Below, piece after piece: positions 1 to 48,549 of a stretch of 48,549 nucleotides of DNA. This stretch comes from Burkholderiales bacterium 70-64. Its GTDB lineage: Bacteria > Pseudomonadota > Gammaproteobacteria > Burkholderiales > Burkholderiaceae_E. A model generated the notes under the pieces. That model was not told where the DNA came from. It saw nothing but the letters and a program-made list of their open reading frames with translations, and ran no database searches. The first letter of the stretch is position 1; each line of letters starts with the position of its first letter. The translations under genes and the position numbers were made by a program. The DNA lies in assembly GCA_001898645.1 (NCBI GenBank), contig MKUQ01000058.1:1-48549 (forward strand). The letters run 5' to 3'.

Positions 1-342
1 GACGGTATAACCAATGTCACGGAGGGTGTTCAGAAGCGCTTCCGGGCGCGCCACCTTCGGGTCGTATTCGACGAGCGCCTGCTCATGGGTTAGGCTCACC
101 GCGACCTTGTCGACGCCCGGATGACGGCCGAGGGCGCGTTCGATGGTTCCCGTGCAGAGCGAGCAGTGCAGCCCTCCGATGCGGGCGCGTATGCGTGCGC
201 GATCGGGACGCGACGCGGGTTCGTCGCTCCATAGCTTCAAGTCTTCAGTGGTGATGGCGTGGCTCATCGTGGCCTCCACAGTCAGTGGCGATTCGGTCTT
301 TCCGGGACCTTGGGACAGGAATGGAAAGTTGGCGTCGGTCAT
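1..342 (-). CDS. Heavy-metal translocating P-type ATPase, N-terminal part (cut by window edge)
   Basis: Only the first 114 codons are present; the gene runs off the left edge in frame. The ATG at 342 overlaps the stop of the upstream HMA gene by 4 bp (ATGA), so the two are translationally coupled. After a variable ~50-residue leader there is one HMA domain with the metal-binding motif GGLHCSLC (CxxC) and the usual GV...V.L......V.YDP pattern. Such N-terminal HMA domains precede the membrane and ATPase domains of PIB-type pumps that export Cu(I), Zn(II), Cd(II) or Pb(II) across the inner membrane. The catalytic DKTGT region lies outside the window, so ATPase identity is inferred from this N-terminus and the context; another HMA-containing protein is possible. 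Confidence 0.7.
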   Translation of the reverse strand, partial: MTDANFPFLSQGPGKTESPLTVEATMSHAITTEDLKLWSDEPASRPDRARIRARIGGLHCSLCTGTIERALGRHPGVDKVAVSLTHEQALVEYDPKVARPEALLNTLRDIGYTV

Positions 343-560
343 GTTTTTTGCTCCACGATGACCCGATAACCGGCGCGCTCGATCAGGCTCGCAAGCGCTC
401 CCGGCGAGGCGGTGGCGGGGTCGAGCAGGATGCGCGCGCTGCGCGTCGGGAACGCAACCTCGGCGCGGAGTACACCCGGTTCGCGCGCAAGCCGGGCTTC
501 GATGGTCTGCGCGCAACCTGCGCAGTGCATCCCTTCGATCTTCCAGGACAAGGTCTCCAT
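339..560 (-). CDS. Small HMA-domain heavy-metal-binding protein (metallochaperone)
   Basis: This 73-residue protein is essentially a single HMA (ferredoxin-like) domain with the ligand motif GMHCAGC near residue 11 and no signal peptide. It probably acts as a cytosolic carrier delivering metal to the co-transcribed P-type ATPase. The ATG at 560 is chosen over upstream in-frame starts because a strong Shine-Dalgarno (GGAGGTG) lies about 7 nt before it and homology to the HMA family begins there. It overlaps the ATPase gene by 4 bp. The metal could be copper, zinc, cadmium, lead or mercury; the promoter upstream points to a MerR-family regulator. Confidence 0.85.
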   Translation of the reverse strand: METLSWKIEGMHCAGCAQTIEARLAREPGVLRAEVAFPTRSARILLDPATASPGALASLIERAGYRVIVEQKT

Positions 561-636
561 AAAAACACCTCCGTTTCCGTCGCCGGGACGTTGCGCTAAC
601 GAAAGCGTTTCGCAGCGGCCCCGACTCGTTGATATC

Positions 637-668
637 AGCGTAAACCTTGGAGATAACTCAAGAGTCAA
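637..668 (-). promoter_or_regulatory. MerR-family type metal-responsive promoter of the HMA/ATPase operon
   Basis: On the minus strand a -35 box TTGACT (663-668) is separated by an overlong 20-bp spacer from TACGCT (637-642). The spacer holds an imperfect dyad with CTTG and CAAG arms (646-662). An overlong spacer with a centred dyad is the hallmark of promoters twisted open by MerR-family activators, and the spacer resembles ZntR/CadR-type operators more than CueR-type. No matching regulator gene is adjacent, because the prophage begins immediately upstream. Confidence 0.6.
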
Positions 669-673
669 GGGAA

Positions 674-692
674 AATTAATCATCCGATGCAG
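674..692. other. Candidate left prophage attachment site (attL)
   Basis: This 19-bp segment between the metal-operon promoter and the first phage gene matches 14 of 19 positions at 45449-45467, at the other end of the prophage, in the same orientation. Large serine recombinases need only a short identical core inside otherwise divergent att sites, so this level of similarity is compatible with attL. The exact crossover dinucleotide cannot be fixed from one sequence. Confidence 0.3.
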
Positions 693-718
693 AAAAGTCA
701 CTGGGGCGGCGAATTGCT

Positions 719-1177
719 CTATGCAAATATCAGTTGGATCTCCGCCTCACGCCTGTACATCAACCCAGGCAACACACGGCCGCCACCTTGGACCCATCGC
801 TTCAATTCACCGACAACAGAAGGCCAGTCGCGTTGGTTGATCCGTCGTCGCAGGGTTGACGTCTGCAGTCGTCCAGCGCCGAGGTTGAAGGTGAAATCGA
901 CGATAGCGGCAAGCCGACTCTCGGGCTCAGTGACCAGTACGGGGCAGTAACGCAGCGTCGCGTTGAGCGCGGTCACCAAGTCACGCGCCAGATAGACCTC
1001 GGCTTCCTCCTCGGTGATCGGAAGATGCTTCGGATCGCACAGATGGCCGTAGCCAATCGTCCAGTAACCCGCCGGGCAGATGTACGGATGGGCGCGACCG
1101 GGATCGAACTTCGGCACCCGGTGAAAACCTTCGAACCGCTTGGCGAGTTCGAGGGCGGCCTTCGGCACTTCGATCAC
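719..1177 (-). CDS. Phage endolysin, T4-type lysozyme (GH24 muramidase)
   Basis: The protein cleaves the glycan of peptidoglycan at the end of lytic growth. It shows the GH24 signature: Glu16 in KRFEGFH, Asp25 as possible second acid, and Thr40 in WTIGYGH; a later VDFTFNLGAG segment is also typical. At 152 residues it has the usual family length. The GTG at 1177 is preferred because it overlaps the stop of the holin gene by 4 bp (GTGA), the coupling seen through this operon; an in-frame GTG at 1234 is the alternative. No signal or SAR helix is visible, so export should depend on the holin next door. It is the last gene of the late operon. Confidence 0.9.
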   Translation of the reverse strand: MIEVPKAALELAKRFEGFHRVPKFDPGRAHPYICPAGYWTIGYGHLCDPKHLPITEEEAEVYLARDLVTALNATLRYCPVLVTEPESRLAAIVDFTFNLGAGRLQTSTLRRRINQRDWPSVVGELKRWVQGGGRVLPGLMYRREAEIQLIFA

Positions 1178-1650
1178 GATCGCACCCGATCGAATACGCG
1201 CCCGAGGAACCAGAAGTTGAGCACCCCCGCCCACAGCGCCTGATCGGCCTCCGTCCAGGCGTGCAGGATGGCCGTGCCCCAGCTGGCACCAGCGGTCACG
1301 GCAGCCGCAAACGCCGCCGTCTTGGCGGCGCAGTACAAAGCCATGAACCAGTACGTGATCACGGGCCGTACGCTGCTGGACAACGCATCGGCCCAGCGCA
1401 CGCCGGTCTTCTCGCCCTGAGTACGGACAGCATCGCGCAGCGTCTCGATGGCCCCGACGTTCCAGGCCGCATCGGCACCCGCGCCGATCTCGGCCATCCG
1501 CTGCGCGCCGCGCAGCTTCTCGAACTCCAGCGCCTTGTCTTGCATCGCCAGCTCGTGACCGCGTTCGCCCTTACGGTCCAGCCATTTGAGGATTTCGGGC
1601 GCGAGGCGAAAGGCACCGCCCAGCAGGCCGCCCAGGAGGGTCTCGATCAT
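1174..1650 (-). CDS. 3TM-type holin
   Basis: This 158-residue protein resembles the three-transmembrane holin family first described for gene-transfer agents. It begins with a glycine-rich hydrophobic segment (METLLGGLLGG-like), has a charged amphipathic middle (about residues 25-75), then hydrophobic stretches near residues 92-120 and 130-148. It would form inner-membrane lesions that release the endolysin encoded immediately downstream. It overlaps the upstream DUF6127 gene (ATGA) and the downstream lysozyme (GTGA) by 4 bp each. The ATG at 1650 is preceded by GGAGGG. Confidence 0.75.
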   Translation of the reverse strand: MIETLLGGLLGGAFRLAPEILKWLDRKGERGHELAMQDKALEFEKLRGAQRMAEIGAGADAAWNVGAIETLRDAVRTQGEKTGVRWADALSSSVRPVITYWFMALYCAAKTAAFAAAVTAGASWGTAILHAWTEADQALWAGVLNFWFLGRVFDRVRS

Positions 1651-1949
1651 TGGGTGCCTCCCATCAGCTTGAGCTTGATGGCCGCGCCAACCAGCAGCGC
1701 CGCCAAGATGCCGGTGGTGATGACCTTGATGGTCGTCTGCCACGCGGTACGGCGGGCATCGCGCCACGCTTCCAAGAGATCGCGCAGTTCGCGGATGTCG
1801 CGGGCGGCACCGCCGTTTTCGAGGCCGAGGTTGGCAAGGCAGCGTTCGGCTCCGCGTTCGGCGGCGCGGTCAAGCAGTTCGTCGAAGTCCTCGCGGCGCA
1901 GCAGGAGCATGTTCTCGACGAGAGTGGGTTGTTGTTCGGGCTCGGTCAT
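1647..1949 (-). CDS. DUF6127-like small membrane protein of the lysis cassette
   Basis: This 100-residue protein has a charged N-terminal two thirds, with a coiled-coil-prone Arg/Glu-rich segment, and a single C-terminal transmembrane helix (about residues 76-95, rich in Ala, Leu, Val). It resembles DUF6127 proteins found beside phage holins. Its role is unknown; a holin partner, antiholin or spanin-like function is inferred only from position and the membrane anchor. The ATG at 1949 was chosen because the coding pattern begins at MTEPEQQP; upstream in-frame ATGs lie in or near a hairpin. Confidence 0.65.
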   Translation of the reverse strand: MTEPEQQPTLVENMLLLRREDFDELLDRAAERGAERCLANLGLENGGAARDIRELRDLLEAWRDARRTAWQTTIKVITTGILAALLVGAAIKLKLMGGTQ

Positions 1950-1970
1950 GGTGGTCTCCAGAAATGCGAA

Positions 1971-2001
1971 ACCCGCCCGATGCGTGAGCATCAAGGCGGG
2001 T
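1971..2001 (-). terminator. Hairpin between tail and lysis genes, possible weak terminator
   Basis: Nested complementary arms ACCCGCC/GGCGGGT (1971-1977, 1995-2001) and GATGC/GCATC (1979-1983, 1988-1992) enclose a GTGA loop. On the minus strand the stem is followed by TTTCGCATTT, only moderately U-rich. It may attenuate late transcription before the lysis cassette or protect the mRNA. Confidence 0.45.
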
Positions 2002-2033
2002 CTCAGGGGGTGAATCGGTGAATCAGCGGTGCT

Positions 2034-2255
2034 TCAGATTTCGATGATCTCCAGGGTAAGGCTGGGTGCGATACCTTCGACGGCGTCGTCGCGGACGAAG
2101 ACTTTCTGGCCGACGGCCGCGTTGCCACGCGCCTTGATGCGGCCGCCACCGGGCAATGCGACGGTGACCACGCCGGAGCCGACGTCGATCACGGTGCCCG
2201 CCTGCAGCGGCGGGTCGGGGATCAGCTGGCGGAACTGCTCGTAGAGGTTATGCAT
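2034..2255 (-). CDS. Small tail-tip protein, OB-fold-like
   Basis: This 73-residue protein is dominated by beta-strand patterns (AGTVIDVGSGVVTVALPGGG..., VGQKVFVRD) like the small OB-fold proteins encoded after phage tail-hub genes. Its start overlaps the end of the hub gene by 8 bp, implying coupled translation and a part in the same tail-tip assembly. It has no signal peptide or membrane helix. The specific role is inferred from position. Confidence 0.55.
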   Translation of the reverse strand: MHNLYEQFRQLIPDPPLQAGTVIDVGSGVVTVALPGGGRIKARGNAAVGQKVFVRDDAVEGIAPSLTLEIIEI

Positions 2256-4266
2256 AGCCCTGCACCCCCAGCGTCTGCCAGACCTCGGGCATTCCCGCCT
2301 CGATTTGCGTCGAGCGCACCAGTCCCAGGCGGGTCACGCTGCCGTCCTGGTACTCGACGAACGCCCCCGGCTCGATGATCCCGGTCTCGGCGAGCACCGG
2401 CAGGCGCAGGCTGACCTCGATCTGATGCCCGGTGTCGGCCAGCACGGCGATCCCACGCTGACGTGCGGCGGCGGCCTCGGTGATGAGGGCATCGACGACC
2501 ATCGGTGCCAGCACGTCTCCGGCGGTACCGGCCCGCGTCACCTGGCCGAGCACGCCCACGTCCTGCCCGGACACGAACACGCGGTTGTAGGCGGGCTTCT
2601 CCAGCCAGCGCAGCGATTCGCGGGCGACGGCATCGACGGGCAGCACGAAATCAGGCGTCAACGTGTTCCATTCCCAAGGGGCAACCGGATAGCGATGACG
2701 CACGCGGATGCTCTGGTCAGAGGGATGCGGAATCAGATAGCCCCCGGCGGCACCGGCGATGGCAGTCAAGGCTTCGATCCACGTTCCCTGCCGCGCGAAC
2801 ACCCCGGCCGGGATGTTCCAGTCCGTGAGGCCCCAATCGACCATCCAGCCCAGCGGAATGCCATTGACCGTGAGCACGTCGTCCATCAGTTGCCGCGCGG
2901 TGCGCCCCTCGGTGTTCGAGAAGGTCATCACTGGGGCGTAAGGCGCGGCCAGTACGGCGTTGCGTCCGCGACCGGAGATGCGGATGCTGGCGTCGCCGAA
3001 GATGCGCTCGCGGCTGATGTTTTCGGCGAGCACGCGGAACGTGGTGCCGTTGACGCTGGCCACGAGCTCGACCGGGCCGGAGGCCGTGCCGGGCGCGACC
3101 AGGGACTCGGCCTTGGCGGGCAGCACCGCATCGAAGCCCCACGCCCACGAAGCGGCGTCGAGCGACAGCGAAAGGTTGAACACCGGCACCGGCGTGCCAT
3201 CGGGCACGCGGTGCAGGGTCACGTCATTGATCACGAAATACACCCTCCGGACAGGAACGACCACCGGCTCCCCATCGGGGGGCGGCGGGTCGGTGTGGTT
3301 TTCACAAAGGAGCAGCAGATGTCCGTCGGTCGCCGTCAGCGCGGCGAACAGCAGGTGCGGGCTCGGCGTGTAGCAAGGCTGTGGCACAGGCGGCTCGGGC
3401 ACCACCCACCGGCTGATGCCCGGTGGCGGTGGCACGGCCTCCTGATATCGGCCACGCCATCCCCTCAATTCCGGCTGCGCACTCTGGAAATCAGACCCTT
3501 GGCCACGGGTGACTAGGATGGCGGTTTGCCACGGGGCCACGCGTCCAGCACGCTTGCTGCGGTCGCCGTCCTGATGACGGAACTGCGTGGCATCCCGCAA
3601 CGGGCCTGCGTTCTGGAACAGGCCTTGTCGGGCCACCTCAAACCGCGTGGCATCCTGGTGCGCGAACCTCGTCAAGTCTTGCAGGCGCGTGGCATCCTGG
3701 TGGCGAGCATCCCGTTGTTCGGGCGCGGCCGCCAGCACCGGCGGCAGCTTGTGCGCGATGCCCTGCGGCAGACTCAGAGTGCGCCGCCAAAACGCATTCC
3801 AGCCTGCGGGCGTGGAGGCGGCGTCCTGCTGTCCCTGCGTGGAACCATCCTCGGCCTGCTTGGCCACCTGCCAAAGATGCTCGGTCTGTCCCACTGTCGG
3901 TCGCTGCGTGCGCGAGTAGTACCTGACCTCGCCGGAGAACACAACACCCGGAAGGCTCGCGCCCACCACGCTCAAGGGCACGCTCGGGCGCAGCAACAAC
4001 GTGCTCACCGTCAGCGCCGGTAGCTCTGCCAGCAACTCGGCCCGGGCCGGGGGAATGAACTTGATGGTGACGACCGGCAACGGCAGGCTGGCCAGCACCG
4101 TCACGTCGTCGCGCGGCGCGACAAAGCCTGCCCCGAACACCAAGTCGGCGTCGGTGGCTGCGGATTGGTCGAACAGCAGGTTGACCAGCGGTGGCCCGAT
4201 CTGAATGCTGACCCCGGGCACTGGCAACGTGGCCGCCAGCGTCAGTTCAGTGGATGCGCTCGGCAC
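2248..4266 (-). CDS. Tail hub / baseplate protein
   Basis: This is a 672-residue structural protein starting with GTG. The C-terminal half (about residues 420-672) has the pattern of phage tail-hub proteins: ARQLMDD, a W-rich stretch, GTWIEALTAIA, RHRYPVAPWEW, YNRVFVSG, RAGTAGD and ALITEAAAARQRG. The N-terminal ~110 residues are repeats of hydrophobic beta strands with PP turns. Between them (185-240) lies a low-complexity stretch with repeated HQDATR-type motifs, backed by a 17-nt exact DNA repeat (3644-3660 and 3686-3702), probably a flexible variable linker. It follows four other tail genes and is coupled to the small OB-like gene, so it likely forms part of the tail tip that contacts the cell. 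Confidence 0.65.
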   Translation of the reverse strand: MPSASTELTLAATLPVPGVSIQIGPPLVNLLFDQSAATDADLVFGAGFVAPRDDVTVLASLPLPVVTIKFIPPARAELLAELPALTVSTLLLRPSVPLSVVGASLPGVVFSGEVRYYSRTQRPTVGQTEHLWQVAKQAEDGSTQGQQDAASTPAGWNAFWRRTLSLPQGIAHKLPPVLAAAPEQRDARHQDATRLQDLTRFAHQDATRFEVARQGLFQNAGPLRDATQFRHQDGDRSKRAGRVAPWQTAILVTRGQGSDFQSAQPELRGWRGRYQEAVPPPPGISRWVVPEPPVPQPCYTPSPHLLFAALTATDGHLLLLCENHTDPPPPDGEPVVVPVRRVYFVINDVTLHRVPDGTPVPVFNLSLSLDAASWAWGFDAVLPAKAESLVAPGTASGPVELVASVNGTTFRVLAENISRERIFGDASIRISGRGRNAVLAAPYAPVMTFSNTEGRTARQLMDDVLTVNGIPLGWMVDWGLTDWNIPAGVFARQGTWIEALTAIAGAAGGYLIPHPSDQSIRVRHRYPVAPWEWNTLTPDFVLPVDAVARESLRWLEKPAYNRVFVSGQDVGVLGQVTRAGTAGDVLAPMVVDALITEAAAARQRGIAVLADTGHQIEVSLRLPVLAETGIIEPGAFVEYQDGSVTRLGLVRSTQIEAGMPEVWQTLGVQGYA

Positions 4267-4269
4267 GGT

Positions 4270-4665
4270 TTACCCCAGGATCGCCGACACCATCCGGGCG
4301 TCTCCACCCAGATAGAGATTGGTGCTGGCCAGCTTCACGTCGCCGCTGCCATCGGTGCCGCTGCAGTCCAGATCCAGGGCGGTCACCTCATTGCCATTCA
4401 CCAACCGTGCCCAGGTGGCGATTCCGGTGCTGGTGATCAGCCCATCCTCCTGCTGCGTCAGCGTCAGGAGTCCGCCCGAGATCGTGCCAGCGGGTTTGGT
4501 CAACCTGATCTCGACCAGCATCGCGCTCGTCGGCGTCGTGGCCGGAGTGGCAGGCCGCGTCCCACCGTAGATGCGCAGACGCGCCGGGTTGCTGCCCGCA
4601 TCGAGGAACGCAAGAGTGCCCGCCAGCCGCGCCTCGTTGTGTTCGACGGTGATCGCAACGGTCAT
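4270..4665 (-). CDS. Putative minor tail protein, 131 aa
   Basis: No named family is recognised. The protein is beta-rich with Gly/Thr turns and no charged domain or membrane segment. It overlaps the preceding 361-residue tail gene by 4 bp and ends 3 bp before the hub gene, so it belongs to the tail-tip operon. A structural role is inferred from location and composition. Confidence 0.55.
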   Translation of the reverse strand: MTVAITVEHNEARLAGTLAFLDAGSNPARLRIYGGTRPATPATTPTSAMLVEIRLTKPAGTISGGLLTLTQQEDGLITSTGIATWARLVNGNEVTALDLDCSGTDGSGDVKLASTNLYLGGDARMVSAILG

Positions 4666-5747
4666 GGCATGGGCTCCGGGCGTAGGTTGTCCGCGATTAC
4701 GGCGCGGTACATCTGCTTGTAGTCGTAGCTGACCACGGTGTATCTCTGGGCCGGGTCCAGCAGTTCGAATCGGTAGTTGCCGCTGGCGTCAGACCAGGTC
4801 TCGGCAACCAGGACGCGGGCGTTCTCGCTGATGAGTTGCACCCGCCGCACCAGCGGTTGGTTGGGCTGGCCTTTTTCCTTGACCGTCCCGGCGATGACGC
4901 CGTGGCCGCTGAAATGGATGTCCTTGCGCGCGCTCGGGATCGGGCGCAAGCGCCAGTCGTATCCGCCATCCCGGTTCCACAAATCGGACGAAGGGCTGTT
5001 GCGGCGCATCAGGTCGATGTGGGCGTTGACGCCGATGTTGGCGGCGGGATCGGGGAGCACCGAGGTCGATCCCCCGGCCAACCGCACCAGCTCGTCGTCG
5101 GCGTTCACGCCCACCGTCGCGGGAAACTCGGGCAGACCGGACGGCGTGCCACCGGCGATGGCGTGGATGCGTGCCGTGGCCCCATACAGGAACACGCCTG
5201 GAATCAGCTTGCCCCGGTAGCTCGCATCACCGACCTGGAACATCAGCACGCCACCGGCCTTGAACTGGATCAGACGTGCCCACGGCACGCCGTTGGCATC
5301 GAACGCGCCGACGATGACCTCGCAGCGCAGGATCATCCGCTGGCCTACGTTGAAGGTCAGAGCCACGTCGGCAACACCAGCGACGGGCTTGGCTCCCTCG
5401 TTGACGCTGCCAGTCACCGCCGCGCCGTCACCGAAGCCGCTGTTCCAGCGGGTCACGACCCAGGCACCGTCCAGATGCGCGAACCGGTAGCCCTCGGAAC
5501 CGTTGCCGGTGGTCATCCACAGACCGATGTGCTTGCGGGCAGACGGGTCGGTCAGGAACTCGACATCGGCCTCGAACCAGAAGTCGCCGTGCGCCGTCTC
5601 GTTAAAGCGCAGGATGGACTGACTGGTTGGTGCCGAGATGTCGATGGCCTGCTGGGCGCTGTTGTGGCTCGCGGCCATGCTCCCGAGTACCGTGGTGTAG
5701 CCAGTTGCCGGAGCCGTGGCGAAGGTTTCGCTCAGCGGGTAGCTCAT
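4662..5747 (-). CDS. Putative tail structural protein with lectin-like and carboxypeptidase-regulatory-like domains
   Basis: This is a 361-residue protein. Residues ~1-190 look like a concanavalin/jelly-roll fold (FWFEADVEF, HIGLWMTTG, RLIQFKAGG). Residues ~275-361 look like a transthyretin-type carboxypeptidase-regulatory domain (GVIAGTVKEKGQP, VLVAETWSDASGNYRFELL, YTVVSYDYKQMYRAV), often used as a surface adhesion module. Two similar NAD/VNAH segments lie between them. A host-surface or receptor-binding accessory role in the tail tip is inferred. It sits between two tail genes with overlap or 3-bp spacing. Confidence 0.55.
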   Translation of the reverse strand: MSYPLSETFATAPATGYTTVLGSMAASHNSAQQAIDISAPTSQSILRFNETAHGDFWFEADVEFLTDPSARKHIGLWMTTGNGSEGYRFAHLDGAWVVTRWNSGFGDGAAVTGSVNEGAKPVAGVADVALTFNVGQRMILRCEVIVGAFDANGVPWARLIQFKAGGVLMFQVGDASYRGKLIPGVFLYGATARIHAIAGGTPSGLPEFPATVGVNADDELVRLAGGSTSVLPDPAANIGVNAHIDLMRRNSPSSDLWNRDGGYDWRLRPIPSARKDIHFSGHGVIAGTVKEKGQPNQPLVRRVQLISENARVLVAETWSDASGNYRFELLDPAQRYTVVSYDYKQMYRAVIADNLRPEPMP

Positions 5748-5750
5748 GGC

Positions 5751-7016
5751 TTACCTCCACGGGCCGGTGATGTCGAACGCGATCTGCGCGCCTTCGGTTT
5801 CCGAGCTGTACTGCGTCCTGACCAGCAGGAAGCGCTTGCCCGCCTGACCGACCACGTTGTCCACGATGGTCTGATCGCTGTACGGGCGGTCTTGGGACAT
5901 CCACAGCATCCCGGGCAGGATGCCGCGCATATGGCCGTCCTCCTGCCGAACGTAGGTGGGCAACAGCCACAGGCTGTAGTCCGCGCCGTTCGGAAATGGC
6001 GTCGGGCCCCGACCGCAGATCTGCTGACCGTTGTTGGTGTTCAGGGACGTCAGCCCGAAGCGAACCGGGTTGCCAAGCTGGGTGTGATTGCGCAGCAGCA
6101 CCTTGCCCGTGAAGTCCAGGGACGACACCAGACCGTAGCCGCTGAACTGCCCGGGATAGCTCCAGTAGTTGCTCATGCCCGAGTAGTTGTCGTCGGCGGC
6201 CAGCACCGTGGCGTAGTTGTCGCCGGGTTTGAAGCTGATGAGGTCGCCGAAGCAGTAGCAGTTGCGGCCATACCAGCCGTAGCCCGCTGCATTGGTGCAG
6301 AAGAGGAAGAACAGGCGGTCGTCACCAATCAGCACCCAGTTGCGGCCACCTCCGCCGCTGTCGCCGTTGCTTTCGTACTGAGGGCCGCGCGCGTGGAACC
6401 ATTTGTACCAACCCCACTGGCTGGCTGTGACCTGCTTCCAGTTCTGCGTCGGGTTGTTCGGGTCGTAGGGAGCCTGCGCGCCAACGATGGTGTCGATGTC
6501 CGACAGGTCTTCCACGATCCCGACATTCGCCCACTTGGCCCAGGTCGTGGTGTAGCCGGGGGTCTTGAGGCTGTTGTCGATCAGCAGGATGTTCTGCGGC
6601 GACTGCGGGTTCTTGCTGCGATAGGCGGCCTTGCTCGTTCCCGCGAACGGCTTCTCCCAACCCAATGGCGCGACCTTGGCGCTCAGGTTGGTGGTCGTCG
6701 TTGCTGGCGACACCGGCGTGCCCGTCACCGCGTAGGTGAAGGTGGTCGTGGTCGTCGTCAGTACGCGGAACGATCCGTTGTACTCGGGCTGCTCTGCCCC
6801 GGCGATCAGCACGACCTGCTCTCGAAGGTAGGCGTGCCCAGACGTGATGGTGGCCGTGGCAATGCCATTGGCAAAGGTCAACGTGTCGATGGCCTTCAGG
6901 CTGAAGCCGTTGACCAGGCAAGCGTCGAGCATCGTCACCAGATCGCCCCAGTTGTTGGAGATCTGAGGCGCGCCCACCATGCCGCTGTTGAAGTATTTGA
7001 CGGTCAGGTCAGTCAT
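5751..7016 (-). CDS. Putative tail fibre/adhesin-like protein, 421 aa
   Basis: No family is recognised with certainty. The N-terminal region contains beta-rich Thr repeats (VLTTTTTTFTYAV); the central part is rich in Trp, Tyr, Gly and Asn (WGWYKWFHARGP, NAAGYGWYGRNCYCFGD), typical of extracellular phage fibre or carbohydrate-binding surfaces. No enzyme motif is visible. Position downstream of the 1194-residue fibre-like gene and upstream of the lectin-like gene supports a tail-tip role. Confidence 0.5.
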   Translation of the reverse strand: MTDLTVKYFNSGMVGAPQISNNWGDLVTMLDACLVNGFSLKAIDTLTFANGIATATITSGHAYLREQVVLIAGAEQPEYNGSFRVLTTTTTTFTYAVTGTPVSPATTTTNLSAKVAPLGWEKPFAGTSKAAYRSKNPQSPQNILLIDNSLKTPGYTTTWAKWANVGIVEDLSDIDTIVGAQAPYDPNNPTQNWKQVTASQWGWYKWFHARGPQYESNGDSGGGGRNWVLIGDDRLFFLFCTNAAGYGWYGRNCYCFGDLISFKPGDNYATVLAADDNYSGMSNYWSYPGQFSGYGLVSSLDFTGKVLLRNHTQLGNPVRFGLTSLNTNNGQQICGRGPTPFPNGADYSLWLLPTYVRQEDGHMRGILPGMLWMSQDRPYSDQTIVDNVVGQAGKRFLLVRTQYSSETEGAQIAFDITGPWR

Positions 7017-7039
7017 CTCAATGGTTCCTGTCTACGAGA

Positions 7040-10000
7040 TCAAGGGGTGTCCACATCGCCGCGAATCAGCAACGTGAAGTTGTCATCGGGCACGGATTCC
7101 GGCCCTTGCTGGACGGTGCGCACGACCCAGACCGGGAACTGCGCGCCGATGGTGTTGAAGCGCAGCACGTTGCCGGTCGCCCAGCCATTGCCCCAGCCGA
7201 GCGCCGGAAGAACGAAGTACGGCACGCCGGTCGCCGGGTTGTTGGGCGCGCAATCGGCGCTGGTGTTGCCGGTGGCAATCACGCCGACGTTCTCGCCGAT
7301 GACCTCGAACGAGGTGCTGTTGGTGAGGCGAACGATCCAGCGCTCGGTCAGCGCGCCGCGATTGGTCACCCGGATCGGGTACTGCGTGTTGTTGAAGGTC
7401 GCGGTCGCCGAACTGCCCGACAAGGCATCCGACCACGCGCCGCTCCACGTTGACTGGTCGAACACCAGACTGACGCGGGCGAACAGGTCACCGGCGACCA
7501 GGGCGCTGGAGACGTGACTGCCGGATGTCGGATCGCCAGGGCTGGCGAGGGGATATTCGTGTGTCAATGCCCGGGTGAAGCTGATCTCACCGCTGATCTG
7601 CACGTCGCGCACCACGGCCATGTCCTCGATGCGGTGTTCGATGGTCACCGGTTGGCTGTAGCTCGCGACGTTGGTGAACGTGACGGTGCCCGCTTCCAGA
7701 TCGGTGGTGTAGCCGGTGTTGATCACCGCTGCGTCGTGGCCTACGACGCGCACGCGCGACAGGCGCACCCGGGCGCAGTTGATGGTCTGGCCGTTGCCGA
7801 CCGAGGTGGTGATCTTGCCGGTGTGGCCCACCACGGCGAAGCCACCCGGGCGAAAGATCGGCACGCGCCCGTCGCTGGGCAGCCGCACCGGATCGATGCC
7901 GAGCAGATCGGCATCCAGCGGCAAGTAGCTGTAGGCCACCGCGCTGTAGCGCACGCTGGAGGCGGCCACCGGTTCGGGCCGGAAAATCTTGCCGTCCGCG
8001 CCCACCCGGTCGGCGGCGTACCACGGCTGACTCTCGTTTCCGGCGGCCGTCACCATCGTGCCGAAGCGCACCCGCACCAGACCGGTCTCGTAGTCGACGC
8101 TGCCGCTGATGCCGGTCGCCTCGATCTTGCCGTCGATCCCGGCGGTCACGTTTTGCGTGCCACCGACTGCGCGGGCGTACTGGATCGACAGAGACCCCGG
8201 GCGCAGCGGAGCCGCGCCGCTACGGAACACGTACTCGCTGGAGATGTTCTCACCCACCGTGGTCACGCAACTGGCACGCGCAATCGCGTTGTTCGTGCCT
8301 GCCGTCCACGACGTCAGCGCCACGTCACCGGACAGGTAGTTGATCGTGCCGCGCGTGACCCAGCCGCTGGTGGTGAACTCGCGCAGCGTGCCCTGGCCGT
8401 TGTCGCCCCAGGGCTGTGCGCCACTGATCGTCAGCAGCACCGTGCCCGTCACCACCTGGGCATTCACCCCCGGCACCAACTTGAAAGCCGGGAGGAACTG
8501 GAAGGTCTCGGACTGGTTGCTGGTCGAGCCTGCGCTGTTGTAGCGCAGCTTCACGTAGCCCGATTCGTCGTTGGGGTACAGCGACGGGGCGCTCACATAG
8601 GTGATGCCGCTGTAGTTCAACCGCCAACGGCCGGTGCCGGCGATAGCCGATGCCGTGTAGTTCGGACGCGGAATCCGGACGGTCACGTCAGGGTTGAACA
8701 TCACCTCGCCGGTGGCGTAATTGACCGTGCCGATATTGCCGCCGTTGAGCACGACGTTGCCGCTGCCGTCGTCGCGGGCGATCTGGGTCGGATCGCGCCA
8801 CGCGGCCTGCACGCCCATCTCCTGCAGTTGCGCGAGGGTGTAGGCCCCGAGCACGGAGGTGTCGGTCAGGGTATCCCACTCGACTTCGAGCGAGCCCGGC
8901 TCGATGGCTCCGAGGGATGCTGTCACCGGCACCAGCCCCGAGCCGTTGCGGGACGGATGCGCGAACGAGTCTTCCTGCTTGGGGCCTGCCACGTAGCTAA
9001 CGGTGAGCTGCGTGCCGACCGAGGGCAGCACGTTGGGCGCGAAGTCGACGCGGTTCTGCGCGACGCTCAAGCTGCCGGTGGCCGCTCCGGACAGTACGCC
9101 AGAGGTGGCCGCCGTTGCCGTCTTGGTGCCGCTGTACTCCCAGGACACGGTGAGCGATCCGGGTTGCACCGCCGTCCCTGCAGGCGGGTTCAGTGCGAGG
9201 CTCTGGGTGGCCTTCAGGGTTGTCGACGCCTGCTGCGTCTCCTGCGTCGGCACGTTCCAGGTCAGGACGAGCGAACTGCCCACGTCGGGCAGGGCCCCCA
9301 ACGTCACGACGAACGCGCCGGTGTTCCGATTGAAGGTACCCGCGCCGTAGCTGGTGTCCAGTCCCTTGAGCGAACCGTTCCCGCCATCGGACAGCACGTA
9401 CCAGCGTCCCTGCGCCATGTAGCTGATCGACAGCGTTCCGGGCTGCGGCACCGGGTTGACCGTGCCGACGTAGGACTGGCTGCGCGACTCCGGCGTGACC
9501 GGGATTTCCGAGCTTTGCGGCGCACGCAGAATTTGGGCGGCGGGCGTGTAGGTGACCGCCTTCGCGTTCGACATCGTGCCCGAGTTGAGGGTCAGGATGC
9601 CGTTGGCGTAGTCGATGGTGCCGACCGTGCCGCTGGTGGTCTTGAGCAGACCCGCGTCGTCGAAGATCGTGATGCCATCGGTCTGGATGGTCAGCGACCC
9701 CGGCAGGCAGCCACCCGGCAGGTTGAATTTGATGCTGGTCGTCCAGGCGTGACTGGCCGTGTAGCTCACCGCGACCACCCCTGGCACCGGCAATCCGGCG
9801 GCCGCGTAGGGAGGAACGAAGGAGATCGGCGTCTCGGTCTGCGCGCTCGGCACCAACTGCGTGTAGATCGAGGTGCCCTTGATCGTGAAGTCGCCGACTG
9901 CGGCGGCCTGCGTCAGCGGTACCACCCCGACGTAGGTTCCGGCGTCGGCCACGACCGTGTCGCGCACTTTGGTGCTGTTCGTGGCGCGGGTGAACGTCCG

Positions 10001-10624
10001 TGTCGCAGGCGAGCCGGTGAAGTCGTAGCGCAGCGCATCGCTGATGTCGACGGTGACGACGTTGGCCTTGTAGTCCTGGTCGCTGTTGTACGTAAAGGTG
10101 CGCTCGACCACCGAAACGGAGGTGGCCCGGATGTACTGCTCCTTCTGCGTGCCCAAGCCCTCGTTTTCGATCAAGACCAGTGTCTGCCCGACATTGGGGA
10201 TGGTGTCGGTGACGCGCTGGAAAATCTGGATCACGCGCTGACCCGCGATGTGGTTCTCGAACAGGTAGCCCGCCCACTCCGGCCCCTTGTTGAGGTAGGC
10301 CTCGATGCGCACTTGCGCCTGCTCGCGGGTGTCGAAGGTTTTTTCTGTGCTGAACAGCGTGACGCTGACCCGGGCATCTTGCGGCGGCTCGGCCACGATC
10401 ACGTTGGCCCCGAAGTAGGTGTCGGTGTCATCGGTCTGCACCGAAACGAAAGACTTGCGCAGATTGACCCGACCACCGGCCCGATCCAGCTCGGAGATGT
10501 CGGGGAAGATGGCGTTGGAGACGCCATCGGCAATGGTGTTGCCCGTGGGCGCGCCACCACCCTCGGGAACGTCCGCCATCACGGCGGACTTCAGCAGTTT
10601 CACGTCGCCGGATTGGATCGGCAT
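7040..10624 (-). CDS. Large repeat-containing tail protein, 1194 aa
   Basis: This is the second largest phage gene. The protein lacks transmembrane or enzymatic motifs and is built largely of beta-rich repeats of about 60-110 residues. Each repeat starts with a PGSL/PGTL-x-hydrophobic-S/E-Y/W motif and contains a G-T/S-hydrophobic-x-Y-x-TG-x-hydrophobic turn (for example GTIDYANG, GTVNYATG, GSVDYETG). At least five copies are recognisable between about residues 290 and 860. This suggests an elongated fibre or tail-tip scaffold. It follows a 135-residue minor tail gene by one base and directs four downstream tail-tip genes. There is no clear similarity to lambda gpJ. Confidence 0.6.
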   Translation of the reverse strand: MPIQSGDVKLLKSAVMADVPEGGGAPTGNTIADGVSNAIFPDISELDRAGGRVNLRKSFVSVQTDDTDTYFGANVIVAEPPQDARVSVTLFSTEKTFDTREQAQVRIEAYLNKGPEWAGYLFENHIAGQRVIQIFQRVTDTIPNVGQTLVLIENEGLGTQKEQYIRATSVSVVERTFTYNSDQDYKANVVTVDISDALRYDFTGSPATRTFTRATNSTKVRDTVVADAGTYVGVVPLTQAAAVGDFTIKGTSIYTQLVPSAQTETPISFVPPYAAAGLPVPGVVAVSYTASHAWTTSIKFNLPGGCLPGSLTIQTDGITIFDDAGLLKTTSGTVGTIDYANGILTLNSGTMSNAKAVTYTPAAQILRAPQSSEIPVTPESRSQSYVGTVNPVPQPGTLSISYMAQGRWYVLSDGGNGSLKGLDTSYGAGTFNRNTGAFVVTLGALPDVGSSLVLTWNVPTQETQQASTTLKATQSLALNPPAGTAVQPGSLTVSWEYSGTKTATAATSGVLSGAATGSLSVAQNRVDFAPNVLPSVGTQLTVSYVAGPKQEDSFAHPSRNGSGLVPVTASLGAIEPGSLEVEWDTLTDTSVLGAYTLAQLQEMGVQAAWRDPTQIARDDGSGNVVLNGGNIGTVNYATGEVMFNPDVTVRIPRPNYTASAIAGTGRWRLNYSGITYVSAPSLYPNDESGYVKLRYNSAGSTSNQSETFQFLPAFKLVPGVNAQVVTGTVLLTISGAQPWGDNGQGTLREFTTSGWVTRGTINYLSGDVALTSWTAGTNNAIARASCVTTVGENISSEYVFRSGAAPLRPGSLSIQYARAVGGTQNVTAGIDGKIEATGISGSVDYETGLVRVRFGTMVTAAGNESQPWYAADRVGADGKIFRPEPVAASSVRYSAVAYSYLPLDADLLGIDPVRLPSDGRVPIFRPGGFAVVGHTGKITTSVGNGQTINCARVRLSRVRVVGHDAAVINTGYTTDLEAGTVTFTNVASYSQPVTIEHRIEDMAVVRDVQISGEISFTRALTHEYPLASPGDPTSGSHVSSALVAGDLFARVSLVFDQSTWSGAWSDALSGSSATATFNNTQYPIRVTNRGALTERWIVRLTNSTSFEVIGENVGVIATGNTSADCAPNNPATGVPYFVLPALGWGNGWATGNVLRFNTIGAQFPVWVVRTVQQGPESVPDDNFTLLIRGDVDTP

Positions 10625-10625
10625 T

Positions 10626-11033
10626 TCAGATCTCCAGGAATCGCAGGGTCAGGCGATAGAAGTCGGTGTCGGCGCGAGCCGGGATGCCCAGCACCGGTTC
10701 GGATTCGATGGGGGTGTCGCCGTGACGAAAGGCCACGGTGAACGAGCGACCATCAGCGAAGGTCAGCGCGAACCGCCCCGTGGTGTTGCTGACCGGGAAC
10801 GCAGCCCAGGCACGCAGCTGCTCGACCGTGGCGCGCGTGACCCACGCCATATCGGGCGCACCCACCAGCGTGATGGGGCGACCTGCTTGCCGAGTCGCAG
10901 ACTGGATCAGCAAGGCTCCGGTGATGAGGTAGGACGCGGACGCCACGGCAGGCGTCCAGGCGTGCTCATCGCTCCACAGCAAATCGTCGGGCAGCGGCAA
11001 GGCCACCTCATCGGAGAGGTTCTTCAGTTGCAT
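10626..11033 (-). CDS. Minor tail protein, 135 aa
   Basis: The start ATG at 11033 gives MQLKNLSDEV; an in-frame upstream ATG would overlap the tape-measure gene end. The pattern (LITGALLIQSATRQAGRPITL, TFADGRSFTVAFRH, FYRLTLRFLEI) is that of small beta-rich proteins that follow the tape measure in many siphophages, where they link the tape measure to the tail tip. No family name is assigned with confidence. Confidence 0.55.
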   Translation of the reverse strand: MQLKNLSDEVALPLPDDLLWSDEHAWTPAVASASYLITGALLIQSATRQAGRPITLVGAPDMAWVTRATVEQLRAWAAFPVSNTTGRFALTFADGRSFTVAFRHGDTPIESEPVLGIPARADTDFYRLTLRFLEI

Positions 11034-11043
11034 CGGAATGGAC

Positions 11044-14000
11044 TCAGACTGCTCGGGTGCGAGCAGCATCAAGAAGTTGCAGAAGGCGCGACTCGTCGCG
11101 CGCATCGACGGAGGCGTTGACCTTGCGGTCGCCCGAGGACAGTTCCACGCGTACCGTGCGGCTGGGCCCGGCATCGGTCGCCAACACCGGCCGGGCCAAC
11201 CGCGAGCCGCTGGGCTGAACCAAGCCACCCGTGGCGAAGCCCTGAACGCCCGCAAGCGCGCGACCGGCCAATGCCTGCGCCGGGGCGGACAGGTTGTTGA
11301 TCGCTTCGAAGAAGCCAGCGCCGTAACGGGACACGGCATCCTTGTTCACGACGAACTCGCCCGGCGTGAGCATCGCCGGGACGGTGTCGGACTTGGCCAT
11401 GCCACCGCGCCGGTAGAACTCCCCCTGGTTCTGTTCCATGTAGTCGATCAGCTCGCGCTCCAGGTCTTTGCCCCAGAGCAGCGGCTGAGCCATCGCCTGC
11501 CGCCACGTCTGCTTGATGCGCTCCAAGTTCTGGCGCTCGTTGCCGGTGAGCTGCTTGCGGCTGATGAAATCCTCCAGCGCACGCCGATCCTGCTGGGCCT
11601 GTTTGCCGTAGCTCTCCATCGTCTTGCTGCGCATGTCCAGGCTGACCGAGGCACCGTAGTTCCACTGGAGCCAGTTGGTGTACTCGTTCATGCCCTGCAG
11701 GCCGAGATCGATCATCTTCATCGCCTCGACCGCTTCGCGGTTCTTCTTCGGGGGGCTGGGCTTGCCATCCGAATTGCCGCCCGCTGAACTGCCATTGCCA
11801 GAAGCCAGCACGCGGCCGCCGACGGCGAATCGGGCGACACCATTGGCCAGACGCGAGAGCGCACCGCCGCCGTATTTCTGCACCGCAGCCTTGCGAATCA
11901 CGAAGGCACCGGCGTCCAAAGTGCGCGGCACGGTGTCGTGGTGGCCGGAGCCGGGAACCGAGCCACCGCTCATCCGGGGAAAGGCCGGGGCCACCGCGCC
12001 GCCGTCGGCAAAGCGGCGCACGCCGCTACCGACCAGACCGCCGGTGGCATTCGTTTCCACCTTCGTCACGTAGATCGTGTGCGTGCTCGAGGTGTTGGCC
12101 CCGTTCAGGCTCATGATCTCGGCGCGGGCCGCTTCGGCATTGGTGCTGACCTGATGCCGAGATTCGGTCTGGATGCGATCCAGCGCCTTGATCTGGCCTT
12201 CGACGTTGGTGATCGCGGCCTGCGCCTTCTCGGTGGCCACCTTCAGCTCGAATTGCGAGTTCTGGTCGGCGTAGGTCTTGAGCTTGGCCAGCGCCTCCTT
12301 GGCCTTGGACACGTCCGCATCGACGGGCAGCGTCTTGCCTTCTTTCAGTAGCTGTTCGTATTGCTGCAGCTTCTTCTCGGCCTCCTGCAAGTCGGCCTGA
12401 ATCTTGAGCAGGTACTCCTTCTCGGCCAGCGCCTTGTCCAGATCGGCGATGGCCTTGTCGAAACGCGCGGTGTCGGCGTCGATGGTGACCTTCAGACCGT
12501 CCTTCAGCTTCGCGGTGATCTGGTCGATCTGCGACTCCGTCTGCGCGAGCGTGCGGCTGATTTCCTCGCGCGCCGAGAGTGCCGACTGCGCCGCCGTCTG
12601 GTGGGCCTTGGCCTCGGCGTCCAGCGTCTTGTTCAGAATCTCCTCCGACTCGCGGATGCGCTGGATGGCTTGATTGACTCCATCCTTGCCCTGTGCGATC
12701 TGCGCATCGGCATCCTTGGTCTTCTGGGCCAGTTCGGCGCGCAACTGGTCGGCCTGTCGCATCAGGGCTTCGGCCTGCGCGTATTCCTGCTTGCGATAGG
12801 CATCGCGTGATTGCGATTCCAACTGGGTGACCTGTGACACTGCCTGCTCGGACTGCTTGCGGGCGTCCTCACCGCGCTTGGCCTCGCTGGTTTGCGAGCT
12901 GGCCACCTGCGCGGCCAGATCCATTGCCTTCTGCGCCAGCTGCCGGGCCTGCTCGAACTCACCGCTGGCCAGCGCCTCGCGGGCCTTCTCCTGGTACTCG
13001 GCGATCTGGCGCTTGCGGTCTTCCGTGGCCTCGAAGTCGGTCATGCCCTGACGACGGATGTCGCGGACACGTTCCTCCGTCGTCATCGAGAGCTGACGCT
13101 TTTCCTCCTCGATGCGCTTGATCTCGGCCAGATGCCGGTTGGCTTCGGCGTTGAGCGCGTCGATGTGCTGACGGTACTCGGCCAACGCCTGCGTCATCGT
13201 CTGGCGCTTGGTGGCCAGGATTTCGTTTTCGACACGCGTGACGTTGGCCGCGCGCTCGGCCTCGGTTTGCCCGTCACGGCGCGCCGCTTCGATCTTGGCG
13301 CGGGATTCATCGTCGATCAGCTTCAACGCGTCCGTCGTGGCCTGCCGCCGCAGCGTGGTCTGCTGGGTCAGCGCATCGGTCAGCAGTTGCGTCGACTTGG
13401 TGATCAGCGCCGCTTCGGACTGCTTGGACGTCTCCAGCGCCGACTGCTCCTGCTGGTAGCGTGCCTTTACGGCCTCGATCTGGCGCTGCAGGTTGGCCTC
13501 GACGATGGAGGTCAGCCCCTTGTACGCCTCGGCCATCTTGGCGGTGGCGTCGTTGACCGTCTGGTTGGCCTTGCCCACGGCTTGCTCGACCTCGCCAAGG
13601 CGGGACTTCAATTTCTCCAGCGCGCTGTGAACGGCCTCGATGCCGCGACCGACCGCTTCCTGCGTGCCTTGGCGCACGGCCTCCAGCCGCTTGGCGATTT
13701 CCTCGGCAGCGGTCGCGGCGGTGTTCATCGCGCCCTTGGCGGCGTCAGCCCCCTTGGTCGCGTCGGCGTACATCTGCGCGAAGATCTGGTTCATCTCCGC
13801 GAGCCGGGCTTGGTGGCGCTTGGTGGCCTCGGCAATCGTGTCCGACGTGAAGATGGCGGCGAAAGCCTCCCAGCGGTAGCGCAATTGCTCGACCGCCTTG
13901 ACCAGCACCTCGACCATGAAGATGCCCGCCTTGCGGACGATCTCGAATTTCTCCGACAGCCACGTCCCGATTTCCCAGCCGACCAGGAAGGCCCCGAGCA

Positions 14001-15087
14001 CCGCAAACGCCGTCTTGAGCACGCCGACGCTGGCCACGGCCGCCGACACCGACAGGTTGGCCGTCGTCCAGGCGGCAGCGGTGGCGCTGGCGGCCGTGAC
14101 GGCGGCCGCACCGGCGGTTTGCCACGCGGTGATAAGCGCCGGGATCAGTCGGTAAATCAGCACGGCCAGGCCGACTTCGGCGATACGCTTCAACCACTGC
14201 ATCACGGTGTCGAGGTTCTGCGCCAGCCACGTCAGGGCCTCGGCCAGCTTCTTGGTCAGCCCGGTCGATTCGTCGACCTTGTTGATCCACTGCCCGAAGG
14301 CATTGCGCAAGCGCTCGAAGGCTTGGCTCACCGTCTGCGGCAGTTGCGCGTACTCGGCTGACAGCTTGTCCTTCTGCGAGAGCAGCGCGTTGACCACCAC
14401 GTCGGCGGTCAGGCGGCCTTCCTCGGCCAGCTTGCGCAGCCGTCCGATGGGCACGTTCAAACCATCGGCCAGGGCCTGTGCCAGACGGGGGCTGTTTTCG
14501 ACAACGGAGTTGAACTCCTCGCCACGCAACACCCCGGATGCGAGCGCCTGACCGAACTGCAGCAAGGAGGACTGCGCTTCGGTGGCCGATGCACCCGACA
14601 GGCGCAACGCCTGCGAGATGCTTTCGGTGATCGTGAGCGCGTCCTTCTGTTCGCCGCCCAGCATCCGCACGGCCTGCTGGAGCTTGCCGTACAGCGTGGC
14701 CGTTTCCTGGATCGGCACGCCGATGCGCTGGGCAATGTCGAACAGGGCCGCTTGCGCGGTCGTGAACTCACGCTGGCCCGCCGTGGCCAGTTTCAGGCGC
14801 GCGGACATCATGTTCCAGGCATCGGCGATCTGGACGATCTCCTGCACCTTGCCAGCGGCCCAGTTGATCGACAAAAAAGCCAGCAACTGCGTCTTGGCTG
14901 TGGCGACCTGATCGCCGAAGGCCGACATCCCCGCCTTGACCTCGGCCATTCCGGCGGCAGCCTTGGCCCCGGCGGTCTTGGCGGTGGCCGAAAGCTCACC
15001 GAGACTGCGCTCGGCGGACGTGATGGCGCGTTTGAGCCCGTCGTCGGCCCCTTCGAGCGCGACGAGGATGGAAATTCGCTTGGCCAT
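11044..15087 (-). CDS. Phage tail tape measure protein
   Basis: This 1347-residue protein spans the lumen of the tail tube and sets its length; by the usual ~0.15 nm per residue it implies a tail of about 200 nm. The N-terminal ~300 residues show the tape-measure domain (FGDQVATAKTQLLAFLSINWAAGKVQEIVQIADAW..., VQNSPRLAQALADGLN-like). A hydrophobic stretch (about 295-365) could insert into membrane, and long Lys/Gln/Glu/Ala-rich coiled coils follow (about 450-1010). The C-terminal third contains two similar RADGGxVP / PAMLTPGEFVV-type segments typical of tape-measure ends. It follows a 214-residue tail gene by 3 bp. Confidence 0.92.
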   Translation of the reverse strand: MAKRISILVALEGADDGLKRAITSAERSLGELSATAKTAGAKAAAGMAEVKAGMSAFGDQVATAKTQLLAFLSINWAAGKVQEIVQIADAWNMMSARLKLATAGQREFTTAQAALFDIAQRIGVPIQETATLYGKLQQAVRMLGGEQKDALTITESISQALRLSGASATEAQSSLLQFGQALASGVLRGEEFNSVVENSPRLAQALADGLNVPIGRLRKLAEEGRLTADVVVNALLSQKDKLSAEYAQLPQTVSQAFERLRNAFGQWINKVDESTGLTKKLAEALTWLAQNLDTVMQWLKRIAEVGLAVLIYRLIPALITAWQTAGAAAVTAASATAAAWTTANLSVSAAVASVGVLKTAFAVLGAFLVGWEIGTWLSEKFEIVRKAGIFMVEVLVKAVEQLRYRWEAFAAIFTSDTIAEATKRHQARLAEMNQIFAQMYADATKGADAAKGAMNTAATAAEEIAKRLEAVRQGTQEAVGRGIEAVHSALEKLKSRLGEVEQAVGKANQTVNDATAKMAEAYKGLTSIVEANLQRQIEAVKARYQQEQSALETSKQSEAALITKSTQLLTDALTQQTTLRRQATTDALKLIDDESRAKIEAARRDGQTEAERAANVTRVENEILATKRQTMTQALAEYRQHIDALNAEANRHLAEIKRIEEEKRQLSMTTEERVRDIRRQGMTDFEATEDRKRQIAEYQEKAREALASGEFEQARQLAQKAMDLAAQVASSQTSEAKRGEDARKQSEQAVSQVTQLESQSRDAYRKQEYAQAEALMRQADQLRAELAQKTKDADAQIAQGKDGVNQAIQRIRESEEILNKTLDAEAKAHQTAAQSALSAREEISRTLAQTESQIDQITAKLKDGLKVTIDADTARFDKAIADLDKALAEKEYLLKIQADLQEAEKKLQQYEQLLKEGKTLPVDADVSKAKEALAKLKTYADQNSQFELKVATEKAQAAITNVEGQIKALDRIQTESRHQVSTNAEAARAEIMSLNGANTSSTHTIYVTKVETNATGGLVGSGVRRFADGGAVAPAFPRMSGGSVPGSGHHDTVPRTLDAGAFVIRKAAVQKYGGGALSRLANGVARFAVGGRVLASGNGSSAGGNSDGKPSPPKKNREAVEAMKMIDLGLQGMNEYTNWLQWNYGASVSLDMRSKTMESYGKQAQQDRRALEDFISRKQLTGNERQNLERIKQTWRQAMAQPLLWGKDLERELIDYMEQNQGEFYRRGGMAKSDTVPAMLTPGEFVVNKDAVSRYGAGFFEAINNLSAPAQALAGRALAGVQGFATGGLVQPSGSRLARPVLATDAGPSRTVRVELSSGDRKVNASVDARDESRLLQLLDAARTRAV

Positions 15088-15090
15088 GAA

Positions 15091-15735
15091 TCAGTCCACC
15101 GTGCTGATCTGCTTCTCGACCTCGGCCGCCAGACGCGGGATGCGACCCGCGACCAGACGCTCTACGTCGATGCGCTTCCTGAGCGCGACCTTGGGCACCA
15201 AGACGGCGATGGGCACGTCCGCACCGCGCTTGATGCGCTTGATGCCCTCGGCCTTGCGGTAGCGGCGCTTGAAGCCCGCCAGTGGCCGGTCGTGCTCTTT
15301 GATGTTCTCGGCCATCAGGACGATGTTCCCCTTTGCGTTCTTGATGAAATAGGCATTGCCACCGCGCATCAGCTCGGCGATCTGCGCCTTGAAGCGCTTG
15401 CGTCCAACCCGTCCGTGCAACGGAATCAACATCCGACCGGCGATCAGACCGCCGGTCTCGTGCATCCCCGACCACGGAATGCGCGAGCCCACGTAGAGCG
15501 CGGGCAGCCGGTTCGGGTCTTTGTCCAGCACCTTGGCGGTGAAGCCCTTGAGGAAGGACTTCTTGACCACGGCCATCTGGCTTGCGACGTGGCTGCGCAC
15601 GTCCTGCTTGAGTTCGACCGCCTCACTGGCGATGGCACGTGCGACTGCCTTCTTGACCTTGTCACGGAACTCGCCGCCCCAGCGGCGCAATTGCGCCTGG
15701 GCGGCAGCGCTATCGATCTGGACGGAAATTTTCAT
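15091..15735 (-). CDS. Minor tail/virion protein, 214 aa (DUF6441-like)
   Basis: This is a basic, Lys/Arg-rich protein (MKISVQIDSAAAQAQLRRWGGEFRDKVKKAVARAI...) with an N-terminal helix-rich segment and a beta-rich centre (LYVGSRIPWSGMHETGGLI, MLIPLHGR). It resembles a phage family placed between tail chaperones and tape measure; the DUF6441 name is from memory and tentative. It may help tail tube or tape-measure assembly. It ends 3 bp before the tape-measure gene and starts 18 bp after the frameshifted chaperone stop. Confidence 0.55.
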   Translation of the reverse strand: MKISVQIDSAAAQAQLRRWGGEFRDKVKKAVARAIASEAVELKQDVRSHVASQMAVVKKSFLKGFTAKVLDKDPNRLPALYVGSRIPWSGMHETGGLIAGRMLIPLHGRVGRKRFKAQIAELMRGGNAYFIKNAKGNIVLMAENIKEHDRPLAGFKRRYRKAEGIKRIKRGADVPIAVLVPKVALRKRIDVERLVAGRIPRLAAEVEKQISTVD

Positions 15736-15753
15736 AACTGCGGCGCATGGTCG

Positions 15754-16355
15754 TCAGACACGGTCGGTGGCCTTGTCGGTGAGGCGGTCGAGGGTCTGGT
15801 CGAGGTGGCGGGCATCGCCGCGCGTGCCGATGGCAATCACGGACAGCAGCCGCGCATCCCGGGCCGCATCGGTGCGCGCAGTCGCTGCAACGAAGCCGCG
15901 CACCTGCGCCAGGGTGTAGTCGAGGATGTCGGGCAGGCGGTGGCCGTGCTCGATCAGGTGCTGGACGGCATCGAACCAGCCGCCGCTTTCACGACGGGCG
16001 GCAGCTTCACTTGCGTGAACAGACCGTCGAGTTTCGGGACTACCGTCCGGGTAAAAAAATCGGCGTTCACCTCGATCACCTTGGCGGCCAGCAGGATTGC
16101 CTCGTCGGCGGCCAGCTCATCGACCCACGCGCGGGGTTTGCCGACCGCGATGGCGATGGCCGACAGCAGGTCGTCGCCACGCTCACCGAACAGCGCCAGC
16201 CAGTCGATGTCCGTGGCGGTGAGCTGCTGCATCACCGGCGAGATCGCCCGCAGGAAGCCGGGCATCTGCCCGACCTTCAGCGGTTTGATGGCCAGTGGCT
16301 CACCGTCGATGACCAGTTCGATGCTTTGCGGAATCAGGGTTTCCAGATCACTCAT
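15754..16355 (-). CDS. Tail assembly chaperone, frameshifted G-T fusion (-1 at T7)
   Basis: The zero-frame gene starts at 16355. At codon pair TTT TTT (16053-16058), preceded by T at 16059, the heptamer T TTT TTT is in exact X XXY YYZ register. A -1 slip opens a frame of 99 codons ending at TGA 15754-15756 with no internal stop. The extension contains WFDAVQHLIEHGHRLPDILDY and TLAQVRGFVAA, the pattern of phage T-domains that recruit the tube protein to the tape measure. The -1 frame contains no ATG start, so it cannot easily be made independently. The fusion would be 200 residues. The arrangement parallels lambda gpG/gpGT. Confidence 0.75.
15954..16355 (-). CDS. Tail assembly chaperone, short (G) form
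   Basis: This is the 133-residue zero-frame product. Its N-terminus (MSDLETLIPQSIELVIDGEPLAIKPL...) and the segment KVGQMPGFLRAISP, with helix-rich middle, match tail-assembly chaperones that coat the tape measure before tube polymerisation. It ends at 15954, well inside the -1 frame used for the longer form. It lies between the tube protein and the tape-measure region, the standard location for lambda G/T genes. Confidence 0.75.
   Translation of the reverse strand: MSDLETLIPQSIELVIDGEPLAIKPLKVGQMPGFLRAISPVMQQLTATDIDWLALFGERGDDLLSAIAIAVGKPRAWVDELAADEAILLAAKVIEVNADFFTRTVVPKLDGLFTQVKLPPVVKAAAGSMPSST
16053..16059 (-). promoter_or_regulatory. Programmed -1 ribosomal frameshift slippery site (T7)
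   Basis: Seven consecutive T on the minus strand sit with codon boundaries T|TTT|TTT. Both tRNA-Phe can re-pair after slipping back one base. It is the only such homopolymer run in the gene and lies upstream of the region where the -1 frame becomes conserved-looking. A small GGAC/GTCC hairpin is possible just downstream. Confidence 0.7.
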
Positions 16356-16367
16356 GGCTCACCCCGA

Positions 16368-17120
16368 TCAGAGTTGCACGATGCGGCCGAACTGGCCCAG
16401 CACCGCATCGAAAGGCTTGGTGGTGTCGGCCAGCAGCGATCCCTCCAGCTCGAACTTGTTGTACTCGTCCGAGATGAAGGAGATTTCCTTCAGGGGATCG
16501 AAGGCCACGCGGTAGAGCTCAACCAGCACCTTGGCGTTGCCCTGGGCCGTGTTGATGCCTTCGAGCCGCAGGAAGCGCTCGGGCAATGCCTGCGTGAAGA
16601 TGCCGATCTCGGTGGCGATGCCATAGCCGTAGCTGGCCTTGAACGGTGCGGTGAAGCCGGTGGTGTCCAGAAACTGGATGGCGCCGAAGTCGGTGTCGGC
16701 GGTGTAGTTCGTGCCCAGGGCCAGGGTGGCGGGCGTGCCCGCCGAATCCACGACCACCAGGGACGACACCTTCGGGTGGGCCAGGAAGTAGCGGTCGCCA
16801 GCAATCGGCGTGGCACCACCCACCGGTTCGGCGGTGACCGTGCCCGGCGTACCGACGACGTGGTTGCCGTAGAGGGCCAGAGCCAGGTTCTCCTTGGTGA
16901 ATTCCTCAATGGTGAGGTTCACGGTGGCCGACTTCTGCTTGACCATCCGGTGATCCAGCGAGCGCTGGCCGGTCTGGCTTTCGTAGTGCTCCAGCACGTC
17001 GGTCTTGAGGGAGAGCTTCAGCTCGGCGACGTTGCCGGGCGAGCGCACTTCGATGGGAAGGCCGTCGATGTCGCGCTTGCCGAGAAAGACGCGGCCTTGA
17101 AAACTGGCGTAGGTGCTCAT
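16368..17120 (-). CDS. Major tail tube protein
   Basis: This 250-residue protein has the order, size and beta-rich composition of siphophage tube subunits. It starts MSTYASFQGRVFLGKRD, contains an alternating-strand middle (SATVNLTIEEF, ALYGNHVVG, LGTNYTAD, GAIQFLD) and ends FISDEYNKFELEGSLLAD, a common pattern in tube proteins of this group. It would polymerise around the tape measure to form the tail. It is preceded by a 74-residue gene (4-bp overlap) and followed by the chaperone gene. Confidence 0.75.
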   Translation of the reverse strand: MSTYASFQGRVFLGKRDIDGLPIEVRSPGNVAELKLSLKTDVLEHYESQTGQRSLDHRMVKQKSATVNLTIEEFTKENLALALYGNHVVGTPGTVTAEPVGGATPIAGDRYFLAHPKVSSLVVVDSAGTPATLALGTNYTADTDFGAIQFLDTTGFTAPFKASYGYGIATEIGIFTQALPERFLRLEGINTAQGNAKVLVELYRVAFDPLKEISFISDEYNKFELEGSLLADTTKPFDAVLGQFGRIVQL

Positions 17121-17341
17121 TGCTTGGGTTCCTTGCGTTGGAGGGGTTTGGGTTCGGGTTCAGTGATGCGGTCAGCGATGGGGGCGGTTGGCTCCGGTGT
17201 GGCGATGTCGTGCGCGATCAGCCAGTCGGCTGATGTCGCGTCGATCTCGACCCGGTCACCGACGCCATACGCTTTGCCAGCGTGGGTGTGCGGGCGCGTG
17301 AGGGTGACGATGGTTTTGGCGAGGTGGGTCATGGGTGTCAT
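17117..17341 (-). CDS. Small phage protein of the connector region (DUF7210-like)
   Basis: This 74-residue protein has the pattern KTIVTLTRPHTHAGKAYGVGDRVEID...ADWLIAHDIA, as in small phage proteins encoded between tail terminator and tube; the DUF7210 name is tentative. The C-terminus is a Pro/Glu/Lys-rich tail. It overlaps both neighbours by 4 bp (ATGA), so it is made in step with them. A second in-frame ATG at 17332 is possible. Confidence 0.55.
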   Translation of the reverse strand: MTPMTHLAKTIVTLTRPHTHAGKAYGVGDRVEIDATSADWLIAHDIATPEPTAPIADRITEPEPKPLQRKEPKQ

Positions 17342-17784
17342 CCAAGGGTTGAAAGGTCATTGGCCAGCGTTCGGTACGTGATGCGATAGCGCGCCGGGAG
17401 AGCCACGGCCACCGCGTCGGCGTCCTCGACTTCCCACTCGCACTCCTGCTCACGGATGCCCAACGCCAGCCCGCCGAACGTGCCGTCCACGAACAAGGCG
17501 GCGTGGGCAGCGGTAAGCAGGCGGTCGGCTTCCGTTTCTGGAGAGGCGGGTGGAACGGCCCGAGCCAGCGCGACGACACGGACAGTGAGTTCGCGCGTGA
17601 CGCGGTCGTTGGCACGTTCGGTGATGGACTCGGATTCGGGGAACACCGCCATCGCGGGGCATTGCTCGCGGCTGATGGCCACCGTGGGCGAACGGTGCAG
17701 CGTCGCTCCAAGTCCCTCGGCCGCAGGACGGGCAGCCGCCATCACCGCCAGCAGAATCCGCTCGCGGATCGAGTTGTCAGCCAT
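17338..17784 (-). CDS. Tail terminator-like protein
   Basis: This 148-residue protein sits where lambda encodes gpU, which caps the tail tube and joins it to the head. The N-terminus (NSIRERILLAVMAAARPAA) is helical and the rest alternates beta strands (ELTVRVVALARAV, ALGIREQECEWEVE, PARYRITYRT), as in tail terminators. Sequence similarity to gpU is not obvious; the call rests on position, size and predicted fold. ATGA overlap with the next gene. Confidence 0.55.
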   Translation of the reverse strand: MADNSIRERILLAVMAAARPAAEGLGATLHRSPTVAISREQCPAMAVFPESESITERANDRVTRELTVRVVALARAVPPASPETEADRLLTAAHAALFVDGTFGGLALGIREQECEWEVEDADAVAVALPARYRITYRTLANDLSTLG

Positions 17785-17799
17785 GGGTGAACCTCCCGA

Positions 17800-18102
17800 T
17801 CAGAGCCGGGTGAGCTTGGCGCGGATTTCGGAGCCGTCGCCCACAGCCCGGATGTCTCGCACCTGGAAGGTCGTGCCGCCGATCTCCACCGCTTCGCGCG
17901 CCCCGAGCCCCGCGAATACCGTGTCCGGATAGGACATCACGTACTCGGTGCTTAAGGTCAAACCGTCGAGCAAGGTTTCATCTGGCGCGGCGAAGCCGAC
18001 CTGATGGGTCTGCGGCGGCGAGCCATCCGATGGCTGCCATCGGCACTCCTTCAGTAGCCCCGCGTTCGCGGCCGACTCGTAGATCTGGGCGACCAGACTC
18101 AT
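17800..18102 (-). CDS. Head-tail joining protein (gpFII-like)
   Basis: This 100-residue protein begins MSLVAQIYESAANAGL and ends VEIGGTTFQVRDIRAVGDGSEIRAKLTRL, a pattern typical of lambda gpFII-type connectors, which bind the portal-gpW vertex and receive the tail. It overlaps the major capsid gene by 4 bp and precedes the tail terminator-like gene by 15 bp. The ATG at 18102 is chosen over longer in-frame extensions that run antisense-like through the capsid gene. Confidence 0.7.
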   Translation of the reverse strand: MSLVAQIYESAANAGLLKECRWQPSDGSPPQTHQVGFAAPDETLLDGLTLSTEYVMSYPDTVFAGLGAREAVEIGGTTFQVRDIRAVGDGSEIRAKLTRL

Positions 18103-19118
18103 ACGCCGCCGCCCATCACCAGCTTGACCAGCAGCGCCGGGCGGTGGCACAGAGGCAGCGGATTGGCCTGCGTGTGCAGATCGGTGCCTCGGTCGAACTT
18201 GCGCGGCTCCTGCTTCGCGTACAGCGGCAGCGCCACCGTGTTGGCCGTCTCGTTGAAGTCGGCGGGCGCGTAGTAGGTGGCGAAGGTGTCCATCGTGCCC
18301 AGCGGCAGGATGTGACCCTCGTCGGGCTCGACAAAACGGCGCACGGCACTGCCCGGTGCAACGGCGCGGCCGCGATGCTCCTCGAAGGTGATTCCGGCAA
18401 AGGTGAAGCCCGCGCGCATATCGGTGCGCAGCGCCTGGCCGTCCTGCCAGCGGTCGTAGGCGGCCTTGACCTCGTCGTGCCCAGTGAGCGCGTCGAAGAA
18501 GTCCTCGCCAACGAAGGCGTGCAGGCCGCTCATCCGTTCGCCCTGCAGGTTGTCCTCGACGTAGCGGACGACGTCCAGGCAGGCCTTCTTCACGTCCCAG
18601 CCATTGGCCGGGTCGGCGATGTTGAAGGGGAAGGTCTTGGGCGTGATCTCGAACTCGTTGTAGAGGTCGTAGATGACGCTGCCATCGGCGTCCAGGATCA
18701 GACCCTTGAGCGCGCCGAAACGCAGATGCTCCAGCGTGATCGCGTGTTTGTTGCGCATCGTTTGCAGGTGCTGCGCCATCACGCCAGCCACGGTCTGCAG
18801 TTCTGTCTCCGAGCCGAAGGCGCGGATGCCCTGGACTTCCTCGGGCAGGATCACGTCGTCGTGCGGGATGTGCGGAATGGTGAACGAGCGCACCTTGCGC
18901 TTGCCGCGCACGCCCACGGTGCCTGGCGAGCCCGGGGGCATCGTTGGCAGCAGGGTGAGCACGCCGTTCTGCTCCTCGACGATCACCGAGCGAAAGCGCT
19001 GCGGCTTGTCGACGAACAGGCCCATTGCGCTCAGGCGGTCGTAGTTGTTGGGCAGGAAGTTGATGGCGGCGGTGAGTGCCGACATCGAGAAGGCGGGGTT
19101 TTCGAAGATGTTCTGCAT
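18099..19118 (-). CDS. Major capsid protein (lambda gpE family)
   Basis: This 339-residue protein matches the lambda gpE capsid family: N-terminal FENPAFSMSALTAAINFLPN, central ERMSGLHAFVGEDFFDALTGH, and C-terminal PLYAKQEPRKFDRGTDLHTQ followed by NPLPLCHRPALLVKL. It forms the icosahedral shell, decorated by the HDPD protein encoded 3 bp upstream. The ATG at 19118 gives the family's N-terminus; an in-frame start at 19208 would overlap the decoration gene. Confidence 0.95.
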   Translation of the reverse strand: MQNIFENPAFSMSALTAAINFLPNNYDRLSAMGLFVDKPQRFRSVIVEEQNGVLTLLPTMPPGSPGTVGVRGKRKVRSFTIPHIPHDDVILPEEVQGIRAFGSETELQTVAGVMAQHLQTMRNKHAITLEHLRFGALKGLILDADGSVIYDLYNEFEITPKTFPFNIADPANGWDVKKACLDVVRYVEDNLQGERMSGLHAFVGEDFFDALTGHDEVKAAYDRWQDGQALRTDMRAGFTFAGITFEEHRGRAVAPGSAVRRFVEPDEGHILPLGTMDTFATYYAPADFNETANTVALPLYAKQEPRKFDRGTDLHTQANPLPLCHRPALLVKLVMGGGV

Positions 19119-19120
19119 GG

Positions 19121-19501
19121 TCAGACTCCTTGGCGAACGAGGACACCCAGTGCCTTGAGCTGGGCAACGGCCGCCTGCTGCTCGGCGGTGGTAATGCCGG
19201 TGGGCCACTGCAGCGCGTAGTCGGCGACGATGGCGTGACGCGCCACCATCAAGCCGTCCGGACGTTCGGCCAGGGCGGCATCGACGGCCTGCATCAGCAC
19301 ACCAGCGGCGTATTGGCTGCCGTCGGTGGCCGAGGGGTCGATCTGCTTGACCTTGCCGGTGGCAGTGACCATCCCGACGACTGCGCCGAGCGGCAGGGTC
19401 TGGCCTGCGACCACGGTCACGCGGTCGCGCGAGTAGAGGTTCGGGGCCTCGTACTTGAGCAGGTCGCCCAAGTTCATCGATTCAGAAAACACGGTAGGCA
19501 T
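19121..19501 (-). CDS. Head decoration protein (HDPD family)
   Basis: This 126-residue protein fits the lambda gpD family, whose trimers stabilise the expanded capsid. The pattern YEAPNLYSRDRVTVVAGQTLPLGAVVG...YAAGVLMQAVDA...ARHAIVADYALQWP is typical. It lies between the protease/scaffold and the capsid gene as in lambda. Confidence 0.9.
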   Translation of the reverse strand: MPTVFSESMNLGDLLKYEAPNLYSRDRVTVVAGQTLPLGAVVGMVTATGKVKQIDPSATDGSQYAAGVLMQAVDAALAERPDGLMVARHAIVADYALQWPTGITTAEQQAAVAQLKALGVLVRQGV

Positions 19502-19502
19502 C

Positions 19503-19847
19503 TCAAATCTCCTTCTTCAGTGATGCGGACTTGGCCGCGAGCTGTTTCGCGGCATCGAGCAACGGGTTGTTGGCAGCCGATGTAGCGGCATCGGGGGCGA
19601 TGCGGCTGACGATCTCGGGCGACGCCTCGGCCTGCGCGGCCAGCAACTGGCTGCGCACCTTGGCGGGTGAGGCCTTCGCCTCGAGGAAGCCCGCGATCAG
19701 GTCGGTTCGCCCGGCCAGGGTGCAGGTCTGGGCGACCTCAATCGCGTCGGCCACGGTCATGGCGGTGGCGGCCGCCGGTTGAGAAGCACTGCCAGCAGGA
19801 TCAGCAGCAAGCCGATCAGGAGCAGCGGGGTCGGTTCGATCATTCAT
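19503..19847 (-). CDS. Putative internal-start scaffold protein (Nu3-like)
   Basis: The ATG at 19847 (Met297 of the protease) is preceded at 6 nt by GGAG and opens a 114-residue helical, Ala-rich product corresponding to the whole C-terminal scaffold domain. A second ATG (Met293) lies 12 nt earlier. In lambda the Nu3 scaffold is made this way from inside gene C. Production of the short form here is inferred from the ribosome binding site and the domain boundary. Confidence 0.55.
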   Translation of the reverse strand: MNDRTDPAAPDRLAADPAGSASQPAAATAMTVADAIEVAQTCTLAGRTDLIAGFLEAKASPAKVRSQLLAAQAEASPEIVSRIAPDAATSAANNPLLDAAKQLAAKSASLKKEI

Positions 19848-20735
19848 TGATGACTCCATCTGGAGGTTGCGGAAAGAGCCCGATTGGCTTGCCGCCAGAT
19901 TCGGGAGTGGGGAAACGGATTCACAGAGCTGCGCGAGCGCGTCGTCGAAGGTGCCGATGGCATCGGCCAGCCCGATGGCGACAGCGGCTTGCCCGAAGAA
20001 CAGCCCGGCTTCGGTGTCGCGCACGGCGGATGCCTCGATGCCCCGGTTGCGCGCCACCGTCTCGACAAACAGGCCATAGACGCGACTCACCTCGCCCTTG
20101 AGGAAGGCGCGGGCTTCGCTGGAAATCGGCTCGTGCGGGTTGAGATCGTTCTTGCGGTCGCCCGCGAACACGGCGGTGTAGTGAATGCCGTCCTTGACGT
20201 CCTTCTGCGACTGGTCGGCGTGCATCGCAATGACGCCAATCGAGCCCACGCCACCGGTGCGCGACACGAACACCTTGCTGGCGGCGGACGCCAGTGCGTA
20301 GGCCGCCGAGAAGGCCATGTCATTGGCCACCGCCCAGACCGGCTTGATGCTGGATGCCGCACGGATGCGGTCGGCCAGATCGAACACGCCGCCCGACTCG
20401 CCACCCGGCGAATCGACGTCGAGCAGGATGGCGGCGACATCCGGGCTGGCCAACGCGGCGTCCAACTGCGCGGTGAGACCGGCGTAGCTGGTCAAGCCCG
20501 ATTCGGCTTCCAGGCCCACCGTGCGCCGTACCAGCGTGCCGTGAATCGGGATGACCGCGACCTTCGTCGTCTGGGTGGCTGCGGTGCGCGTGGGCTGCGT
20601 GAAGCCGGAGGGCGCGGCCAGATCAGCCAAGCCGATCCGGGGGCCGAGCACGGCCAGGATCACGTCAAGTTTTGGGCGATGGATCGCCAGCGGCACACCA
20701 AACAGGCGTGCCGCCAAATGGGGCAACAGGGTCAT
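19503..20735 (-). CDS. S49-family prohead protease with C-terminal scaffold domain
   Basis: This is a 410-residue lambda gpC/Nu3-like protein. Residues ~55-270 are an S49 (SppA-type) serine protease with Ser143 in AFSAAYALAS and Lys195 in GDRKND, the 52-residue spacing expected for the Ser-Lys dyad, plus the oligomerisation motif SPGGE (109-113). Residues ~295-410 are Ala/Gln-rich and helical, a scaffolding domain. An internal ATG can give the scaffold alone. It would direct capsid assembly and then remove the scaffold before packaging. Positioned between portal and decoration genes as in lambda. Confidence 0.92.
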   Translation of the reverse strand: MTLLPHLAARLFGVPLAIHRPKLDVILAVLGPRIGLADLAAPSGFTQPTRTAATQTTKVAVIPIHGTLVRRTVGLEAESGLTSYAGLTAQLDAALASPDVAAILLDVDSPGGESGGVFDLADRIRAASSIKPVWAVANDMAFSAAYALASAASKVFVSRTGGVGSIGVIAMHADQSQKDVKDGIHYTAVFAGDRKNDLNPHEPISSEARAFLKGEVSRVYGLFVETVARNRGIEASAVRDTEAGLFFGQAAVAIGLADAIGTFDDALAQLCESVSPLPNLAASQSGSFRNLQMESSMNDRTDPAAPDRLAADPAGSASQPAAATAMTVADAIEVAQTCTLAGRTDLIAGFLEAKASPAKVRSQLLAAQAEASPEIVSRIAPDAATSAANNPLLDAAKQLAAKSASLKKEI

Positions 20736-20744
20736 GGGAATCCT

Positions 20745-22256
20745 TTAGGCAGACGATGAGCTGCCGCTTTGCGTGGCGTCGGCAGCGTTCTTGTTCGGCT
20801 CGGCGCTACCGCCGTCCTTCGAGGTGCGGCGCGGGTCGGAGTCGAAAATCAGGCCGAGGTCGTCGGCGCGCTGGTTGTCGGCGGCGATCTCGCGGTCGAC
20901 GTCTTCGGCGTCGTAGCCGAAGGCTGAGATGGCTTCCGAGCGGCTCATCAGACCCGCGCGGATGGCCAACAGCATGGCCTTGAACTCCTTCTCGGGATCG
21001 ACCCACTGCCAACCCTGGGGAATCCACTTCACTTGGCTGTACTGGCGACGACGGGCGGGCCCGCCACGCGCAAAGCCCGGGGCTTCGAGTGCACCGGAGA
21101 GAACCGCCTGCTTCATCCACGCCGCCCACACCGGGCGGCACATCTGATGCACGAGCACGCCGTGCTGCACCATCTCGCAGCGACGCCGGAACTCCAGCAT
21201 CCCGGCGCGGATGGACGAGTAGTTCACGCCAGTGAGGTCACCGGTCAACTGCTCATAGGTGATGCCGATGGCAGCGGCGACGGCGCGGAACTGGGTGCGC
21301 AGGAACTCGCCATACGAGCCGCCGACGTCAGCCGGGTCGGAGAACTTGATGTCCTCGCCGGGCTCCAGAATTTGCAGCGTTCCGGGCTCCAGACCGGCGA
21401 GTGCGATGCCGTCGCCATCGGCGGCACCTTCGCCCATCAGGTTGTCCTCGGGGTTCTGTCGCGTCACAAACCCGGCAAACATCGCAGCGGTTTTCTTGCG
21501 CACCAGTTCGGCGTCGTCGTACTGGTCGAGTTCGTTGAGCTTGACCAGGGCCCGCGACAGCCACGGCTCGCCCCGGATCTGACCGGGACGCAGGACGCGG
21601 AACAGGTGGATGATTTCCTTCGCATCGATGCGCACCGTGTCCATTCCGCCCTGGCCCGACATCGGGGCCAGACGACCGTCCTCGGGATGCGAGCGGTACA
21701 GGTGGTAGGCCACGCGCCGTCCCAGCCCGTCGAACTCGATGCCGGAACGTACGACGTTGCCCGACGGCAGATCAGTGTTGAGGCTGATCGGCAGGTGCTC
21801 GGGCTCCAGCAACTGAAGCTGCAGGGGCACCACCAATCCGTCCTCCGGGCGACGGGGGCGCAGCCGGATCAGGCACTCGCCGCCTTCCAGCATTGCGCGG
21901 CAGGCGAGCGCCTGCAGGCCGTAGAAGTCGGTCTGGCCAGCGGCGTCGGCTTCCTCCGTCCAGTCGCGCCACAGCGCCTGCACATCGGTCTTGAATCGCT
22001 CATCCGCCGCTAGGCTTTGCGGTTTGATGCCGGTGCCGACCGCGTTGGCGACGAAGGCCTCAATCCCGGCCTGCGCCCACGCATTGCGACGGACAAGGTC
22101 ACGGCTCTTGATGCGCAATTCGTTGTTGGTCGCCAGCATTGCGGCGACCGCACCCGGGTTGCCGGGCATCCAGGCCAACGAGCGGCGGCCACGGCCAGCC
22201 GCTTCGTGGACGGGTTGCTGGCCGAACAGGCTGCGAATCTTCGAGTACCAAGCCAT
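20745..22256 (-). CDS. Portal protein (lambda gpB family)
   Basis: This 503-residue protein forms the dodecameric vertex for DNA entry and tail attachment. Family hallmarks include the N-terminal RSLAWMPGNPGAVAAMLATNNELRI-type segment (shown in part), RNAWAQAGIEAFVANAVGTGI, EIIHLFRVLRPGQIRGEPWL and TYEQLTGDLTGVNYSSIR. The acidic/Ser-rich C-terminal tail is usual. It starts one base inside the gpW-like gene's stop and ends 10 bp before the protease gene. Confidence 0.95.
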   Translation of the reverse strand: MAWYSKIRSLFGQQPVHEAAGRGRRSLAWMPGNPGAVAAMLATNNELRIKSRDLVRRNAWAQAGIEAFVANAVGTGIKPQSLAADERFKTDVQALWRDWTEEADAAGQTDFYGLQALACRAMLEGGECLIRLRPRRPEDGLVVPLQLQLLEPEHLPISLNTDLPSGNVVRSGIEFDGLGRRVAYHLYRSHPEDGRLAPMSGQGGMDTVRIDAKEIIHLFRVLRPGQIRGEPWLSRALVKLNELDQYDDAELVRKKTAAMFAGFVTRQNPEDNLMGEGAADGDGIALAGLEPGTLQILEPGEDIKFSDPADVGGSYGEFLRTQFRAVAAAIGITYEQLTGDLTGVNYSSIRAGMLEFRRRCEMVQHGVLVHQMCRPVWAAWMKQAVLSGALEAPGFARGGPARRRQYSQVKWIPQGWQWVDPEKEFKAMLLAIRAGLMSRSEAISAFGYDAEDVDREIAADNQRADDLGLIFDSDPRRTSKDGGSAEPNKNAADATQSGSSSSA

Positions 22257-22477
22257 CAGAACCCCTTCGAGGTGGTGACCCGGATCTGGCGTGGCGCGCC
22301 CGGCCAGAGACCGGTCGCCGCCGCCTGCTCGGAGATGCCGCGCTTGACCTCGCGGATAGCGGCCTTCAGCTCATCGACCGAGCGGTACTCGACGGTCTTG
22401 TCGCCGAAGGTGACGCGGCGTTCGCCCTTGGCGAGTGCGGTCTCCAGTGCCTGGAGTTGGGCTTCTGTGTAGGCCAT
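22256..22477 (-). CDS. gpW-like head-tail joining protein
   Basis: This 73-residue protein matches the small gpW family: AYTEAQLQALETALAKGERRV...KTVEYRSVDELKAAIREV. gpW enters the portal after DNA packaging and is needed for tail joining. As in lambda, it lies directly before the portal gene, with a one-base overlap at each end. Confidence 0.85.
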   Translation of the reverse strand: MAYTEAQLQALETALAKGERRVTFGDKTVEYRSVDELKAAIREVKRGISEQAAATGLWPGAPRQIRVTTSKGF

Positions 22478-22869
22478 CAGCGGTACACCACGAGGTTGAT
22501 TTCAGAGGAGTCATCAAAGGACGCGGCAGCCGTCGCGCAGGAGATGTCGACGTACTGCGCCGTCTTCAGGTCCGAGCTGGCGCGCACGATGGCCACGCGC
22601 TGCTGGCCGCTGTTGGTGCTGCTGCGGGCGAGCGCCGTCCAGCAGTAATTCGCATCCGGCATCGGCGCTGCGAAATGCACGCGATACCGGCCTGCTGCCG
22701 TGCGCACGATGCTGGCGACGTTGTGCGCGCTGGCGATCACGACCCGACCATTGACGTAGCCGAAACTGACCCACACCCGGGCGATGCCGGGATGCGTGGC
22801 GTCGATCTTGGTTTTGACTTCGAAACCGATGCGCGCTGCCAGCGCGGCGATGCTGGACGCAAGGCTCAT
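22477..22869 (-). CDS. Hypothetical virion-associated protein, 130 aa
   Basis: No family recognised. It begins MSLASSIAALAARIG, close to the start of the next upstream gene product (MSLATRIESLVIRVA), suggesting a shared N-terminal attachment helix. The rest is beta-rich (ARVWVSFGYVNGRVVIASAHNV, RYRVHFAAPMPDANYCW), resembling the C-terminal domains of phage surface or fibre proteins. It overlaps neighbours by one base. A head- or tail-surface role is inferred. Confidence 0.45.
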   Translation of the reverse strand: MSLASSIAALAARIGFEVKTKIDATHPGIARVWVSFGYVNGRVVIASAHNVASIVRTAAGRYRVHFAAPMPDANYCWTALARSSTNSGQQRVAIVRASSDLKTAQYVDISCATAAASFDDSSEINLVVYR

Positions 22870-23360
22870 CAGGCCAGCGCCCCGTCGAAGATCACGACGA
22901 AGTCGGTATCGGTGTTGCCGACATCACTGGCAGCGACCGCGCCGATGTTGGTGCGGGCCTGCAGTTGCTCGGCCACCGTCAAGGTCTGCGCCGCATCGAA
23001 GCGCACGCGCAGATTGACAGCGCCCAGGAGCGCGTCCAGACCCGTGGTGCCGTTTTGCAGCAACTGCTGGATTTCCACCAAGGTGTCGTAGGCGGCATCG
23101 GCACCGCCCAGAAGGTCGGCCTTGAGCGCGTCCAGCAACGACACGATCTTGTTCGACGAGTAGGTGCTGGTGGTGGCGATCTGGTTGTCGTCGATGGCCA
23201 TCGCGGAAAGAACCGCTGCCTTGAGTTCGTTGATGGCCGCGACCAGACTCGACTTGTCGTTGGTCGACAGGCTGGCCAGACTGCCCGCCGTCGCGCGGAT
23301 GTCGTTGAACTCCTGAGCAACCCGGATGACCAGGCTCTCGATACGGGTGGCAAGACTCAT
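22869..23360 (-). CDS. Hypothetical fibre-like virion protein, 163 aa
   Basis: The N-terminal 15 residues resemble those of the following gene product. The middle (SLVAAINELKAAV, NKIVSLLDALKADLLGG, YDTLVEIQQLLQNG) is a heptad-rich helical region like the stalks of short phage fibres, and the end (ARTNIGAVAASDVGNTDTDF) resembles fibre linker sequences. It sits between the large terminase and gpW genes, an unusual place for fibre-like genes; a head fibre is possible. No firm family. Confidence 0.5.
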   Translation of the reverse strand: MSLATRIESLVIRVAQEFNDIRATAGSLASLSTNDKSSLVAAINELKAAVLSAMAIDDNQIATTSTYSSNKIVSLLDALKADLLGGADAAYDTLVEIQQLLQNGTTGLDALLGAVNLRVRFDAAQTLTVAEQLQARTNIGAVAASDVGNTDTDFVVIFDGALA

Positions 23361-23377
23361 GAAAACTCCTTTGCAGA

Positions 23378-25345
23378 TCAGGACAACCAGCGGCTCTTGA
23401 TGACGCGCCGCCGTGGTGGGGTTGCAGAAACAGAGAGGCCACCTCGTTGGGTGGCCTCGTCTGGGTCAAATGCTTGAATCGGGGGCGGCTCATCCGGTGG
23501 CCGTTCCATCCCGAGTTGGCGCTCCAGCTCGCGCCAGTGGCGTTCCTCGAAGCGATCCAGGCCCGCCGCCGATGCGGCCGCGCGGGCGTACACATAGCAG
23601 TCGAGCGCCTCATTGCGCTCGCGCATCTTTTGCCACTCGCGCACCGGGAAGCCATTGCGGTCGCGGCGGGTGATCAACTGCTCGGCGCAGAGCTGCTGGA
23701 TAAACTCCGCGTCGATCTTGGGCAGGTGGACGAATCCGGCCGGAAAGACCGTGGTCACGCCGTCCTCGCTGACGTCTGCGCTCTTGCGCAGGTTGTTGTA
23801 GAACTCCAGCTTGGCGATGCCCACAGCCACCGAGAACACCTTGATGCCCCGGCGCAGCTTCTTGCCGCCCTGCGAGACATCGATGGCCGTCGGCGTACCA
23901 ATCAGGGCCGCGCCGCGCGGTACGCCTTTGACCGGCATCACGCGCGGGTCGCGGCAGGCCCGCACGAAGGCATAGGCCTCCTGCGTCGCAAAGCCGGTGT
24001 CCAGAGCGAAGCGGGCCAGCGGCATCGCCGCGCCTGAGGCGTGCGTCCAGGTCTCTGCGATCAACTCGGCGAGGCGCTTCCACACTGCATCGCGGGCGGT
24101 GTCGCCCATCAGCACGCGGTGTTCGACCAGCCAGGACTCCTTGCCGCGCCCGAAGGCCCAGACGGACGCCTCGATGCGATCCTTCTGCACATCGGCTGAG
24201 CCGACCAGCAGCAGCCCGCCCTGTGGCACCGTGCCAAGCCGGTAGTCCTCCCGGCGCTCGACCAACCGTTGCCAGTCGGGCGCTTCGCCTTCCTCGACCC
24301 AAGTCTCACCCAGCTCGGTGTTCTTGAAGGTCTTGATGGCAGCTGCCGACCCCGACTCCTTGTTGACGGCGCTCTCCCACGCTGCCGCGATGTCGCGCCA
24401 GGAACGCCAGCCCACCGGGCTGTACAGCGACGACAGGTGGAAACCTGCCGTCTTGCTGGGCCCGTCCGTGATCATCGCGCGCCATTCGCCGTGCTCCAGC
24501 ATCCAGGTCTTGTGATGCTCGGCAATCGGCTCATCACAGGACTCGCAGATGTAGGCCGCCGTGTCCGCTTGCCCCTTCTCCCAGCGCAACTGCTCGAAGC
24601 GCAGCCACTGGCGGTGCGAACAATGCGGGCACGGCACGAAGTAGCGGCGCTGGTCGCTGGCCTCGTACTCGCGCTCGATGGCGCTCGCCCCCGAGATCGT
24701 CGGCGTCGAGACGATGAAGATCTTGCGGCGCGCGAAGGTGCGCGTGCGGGCTTCGGCCAGCGAGATTGCATCACCCTCGCCATCAACATCCAGCGGGTAG
24801 CCGTCCACCTCGTCGAGGAACAGGTAACGCACCGGCATCGACCGCAAACCGACCGCGCTGTTGGCTCCGGTCATCACCAGCACGCCACCGCGGAACTCCT
24901 TGGCCAGGATGGTGTTGCCCGAGTCGCGCGAGCGTGCTGGTGAAATCAGTTCGCTCAACGCCGCCGACTCCTCGATCAGCGGATCGATCCGCTGCTTGGA
25001 GTTGCGCTTGGCCATATCGACCGTGGGCCACACCGCCATCATCGGGCCGGGCGCATGGTGGATCACGTAGCCGATCCAGTTCGACCCCATCTCGGTCGCA
25101 CCGAGCTGCGCCGCCTTCATGAACGCGACGCGCTCGACCGGCGAGGTCGGCGACAGGCAGTCCATGATCGCCTTCAGGTACGGCGTGCGGCTGGTGCGCC
25201 AGCGTCCCGGCTCGGCCGATGCCTTGCTGGACAGCATCCGGTGGCGATCCGACCATTCGGACACGGAGAGCAGCGGGTCGGGCGTCAGCCCCTCGCGCCA
25301 CGCGCGCTCGATCTCGGCCGCGCCTTCGTATTCAACATCGAGCAT
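23378..25345 (-). CDS. Terminase large subunit (lambda gpA family)
   Basis: This 655-residue packaging motor and nuclease shows an adenine-binding/Walker A-like motif (MKAAQLGATE, 76-85), Walker B LFLDEVD (175-181), coupling motif STPT (213-216) and a zinc-binding pair CPHC (239-242) and CESC (267-270) typical of gpA-type terminases. The C-terminal nuclease domain includes GSADVQKDRIE and DTGFATQEAY. The gpA family generally makes cohesive ends, so a cos-type packaging mechanism is expected. Its start coincides with the end of the small subunit gene by one base. Confidence 0.95.
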   Translation of the reverse strand: MLDVEYEGAAEIERAWREGLTPDPLLSVSEWSDRHRMLSSKASAEPGRWRTSRTPYLKAIMDCLSPTSPVERVAFMKAAQLGATEMGSNWIGYVIHHAPGPMMAVWPTVDMAKRNSKQRIDPLIEESAALSELISPARSRDSGNTILAKEFRGGVLVMTGANSAVGLRSMPVRYLFLDEVDGYPLDVDGEGDAISLAEARTRTFARRKIFIVSTPTISGASAIEREYEASDQRRYFVPCPHCSHRQWLRFEQLRWEKGQADTAAYICESCDEPIAEHHKTWMLEHGEWRAMITDGPSKTAGFHLSSLYSPVGWRSWRDIAAAWESAVNKESGSAAAIKTFKNTELGETWVEEGEAPDWQRLVERREDYRLGTVPQGGLLLVGSADVQKDRIEASVWAFGRGKESWLVEHRVLMGDTARDAVWKRLAELIAETWTHASGAAMPLARFALDTGFATQEAYAFVRACRDPRVMPVKGVPRGAALIGTPTAIDVSQGGKKLRRGIKVFSVAVGIAKLEFYNNLRKSADVSEDGVTTVFPAGFVHLPKIDAEFIQQLCAEQLITRRDRNGFPVREWQKMRERNEALDCYVYARAAASAAGLDRFEERHWRELERQLGMERPPDEPPPIQAFDPDEATQRGGLSVSATPPRRRVIKSRWLS

Positions 25346-25872
25346 CAGTCCACCCTGGGTCGCAGTTCGCCCAGCTCCTGCAGGTGCTCACGCACCGCCG
25401 CCTCCAGGGCGACGTGCATCGTGTGCGGATCGACATTGAGCTTGGCGGCCATCTGCGCGGAAACGCGCGCGGGCCAGTTCAGCCACGCATCGCGCTCGGA
25501 GCGCGCCAGCTTGAAAACGTGGGCGATGGCCTGCGGCCGATCCACCAACTCGCCCTTCAGCCGGGCCAGCCGCACCTTGTTGGTCTGCGCCTTGACCACC
25601 TCATTGACCGTGCGCGCCTGAAGCAAGGACGCGCCGCCAGCGGGTAAGGCCGCAGGCCCGTCGCCAGCGCCCTCCGGCACGGCGACCTTCGCGGCCTTGG
25701 CGCGCGTTCCGGCCTTGGGGGCATCGGAGTTACGCGCCCATTCGCGGTCAGCACGGTCGGCATCGATGGTGCCGTCTGCCTCCGGCGTGATCCGACCGGC
25801 GCGAATTGCCTTGTGAACAGCGGTGTCGGTCACACCCCGGTGACGGGCGTAAGCGCGAATCGAGATGCCCAT
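25345..25872 (-). CDS. Terminase small subunit-like protein
   Basis: This 175-residue protein begins with an HTH-like segment (MGISIRAYARHRGVTDTAVHKAIRAGRI) suited to recognising the packaging site, followed by a Lys/Ala-rich linker and a helical C-terminal oligomerisation region. The ATG at 25872 is preferred; an in-frame TTG at 25896 would add eight residues. Directly upstream of the large subunit, as in lambda Nu1/A. It is the first gene of the late minus-strand block and diverges from the plus-strand gene at 25990. Confidence 0.8.
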   Translation of the reverse strand: MGISIRAYARHRGVTDTAVHKAIRAGRITPEADGTIDADRADREWARNSDAPKAGTRAKAAKVAVPEGAGDGPAALPAGGASLLQARTVNEVVKAQTNKVRLARLKGELVDRPQAIAHVFKLARSERDAWLNWPARVSAQMAAKLNVDPHTMHVALEAAVREHLQELGELRPRVD

Positions 25873-25924
25873 TTTGAGAACCGGTTGCCCCTTCAATCAT
25901 TTGTTCGTCATTCCTTCGGATTCA

Positions 25925-25989
25925 GCTTGGCTTCCATCTGGAACAGCGCGTTCATACGTTCGTCATCAACCACATCGAAGGACACGGAA
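25925..25989 (+). promoter_or_regulatory. Repeated 5' leader element, copy 1
   Basis: GCTTGGCTTC (25925-25934), a 6-nt spacer and GAACAGCGCGTT (25941-25952) precede the DUF6900-type gene; CTT-to-ATG distance is 64 nt. The leader ends with ATCAACCAC and GAAGGA. The same element in the same geometry precedes the next two genes. It could act as a promoter-like operator or as an RNA leader; its function is unknown. Confidence 0.6.
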
Positions 25990-26187
25990 ATGAGCCAACT
26001 CGAAAACCTCCTCACCCAGATCGCCCAGCAGCACCTGCGGATCGAGACCCTGGAGACGCGCAAGTCGGACGGTCTCGACTTCCACGACGTGGCGGTCTGG
26101 TGCCTGCGCGACGCCCTCGAAGCCGCATTCAACGCGGGCGTCGAACAGGCCAGCAAGGCCAAGAAGTCGGACAAGGCCAACCACTGA
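25990..26187 (+). CDS. DUF6900-like small protein
   Basis: This 65-residue protein has the pattern TLETRKSDGLDFHDVAVWCLRDALEAAFNAG, as in DUF6900-type proteins of phages and plasmids, and a basic C-terminal tail. Function is unknown. It is the first of three plus-strand accessory genes each preceded by the same leader, and lies opposite in direction to the surrounding late genes. The start at 25990 follows a GAAGGA purine stretch. The stop reads TGATCA, as in the next gene. Confidence 0.65.
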   Translation: MSQLENLLTQIAQQHLRIETLETRKSDGLDFHDVAVWCLRDALEAAFNAGVEQASKAKKSDKANH

Positions 26188-26201
26188 TCAAGAAGCGTTG
26201 G

Positions 26202-26282
26202 AGCCAAGCACAAAGCGCTTGGCTTCACTCCCGAACAGCGCGTTCATCACGTCACCCCATCAACCACCCGAAGGAGAAGCAA
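26202..26282 (+). promoter_or_regulatory. Repeated 5' leader element, copy 2, with hairpin
   Basis: The copy comprises GCTTGGCTTC (26217-26226), a 6-nt spacer and GAACAGCGCGTT (26233-26244), with CTT-to-ATG distance 65 nt. Here an upstream arm AGCCAAGC (26202-26209) pairs with GCTTGGCT (26217-26224) across a 7-nt loop. ATCAACCACCCGAAGGAG follows, supplying the Shine-Dalgarno of the DUF3489 gene. Confidence 0.6.
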
Positions 26283-26798
26283 ATGACCACCACCCAACTG
26301 ACCCCGGCCCAGCACGCGATCCTGGCCTACGCCCTGGAACACACCGACGGCAAGATCGACTGGTTCCCCGACAACATCAAAGGCGGCGCACGCAAGAAGG
26401 TGCTCGACAGCCTGTTCAACCGCACCCTGATCACCTCCGACGGCACCCACTGGTTCGTCGCCGCCGAGGGCTACGACGCGATGGGGCGCGAGCGCCCCGC
26501 GCCTGCGCCTGTGGTCGCCGACCCTGAACTGGACGCAGCCGTGACGGCAGCTGAGGCCACGTGGGCGCAAGAAAAGGCGGATGCCAAACCCCGCACCCGT
26601 GAGAACAGCAAGCAGGCCACCGTGATCCAGATGCTGCAACGTCCCGAGGGCGCAACGGTGCAGCAGATCTGCGAGACCACCGGCTGGCAGGCACACACGG
26701 TGCGCGGCACCTTTGCCGGAGCCTTCAAGAAGAAACTCGGCCTGACCATCGTCTCGGACAAGCCGCAGGGCGGCGAGCGGATCTACCGAATCGCCTGA
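26283..26798 (+). CDS. DUF3489 domain protein
   Basis: This is a 171-residue protein. The C-terminal ~65 residues (SKQATVIQMLQRPEGATVQQI...TGWQAHTVRGTFAGAFKKKLG) match the DUF3489 winged-helix-like domain, found in phage and mobile-element proteins and likely to bind DNA. The N-terminal ~75 residues look like a second small helical domain (LTPAQHAILAYALEHTDGKI...ARKKVLDSLFNRTLI). A regulatory role in the phage is plausible but unproven. Strong SD GAAGGAG; stop is TGATCA. Confidence 0.8.
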   Translation: MTTTQLTPAQHAILAYALEHTDGKIDWFPDNIKGGARKKVLDSLFNRTLITSDGTHWFVAAEGYDAMGRERPAPAPVVADPELDAAVTAAEATWAQEKADAKPRTRENSKQATVIQMLQRPEGATVQQICETTGWQAHTVRGTFAGAFKKKLGLTIVSDKPQGGERIYRIA

Positions 26799-26816
26799 TC
26801 AGAAAGATCGAGTAAG

Positions 26817-26895
26817 AGGCCAAGCGGCGCTTGGCTTCTCAATCGAACAGCGCGTTACTACGGATGTCGCAACGATCAACCCCAAGGAGCCAGAG
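26817..26895 (+). promoter_or_regulatory. Repeated 5' leader element, copy 3, with hairpin
   Basis: GCTTGGCTTC (26829-26838), a 6-nt spacer and GAACAGCGCGTT (26845-26856) occur with CTT-to-ATG distance 66 nt. The upstream arm GCCAAGC (26819-26825) pairs with GCTTGGC (26829-26835) across a GGC loop. ATCAACCCCAAGGAG follows and provides the SD for the next gene. Confidence 0.6.
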
Positions 26896-27264
26896 ATGAA
26901 CACCAACCAGCAAATCCCCGCCACCCAGAACGATGCCTGGGGCTTTTGGGGCACGATGAACGAGCAGACCAGCGCAGCGTGGCCCCTTGCAATGACTGCC
27001 ATCTCGGACGCCACCAGCCAGCCCCTCGAATCGGTCCGGGTCTTCCTCGACAGCCGCCACGGACGCCACTTTGCGGACGACGTCCTGAACCAACTGCACG
27101 CGGGCCACGCCCTGGCCGACGCCATCAACGCGGCCACCCAACAATGGATGGGCTGGAAGATCGGACGCCAGACCAGCAAGGACTACGGCATCCCGCGCGG
27201 CCTGCCTTACCTGACGGGCTTTGTGATTCACTGCGAGATCACCGACGAGTCGCTGGCCGCCTGA
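26896..27264 (+). CDS. Hypothetical phage accessory protein, 122 aa
   Basis: No family recognised. The protein has a Trp-rich N-terminal part (NDAWGFWGTMNEQTSAAWPLA) and a helical centre, with no membrane segment. It is the third plus-strand gene behind a copy of the shared leader. Its last 37 bp overlap, tail to tail, the 3' end of the first methyltransferase gene. Downstream of its stop (TGATCATCGAACAGCGCG) the GAACAGCGCG core of the leader recurs inside the methyltransferase coding sequence. Confidence 0.6.
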   Translation: MNTNQQIPATQNDAWGFWGTMNEQTSAAWPLAMTAISDATSQPLESVRVFLDSRHGRHFADDVLNQLHAGHALADAINAATQQWMGWKIGRQTSKDYGIPRGLPYLTGFVIHCEITDESLAA

Positions 27265-28499
27265 TCATCGAACAGCGCGCCATCCGACTCACGGGTGGCT
27301 TGTTTTCCGGTCCAGTCCTGCCAGCGGCGCACGATCACGTCGACGTACTTGGGGTCGAGTTCGATCACCCGAGCCAATCGCCCAGACTTCTCGGCGGCGA
27401 TCAGCGTCGTGCCGGAGCCACCGAACGGATCGAGCACCACGTTGCCGGGGCGGCTCGAATTGCGGATCGCGCGCTCGACCAACTCGACCGGCTTCATCGT
27501 CGGGTGCAGGTCGTTCTTCTGCGGCTTCTTGATATTCCAGACGTCACCCTGATCGCGGTCGCCGCACCAGTGGCGTTGTGCGCCCTCGGGCCATCCGTAC
27601 AGGATCGGCTCGTACTGGCGCTGGTAGTCGGTCCGGCCCAGCGTGAAGGTGTTCTTGGCCCAGATGATGAACGTCGACCACTTGCCACCGGCGGCGCGGA
27701 ACGCAGCCTGCAACACATCCAGTTCGCTGGACGACATCGCCACGTAGATCCCGCCTCGGCAATGCGCGATGGTCGGTGTCAGCGCCGCCAGCAAAAAATC
27801 GTAGAAGCCTTCGCCCAAGTTGTCGTTCAGGATCGCGCGATCCTTGCCGCGCATCTTGTCCTTGGCGCTGTTGGCGTAGTTCACGTTGTACGGCGGATCG
27901 GTGAAGACCATGTCCACCGGCTCACCCTTGAGCAACTGCCGGTAGCTTTCGGCCACAGTGGAGTCACCGCACAGCAGGCGGTGACCGCCAAGCAGCCAGA
28001 CGTCACCCGGGCGCGAGATCGGCGTCTCGGACACTTCGGGCACGGCGTCGTCATCGGTTTCGCCTTCGCCATCCGGCTCACCGCCCGCCATCAATTCGGC
28101 CAGCGCATCGGCATCGAAGCCGGTCAGCGACACGTCGAAATCGTCGTCCTGCAGGGCGGTGATCTCGATTCGCAGCATCGCGTCATCCCACCCGGCGTTC
28201 TCGGCGATGCGGTTGTCCGCGATCACCAGGGCCCGGCGCTGCGTCGGGGTCAGGTGGTCGAGTACCACCACCGGCACCACCTCCAGCCCGAGTTTCTGTG
28301 CGGCAGCCAGCCGTCCGTGCCCGGCGACGATCACGCCGTCGCTACCGGCCAGGATCGGATTGGTGAAGCCGAACTCCGCAATCGAGGCTGCGATCTGCGC
28401 CACCTGATCATCCGAGTGGGTGCGGGCGTTGCGGGCGTAGGGAAGCAGTTTGGCAGTCGGCCACTGCTCGATCTTGTCGACAAACCAGGAAGCGCTCAT
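27228..28499 (-). CDS. ParB-domain DNA methyltransferase (DPPY type)
   Basis: This is a 423-residue fusion. Residues ~15-100 form a ParB/sulfiredoxin-like domain with the box VAGHGRL (58-64). Residues ~165-410 are a beta-class amino-methyltransferase with catalytic DPPY (201-204) and the SAM-binding motif DPFGGSGTT towards the C-terminus. DPPY favours N6-adenine methylation. Phages use such enzymes to modify their DNA against host restriction. The gene overlaps the second, paralogous methyltransferase by 4 bp (ATGA). No restriction endonuclease gene is adjacent, so it looks like an orphan modification enzyme. Confidence 0.88.
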   Translation of the reverse strand: MSASWFVDKIEQWPTAKLLPYARNARTHSDDQVAQIAASIAEFGFTNPILAGSDGVIVAGHGRLAAAQKLGLEVVPVVVLDHLTPTQRRALVIADNRIAENAGWDDAMLRIEITALQDDDFDVSLTGFDADALAELMAGGEPDGEGETDDDAVPEVSETPISRPGDVWLLGGHRLLCGDSTVAESYRQLLKGEPVDMVFTDPPYNVNYANSAKDKMRGKDRAILNDNLGEGFYDFLLAALTPTIAHCRGGIYVAMSSSELDVLQAAFRAAGGKWSTFIIWAKNTFTLGRTDYQRQYEPILYGWPEGAQRHWCGDRDQGDVWNIKKPQKNDLHPTMKPVELVERAIRNSSRPGNVVLDPFGGSGTTLIAAEKSGRLARVIELDPKYVDVIVRRWQDWTGKQATRESDGALFDDQAASDSSVISQ

Positions 28500-29905
28500 T
28501 GCGTGGCCTCCATGGTAGTCAGTCGTTCCTCGGCAACGACATCAAACGACTGGCCCGTGGCCAACAGCGTGACGGGAACGCCGGGGTGGTTCTGCTGGAA
28601 TCGTTTGATGGCAACGTCCACGTACTCGGGGGCGATCTCCACGGTGCGGCAGATGCGACCGGTGCGATCGGCCGCCAGCATCGTCGTGCCGCTGCCGCCG
28701 AAGGGTTCGAACACGATGTCGCCCGCGTTCGTGTAGGCCTCAATGACGAACTCGGGCAGCGCCACCGGGAACACGGCGGGGTGGTCAATGTCCTGCCCGA
28801 TCTTGCCCTTGTGGCGCATCACGCGAATCACCGAGTCGGGAATCCGGGTGTCCTGCGTCGGTTGGCCCTTGTGCGTCCAGCCGCCCACTTCGCCGTCCTT
28901 GCTGCGCATGGCCGTGGACGAGCCATCGGCGCGCAGGTGCGATTCCTGGCCCGCGTGCTTGCAGGGCACGATCTTGTTGGGCTTGCGGCTGGCGCGGTTG
29001 AAGTGGAAAACGAACTCGAAGCTCGGCGCGAAGCGTCCCGCCCAGTCGCCGGGCATCCCCGGCCCCTGATCCCAGACGTACCACGCGAAGCGCCGCCATC
29101 CTTGGTTGCGCATCCAGTCGAGCCACGCATCCCAATACGGAATGACTTCGTTGTCACGGTGAATCAACCCGAGGTTGACCAGCACCTGTCCGTCGTCGGC
29201 CATCGGCACCGTGGCGAACACGCCGCGCATCAGACCATCCCAATCCCCGATGCCGCCCGACGTGTAGTCACGCTGGTTGCCGTATGGCGGTGAGGTGAAG
29301 CACAGCCGCGCCGTGTCACGCTGCATCAGCGTGGCGACCACGCTTGGGTCGGTGGCGTCGCCGCAAATCAGGCGGTGCGAGCCGATGGCCCAGACATCGC
29401 CACTGCGGGACACCGGCACCACTGGGGCATCAGGCACCTCGTCGGCTGCGTCCGGTGCATCAGCATCCTCGTCCTGATCAGCATCGTCCGAGGCCACGTC
29501 GTCAGAAAGCAAGGCTTCGATCTCGGCGTCCTCGAAGCCGGTCAGCGCAAGGTCGTACCCGGCCTCGGACAGCTCGGCCATTTCCAGCGCCAGCATCTCC
29601 TCGTTCCAGCCTGCGTCGAGCGCGAGCCGGTTGTCAGAGATGACGTAGGCGCGCTTCTGCGTCGGCGACAGGTGGGCCAGTTCGATGACCGGCACCTGAT
29701 CCAGACCCAGCTTGCGCGCGGCGGCCAGACGACCGTGGCCCGCGATGATGCCGTTGTCGCCATCCACCAGCACCGGATTCGTCCAGCCGTACTCGACGAT
29801 GCTGGCGGCGATCTTGGCCACCTGCTCATCGGTGTGCGTGCGCGGATTGCGGGCGTAGGGGATCAGCGCCTCGACCTTGCGGTACTCGACGTTGAGTGTG
29901 TTCAA
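28496..29905 (-). CDS. ParB-domain DNA methyltransferase (SPPY type)
   Basis: This is a 469-residue paralogue of the downstream gene. The ParB-like domain contains IIAGHGRLAAARKLG (53-67), then an acidic low-complexity linker (about 130-160, Asp/Ala-rich), then the methyltransferase with SPPY (205-208) and EPFGGSGTT. SPPY favours N4-cytosine methylation, so the pair may modify two different bases. The start is taken as TTG at 29905, giving MNTLNVEYRKVEALIPYARN, because this aligns with the sister protein and GGGACG precedes it. An open frame continues upstream, but through a terminator-like hairpin. Confidence 0.85.
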   Translation of the reverse strand: MNTLNVEYRKVEALIPYARNPRTHTDEQVAKIAASIVEYGWTNPVLVDGDNGIIAGHGRLAAARKLGLDQVPVIELAHLSPTQKRAYVISDNRLALDAGWNEEMLALEMAELSEAGYDLALTGFEDAEIEALLSDDVASDDADQDEDADAPDAADEVPDAPVVPVSRSGDVWAIGSHRLICGDATDPSVVATLMQRDTARLCFTSPPYGNQRDYTSGGIGDWDGLMRGVFATVPMADDGQVLVNLGLIHRDNEVIPYWDAWLDWMRNQGWRRFAWYVWDQGPGMPGDWAGRFAPSFEFVFHFNRASRKPNKIVPCKHAGQESHLRADGSSTAMRSKDGEVGGWTHKGQPTQDTRIPDSVIRVMRHKGKIGQDIDHPAVFPVALPEFVIEAYTNAGDIVFEPFGGSGTTMLAADRTGRICRTVEIAPEYVDVAIKRFQQNHPGVPVTLLATGQSFDVVAEERLTTMEATQ

Positions 29906-29925
29906 AAGTGGCGTCCCAGAAAGAG

Positions 29926-29955
29926 AAAACCCGCCGACGGGAAACCGTGGGCGGG
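29926..29955 (-). terminator. Rho-independent-type terminator or attenuator ahead of the methyltransferase pair
   Basis: On the minus strand CCCGCC (arm at 29950-29955) and ACGG pair with CCGT and GGCGGG around a TTTC loop, followed by TTTTCTCTTT. It lies just upstream of the methyltransferase start, so it could stop transcription from the replication operon or attenuate methyltransferase expression. Together with the palindrome at 30001-30020 it occupies the 325-bp gene-free stretch 29906-30230; nothing else is recognised there. Confidence 0.6.
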
Positions 29956-30000
29956 CTCGTGATGTGTGCGGACTGGCGGGGCGGGTGCAAACTGCAAACC

Positions 30001-30020
30001 CTGCAAACCTTGGTTTGCAG
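30001..30020. repeat. Perfect 20-bp palindrome with adjacent TGCAAAC repeats
   Basis: CTGCAAACC is followed by TT-centred GGTTTGCAG, giving a perfect 9-bp dyad. Two further TGCAAAC copies lie directly to the left (29986-30000), so the segment holds three same-strand copies plus one inverted. Such an arrangement in an upstream region is typical of an operator for a dimeric regulator. It lies between the DUF6362-type gene and the methyltransferases. Confidence 0.6.
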
Positions 30021-30230
30021 TCGGACGCTAGGCGAATGCCGCGCTCGCGCCCCCCGCATAGCTGGGTGCCCAGGAAGGACCCGTGGATGGCTGGACGGCT
30101 TGCTTGACCGTCGCCGCTGTCCAGTCCAGACCTTAGCCGAGATACTACCCTCGGACCGGCGGATTTGTTGCACCTGTGCGCACGCCCGGTTTCGCATCCA
30201 ACCCCAAACCGCGAGCAACCGAGTGCGGCG

Positions 30231-30668
30231 TTAATCGGCGTTGCGCATGGCTTTGGGAGTGGTGCTTCGTCCTGCCGCTGCGCTGGCACCTTGTTGCGTG
30301 GTGTTTAGGTGGTTCGCGACAGTCTGCAACGCCCGCTGCCACCGCCGCCACGCCGTGGTCCGGTCGCAGCCGAAGCGGGCGCAGATGTCGCGCCAGCGGT
30401 GGCGCTCGGCGCGCATCCATACCAGGTGGCGTTCCTCTTCCTCCAGCCACAAGACCCAGCGCATGGTCTCGAGCATGCGCTCGATGGCCTCGGGGCTGGG
30501 CGGGAAGCGCCGGATCGAGGGTTCGGCCCCCAGCGTCTCCCAGGGCATGCGGCGGATCGCGGGCCAGGTGTTGAAGTAGCCCTGCACGCGCACGGGCGGC
30601 AGGCGGTGGGCGGTGATGGCCGCCTCCCGGAAGCGTTCGTCCACACGCTCGACGGTCCACTCAGCCAT
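30231..30668 (-). CDS. DUF6362-like protein
   Basis: This 145-residue protein matches DUF6362-type phage proteins: WTVERVDERFREAAITAHRLPPVRVQGYFNTWP and a C-terminal HTH-like RWRDICARFGCDRTTAWRRWQRAL. The latter suggests DNA binding, and such proteins are often encoded at the end of phage replication regions. The ATG at 30668 overlaps the preceding gene by 8 bp. The C-terminal tail is variable. Confidence 0.75.
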   Translation of the reverse strand: MAEWTVERVDERFREAAITAHRLPPVRVQGYFNTWPAIRRMPWETLGAEPSIRRFPPSPEAIERMLETMRWVLWLEEEERHLVWMRAERHRWRDICARFGCDRTTAWRRWQRALQTVANHLNTTQQGASAAAGRSTTPKAMRNAD

Positions 30669-30870
30669 GGCGCGCCTCCCGTGCACCGTAGAGCCGCTCG
30701 CCGATTCGGCGGATCAGCTCGCGCTCCGTCCAATCGAGCCGGTCGTCGTCGAGGCAGACGACGAGCAGGCGTTGCTCGCGCCAGCCGCGGCGCTTGACGG
30801 CCTCCACGTCCATCGGCTCGGGCTGCAGGCGCCCCAGCGGGCAGCGGTAGCGAGGAGTCGGGATGTCCAT
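30661..30870 (-). CDS. Small hypothetical phage protein, 69 aa
   Basis: The product begins MDIPTPRYRCPLGRLQPEPMD and is rich in Arg, Glu and Leu, with no recognised domain. It begins one base after the RuvC-like gene's stop and overlaps the DUF6362-type gene by 8 bp, so all three are co-translated. The start is the ATG at 30870 rather than an upstream GTG-type extension. Confidence 0.55.
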   Translation of the reverse strand: MDIPTPRYRCPLGRLQPEPMDVEAVKRRGWREQRLLVVCLDDDRLDWTERELIRRIGERLYGAREARHG

Positions 30871-30871
30871 C

Positions 30872-31348
30872 TCACGCCTCCTGCGCCGCGTCGTGATGCT
30901 GGATGGCCCAGTGCAGCAGAGCCAGGGCATCGGCTTCGTTGTCGTCGTTCGGGGCGTGGCCGCGCGATTGAACGGATGCGATCATCTCGTCCTTGCCCGC
31001 ATTGCCCTTGCCGGTCGCGTGCTTCTTGATCGTGCCGACCGGGACGCCTTGGTACGGGATGTTGTGATGCTCACACCACGCCGTCAGATGTCCCATGAAA
31101 CCGCCGTAGGCATGCGCGGCGTCCACGCCCGCGTGCCGTCGAACCTCCTCGAAGAACACCGCGTTGATGTGGCTGCTGGCGCTCAAGAGTTCGTTGAGCC
31201 AGCGTTTGAACCGCAGGAAGCGCATGCCGCCGCCTTCGAATCTCTGCGGCTTGAACTGCTCGGTGCCGCTGGTGATCGTGCCGTCCAGGTGTTGCAGTGC
31301 CCAGCCGGTGCGTGTGCCCAGATCGAGGGCGAGGATTGTCGTGTTCAT
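30872..31348 (-). CDS. RuvC-like Holliday-junction resolvase
   Basis: This 158-residue RNase H-fold nuclease has the N-terminal strand ILALDLGTRTGWAL with catalytic Asp9, FFEEV with Glu67, and the C-terminal DNEADALALLHW with Asp140; Lys108-Lys109 match the basic VGTIKKHATGKGNAGKDEM segment of phage RuvC proteins. It would resolve recombination or replication junctions before packaging. It is the first gene after the 100-bp inverted repeat downstream of the primase. Confidence 0.85.
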   Translation of the reverse strand: MNTTILALDLGTRTGWALQHLDGTITSGTEQFKPQRFEGGGMRFLRFKRWLNELLSASSHINAVFFEEVRRHAGVDAAHAYGGFMGHLTAWCEHHNIPYQGVPVGTIKKHATGKGNAGKDEMIASVQSRGHAPNDDNEADALALLHWAIQHHDAAQEA

Positions 31349-31382
31349 CGTCGATTGCTCCAGATTTCTGCTTATTCGGGGT

Positions 31383-31482
31383 GGGCGAGTGACGGATGCG
31401 ACGGGTTCTCGGGATAACTCTCTTCACGTGCGCGCACGCGTAGCGCGTCAATCAGTAAACCCGTCAAATCCGTCACTCGCCC
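31383..31482. repeat. 100-bp inverted repeat with TGACGG iteron-like units
   Basis: Arms GGGCGAGTGACGGAT (31383-31397) and its exact complement (31468-31482) are 15/15 matched. After a 2-nt mismatch, GACGGGTT (31400-31407) pairs with AACCCGTC (31458-31465). The 50-nt apex contains a further CGCGC/GCGCG stem and another TGACG copy. Units TGACGGATT, TGACGGGTT and TGACGCGCT are strung along the minus strand. It lies between the primase-helicase and ruvC genes. Possible roles are replication origin, primase-binding site or operator. Confidence 0.75.
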
Positions 31483-31489
31483 GGTCTTG

Positions 31490-33766
31490 CTAGTCATCGC
31501 GGTAGGGGTAGCTGTGGCTGTGGGGCTTGGGCCTTAGCGCGATGCCCGCGAGGCCGCGTGCGCCCCCGGTCAGCCGGCACTTCTCGAACTTGCGCGTCGC
31601 CATCAGCTCGGAAAAACGCTTGACCGAGCCCACATATTCGCCGGCGCGTTCGGCCCATTCCCGCCAGTCGGCGAACAGTTCGGAAACGCCTTCGCGATGG
31701 GTCTTGGCGAGCAGACAGCGCTCTTCGATCCATTGCCCGAGCGCGTCCTCGGCCTCGAAATACTCCTCGGTCGCCGACACCACGCTGGCTGGCGGCTTGA
31801 GCCCTTGGCGCTGCCACAGGCTGCAGCCCTCGACTGCCCACGCCAGAATCCCGTCGCGCTCCTTGAGCAGCTTCTCGGTCAACTTGCCGTCGCGCTTGTC
31901 GGGCGGGATCGTCACCGTGAACGGGATCAGGTGCAGGCGTCGCTTCATCGCCTCGTCCACGTTGCGGATCGAGGGTTTGTGGTTGCCCGCGATCACCAAC
32001 TTGAACTGCGGCACGTACTCGAAGAAGTCCTGGCGCATGAAGCGTGCGGACACCTTGTCGCCCCCGGTGATGGCCTTCACCTTGGATTCGTTCCAGCGCC
32101 GGCCTTGCTCGGTCTCGATGCTTGAGACGAAGCGTGCGCCGCGCAGGCCCGCGAGATCGGTGGGATGCCGGTCGGTGCGCGCTTCCATGAACGTGTCCAT
32201 CGGCGCGTTGGCCGCGTAGTCGCCCAGGATCGTGGTGATCACGTTGACGAACACCGACTTGCCGTTCGCGCCCGTGCCGTACAGGAAGAACAGCGCGTGT
32301 TCGCAGGTCACGCCCGTCAGGCAGTAGCCGACCATCAGTTGCAGATAGGCCATCAACTCGGCGTCGCCGCCGGTGACGTCGGTCAGGAACGCACGCCAGG
32401 TCGGACTGTCGCCCTGCGGCATGGCCGTCGTCACCTTGGTCATCCGGTCGTCGCGCCGGTGCGGCCGCACCCGGCCCGAGCGCAGATCGACGACACCGCC
32501 TGGCGTGTTGAGCGCCCAGACGTCGGCGTCCCATTCCTCGGCGGTGGAGGCATGCTTGGGATCGGAGCGCGCGATCTTCTCGACCGAGGAGATCGTGGCG
32601 GAACTCGCGAGCTTGGCTTTCAGCCGTGGGCTGTCCGCCTTGAGCGATGCCGTGCGGCAGATGCCCCGTGCGAGATGCGAGACGTAGAGCACCTGATCCG
32701 GATTCCAGCGCACGCCCGTCCAGACCAGCCACTTGCCCCACAGCGCGCAGTAACGCCAGTTCTCGCCGTAGCGGCGCGTGAAGGCGGTGGACAGTCCGTC
32801 CTCGGTCGTCCAATCGATGCCGTCAAGCAAATCGGGTTGCGGAGTCTCTTCGACCGCGCGCATGACCGGCATCCGCTCGCCGGCGGCAAGGAAGCCCCCG
32901 ACGTCGAACCCTTCGGGAATGGCGTCCGCCGCGTCCCAGCCATCCGGCTTGTCGCCGGGCGGAACGAGGATGGCCACGGAGGTCGCGCCGGCCTGCAGAA
33001 TCGCCTGCGACGCACGATCCGCGTAATCCCAGCCCGGCTTGTCGCGGTCAGGCCAGATCAGCACCGCCTTGCCTGCCAGCGGCGACCAGTCGGTCTTGTC
33101 GACCGGGGCGTTCGCGCCGTGCATGGCCGTGGTCGCCGCCACGCCAATCTCGATCAGCGCCTGTGCGCATTTCTCGCCTTCGACCAGGACGATGTGGCTG
33201 GCCGCTGCCAGATCCGGCTGGTTGTACAGGGGGCGCGGCTCGGGCGGGGCCATCTTGCGGCGCTTGGCGTCCCACGGCCGGAACTCTTTCTTCCCGCCCG
33301 GCGGGTCGTAGCGGTAGACCACGGCGATCAACTTGCCGGTGGCATCGTGATAGTCCCACTTGGCCGTTGCCGGGCCGAGATCATCGACCGGTGCTTCCTT
33401 TTTCGCCTTGCGTGCCGGCACCGCCCGGGCTCGCCCGAGCAGATCGCCCGCGTGCGCCAACACCCGGAGAAATTCGGTGTGGACGTTGACACCGAGACAG
33501 GCTGCGATCAGATCGAAGATGTCGCCGCCGTCGCCCGTCGCGCGATCCGTCCACAAGCCGGCCTTTTCGCCATCGAGCACGACCTCGAGGCTGTCGCCGG
33601 GGCTGCCCAGCACGTCGCCGATGACGAACTTGCCCCGGCGCTTTTTGCCTGCGGGGAAGAGCGTGCCCAGCACCGCTTCCAACCGGGCGAGCAGGTCCGC
33701 GCGGATCTCGTCGCGCTCGGCGTCCTGGTTCTCGATGACAGGAGATGTCTCGTTGAAGTCGATCAT
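31490..33766 (-). CDS. Phage primase-helicase (TOPRIM + SF3/D5-like)
   Basis: This is a 758-residue replication initiator. The N-terminal region (about 60-120) resembles a primase DNA-binding part. The TOPRIM domain has Glu196 in VLVEGEKCA and the DxD motif WPDRD (238-242). A D5-type N-terminal segment precedes an SF3 helicase with Walker A GTGANGKS (497-504) and a DEAMKRRLHLIPF box typical of P4-alpha/D5 helicases. It would unwind and prime the phage genome. It overlaps the upstream HTH gene by 4 bp and is followed by a long inverted repeat. Confidence 0.93.
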   Translation of the reverse strand: MIDFNETSPVIENQDAERDEIRADLLARLEAVLGTLFPAGKKRRGKFVIGDVLGSPGDSLEVVLDGEKAGLWTDRATGDGGDIFDLIAACLGVNVHTEFLRVLAHAGDLLGRARAVPARKAKKEAPVDDLGPATAKWDYHDATGKLIAVVYRYDPPGGKKEFRPWDAKRRKMAPPEPRPLYNQPDLAAASHIVLVEGEKCAQALIEIGVAATTAMHGANAPVDKTDWSPLAGKAVLIWPDRDKPGWDYADRASQAILQAGATSVAILVPPGDKPDGWDAADAIPEGFDVGGFLAAGERMPVMRAVEETPQPDLLDGIDWTTEDGLSTAFTRRYGENWRYCALWGKWLVWTGVRWNPDQVLYVSHLARGICRTASLKADSPRLKAKLASSATISSVEKIARSDPKHASTAEEWDADVWALNTPGGVVDLRSGRVRPHRRDDRMTKVTTAMPQGDSPTWRAFLTDVTGGDAELMAYLQLMVGYCLTGVTCEHALFFLYGTGANGKSVFVNVITTILGDYAANAPMDTFMEARTDRHPTDLAGLRGARFVSSIETEQGRRWNESKVKAITGGDKVSARFMRQDFFEYVPQFKLVIAGNHKPSIRNVDEAMKRRLHLIPFTVTIPPDKRDGKLTEKLLKERDGILAWAVEGCSLWQRQGLKPPASVVSATEEYFEAEDALGQWIEERCLLAKTHREGVSELFADWREWAERAGEYVGSVKRFSELMATRKFEKCRLTGGARGLAGIALRPKPHSHSYPYRDD

Positions 33767-34026
33767 TCGGCTCCCTCGTCTGGCATCTCCGCTTTGCCGG
33801 CGTCGTGACCCTGCGGTGTCCGGGCTTTGACGGCCCAGGCGGTGAGTTCGGACAGCCGGTACCGCACCAGACCGCCGAGCAGGTAGTGAGGGATGCGGTA
33901 CTTGGCGCGCATCGCGTGGTCGGCAAACCAGTAGTACGGCAGGCGCAGCGCGGCGGCCGCCTGCTTGGCGTCGATCATCGGCTCGCCGGCGGTGACCGGC
34001 TGCGTTTGAATGTTGTTGTCGTTCAT
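33763..34026 (-). CDS. Small HTH DNA-binding protein (excisionase/MerR-type wing)
   Basis: This is an 87-residue protein. Residues ~27-75 (MIDAKQAAAALRLPYYWFADHAMRAKYRIPHYLLGGLVRYRLSEL, shown as its start and end IDAKQAAAAL and RYRLSEL) follow the HTH_17/excisionase pattern: AAAxLxL..., an aromatic recognition helix, a wing, then RYR-SEL. Coupled to the primase by a 4-bp overlap and to the exonuclease by another. It could be an origin-binding or transcription factor. Confidence 0.7.
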   Translation of the reverse strand: MNDNNIQTQPVTAGEPMIDAKQAAAALRLPYYWFADHAMRAKYRIPHYLLGGLVRYRLSELTAWAVKARTPQGHDAGKAEMPDEGAE

Positions 34027-34760
34027 GATGGCAATCTCCAGCAGCGGTCCTGCCACGCGCACATCCGGCATTCGAAGTGGGTGGCGTCGGCGAACGAGCG
34101 CGGCAGGAGTTCTCCCGCTTCGGTCGCGGTGATCACCTTCACCGCGCGATCCGACATGCGTTGGGCAAGGGCTGCGTCAAAGGGCACGAGCTCGGCGTAG
34201 ATCTCCATCGTGTCGGCATTCACCGCTGTGAAGAGCGCCGGGTGCTCGTGCAGTTCGAGGTAGGCTTGATAGAGCGCGACCTGCGCGGCGTAGACGGGTT
34301 TAGCCACGGCGAGCCGGTTCTTCTCCAGCTCGCGCCAGGACTTCGAGCCGAGGCATTTGTTTTCCCACAGCGCGGGATAAGCGAAACCCTCGGGGCCGCC
34401 GACGATGACGCCGTCGATGTGGCCCTGCAGGCGTCCGCCCGCCACCGAGAAGCCGAACTGCTCACCGTCGGCCTTGCGCGTGCGCAGATCGAAACCCGCA
34501 CTGCGCAGCCACACGACCATGCAGTCCTCGACGACGTGGCCGCGCTCGAAGATGCGCAGCATCCGTCCCTGGGTGTCGCGCCCGTAATCCACCGGCGCTT
34601 GCGCGAACTCGTACTGCAGCGCTCGCTCGCAGGCCACGCCCAAACGGGATGCGCCAAGATAGCGGCGCACCTCCTGCCGGGCGCGGGTCTGCTGCAGACC
34701 GATATCGATCAGCGCCGCGACCTGCCCGGAGATACTGGCGGTGGAGTTGAAGTCCATCAT
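34023..34760 (-). CDS. PD-(D/E)XK exonuclease with Cas4/AddB-type Fe-S cluster motif
   Basis: This is a 245-residue nuclease. Asp116 (GHIDG), Glu133 and Lys135 (WENK) form the PD-(D/E)XK site, with Gln160 (YAAQVALYQAYL) as the usual fourth motif. Cys44 near the N-terminus and Cys231, Cys234 and Cys240 at the C-terminus (ECRMCAWQDRC) match the four-cysteine arrangement that holds a 4Fe-4S cluster in Cas4, AddB and related exonucleases. It probably generates single-stranded ends for phage recombination together with the downstream-encoded replication proteins. ATGA overlaps on both sides. Confidence 0.85.
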   Translation of the reverse strand: MMDFNSTASISGQVAALIDIGLQQTRARQEVRRYLGASRLGVACERALQYEFAQAPVDYGRDTQGRMLRIFERGHVVEDCMVVWLRSAGFDLRTRKADGEQFGFSVAGGRLQGHIDGVIVGGPEGFAYPALWENKCLGSKSWRELEKNRLAVAKPVYAAQVALYQAYLELHEHPALFTAVNADTMEIYAELVPFDAALAQRMSDRAVKVITATEAGELLPRSFADATHFECRMCAWQDRCWRLPS

Positions 34761-35224
34761 GGCTTCGTCTCCCAAGGCAGGTCGTCCTCGAGGTCTGCGA
34801 ACGGATCGCTGACCGTCTCCTTCATGCCGCGCACCGGCGGAAACTTGGTCGCCTCGTGGTGCTCGACCATCGCCTCGGTGTAGCAGGTGACGATGGCGTC
34901 GATCACCTGCAGCGCATCGGCTTCCGAGTAGGCCCCGAGCGGCTTGTCGAAGCCGATGCCGCCCGCCACCTCGCCGAACGCTTTGAGGCATTGGCGCATC
35001 GCGGCCAGTTCGACATCAGAGGGGTCGATCATCACGGCCTCCCTTGTGTCGCGGTACCCGTCCTTCACCCGCAGCCAGTTGCCGTACAGCGTGTGGAACG
35101 CGTCCTGGCAACGACGCGAGCAGAACACCCAGTCGATGGGATAACGCCGGGGATCGCCGACCCCGTGACGGCCGTCGGTATGGCCGAATCCCCGCGCTTG
35201 TCGTTTGCAGACCCAGCATTTCAC
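34757..35224 (-). CDS. DUF6511-like zinc-binding protein
   Basis: This 155-residue protein starts with GTG at 35224, preceded by AGGAGG at 5 nt. The N-terminus has a likely zinc knuckle with Cys3, Cys6, Cys35 and Cys39 (KCWVCK, FCSRRC). The C-terminal part (DPSDVELAAMRQCLKAFGE..., ALQVIDAIVTCYTEAMVEHH) is helical. It resembles DUF6511 proteins found in phage recombination regions; molecular function is unknown. The ATGA overlap with the exonuclease suggests linked function. Confidence 0.75.
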   Translation of the reverse strand: MKCWVCKRQARGFGHTDGRHGVGDPRRYPIDWVFCSRRCQDAFHTLYGNWLRVKDGYRDTREAVMIDPSDVELAAMRQCLKAFGEVAGGIGFDKPLGAYSEADALQVIDAIVTCYTEAMVEHHEATKFPPVRGMKETVSDPFADLEDDLPWETKP

Positions 35225-35233
35225 GCCACCTCC

Positions 35234-35863
35234 TCACTGCGCCCAGGACGGTTTGCCCGTCACCGGCGCGCGTTGCTGGGCGGGCGCGGCATAGGCCGGG
35301 GCGGCCTGTGCCGGAGCGCCGGAAGTGCCGCCGCCCGGATTGGTTTTCGGTGGCACGCCTTTGAGCTTTGCGTAGTCCGGGTGATCGGGCTCGACCGCGA
35401 GCTTGACCACGTTGCGGTCCACACCCTTGGCGTCCTTCTCGATGTCGACGCGGACGAAGAACTCCAGTCCGTCGAGTTCGTGAAAGCCCTGGATGCGGCG
35501 CGCGGCAGCCGCCTGCGGCGAGTTGTCCTGCGGATGGACGTTGCGGGCGCTGTTGAGCGCGGCGCGGATGAAGCTGCGCCCCATCTGCCCCCAGGTCGGT
35601 CCCTTCTTCGAGTACAGACCGACGTTGCTCCACATCTTGCGCTTGGCATGCTCGCCGGCGGTGACGACGAACTCGGCGGCGAGATAGATCGAGCCGGTCT
35701 CGAAGGATTCGGTGGCGTAGCCGCCGACCCAGCCCTGGCTCGGATCGTCGTAGCCACCGGGCTTGATGGTCATGCGTACCGGCACGAGCGTGCCCCTGGG
35801 GATGAGATCGAAGCCTTGCTGTTGTTCGGCGTCGTTGAAGTCCTGCCATGCTTGGGTGGTCAT
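35234..35863 (-). CDS. Hypothetical protein, possible single-strand-binding partner, 209 aa
   Basis: The N-terminal ~165 residues have alternating beta patterns (TLVPVRMTIKPGGYDD, SIYLAAEFVVTAGEHAKRK, LEFFVRVDIEKDA) and basic/aromatic residues, and the C-terminal ~45 are Pro/Ala/Gln-rich and disordered. That layout resembles phage ssDNA-binding proteins, but no family match is certain. It lies between an AAA ATPase (4-bp overlap) and the exonuclease group, which fits a recombination role. Confidence 0.55.
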   Translation of the reverse strand: MTTQAWQDFNDAEQQQGFDLIPRGTLVPVRMTIKPGGYDDPSQGWVGGYATESFETGSIYLAAEFVVTAGEHAKRKMWSNVGLYSKKGPTWGQMGRSFIRAALNSARNVHPQDNSPQAAAARRIQGFHELDGLEFFVRVDIEKDAKGVDRNVVKLAVEPDHPDYAKLKGVPPKTNPGGGTSGAPAQAAPAYAAPAQQRAPVTGKPSWAQ

Positions 35864-36705
35864 TGCGATTGCTCCTTGGATTCGGTGGTATTCGGGGCGG
35901 CGGACGCGAGGGCAGCGCCGGCGCACTTGGCGATGAGCGCGCCGAGATGCGGCGGCTCCAGCAGGTCGAGGCGACCGCTGCGGTCTTTGGCCGGGTAGCC
36001 GTAGGGATTGACGGTGTGGGTGACGAAGGCGCGGTAGGCGCTGCCGTCCTCGGCCTTGATCTCGGCCAGCGTCACGACCTCGTCGACGATGCCGGGCAGT
36101 TCGAGGCTGGTCTTGCTGCCCTCGATCTGCGGCACGAACACCTTGCGGTTGTAGTCGTCGAGCCGTTCGTCGAGGATGGCGACGAACACCACGTTCTTGC
36201 CGCGCGCGTGTTGCAGGTGAGTCAGGGCGCCGACCATCTCCTGGCCGAGCAGGCCGTAGGCACCGCGCATGTCGGGCTTGCCGGTTCGGTCGCTGACCGC
36301 GCCCGGTTGCGTCTTGCACCACGCGAAGCACTGGCGCGAGAGCTGCGTGATCGAGTCGAGGAAGAAGGTCTGGTAGCGGTCGAGCTGTGCCGGATCGCCG
36401 AACTTCTCGACGACGTGCTCGTAGTGCGCCTGCGAGAACGCGGCGTCCGGCGGCAGCGAGCGATCCGGCCCGGCGAGGAACACGAAGAAGTCGCGCGACT
36501 CCGGCCACGAGGCCGGACGGATGGTGTCGCCGGGCCAGTCGGCCACAGCCAGGTCGCCCGCCTCGATGTCGAGGAATAGCGTGGTCGCCGGGTCGAGGTC
36601 TTTGAGCCGGGTGGTCTTGCCGATGCCGGACTTGCCGAGCATCAGCAGCTTGACGCCTTTGCGCTCGGCCATGCGCTGCTGCGCGGAGATGATCGGGAGG
36701 GACAT
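35860..36705 (-). CDS. AAA-family ATPase of the phage recombination module
   Basis: This 281-residue protein resembles the AAA_24 family encoded beside phage recombinases. Walker A is GKSGIGKTT (24-32), a Walker-B-like FLDIEAGD follows (44-51), and a second acidic segment FFLDSITQLSRQCFAW is RecA-like. Likely role: ATP-dependent handling of DNA or single-strand annealing partners. The start at 36705 overlaps the Bro-N gene stop by one base (TGATG). Confidence 0.82.
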   Translation of the reverse strand: MSLPIISAQQRMAERKGVKLLMLGKSGIGKTTRLKDLDPATTLFLDIEAGDLAVADWPGDTIRPASWPESRDFFVFLAGPDRSLPPDAAFSQAHYEHVVEKFGDPAQLDRYQTFFLDSITQLSRQCFAWCKTQPGAVSDRTGKPDMRGAYGLLGQEMVGALTHLQHARGKNVVFVAILDERLDDYNRKVFVPQIEGSKTSLELPGIVDEVVTLAEIKAEDGSAYRAFVTHTVNPYGYPAKDRSGRLDLLEPPHLGALIAKCAGAALASAAPNTTESKEQSQ

Positions 36706-37478
36706 CACGCCACCTCCTTCAACTGCTCGGCGACTGCGGGATTCCAGAGAATCTGGTAGCCGCTGTGGCCGTTGCGCGAGTACGGCATGGCCTCGGCCCA
36801 CGCTTCACCGGCTTCAGTCAGTTCCCATTCATCGCGGTCGTTGCGGAACTGGAAGCCGTGCGATGCCAGCAACTGGTTCGTGGCCTTCGCCGAGCGGTTG
36901 AGCAGCTTACCGAGCTGGGTGGCGTTGAGCGAGCAGATCGGCTCGTTGGCGGCAGCGCCTTTGGCTGGAAGGGCGCGGCGCAGCACCTCTGTGGTGAGGC
37001 CCGTGTTCTCCTGAATGCAGGTCAGCGTCGCCGCCATCGCAATGCCGGTCTTGACGCCCGGCACCTTGGCGACCGCCTCTCCGATCAGCAGGATCGCGCT
37101 CACGCGGTCGTGGGTCGGCGCGGGCAAGGAGGCCGGTGCGCCGGGGGCCGAGTACGCGCCGGTCTTGCGGATCGCGGGCAGCACCTCGCCGGTCACCCAG
37201 CGTTTGAAGCGTTTCGCGGCGTCCTTGGTGCTGCCGAGGATCAGGGCGTAGAGGCCCGATTCGTTGACGTGGTTGGCGCGCTGCGTGCGCCCGAGGTTGT
37301 CGATGACCTCCAATTTCTGGAGGTCATCGGCATCGACGTGCGACTTGATCGCCTGAGACGGGTTGCCCATCTCCAACGCATCGCAGACGTCGTTGGCGTT
37401 GAACCACGGCAGGCCCGCGTCGTCGACCTGCACGCGCACGGCGTGCGCCTCGAACTGGAAGGGAATGATCGCGCTCAT
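36705..37478 (-). CDS. Bro-N domain protein, putative antirepressor
   Basis: This is a 257-residue protein. The N-terminal ~110 residues are a Bro-N domain (IPFQFEAHAVRVQVDDAGLPWFNANDVCDAL..., HVNESGLYALILGSTKDAAKRFKRWV), typical of phage antirepressors and related regulators. The C-terminal part has a region like a HTH/antirepressor C-terminus (LNATQLGKLLNRSAKATNQLLASHGFQ). It may relieve repression on induction, but its position inside the replication operon also fits a general DNA-binding role. The ATG at 37478 is preferred over a GTG-type upstream start. Confidence 0.8.
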   Translation of the reverse strand: MSAIIPFQFEAHAVRVQVDDAGLPWFNANDVCDALEMGNPSQAIKSHVDADDLQKLEVIDNLGRTQRANHVNESGLYALILGSTKDAAKRFKRWVTGEVLPAIRKTGAYSAPGAPASLPAPTHDRVSAILLIGEAVAKVPGVKTGIAMAATLTCIQENTGLTTEVLRRALPAKGAAANEPICSLNATQLGKLLNRSAKATNQLLASHGFQFRNDRDEWELTEAGEAWAEAMPYSRNGHSGYQILWNPAVAEQLKEVA

Positions 37479-37480
37479 GA

Positions 37481-37762
37481 TCAGCACCCCCACGAAACGT
37501 CGGCGATGCGGTCGGCCCCACGTGCGGCGCGCTTGCGCACCTCGGTGTGGAGTTCCTCCAGCGCGGTGCGGCGACGACTGAGCGCCAGAGATTCCGCGTT
37601 AGCCGTCTGGATGGCGAAGGCCAGTTCGTCCACCGTGGCGGCGTCGAGCGCCACGACGACATCGTGGCCGTCGGCGCCGCGATAGCGGATTTCGTTGGGA
37701 AGGTGTTCGCCGTAGATGGACGGCAGCTGCTTGCGCAGCGAAGCGATGAGGCTGGTGCTCAT
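37481..37762 (-). CDS. Small hypothetical phage protein, 93 aa
   Basis: MSTSLIASLRKQLPSIYGEH begins a mixed helical protein with a C-terminal basic helix (SLALSRRRTALEELHTEVRKRAARG). No family recognised. It lies 2 bp from the preceding gene and 2 bp before the Bro-N gene, in the replication operon. Confidence 0.55.
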   Translation of the reverse strand: MSTSLIASLRKQLPSIYGEHLPNEIRYRGADGHDVVVALDAATVDELAFAIQTANAESLALSRRRTALEELHTEVRKRAARGADRIADVSWGC

Positions 37763-37764
37763 GA

Positions 37765-38244
37765 TCAGTGCTCCGAATCGAGGGAAAGGGTGAAAGACGG
37801 CTTGCCGGAATCCACGGTGCGGGCGGCGGCGAACTGCTGTTGCAACGCCGGTGGCCAGTTCGTGTAGCGGGATTCGGAAACGGAGAGCTTGATGTCGAGA
37901 TAACCCTCGACCTTCTCGCCGGAGGCGACGATGCGTTCGGCGATTTCGGTCAGTTGCTTCTGGTTCCAGATGACCTTCTTGGGCAGCTCGAACTTGATGC
38001 GCAGCGGCCCATCGGCAATGTGGGCGGTGCCGAAGTCGCGGCCGGAGTCGCGCAGCGCTGTACGGGCCTGTTCGCCGTAGCACTGCTCCAGCGCCGCATC
38101 GAACTTGGTGCGGGCCTTCTTGAGCCAGTCGATGGCCGCGTCGAGGTTGGCGTCGATCTCGCGCTTCTGTTCGGGCGGCAGCTTGGCCAGCTGGCTCACG
38201 GACATCTCGGCGATGTCGGCGGGGAAAATGGTCAGATCGCTCAT
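37765..38244 (-). CDS. Hypothetical phage protein, 159 aa
   Basis: Not assigned. The N-terminal half is helical (SQLAKLPPEQKREIDANLDAAIDWLKKARTKFDAALEQCYG, only part diagnostic), the centre has beta strands (GPLRIKFELPKKVIW) and a second helix, and the C-terminus (SRYTNWPPALQQQFAAAR) is often seen in phage proteins near replication genes. Function unknown. Ends 2 bp before the next gene. Confidence 0.55.
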   Translation of the reverse strand: MSDLTIFPADIAEMSVSQLAKLPPEQKREIDANLDAAIDWLKKARTKFDAALEQCYGEQARTALRDSGRDFGTAHIADGPLRIKFELPKKVIWNQKQLTEIAERIVASGEKVEGYLDIKLSVSESRYTNWPPALQQQFAAARTVDSGKPSFTLSLDSEH

Positions 38245-38254
38245 GGCCGCCCCC

Positions 38255-38518
38255 TTACTGGTACGCCCGGGCGAACGTCGAGTAGCGCGAGACGCGCCGC
38301 TCGAACGCTTCGACTTCGGAGATCAGGTAGGTGACGCGCGCCCCGAGCTTGCAGAAGACGGGGCCGAGCTGTTCCTGACGCCAGCGGCGCAGGGTTTTGA
38401 CCGAGAGCCCCCAGCGGGCGGCCAGCTCGTTTTCGTCGAGGGCGATGCGCGTGGCAGCGTCCTGACGTGGCCGGGAGGAATTCCGGCCGGATTGAACAGA
38501 AGGGGCGGGGTTTTGCAT
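38255..38518 (-). CDS. HTH DNA-binding protein (excisionase/MerR-like), 87 aa
   Basis: Residues ~30-75 (LDENELAARWGLSVKTLRRWRQEQLGP, VTYLISEVEAFERR) form a winged HTH of the HTH_17 type, common in phage Xis and small regulators. The ATG at 38518 is preceded by AGGAG. It is the first gene of the minus-strand replication block and diverges from the toxin-antitoxin operon across a 228-bp region (38519-38746). It may control that block; an excisionase role for the serine recombinase is less likely. Confidence 0.75.
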   Translation of the reverse strand: MQNPAPSVQSGRNSSRPRQDAATRIALDENELAARWGLSVKTLRRWRQEQLGPVFCKLGARVTYLISEVEAFERRVSRYSTFARAYQ

Positions 38519-38671
38519 TGTGAGACTCCTTTCGTTTGAGGAGCCTCTATTCAATTACCCGGCGCCTTGGGCTTGCGCGAGCGCGTTTTGGGTTTTGACG
38601 AGTAGCGGCGCAAGGCGGCCGTGCCATGCGGCATCGCTATGTTGTTGATCTATATGGAACTGACAGCGCTG

Positions 38672-38708
38672 TTTCGGTTATTGCGATTTCGGTTGTTTCG
38701 TTTATAAT
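38672..38708 (+). promoter_or_regulatory. Promoter with repeated operator-like motif for the HTH/PIN cassette
   Basis: TATAAT (38703-38708) preceded at 16 bp by TTGCGA (38681-38686) is the best sigma-70-like promoter in the prophage. TTTCGGTTATT (38672-38682) and TTTCGGTTGTT (38687-38697) are direct repeats starting 15 bp apart that cover the -35 and spacer, as expected for autoregulation by the downstream HTH antitoxin. The start codon follows 38 bp later with GAGGAG as SD. Confidence 0.65.
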
Positions 38709-38746
38709 GGCGTCAGATCGAACTTTGACCTTATGAGGAGACCTCG

Positions 38747-39208
38747 ATGAACGCTCCTGCCATCCCCAAAACACTGCCCTCCGAAGAGGACATCGCGCTC
38801 GCCCGTGAGTCGGGCCGTGCGCTGTCGACCGTGCTCCAGACCCGTGCCGAAACCCAACAGATCGACTTCCACGACGACAAGGGCGCAATACGCGCGGTGC
38901 GTATCCCCACCTCGGCGCTGCGCCTGCTGCTCGAAGTTCTGACCGAGATCGGCCAGGGCAACGCCGTGTCCATCATCCCGATCCATGCCGAGCTGACCAC
39001 CCAGGAGGCCGCAGACGTGCTCAACGTCTCGCGCCCCTTCCTGGTCCAGTTGCTGGAGAAGGGCGACATCCCGTTCCACAAGATCGGCACGCACCGCCGC
39101 GTGCGTTACCAGGATGTGATCGCCTACAAGAACCGCATCGACGCTGAGCGCCGCAAGGCACTGGAAGAACTGGCCGCGCAGGCCCAGGAACTCGGTATGG
39201 GGTACTGA
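38747..39208 (+). CDS. HTH-domain antitoxin of a PIN toxin system
   Basis: This is a 153-residue protein. Residues ~84-130 contain an excisionase-type HTH (LTTQEAADVLNVSRPFLVQLLEKGDIPFHKIGTHRRVRYQDV, read from helix to wing). The N-terminal part (ESGRALSTVLQTRAETQQIDF...RIPTSALRLLLEVLTEIG) probably mediates toxin binding. Located 4 bp before a PIN-domain gene, behind a promoter with repeat operators, it fits the antitoxin/autorepressor of a VapBC-like pair. Transcribed opposite to the lytic genes, so it can be expressed in the lysogen. Confidence 0.85.
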   Translation: MNAPAIPKTLPSEEDIALARESGRALSTVLQTRAETQQIDFHDDKGAIRAVRIPTSALRLLLEVLTEIGQGNAVSIIPIHAELTTQEAADVLNVSRPFLVQLLEKGDIPFHKIGTHRRVRYQDVIAYKNRIDAERRKALEELAAQAQELGMGY

Positions 39209-39212
39209 TCGG

Positions 39213-39785
39213 ATGAGTTCGCACTTCACCGTCGTCTATGACGCCTGCGTGCTCTATCCGGCACCGTTGCGCGACCTGCTGATGCATCTGGCGCTCTCCG
39301 ATCTGTACCGTGCGCGCTGGAGCGACATGATCCACGACGAATGGACGCGCAATGTTCTGGCCAGCCGACCGGATTTGAATGCCGAGCAATTGAACCGCAC
39401 GCGCCAGTTGATGAATTCGAACGTGCGCGACTGTCTGGTGAACGGCTTCGAGTACTTGATTCCGTCGATCACCTTGCCCGATGCCGACGACCGCCACGTG
39501 CTCGCCGCCGCCATCCACTCCGGGGCCAGCCTGATCGTCACCTTCAACCTCAAGGACTTCCCGGCCGAGGCGCTCAAGCCCTACAACCTCGCCGCCCAGC
39601 ACCCGGACGATTTCATCGTTGACCTCCTGGATCTGCATCCTGCGGGTGTGCTGGAGGCCGTGGCCGGTCATCGGCGGTCATTGAAGAAGCCGCCCAAAAC
39701 AGCGGACGAATACCTGGATACCCTGCTGGCGCAGGGCCTGACTCAATCGGTGGCGGTGATGCGCCAATGGACTCTGGCTATTTGA
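39213..39785 (+). CDS. PIN-domain toxin (VapC-like)
   Basis: This is a 190-residue protein. Conserved acidic residues of the PIN nuclease site are visible: Asp10 (VVYDAC), Glu43 (IHDEWTR), Asp90-Asp93 (LPDADDRHVLAAA) and Asp115 (NLKDFP). PIN toxins cleave RNA, often tRNA or rRNA. The C-terminal extension (about 135-190) is longer than in classical VapC and belongs to the larger PIN subfamily found with HTH antitoxins. It is followed after 20 bp by the 749-residue gene, so the pair may act with it. Confidence 0.85.
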   Translation: MSSHFTVVYDACVLYPAPLRDLLMHLALSDLYRARWSDMIHDEWTRNVLASRPDLNAEQLNRTRQLMNSNVRDCLVNGFEYLIPSITLPDADDRHVLAAAIHSGASLIVTFNLKDFPAEALKPYNLAAQHPDDFIVDLLDLHPAGVLEAVAGHRRSLKKPPKTADEYLDTLLAQGLTQSVAVMRQWTLAI

Positions 39786-39805
39786 AGAATTCGTAGGGAG
39801 AGAGA

Positions 39806-42055
39806 ATGGGCAAGAAGAACCTGACCAACGCGCACTGCCTGCTCGAAATGATTGAAAAGGCGCCAGTATCCACCCTCCGAGCCTTCAGTGGGCTGCCCGA
39901 ATGTCAGGCCCTTGCCCGTGGCTTCGACTGGTCACAGAACGAGTCCACGTTGCCATCCGCTCTGGTGGAGCACGTCAAGCACCTGCGCAAGGAACAGCGC
40001 GACCCGGCCGAACGCGAGGCGCTGCGCGTACTGCGCCTGGCCTCGCCACGCGGATCGGCCATCCTTGCCAACGTTGCCGAACAACTCAATGACAGTGACC
40101 TGATCGCCACGTTCCTGTCGCAGGACGGCGGCGAGATCGGACGCTCGGTCTGGATGCGCACCCATTCGGACGACGCGGCGCGCCTGTTCGATGTCGCTGA
40201 GTCGATCCTGAATACCGGCGACCTTCGGGGCAACAAGCGTCTGCATGATGCATTCGATGTGCCTTGCGACGAAGCGCCGCCCTTTATCTGGAACGATGCA
40301 GTCAAGAAGGAACTGGAAACGCAGTTGACCAACGTGATGCGCCTCGGCGAACCCTGCGAGGTCGTCTACGTCCCGCTTGCTGACGAAAACAAAAGTGGCG
40401 AAACCAAGACCATTCATTACTTGGTTGTGCGCTTTGCCGGCGAGCAGGTCACGGCGGTGCAGGTGATCAATCGCAATCGCCGCAGCTTCTGCTACTTTCC
40501 GGCGCGCGACGCCACGCTCATTTACGCGCCGCATCGCAAGGTGGTCGAGGTCTACGCGCACACGCTGTCCACGAGAGCGCCGCTGGCCAATGTGCTGTCC
40601 AAGCATGGTTTCAAAATGCCTCTGTCGAACCGCCCGCTGAACCGGTCGCGCTACGACCTGTCCCGGTTCGCATTGCCGCTGAAGGATGAGAAGCCGCGCT
40701 TGGACGGTGCGAAGGTGGAGCGGCTGTACCTGACCGAGGCCAAGGCGCTGCTTGGCCATTCAACCGATGCCGTGTCATTGCACATCGACAGCGGCGCGGA
40801 ACTGCATGACGTGATCAGCGGCCGCTGGAGCGACCATCCGTTCTCACAGCCCGGAGCCATCCTCGGGGTGACCTTGGTGGCCGATCTGGTGTTCGACGGT
40901 GAGACGACGGAAACTTCGCTGTCCATTGTGCTGGCCGAACCGGGACGATGCAGCCTGCAGGGCGAGAAGGACCAGCGCATGCGCCAAGCAGGTACGCAAC
41001 TGCTTGAGGCGCTCGGCGTGCTCAAGCCCTTACACCCGGGCTCCGGTGTTGACGACCCGAATCTTGTCCTGCAGGTGGCGCGGCTGCTCGAATGCGCAAC
41101 CAGTCCGATGGACGGTTTCGCCCTTGCGCAACTGGGTATCGATATCGACCGCTTCGAGGACGAAGGTATCATCACCGAGGGTGACCGGATCACGGAAAAG
41201 GTCGTTGATCTGGCCGATGGGGAACGATTTACCGTCAAACTGGAACGCTGCGCCGACGCCAACCAAGTGCGCTACCGTGATCCATTGACGGGGACTGATG
41301 TCATCCTGCCTGCCAAGCACGCGCGGCGCTGGAAAGTCCATCTGAACTGGCTGCGCGAGGAGATCATCACGGCTCTGGGCGGTGCCCTGCAGGGTGTGCG
41401 CGGCAAGCATCTCGACGAGGAACCGGTGTTCTTGGGCGAGATCGACATCGACGGGCATGCCGTGGCGCTGTATTTCGCCGCAAAGATGTCCAGCGAGCGC
41501 CAGTACGCGAAGGTCGACACGGCGCTGCGCCTGCGGCCTCGGGCAGTTCCCGGTATTGTGCTGACGACGGCGTCGATTCCGTTCCCGTTCGCCGGAACGA
41601 ACGTCGTGATCCCCACCGAGGATGTGTTGTCATCCGCAGGCTCGAAATCCGCCATCGATATGGCCCGGATCAAGGTCGCATATCGCCACGGCCAGCAGGC
41701 CGCCATGGGGGGCACCGCCGTCAGCCTCAAGGTGTCGACGGATGGGTACTCGGCGGTGTTGCACATCCCCGGCAAGGCTCCGTGGCGGGTAACGAGCAAA
41801 GGCAAGATCGCCGTGCTGCAGCGTCTAGTCGACGCCTACGCTGCGGGAACGCCGCACGTGAACACCAAGAAGCTGATGGAGGACACCAACTGCGGTTCAC
41901 CCGCGAATCTGTTCTCGAAGAACTCGCCCTGGCGCGACTATCTGGTGAAGGTCAAAGGCGCGCATGCGTGGCAGTTGCATCTTCCGATGCTCGACGATCC
42001 GGTAGATGACGACGCAAGCGAGGTTGAATCCGAGGCGGAAGCGCTGGCCGGCTGA
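39806..42055 (+). CDS. Unrecognised 749-residue protein linked to HTH/PIN pair
   Basis: No known family or catalytic motif is recognised (no Walker A, HNH, PD-DExK, TOPRIM or methylase signature). There are no membrane helices. Residues ~105-280 are mixed alpha/beta with an HYLVVRFAGEQVTAVQVINRN beta segment. The middle (about 330-600) has several beta-rich parts. The C-terminal ~80 residues (ITSKGKIAVLQRLVDAYAAG-like, KLMEDTNCGSPANLFSKNSPW) resemble a winged-helix domain, and the tail is acidic. SD GGGAGAG precedes the ATG, 20 bp after the PIN gene, so it is co-transcribed with the toxin-antitoxin pair. A phage-defence or toxin-modulating role is inferred from context only. Confidence 0.75.
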   Translation: MGKKNLTNAHCLLEMIEKAPVSTLRAFSGLPECQALARGFDWSQNESTLPSALVEHVKHLRKEQRDPAEREALRVLRLASPRGSAILANVAEQLNDSDLIATFLSQDGGEIGRSVWMRTHSDDAARLFDVAESILNTGDLRGNKRLHDAFDVPCDEAPPFIWNDAVKKELETQLTNVMRLGEPCEVVYVPLADENKSGETKTIHYLVVRFAGEQVTAVQVINRNRRSFCYFPARDATLIYAPHRKVVEVYAHTLSTRAPLANVLSKHGFKMPLSNRPLNRSRYDLSRFALPLKDEKPRLDGAKVERLYLTEAKALLGHSTDAVSLHIDSGAELHDVISGRWSDHPFSQPGAILGVTLVADLVFDGETTETSLSIVLAEPGRCSLQGEKDQRMRQAGTQLLEALGVLKPLHPGSGVDDPNLVLQVARLLECATSPMDGFALAQLGIDIDRFEDEGIITEGDRITEKVVDLADGERFTVKLERCADANQVRYRDPLTGTDVILPAKHARRWKVHLNWLREEIITALGGALQGVRGKHLDEEPVFLGEIDIDGHAVALYFAAKMSSERQYAKVDTALRLRPRAVPGIVLTTASIPFPFAGTNVVIPTEDVLSSAGSKSAIDMARIKVAYRHGQQAAMGGTAVSLKVSTDGYSAVLHIPGKAPWRVTSKGKIAVLQRLVDAYAAGTPHVNTKKLMEDTNCGSPANLFSKNSPWRDYLVKVKGAHAWQLHLPMLDDPVDDDASEVESEAEALAG

Positions 42056-42099
42056 GAATCCGTCGGCCATTGCCCTGCGCCGCCGTCCTTTGGACCAGC

Positions 42100-42363
42100 T
42101 CAATCGGTCGTCAGCACCAGACATCCCTTCATCACCCGGACCCGCACCGGCGAGTGGACGTTGAACCCGGCTTCCTCAAGCCATTTGCCCTGCATGCGAA
42201 TCCACGGCACCTTCGTCGTAATGACCCGGGGGCCGGGACCCGGGGTTTTGTTTTTCCGCTCGGAAAGCATCGACGACACTTTGAGGCGGCGTTCGGGTTT
42301 TATCCCGTTTGGGGAGGATTGCTGTTTCGGCTTATGATTATTTCCAGCCACGATTGACTCCAC
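42100..42363 (-). CDS. SymE-family type I toxin-like protein
   Basis: This 87-residue protein has the SymE core: KVSSMLSERKNKTPGPGPRV, VPWIRMQGKWLEEAGF and VRVRVMKGCLVLTTD. SymE is an AbrB-fold protein controlled by an antisense RNA in E. coli; here the basic N-terminal extension is longer. It lies convergent to the 749-residue gene and divergent from the recombinase operon. An antisense RNA from the plus strand over its 5' leader is conceivable but not demonstrated. Part of the coding DNA doubles as a terminator-like hairpin on the plus strand. Confidence 0.8.
   Translation of the reverse strand: MESIVAGNNHKPKQQSSPNGIKPERRLKVSSMLSERKNKTPGPGPRVITTKVPWIRMQGKWLEEAGFNVHSPVRVRVMKGCLVLTTD
42225..42255 (+). 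terminator. Rho-independent terminator on the plus strand, inside symE
   Basis: CCCGGG (42225-42230) pairs with CCCGGG (42239-42244) across an 8-nt G/C loop and is followed by GTTTTGTTTTT. It would end transcription of the HTH/PIN/749-aa operon about 190 bp after its last stop. On the other strand the same bases encode the conserved NKTPGPG part of the SymE protein. Confidence 0.55.
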
Positions 42364-42388
42364 ATTAGTCGGTTGTGGTTAGCTGGCT

Positions 42389-42408
42389 TGCGATGTTGAC
42401 GCATCGCA
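42389..42408 (-). other. Short hairpin in the symE 5' leader
   Basis: TGCGATG and CATCGCA (42389-42395, 42402-42408) form a perfect 7-bp stem with a 6-nt loop. It lies 26 bp upstream of the SymE start codon, where an antisense RNA or translational control structure would be expected in type I systems. Confidence 0.4.
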
Positions 42409-42436
42409 GGCCGGCGACTCTTCGGCTCGCGCCGCG

Positions 42437-42465
42437 CTGACAGCATAAAGACCGGTTCCGATATA
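42437..42465 (+). promoter_or_regulatory. Candidate promoter of the recombinase operon
   Basis: CTGACA (42437-42442) and GATATA (42460-42465) are spaced by 17 bp, facing the 64-residue ORF that starts at 42576. The match to sigma-70 is moderate. No other promoter is evident in 42364-42575, which otherwise holds only the symE leader. Confidence 0.35.
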
Positions 42466-42575
42466 GGGAACGAGAAGTTTTCGGACGGTCAGCCCTCCCT
42501 CGATTACCCTCCTTTGCCATCCTTTTCGGAGGATCGGCTTCACCATTTCGACGGTTGCAATTCCCCGGAGCCGTC

Positions 42576-42770
42576 ATGAAGAACATCGAACTCAAATCCC
42601 CGTCCGAGATGTCGGCCAGCGCACGCGCCGGCGAAATCACGGCGATTCTTGCGGACGCCATCGTCCGCACCCAGCAGGCACTGGCCGAAAAACAGAGAAA
42701 AGTTAGCCTTGGCTTCCTGCCCGACCAGCGCGTTCATACAACCCCTTATCAAGAAGAGAGGTTGCAATGA
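42576..42770 (+). CDS. Small protein heading the DUF2924-recombinase operon, 64 aa
   Basis: MKNIELKSPSEMSASARAGE begins a short helical protein (EITAILADAIVRTQQALAEKQRK) of a type commonly found just upstream of DUF2924 genes; its function is unknown. The ATG at 42576 has GGAG 5 nt before it. It is coupled to the DUF2924 gene by a 4-bp overlap. Its C-terminal coding sequence contains a fourth copy of the leader element found at 25925-26895. Confidence 0.6.
   Translation: MKNIELKSPSEMSASARAGEITAILADAIVRTQQALAEKQRKVSLGFLPDQRVHTTPYQEERLQ
42707..42734 (+). repeat. Leader element, copy 4 (inside small ORF, before DUF2924)
   Basis: CCTTGGCTTC (42707-42716), a 6-nt spacer and GACCAGCGCGTT (42723-42734) keep the geometry of the other three copies, here 59 nt from the DUF2924 ATG. 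In the small ORF it encodes LGFLPDQRV. Confidence 0.55.
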
Positions 42771-43219
42771 ACGAGAAACAAGCATCCGTCGCCGCGCGCA
42801 TCGCCGAGCTGTCCTGCCTGCCGATGGCCGAACTCTGGTCGCTATGGGATCGGTATTTCACCCGCCGCCCGGACTACCCGAACCGCACGCATGTGGAATC
42901 CCGCATCGCCTACAAGATGCAGGAGGAGGCCTTCGGCGGCCTCGACGTGACCACACGCCAGCGCCTGGAGGCCATCGGTGCGAAGCATTCCAAAATCAAG
43001 CTGCGCGCGAAGCCCCGCGAGTTCAATTTCGCGCCGGGCACCGTGCTGCTGCGCGAATGGGGTGATCGGGAGCACAAGGTCACGGTCAGCGCCGAAGGAC
43101 TGTTCCAGTACGAAGGCCGCTCGTTCAAGAGCCTGACGGCCGTCGCCCGCCACATCACCGGCACGCACTGGAATGGCCCGCTGTTCTTCGGCTTGGGCGG
43201 CAAGCGGGGTGGCCAATGA
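42767..43219 (+). CDS. DUF2924 family protein
   Basis: This 150-residue protein matches DUF2924: ELSCLPMAELWSLWDRYFTRRP...SRIAYKMQEEAFGGL, and the C-terminal GTVLLREWGDREHKVTVSAEGLFQYEGRSFKSLTAVARHITGTHWNGPLFFGL part (only its ends cited as diagnostic: LLREWGDREHKV and HWNGPLFFG). Such proteins are almost always encoded next to recombinases of this type and presumably assist them, for example in DNA binding or directionality. 4-bp overlaps with both neighbours. Confidence 0.9.
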   Translation: MNEKQASVAARIAELSCLPMAELWSLWDRYFTRRPDYPNRTHVESRIAYKMQEEAFGGLDVTTRQRLEAIGAKHSKIKLRAKPREFNFAPGTVLLREWGDREHKVTVSAEGLFQYEGRSFKSLTAVARHITGTHWNGPLFFGLGGKRGGQ

Positions 43220-44607
43220 ACGAACCGGTTCACATCGCCTCCGGCAAGCCGCGCAAACGTTGCGCCGTCTACTGCCGCGTGTCCTCGGACGAGCGGCTGG
43301 ATCAGGAATTCAACTCCATTGATGCGCAGAAGGAAGCCGGCCACGCCTATATCGCCAGCCAGCGAATCGAGGGCTGGATTCCGGTGGCCGACGACTACGA
43401 CGATCCGGGTTTTTCCGGCGGCAACACCGAGCGCCCCGCACTCAGGCGCTTGATGGCGGACATCGAGCGCGGCCAGATCGACATCGTGGTGGTCTACAAG
43501 ATCGACCGCCTGACGCGCAGCCTCGCCGACTTCTCGAAGATGGTCGAGGTGTTCGAGCGTCACGACGTGTCCTTCGTGTCGGTCACGCAGCAGTTCAACA
43601 CCACCACCTCGATGGGGCGGCTGATGCTGAACGTGCTGCTGTCCTTCGCGCAGTTTGAGCGCGAGGTCACCGGCGAACGCATCCGCGACAAAATTGCGGC
43701 GGCCAAGCGCAAGGGAATGTGGATGGGCGGCGTGCCGCCGCTGGGATACGACGTCGAGAACCGCCAACTGGTCATCAATGCGGCCGAAGCGGCGGTGGTG
43801 CGACGCGTCTTCGAGGAAATGCTCACCATCGGCTCACCGACGCAGATCGCTGCCAACTTGACCCACGAGGGCATCACGACCAAAGCGTGGACGACCCAGG
43901 AAGGCCAGACACGGGCCGGGGCGCGAATCGACAAGAAGTACCTGCACAAGCTGCTGCGCAACCGCATCTACCTCGGGGAGCTGTCGCATCGAGGGAACTG
44001 GTACCCGGGTGCGCACCCGGCCATCATCGACGCCGATCTGTGGGAACGGGTCCACGTCGTGCTGGCCAAGGATGGCCACGTCCGATCGGTGGAAACCAAG
44101 ATTCGGTCACGCACCGATGCGCTGCTGCGCGGCCTGTTGTACGCGCCGTCGGGCGAGCGGATGTACCCGACCTATTCGCGCAAGAACGGCCGCAAGTACC
44201 ACTACTACGTGTCCAAGTCGGAAAGCCGTTTCGGCGCGCCTGGCAAGAGCTACGAGCGTCTGCCCGCGCCGGAGATCGAGGCGGCGGTCGTCGCGCAGAT
44301 CCGGACCGTGCTGACCAGTCCGGAGTCCGTCGCAGCCGTGGTGCGCCATATCCAGCGCAACGGTGCCCAGGTCGACGAGGCGGCCACCGTGATGGCGATG
44401 GGACGGCTCAACGACGTGTGGGATCAATTGTTTCCGGTCGAGCGCCATCGTATTGCGAATCTGATGATCGAGCGCATCGACCTCGTCCACGCCGGCGAGG
44501 TGCAGGGCATCAAGGTGAAATGGCGTGAACTCGGGTGGGACGCCCTGATCGGCGAATTTGCGCCGAAGGGAATCGGCGCCGAGCTGCTGGAGGTCGAGGC
44601 CCTATGA
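43216..44607 (+). CDS. Large serine recombinase (integrase candidate)
   Basis: This is a 463-residue protein. The resolvase domain (about 14-165) has catalytic Ser23 in YCRVSSDE, then DDYDDPGFSGGNTERPAL, VYKIDRLTRSL and FEREVTGERIRDKI. The Recombinase domain follows (about 185-290), then a region where the zinc ribbon would be (LLRGLLYAPSGERMYPTYSRKNG...YHYYVSKS) but without the usual cysteines. It would integrate and excise the prophage, because no tyrosine integrase is present. The DUF2924 gene and two small downstream genes are co-translated with it. Confidence 0.9.
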   Translation: MNEPVHIASGKPRKRCAVYCRVSSDERLDQEFNSIDAQKEAGHAYIASQRIEGWIPVADDYDDPGFSGGNTERPALRRLMADIERGQIDIVVVYKIDRLTRSLADFSKMVEVFERHDVSFVSVTQQFNTTTSMGRLMLNVLLSFAQFEREVTGERIRDKIAAAKRKGMWMGGVPPLGYDVENRQLVINAAEAAVVRRVFEEMLTIGSPTQIAANLTHEGITTKAWTTQEGQTRAGARIDKKYLHKLLRNRIYLGELSHRGNWYPGAHPAIIDADLWERVHVVLAKDGHVRSVETKIRSRTDALLRGLLYAPSGERMYPTYSRKNGRKYHYYVSKSESRFGAPGKSYERLPAPEIEAAVVAQIRTVLTSPESVAAVVRHIQRNGAQVDEAATVMAMGRLNDVWDQLFPVERHRIANLMIERIDLVHAGEVQGIKVKWRELGWDALIGEFAPKGIGAELLEVEAL

Positions 44608-44987
44608 GCAACATCCTGAACGACTCACTGGAGACTTTCGTGCCCCTGGTCTTCCGCCGTCGCGGCGTGCAGCGCGTCGCCGCCGACCACCGGCATGTCC
44701 ACGACGTCACGCTGCTCGAAGGGCTGGCGCGGGCCTTTTATTGGCAGCACCTGATCGACACCGGGGCGATGAAGAGCGGCTCGGACATCGCGCGGGCGGA
44801 AGGTCTGCATCACTCGGTCGTCAACGAGCTGCTGCGCCTGACCTTGATCGCGCCCGACATCATCGGGCAGTGGATGGCAGGCCGTCAGCCGCGCCGCTTG
44901 ACGCTGATGTGGTTTCAGCGGAACCCGCTGCCCGTTGACTGGGAGGCACAGCGGCAGATCATGAAGCGCTTCGAGGAGGAGGTATGA
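44604..44987 (+). CDS. Small HTH-like protein downstream of the recombinase, paralogue A
   Basis: This is a 127-residue protein. It shares ETFVP...RRG, LARAFYWQHLID, SDIARAEGLHHSVVNELLRLTLIAPDI with the next gene product. The latter stretch looks like a HTH (IARAEG...VVNELLRLT), so the protein may act as recombination directionality factor or regulator. ATGA overlaps link it to the recombinase and to its paralogue. Confidence 0.65.
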   Translation: MSNILNDSLETFVPLVFRRRGVQRVAADHRHVHDVTLLEGLARAFYWQHLIDTGAMKSGSDIARAEGLHHSVVNELLRLTLIAPDIIGQWMAGRQPRRLTLMWFQRNPLPVDWEAQRQIMKRFEEEV

Positions 44988-45454
44988 GCAAGAAACATCG
45001 CGGACGGATCAAGAGCGATCCGGTCACCTACCAACTGCCGACGCCGGCAGGCGGCGTCCAGATGGAAACGTTCGTACCCTGGACGCTGGTGAAGCGTGGC
45101 TTCAAGAAACAGATCATCACGCCGCTGGATGCACCGCAGGAATTCCTCTCGGAAGCTACCCGGGAACGGGAGGCCCGCGAGGCGGCGCAGGACTCCGCGC
45201 TGATGCGCGCGCTCGGTCTGGCGTATCACTGGCAGCGCCTGCTGGACGAGCAGCGGGTGGCGTCCGTGGCCGAGATCGCCGAGGCCGAGGGCATCGACGT
45301 CACCCAGGTGCGCCGCGTGATGCGGATGACCTTGCTGGGGCCGGAGGTCGTCGAACGACTGATCGGCACGCCCGACGCCGTGCTGGAGAAGGTGATGCGG
45401 CGGCCTTGGCCCAATGTCTGGAGTGATCAAGCGCGGCTGCTGACTGCGCAATGA
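44984..45454 (+). CDS. Small HTH-like protein downstream of the recombinase, paralogue B
   Basis: This 156-residue protein has a METFVPWTLVKRG start and a C-terminal HTH-like region (ALGLAYHWQRLLDEQRVASVAEIAEAEGIDVTQVRRVMRMTLLGPEVV), homologous to the preceding gene product, plus a longer insert in the middle. It is the last gene of the prophage. Its stop TGA (45452-45454) directly abuts the stop of the host GDCCVxC gene on the other strand, so the phage end lies at or inside these codons. Confidence 0.65.
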   Translation: MSKKHRGRIKSDPVTYQLPTPAGGVQMETFVPWTLVKRGFKKQIITPLDAPQEFLSEATREREAREAAQDSALMRALGLAYHWQRLLDEQRVASVAEIAEAEGIDVTQVRRVMRMTLLGPEVVERLIGTPDAVLEKVMRRPWPNVWSDQARLLTAQ

Positions 45455-45467
45455 TCACCCATCGCAG
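45449..45467. other. Candidate right prophage attachment site (attR)
   Basis: This segment matches 14 of 19 positions at 674-692. It spans the last codons of the phage operon and of the GDCCVxC gene and includes TGATCA formed by their two stop codons. See the attL entry. Confidence 0.3.
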
Positions 45468-45676
45468 CAACTGCTCTTGCCGCGAGCCTGGATCGGAGGG
45501 CATGGCACGGTGCCGTAAGAGCAATAGACGCAGCAGTCTCCTGGTCTTGGCTTGAGGACGGCGTGACATTGCTCGCACTCATAGAACCACTGGCACGCGT
45601 CGGTGGGCATTGTTTCGATCCTGGCAAAGCCGCACTCCGGACAAGTCAGCGTCGATTCCAGGGTGATGACGGTCAT
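45455..45676 (-). CDS. GDCCVxC domain protein of the mercury operon
   Basis: This 73-residue cysteine-rich protein has LTCPECGFARIETMPTDACQWFYECEQC and PGDCCVYCSYGTVPCPP, defining the GDCCVxC family that accompanies merT/merP in many proteobacteria. Probably binds metal; its exact job is unknown. Overlaps merP by 4 bp (ATGA). It appears complete, ending with the usual Cys-Cys, although its stop codon lies at the prophage junction. Confidence 0.85.
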   Translation of the reverse strand: MTVITLESTLTCPECGFARIETMPTDACQWFYECEQCHAVLKPRPGDCCVYCSYGTVPCPPIQARGKSSCCDG

Positions 45677-45957
45677 CTGGCGGCTCCTGCCACAGTCGAG
45701 GCGTAACCGGCGTCCCTGGTGGCGCGCATGAGTGCTTCGACATTCGTCTTCGTGTCATCGAAAGTCACCTTGGCCTCGCGCCGATCCAGACTCACCTCGG
45801 TCTTGCTGACACCGGGTACTTTGGTCAGCGCTTTCTTGACGGTGATCGGGCAGGCAGCGCAGTTCATGTCCGGCACAGACAGCGTGGCTGTTTGCGTGGC
45901 AGCCCAAACGGACGATGTCATTATGGCCAGAACGGCTAATGCTACGAGCTTATTCAT
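45673..45957 (-). CDS. merP: Periplasmic mercury-binding protein MerP
   Basis: This 94-residue protein has a signal peptide (about 1-19, ending VWAA) and one HMA domain with Cys33 and Cys36 in DMNCAACPITV. It captures Hg(II) in the periplasm and passes it to MerT. Placed 11 bp after merT, as in standard mer operons, and coupled to the GDCCVxC gene. Confidence 0.93.
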   Translation of the reverse strand: MNKLVALAVLAIMTSSVWAATQTATLSVPDMNCAACPITVKKALTKVPGVSKTEVSLDRREAKVTFDDTKTNVEALMRATRDAGYASTVAGAAR

Positions 45958-45968
45958 GACGTTTCCTT

Positions 45969-46337
45969 TCAGTAAAACCGAGGCGCGATCAATGGAAAAC
46001 CTAGGGCAATGATCACCAGCGCGACCACGACCCAGAACAAGACCTTGTAGCCCCGCTTGATTTGCGGCAGTGCGCAGACCTGACCCGGCTCGCAGCTTGT
46101 TGCAGGTTTCCAGATGCGCCGGTACGCGAAAAACAGCGCGATCACCGCCGCACCGATGAAGATCGGCCTATAGGGTTCGAGCAGTGTCAGATTGCTGATC
46201 CACGCTCCCGAGACTCCCAGCGTGATCAGCACCAGGGGACCGAGGCAGCAGGTCGAAGCGAGGATAGCCGCCAGTCCACCGGTCAATAGCGCACCGCGCC
46301 CGCCGCCTTGAGATTCAGTTGGTGTATCGGATTTCAT
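45969..46337 (-). CDS. merT: Mercuric ion transporter MerT
   Basis: This 122-residue inner-membrane protein has three helices (about 17-45, 56-75, 94-116). The paired Cys30-Cys31 in the first helix (ASTCCLGPL) and Cys82/Cys88 in the cytoplasmic loop are the mercury-transfer residues of MerT. It imports Hg(II) received from MerP. First gene of the operon controlled by the divergent merR. Confidence 0.95.
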
Positions 46338-46343
46338 CGTTTA

Positions 46344-46374
46344 AGCTTACTTCCGTACTTAAGTACGGAGTCAA
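46344..46374 (-). promoter_or_regulatory. mer operator-promoter (MerR-controlled PmerT)
   Basis: On the minus strand TTGACT (46369-46374) and TAAGCT (46344-46349) are separated by 19 bp holding the perfect palindrome CCGTACTTAAGTACGG (46353-46368). This is the canonical MerR-bound overlong promoter. The merR start codon lies 6 bp beyond the -35 box, so MerR also covers its own promoter region. Confidence 0.93.
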
Positions 46375-46379
46375 GCGCC

Positions 46380-46787
46380 ATGCACGAACCCACCGAAACC
46401 CTGACCATCGGAGTCCTGGCGGAGGCCGCCGGGGTCAACGTCGAGACGATCCGCTTCTACCAACGCAAGGGTCTTATGCAGGAGCCTGACAGGCCGCCGG
46501 GCGGTATTCGCCGTTATGGCGATTCAGCTCTCGCACGGGTGCGTTTCATCAAATCTGCGCAGAAATTAGGCTTCAGCCTGGACGAGGTTGCTGACCTGCT
46601 CAGACTCGAGGATGGGTCACATTGCACCGAGGCACGGGAGCAGGCCGAGCGCAAACTGGCTGATGTAAGAGCCCGGCTTGCCGACCTGCACCGGATCGAA
46701 GGCGTGCTGCAGGGGCTCGTGAATCGATGTTGCGCCGCGAGCGGACAGGTGAAGTGCCCGTTGATCGCAACGCTGCAGATGCCGTGA
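46380..46787 (+). CDS. merR: Mercury-responsive regulator MerR
   Basis: This 135-residue MerR family protein has an N-terminal winged HTH ([25 protein letters not shown]), a dimerisation helix and metal ligands Cys82, Cys117 and Cys126, the positions of the three Hg(II)-binding cysteines in characterised MerR proteins. It represses merT without mercury and activates it by untwisting the 19-bp spacer when bound to Hg(II). Divergent from merT. The ATG at 46380 gives the conserved N-terminus. Confidence 0.95.
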
Positions 46788-46906
46788 CTCATCGCCCAGG
46801 CTTCCACTGCGCTCGGCCATCCCGTCACAGAAGCGGCCAGCCGCAACTGGAGGGCTATAAACCGACGCAGCAATGAAAGTGGTTTCAAGCTTGACTGACT
46901 GCCCGT

Positions 46907-48109
46907 TCACAACTTCCTGAGTAAGCCGAGCAATGCAAGTCCGCAGAAAGCAGCACCAGCGTAGAACGTAAACGACGCTCCAAGCTGGTCCCACAGCAGA
47001 CCGGCAACAGCGCTGGCGATCAGCATGGCGATGCCGCTCACGAGATTGAAGAATCCAAAGGCTGTTCCCCGAAGGTCGGCGGGGGCCGTATCAGCCACCA
47101 TCGTCGCCAGCAAGCCTTGTGTCATGCCCATGTGGATGCCCCACAGCGCAACGCCGGCGAGCACCGTTGTCCAGTGGTCATCCTTTGCCAAGACTAGGTC
47201 GGCGGCGATCAGGACAACCAAGCCCAACGCCAGGAGCGTCTTGTGGTTCATCCGGTCAGACAGCTTGCCAAACGGATAGGCGGAAACGGAGTAGACGACA
47301 TTCATGACCACCATCACCAGCGGCACCAACGCAACGGCTATTCCACCCTGTTGGGCGCGCAACACCAGGAAGGCTTCACTGAATCGGGCCAGCGTGAAAA
47401 CCGCGCCCACGCCGACCACCCACCAATACGCGCCGCTCAGTCGCTTGAGGTTTTCCCGGCGGATCGGGTTGCTGCGCTTTTCGCCGACATGCTGCACCGG
47501 CTCACGCACGCCGAATACCAGCAGCGCCACCGCGAGCAATCCTGGAATCACGGCCACCCAGAACACGGCTCGGAAGTCGTTGGCCCACAGCAGCATCAGG
47601 CCGACCGCCAGCAGTGGGCCGAGAAATGCGCCCACGGTGTCCAGGGACTGGCGAAGGCCGAATGCCGCGCCACGCACTTCCGGTGGGGCAATGTCTGCCA
47701 CCAAGGCGTCCCGCGGGGCGCCGCGCACACCCTTGCCGACCCGATCCAGCAGGCGCGCCGTAAGCACGATGCCGGTGGTCGGTGCGATGGCAAAAAGCGG
47801 CTTGGTCAAGGCTCCCAAGGCATAGCCGAACACGGCCAAGCCCTTGCGCTTGCCCAGAAAGTCGCTGAATGCGCCCGAAAACACCTTGACGATCAGCGCC
47901 GTCGACTCGGCCAGTCCCTCGATCAAGCCAACGGCGAATGCGCTGGCTCCTAGCGTGCCGACCATGAACAGCGGCAGCAGGCTGTGAATCATCTCGGAGG
48001 AGATGTCCATCAGCATGCTGACAAACCCCAGAAGCCAGATTCCGGCAGGGATTCTGGTGTGTTCAGTCAGATGGCGCTCCTTCGGTGCGGGCGTGGTTTG
48101 TGTTGGCAT
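46907..48109 (-). CDS. Major facilitator superfamily transporter
   Basis: This is a 400-residue inner-membrane protein with about 12 hydrophobic helices and the MFS motif between helices 2 and 3 (GAFSDFLGKRKGLAVFG) repeated in the second half (GKLSDRMNHKTLLALG). The motif RVGKGVRGAPRDALVAD is typical of a proteobacterial drug/unknown-substrate subgroup often found in metal-resistance islands. Substrate unknown. The start ATG at 48109 is preferred to an in-frame TTG two codons upstream. Convergent with merR; the 119-bp gap between them shows no clear feature. Confidence 0.85.
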   Translation of the reverse strand: MPTQTTPAPKERHLTEHTRIPAGIWLLGFVSMLMDISSEMIHSLLPLFMVGTLGASAFAVGLIEGLAESTALIVKVFSGAFSDFLGKRKGLAVFGYALGALTKPLFAIAPTTGIVLTARLLDRVGKGVRGAPRDALVADIAPPEVRGAAFGLRQSLDTVGAFLGPLLAVGLMLLWANDFRAVFWVAVIPGLLAVALLVFGVREPVQHVGEKRSNPIRRENLKRLSGAYWWVVGVGAVFTLARFSEAFLVLRAQQGGIAVALVPLVMVVMNVVYSVSAYPFGKLSDRMNHKTLLALGLVVLIAADLVLAKDDHWTTVLAGVALWGIHMGMTQGLLATMVADTAPADLRGTAFGFFNLVSGIAMLIASAVAGLLWDQLGASFTFYAGAAFCGLALLGLLRKL

Positions 48110-48133
48110 GGGCAAGGTTCTGCTGGGCAGTGT

Positions 48134-48451
48134 CTATCGGGGTTGGAAAGCGATGATTCCCATGCCGGCCAGCGCCACGGACACTCCCGCCACGTCCCAA
48201 CTGGAAGGACGGATGCCATCCACAACCCACAGCCAGAGGATGGCCACGCCGATGTACACACCGCCGTAGGCGGCGTACACGCGGCCGGATGCGGCATCGT
48301 GCAGGGTCAGCAACCAGGCAAATGCGGCCAGGCTCGCTGCGGCGGGCAGAAGCAACCACGCCGATTCGCCTTGCTTAAGCCAGAGCCATGGCAAGTAGCA
48401 GCCGATGATTTCCGCAAGCGCCGTGACGAGGTACAGCGCGACAGTTCTCAT
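48134..48451 (-). CDS. YnfA/UPF0060 family small membrane protein
   Basis: This 105-residue inner-membrane protein has four helices and the family signatures [15 protein letters not shown] and [24 protein letters not shown]. YnfA proteins resemble small multidrug transporters and have been linked to metal and dye resistance loci. It starts the pair with the MFS gene, 24 bp apart. The last 98 bp of the window, upstream of it, show nothing recognisable. Confidence 0.92.
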
Positions 48452-48549
48452 GCCAACGCCCCGGGCGTTTCGACGGCTCCATGTCGTTTCGTGTGGAAAG
48501 CAACACTGTCACTGGGACATCGCCGGCGCGAATGGGCTGGCCGGCAGGT

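Follow-up and report, generated by a model that had tools for sequence, protein, structure and literature searches.

In phage lambda, one activator, CII, and one promoter type (pRE, pI, and paQ) serve scattered establishment genes, including the integrase, and the CII sites (TTGC-N6-TTGC) flank a poor -35 element. In cluster K mycobacteriophages, the ESAS and SAS are described as repeated asymmetric elements located upstream of several unrelated small genes (PMC3203893, PMC11373665), and the 46-47 bp ESAS is stated to combine an inverted repeat with promoter hexamers that are spaced by 17-18 bp (PMC11373665). Morons are defined by a sigma-70 promoter and a rho-independent terminator (PMC5567305), and the GafA/DUF6456 regulators are presented as phage-derived activators with a sigma-like region that act on gene transfer agent promoters (PMC9638019).

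The window analysed here, i.e., the whole stretch of 48,549 nucleotides from Burkholderiales bacterium 70-64, contains four copies of an element with the formula (G)CTTGGCTTC-N6-GAACAGCGCGTT(CAT or ACT), where zero are expected and where 100 of 100 dinucleotide shuffles of the window yield no match. Judging from the sequence, the whole is quite probably best explained by a dedicated phage promoter that would serve a scattered regulon, likely with the help of an extra factor, and that would be accompanied by a hairpin at cassette junctions and by leader-mediated shuffling of the cassettes. The consulted portions of the full-text literature on GAACAGCGCGTT, its gene families, AcaML1, and moron promoters hold no earlier description of the element.

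The element, its genes and its distribution

The first-pass annotation of the window had proposed that three unrelated genes share an almost identical leader and that a fourth copy precedes DUF2924, and both claims hold. The element is present without mismatches at 25925-25952, 26217-26244, and 26829-26856, and with 2 mismatches at 42707-42734, always on the + strand, and the distances from the C of CTTGG to the ATG are confirmed as 64, 65, and 66 nt in the array and 59 nt at DUF2924. Extended to the predicted core promoter, copy 1 covers 25925..25955 (TTGGCT at 25927-25932, GTTCAT at 25950-25955) and, if the sequence is read as a promoter, would start transcription at 25962, ahead of cassette gene 1 (DUF6900, PF21841, E 9.1e-26; 65 aa, 25990..26187); copy 2 (26217..26247, predicted start 26254) stands ahead of cassette gene 2 (DUF3489, PF11994; 171 aa, 26283..26798), a candidate regulator; copy 3 (26829..26859, predicted start 26866), with GTTACT as a variant of the -10-like hexamer, precedes cassette gene 3 (122 aa, 26896..27264), which matches phrog_8020, without assigned function, and has no Pfam match. 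Copy 4 (42707..42737), which begins with C and has GACC in place of GAAC, heads an operon with the DUF2924 protein (PF11149, E 3.3e-50; 150 aa, 42767..43219) and a 463-aa serine recombinase with Resolvase, Recombinase, and Zn ribbon domain matches (43216..44607), and a second recombinase gene matched by phrog_14161 follows at 44984..45454. All these features are on the + strand. Between a PIN-domain gene and the DUF2924 operon lies a further + strand gene (39806-42055) for a 749-aa protein without Pfam match, present in 18 of the 27 long records described below, the window counted.

The array is bordered on the left by the terminase small subunit gene (phrog_57 match, 25345..25896, - strand) and on the right by a ParB_N/N6_N4 methylase gene (27228..28499, - strand), whose coding end includes a stray GAACAGCGCG (27270-27279). 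This stretch had been taken for a recurrence of the core after gene 3, a claim that falls because it is part of the opposing methylase's reading frame. With 1 mismatch allowed, GAACAGCGCG occurs after 11 of 124 last cassettes vs 14 of 426 control windows, and since all 11 listed cases share the same adjoining methylase sequence, it is rejected as a fifth leader copy and attributed to methylase coding sequence. The TGATCA reported at the gene ends is indeed found at the stops of all three array genes, but it loses its standing as a special mark, since it is ordinary in the wider set: among 399 distinct stops, TGATCG is the most frequent (60) and TGATCA comes next (52).

An exact pattern scan returned at least 120 stretches in viral contigs and at least 116 in bacterial genome contigs. 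The genome matches listed come mainly from Burkholderiales, Rhodocyclaceae, and Lysobacterales, and further from Pseudomonas indica, Halotalea, Nitrospira defluvii, and MAGs labelled otherwise; some single matches, e.g., in a Myxococcota MAG and a Verrucomicrobia MAG, may be due to chance because no plausible gene follows them. The 238 sequences collected from the matches listed contain 550 copies at up to 4 mismatches (the reversed sequence gives 2), and the search of other sequences that had been proposed as a check bears the leader out: 486 of the 550 copies are followed by an ATG that has a ribosome site and opens an ORF of 40 or more codons. The distance to this ATG is 63-67 nt in 351 of the 486 and 59 nt in 50. 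The gap between the two blocks is 6 bases in 318 of 325 copies, a constancy that is partly built in because the collections used a pattern with a fixed 6-base gap. The element is phage-borne: it is carried by the window's own genome and 1 of 60 relatives (61 genomes searched), and among 369 genomes of the host's class, 14 besides the own one have it with no more than 1 mismatch, in some cases as a single, chance-like match. Acidithiobacillus phage AcaML1 (three records) is the only named phage matched by the copy-1 query. For plasmids, one search with 111 bases surrounding copy 2 yielded 4 records, all weak and none convincing. An extra copy with 1 mismatch is located in the own genome beyond the window, at a contig end (L125; contig C16, 150-174, - strand), where 30 bases are identical to the element before DUF2924 of another record (G068) and adjoin a tandem repeat; it is perhaps the remnant of a second prophage.

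The same picture emerges from loci chosen by protein alignment to DUF3489 and fetched regardless of the element, which partly overlap the element-based set. From the best 80 of 592 relatives, 79 were usable (one lies near an end), and in 77 of these 79 the core, with no more than 1 of its 16 bases mismatched, stands 60-69 nt ahead of the gene, with 2 lacking it, so that the anticipated presence of the element before homologues elsewhere is borne out. When the divergent DUF3489 of AcaML1 was used as the query (best 80 of 232 relatives; 79 scanned, with 3 mismatches tolerated over the 16-base core, and L440 covered in the first set), 17 loci have their own element before DUF3489, 57 have one within 900 nt upstream, 3 have one elsewhere, and 2 have none. 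In AcaML1 itself, DUF3489 comes second behind DUF6900, without its own copy. The position of DUF3489 behind an upstream element rather than its own indicates that the element marks transcription units, not genes.

The array has a usual place, between the terminase and the methylase and on the opposite strand. The comparison covered 27 long records selected because they carry the element, namely the window, AcaML1, and 25 virus records; the 26 other than the window have portal, terminase, and methylases in common with it, and tail genes match in some of the 26 only. Of the 25 virus records, 21 have both the terminase small subunit and the methylase gene on one piece (G073, G078, G080, and G086 are unusable), and in 21 of 21, as in the window, all elements between the two genes are on the opposite strand; one of the 21 has the terminase-methylase region twice. 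AcaML1 was left out of this test, as the terminase query matched Gp23, and has three copies between the methylases and the terminase large subunit gene, again on the opposite strand. One of its copies overlaps the annotated gpNu1 gene, and because this element is on the other strand, the annotated start of gpNu1 may need review. The terminase small subunit of the window matches AcaML1_0023 (L330, 16261-16788, + strand), annotated as hypothetical, and gpNu1 is annotated elsewhere. Additional groups of copies lie away from the terminase-methylase site in three records (G061, G067, and G083), and copies also stand ahead of the DUF2924/recombinase operon and ahead of a separate gene that encodes 96-98 aa. 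In some records, a variant element heads an operon that begins with a NusG-domain protein followed by another serine recombinase, and one of them (G458) also has DUF3489. One such gene (L350:7206-8108, + strand) has the variant element before it and a serine recombinase and a ParB-like gene after it. In its product of 301 aa, a NusG domain is recognised (PF02357, E 1.7e-18), and HTH_17 is matched weakly near the N-terminus (E 0.0028, short of the cut-off); similar proteins occur in L333, L349, L351, and L364. The protein is a NusG paralogue, to which a helix-turn-helix is possibly fused, encoded in a phage integration module.

Promoter signals, junction arms and competing readings

Across 528 copies, the constancy of CTTGGCTT, of AGCGCGTT, and of the last T (T29) is 96% or higher in each case, GAAC varies most, and the final hexamer ends in CAT, or in ACT in the class dominated by the third cassette family. 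A promoter composed of TTGGCT, 17 bp, and GTTCAT had been suggested by the first-pass annotation, and this reading gains support from a start signal and A/T patches that fall into a matching register. Specifically, TTGGCT and GTTCAT are spaced by 17 bp, and when the last T is set as -7, TTGGCT occupies -35 to -30. A pyrimidine-purine-pyrimidine triplet is then found at positions 35-37 (-1/+1/+2) in 78% of 120 diverse copies, each less than 60% identical in the flanks, where the second-best other place reaches 56% and all remaining places 28% or less. A/T content peaks at -40 to -44, -51/-52, and -61 to -65, and the phase score for -41/-52/-62 is 0.288 vs a shuffle maximum of 0.079 (n=2000), with positions that were picked after the same picture in 184 copies largely overlapping those scored. 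UP-element phasing and start-site rules belong to general promoter knowledge, and start signal, A/T patches, and hexamers, which share one register, are read from the sequence as a core promoter with UP elements; both the fixed-distance start signal and the UP phasing that characterize a core promoter of any sigma type are present.

The hexamers depart from the sigma-70 consensus, with 4/6 agreement for TTGGCT and 3/6 for GTTCAT (against TATAAT, without A at the second place), so that the element falls outside the sigma-70 class despite its 17-bp spacing, and scans of 25800-27300 and 42300-42900 found 0 sigma-70 consensus promoters. Three features speak against a promoter: the poor -10, the conserved spacer, which is unusual for promoters, and the missing purine at the predicted +1 of the DUF2924 copy of the window, which has no pyrimidine-purine step at the usual start position. 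The departure from sigma-70 and the near-invariant spacer half together suggest that an additional factor, most likely phage-encoded, is probably needed.

Under the promoter reading, the element would form a promoter of ~31 bp, from -37 to -7, whose upstream A/T patches fit alpha-CTD contacts; transcription would start ~7 nt past the last conserved T, so that the 5' untranslated leader would be short (28-30 nt in the three array genes of the window) and would contain an AAGGA-type ribosome site. In this way, a temperate phage lineage would transcribe small accessory cassettes, the DUF2924/serine recombinase operon, and one further small gene, presumably from the prophage or at establishment, and the scattered units would constitute one regulon because all are served by the same element.

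The upstream arm noted in two copies was found again: in copy 2, the arm AGCCAAGC (26202-26209) is separated by a 7-nt loop from GCTTGGCT, forming a + strand hairpin at 26202..26224 that overlaps the -35 block and may act as a 3'-end hairpin; in copy 3, the arm GCCAAGC (26819-26825) faces GCTTGGC across a 3-nt loop (26819..26835, + strand). Neither is a classical terminator because no T run follows. In the wider set, an arm of at least 7 nt pairing with GCTTGGCTTC accompanies 104 of 285 copies located closely behind another element (4.7 expected from shuffles) and 10 of the remaining 239 (2.4 expected), counts that overstate independence because orthologous junctions are related by descent. 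The arm is found in 43 of 80 DUF3489 leaders behind another cassette vs 1 of 31 otherwise, in 7 of 12 vs 4 of 75 DUF6900 leaders, in 11 of 29 vs 0 of 12 in cluster 4, and in 9 of 9 vs 1 of 7 in cluster 6; the third cassette family, with 25 of 67 behind a recognised cassette vs 8 of 25 otherwise, displays little position effect, perhaps because unrecognised cassettes precede some of its copies. Counted by the upstream gene, the arm is present after 81 of 201 inner and 13 of 124 last cassettes, and it occurs in one or more examples of 26 among the 48 junction types. Terminal inverted repeats of the cassettes are rejected, as the arm tracks the junction rather than the cassette end. Being commoner where a cassette precedes, the arm may belong to a 3'-end hairpin sharing the -35 block, and it is read from the sequence as a property of the junction, a hairpin that would end the upstream unit by borrowing the -35 block of the next promoter. 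The next -35 block could thereby supply the 3' arm of a hairpin located at the end of, or within, the upstream transcript.

The promoter reading has to be weighed against several others, of which an operator is the most closely related and in part compatible. The element could be the binding site of a phage repressor or activator overlapping a promoter, with the blocks as regulator contacts, as suggested by the partial dyad GAAC-N5-GTTC, by a second block as conserved as the first, and by variants common within a phage, as expected for co-evolution with a trans factor; yet GAAC is loose, 85 of 528 copies have GTTA where the others have GTTC, the surroundings contain no sigma-70 consensus promoter, and the start-site and A/T-patch register is that of a core promoter, which makes an operator as such rather unlikely. 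That the copies are recombination junctions, either site-specific sites or cassette boundaries, would agree with the many array orders, with the unrelated genes behind an almost identical leader in one prophage (L265), and with the copy at the serine recombinase operon. A junction is nevertheless improbable: the element is asymmetric and oriented to the start codon at a nearly fixed distance, some genes lack it and stand second in an operon (DUF3489 in one phage group), single genes far from the array also carry it, and the arm is absent after last DUF3489 cassettes (0/10) and present in 25/60 inner ones. The element is not an integron-type cassette site, having neither a position at the cassette end nor symmetric arms.

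A structured RNA leader, such as a riboswitch, an attenuator, or a protein-binding RNA, would account for sequence conservation upstream of start codons and for the arm complementary to CTTGGC that some copies have, but it is highly improbable, given that there is no Rfam match, that the arm is rare without a preceding cassette in most families, and that the covariance check proposed for such a leader turned out negative: 121 diverse leaders yield no covariation, a consensus fold of -0.49 kcal/mol with 3 pairs of near-invariant columns, and co-varying column pairs that, even at their strongest, are mostly not complementary. A structured RNA family is hence rejected, with neither Rfam match nor covarying helices. 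Finally, conservation as antisense coding sequence (ATG AAC GCG CTG TTC NNN NNN GAA GCC AAG) would explain the 6-nt gap as two codons with ATG in phase; the putative peptide MNALF-xx-EAK is, however, interrupted by an in-frame TGA where the spacer is TCAATC (61 of 95 third-family copies), loses its ATG in at least 95 of 528 copies, and has variable positions that do not track codon third positions, and with such stops and lost starts it is rejected as next to impossible. Of the alternatives offered by the first-pass annotation, the promoter/operator leader of a scattered regulon is therefore supported, and the RNA version and the site-specific recombination junction are not.

Exchange of cassettes and candidate regulators

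The variability of the arrays finds a possible explanation in the leaders themselves. The arrays comprise many orders of 48 gene clusters, some of which are single or doubtful ORFs, and in the L265 prophage, two unrelated genes follow an almost identical leader. Variants are shared within one phage in 69 of 780 comparisons vs 29 expected (sd 5.5, maximum 49 in 1000 reshuffles within families), an excess that co-evolution with a factor would produce, as would homogenisation through recombination. Homologous exchange between near-identical leaders is a likely side effect of the arrangement, and it probably helps cassette shuffling. In L265 (G214), GCGCC replaces GCGCG in 4 of 5 elements as a concerted change.

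For 10 of 10 cargo proteins, there is no Pfam match at 0.01. PADLOC, run on 10 proteins, returned two matches, both weak (E 0.0036 and 0.02), which do not support a defence role for the cargo.

Two proteins, DUF3489 and DUF6362, are candidate recognisers of the element, although presence in one lineage is no proof of role, and the host polymerase alone might suffice. By profile and with the window counted, all 27 of the long element-bearing records encode DUF3489, 26 encode DUF6362, and 25 a 99-aa HTH protein; among 16 further variant-element records, mostly fragments of 6-45 kb, DUF3489 is in 3 and DUF6362 in 1. In the model of DUF3489 (mean pLDDT 80), two parts look like winged helices, and regulators of that type are matched weakly (best E 0.018). 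DUF6362, encoded at 30231..30686 on the - strand (start codon approximate), is a candidate transcription factor with a sigma region 4-like helix-turn-helix: its model (mean pLDDT 82) resembles sigma region 4 at a best E of 0.59, which is not significant, and agrees with a weak Pfam sigma-4 match. Present in 27 of 29 records but absent from AcaML1, DUF6362 is rejected as a necessary recogniser and retained as a candidate. It heads the methylase-terminase run, and its model would allow it to be, possibly, a late-gene activator of the lineage. A 153-aa HTH_17 protein, found in 3 of 29 records and by profile in 4 of 27 with the window counted, is rejected as recogniser, as it is missing from 23 of 27. 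Co-evolution of the DUF3489 recognition helix with base 24, which L265 had suggested, was not upheld in a wider scan of 35 contigs, several of which look like chance matches in coding sequence; two loci (L335 and L356) have mixed elements, and DUF3489 helices vary where the element does not. It is tentatively proposed, as a possibility short of even likelihood, that DUF3489 or DUF6362 redirects the polymerase to a lineage-specific promoter that acts as a cassette socket, the -35 block of which doubles as hairpin arm.

From a practical standpoint, CTTGGCTT-N11-AGCGCGTTNNT is a sequence handle for finding small nameless accessory genes, and their starts, in a widespread temperate phage lineage, and for showing which of these genes are co-regulated with integration. 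A shared 31-base switch would let cassettes be swapped and yet be switched on alike. If a phage factor is needed, the element and its reader would be a portable orthogonal promoter/regulator pair, and cassette exchange between phages of different hosts under kept phage control would be explained.

Comparison with described systems

The lambda CII circuit resembles the present one in employing one promoter type for scattered units that include integration genes; it differs in that here the -35-like block itself is near-invariant. The GafA regulators are resembled by DUF6362 in its sigma region 4-like part and by AcaML1 in a weak DUF6456 match, but they act on gene transfer agent promoters, and DUF6362 is only a candidate reader of this element. 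The likeness to morons lies in small non-core genes that are placed between conserved phage genes, on the opposite strand, with their own transcription signal: the array consists of accessory genes in an opposite-strand, intergenic position, each unit with its own predicted promoter. The difference from the moron definition lies in one shared non-consensus promoter and in the array + strand having no T-tract terminator, a scan of 25800-27300 having found no terminator-like site on that strand.

The closest likeness is to the ESAS as portrayed in the cluster K accounts. Like the ESAS, the element is repeated, asymmetric, located before unrelated small genes, and scattered over the genome. It does not belong to the ESAS proper, which is defined by a length of 46-47 bp, a SigA-like promoter, an inverted repeat of 15-17 bp, and an adjacent SAS: the ESAS hexamers, in those accounts, are SigA-like, whereas the element has a non-consensus -10 and a near-invariant spacer half. 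The SAS, in the same accounts, is 3-9 bp from the start codon, in contrast to mostly 59-67 nt here, and inspection by eye of the element consensus revealed no likeness to the 13-bp SAS as given there. The inverted arm, moreover, often depends here on the preceding cassette, a difference from the ESAS as described. The ESAS hosts are mycobacteria and those of the element mainly Pseudomonadota, and the likeness to the ESAS is one of description. With these differences, the ESAS promoters of cluster K mycobacteriophages are the closest known kind, of which the element is a variant with an unusual promoter and an often junction-dependent arm.
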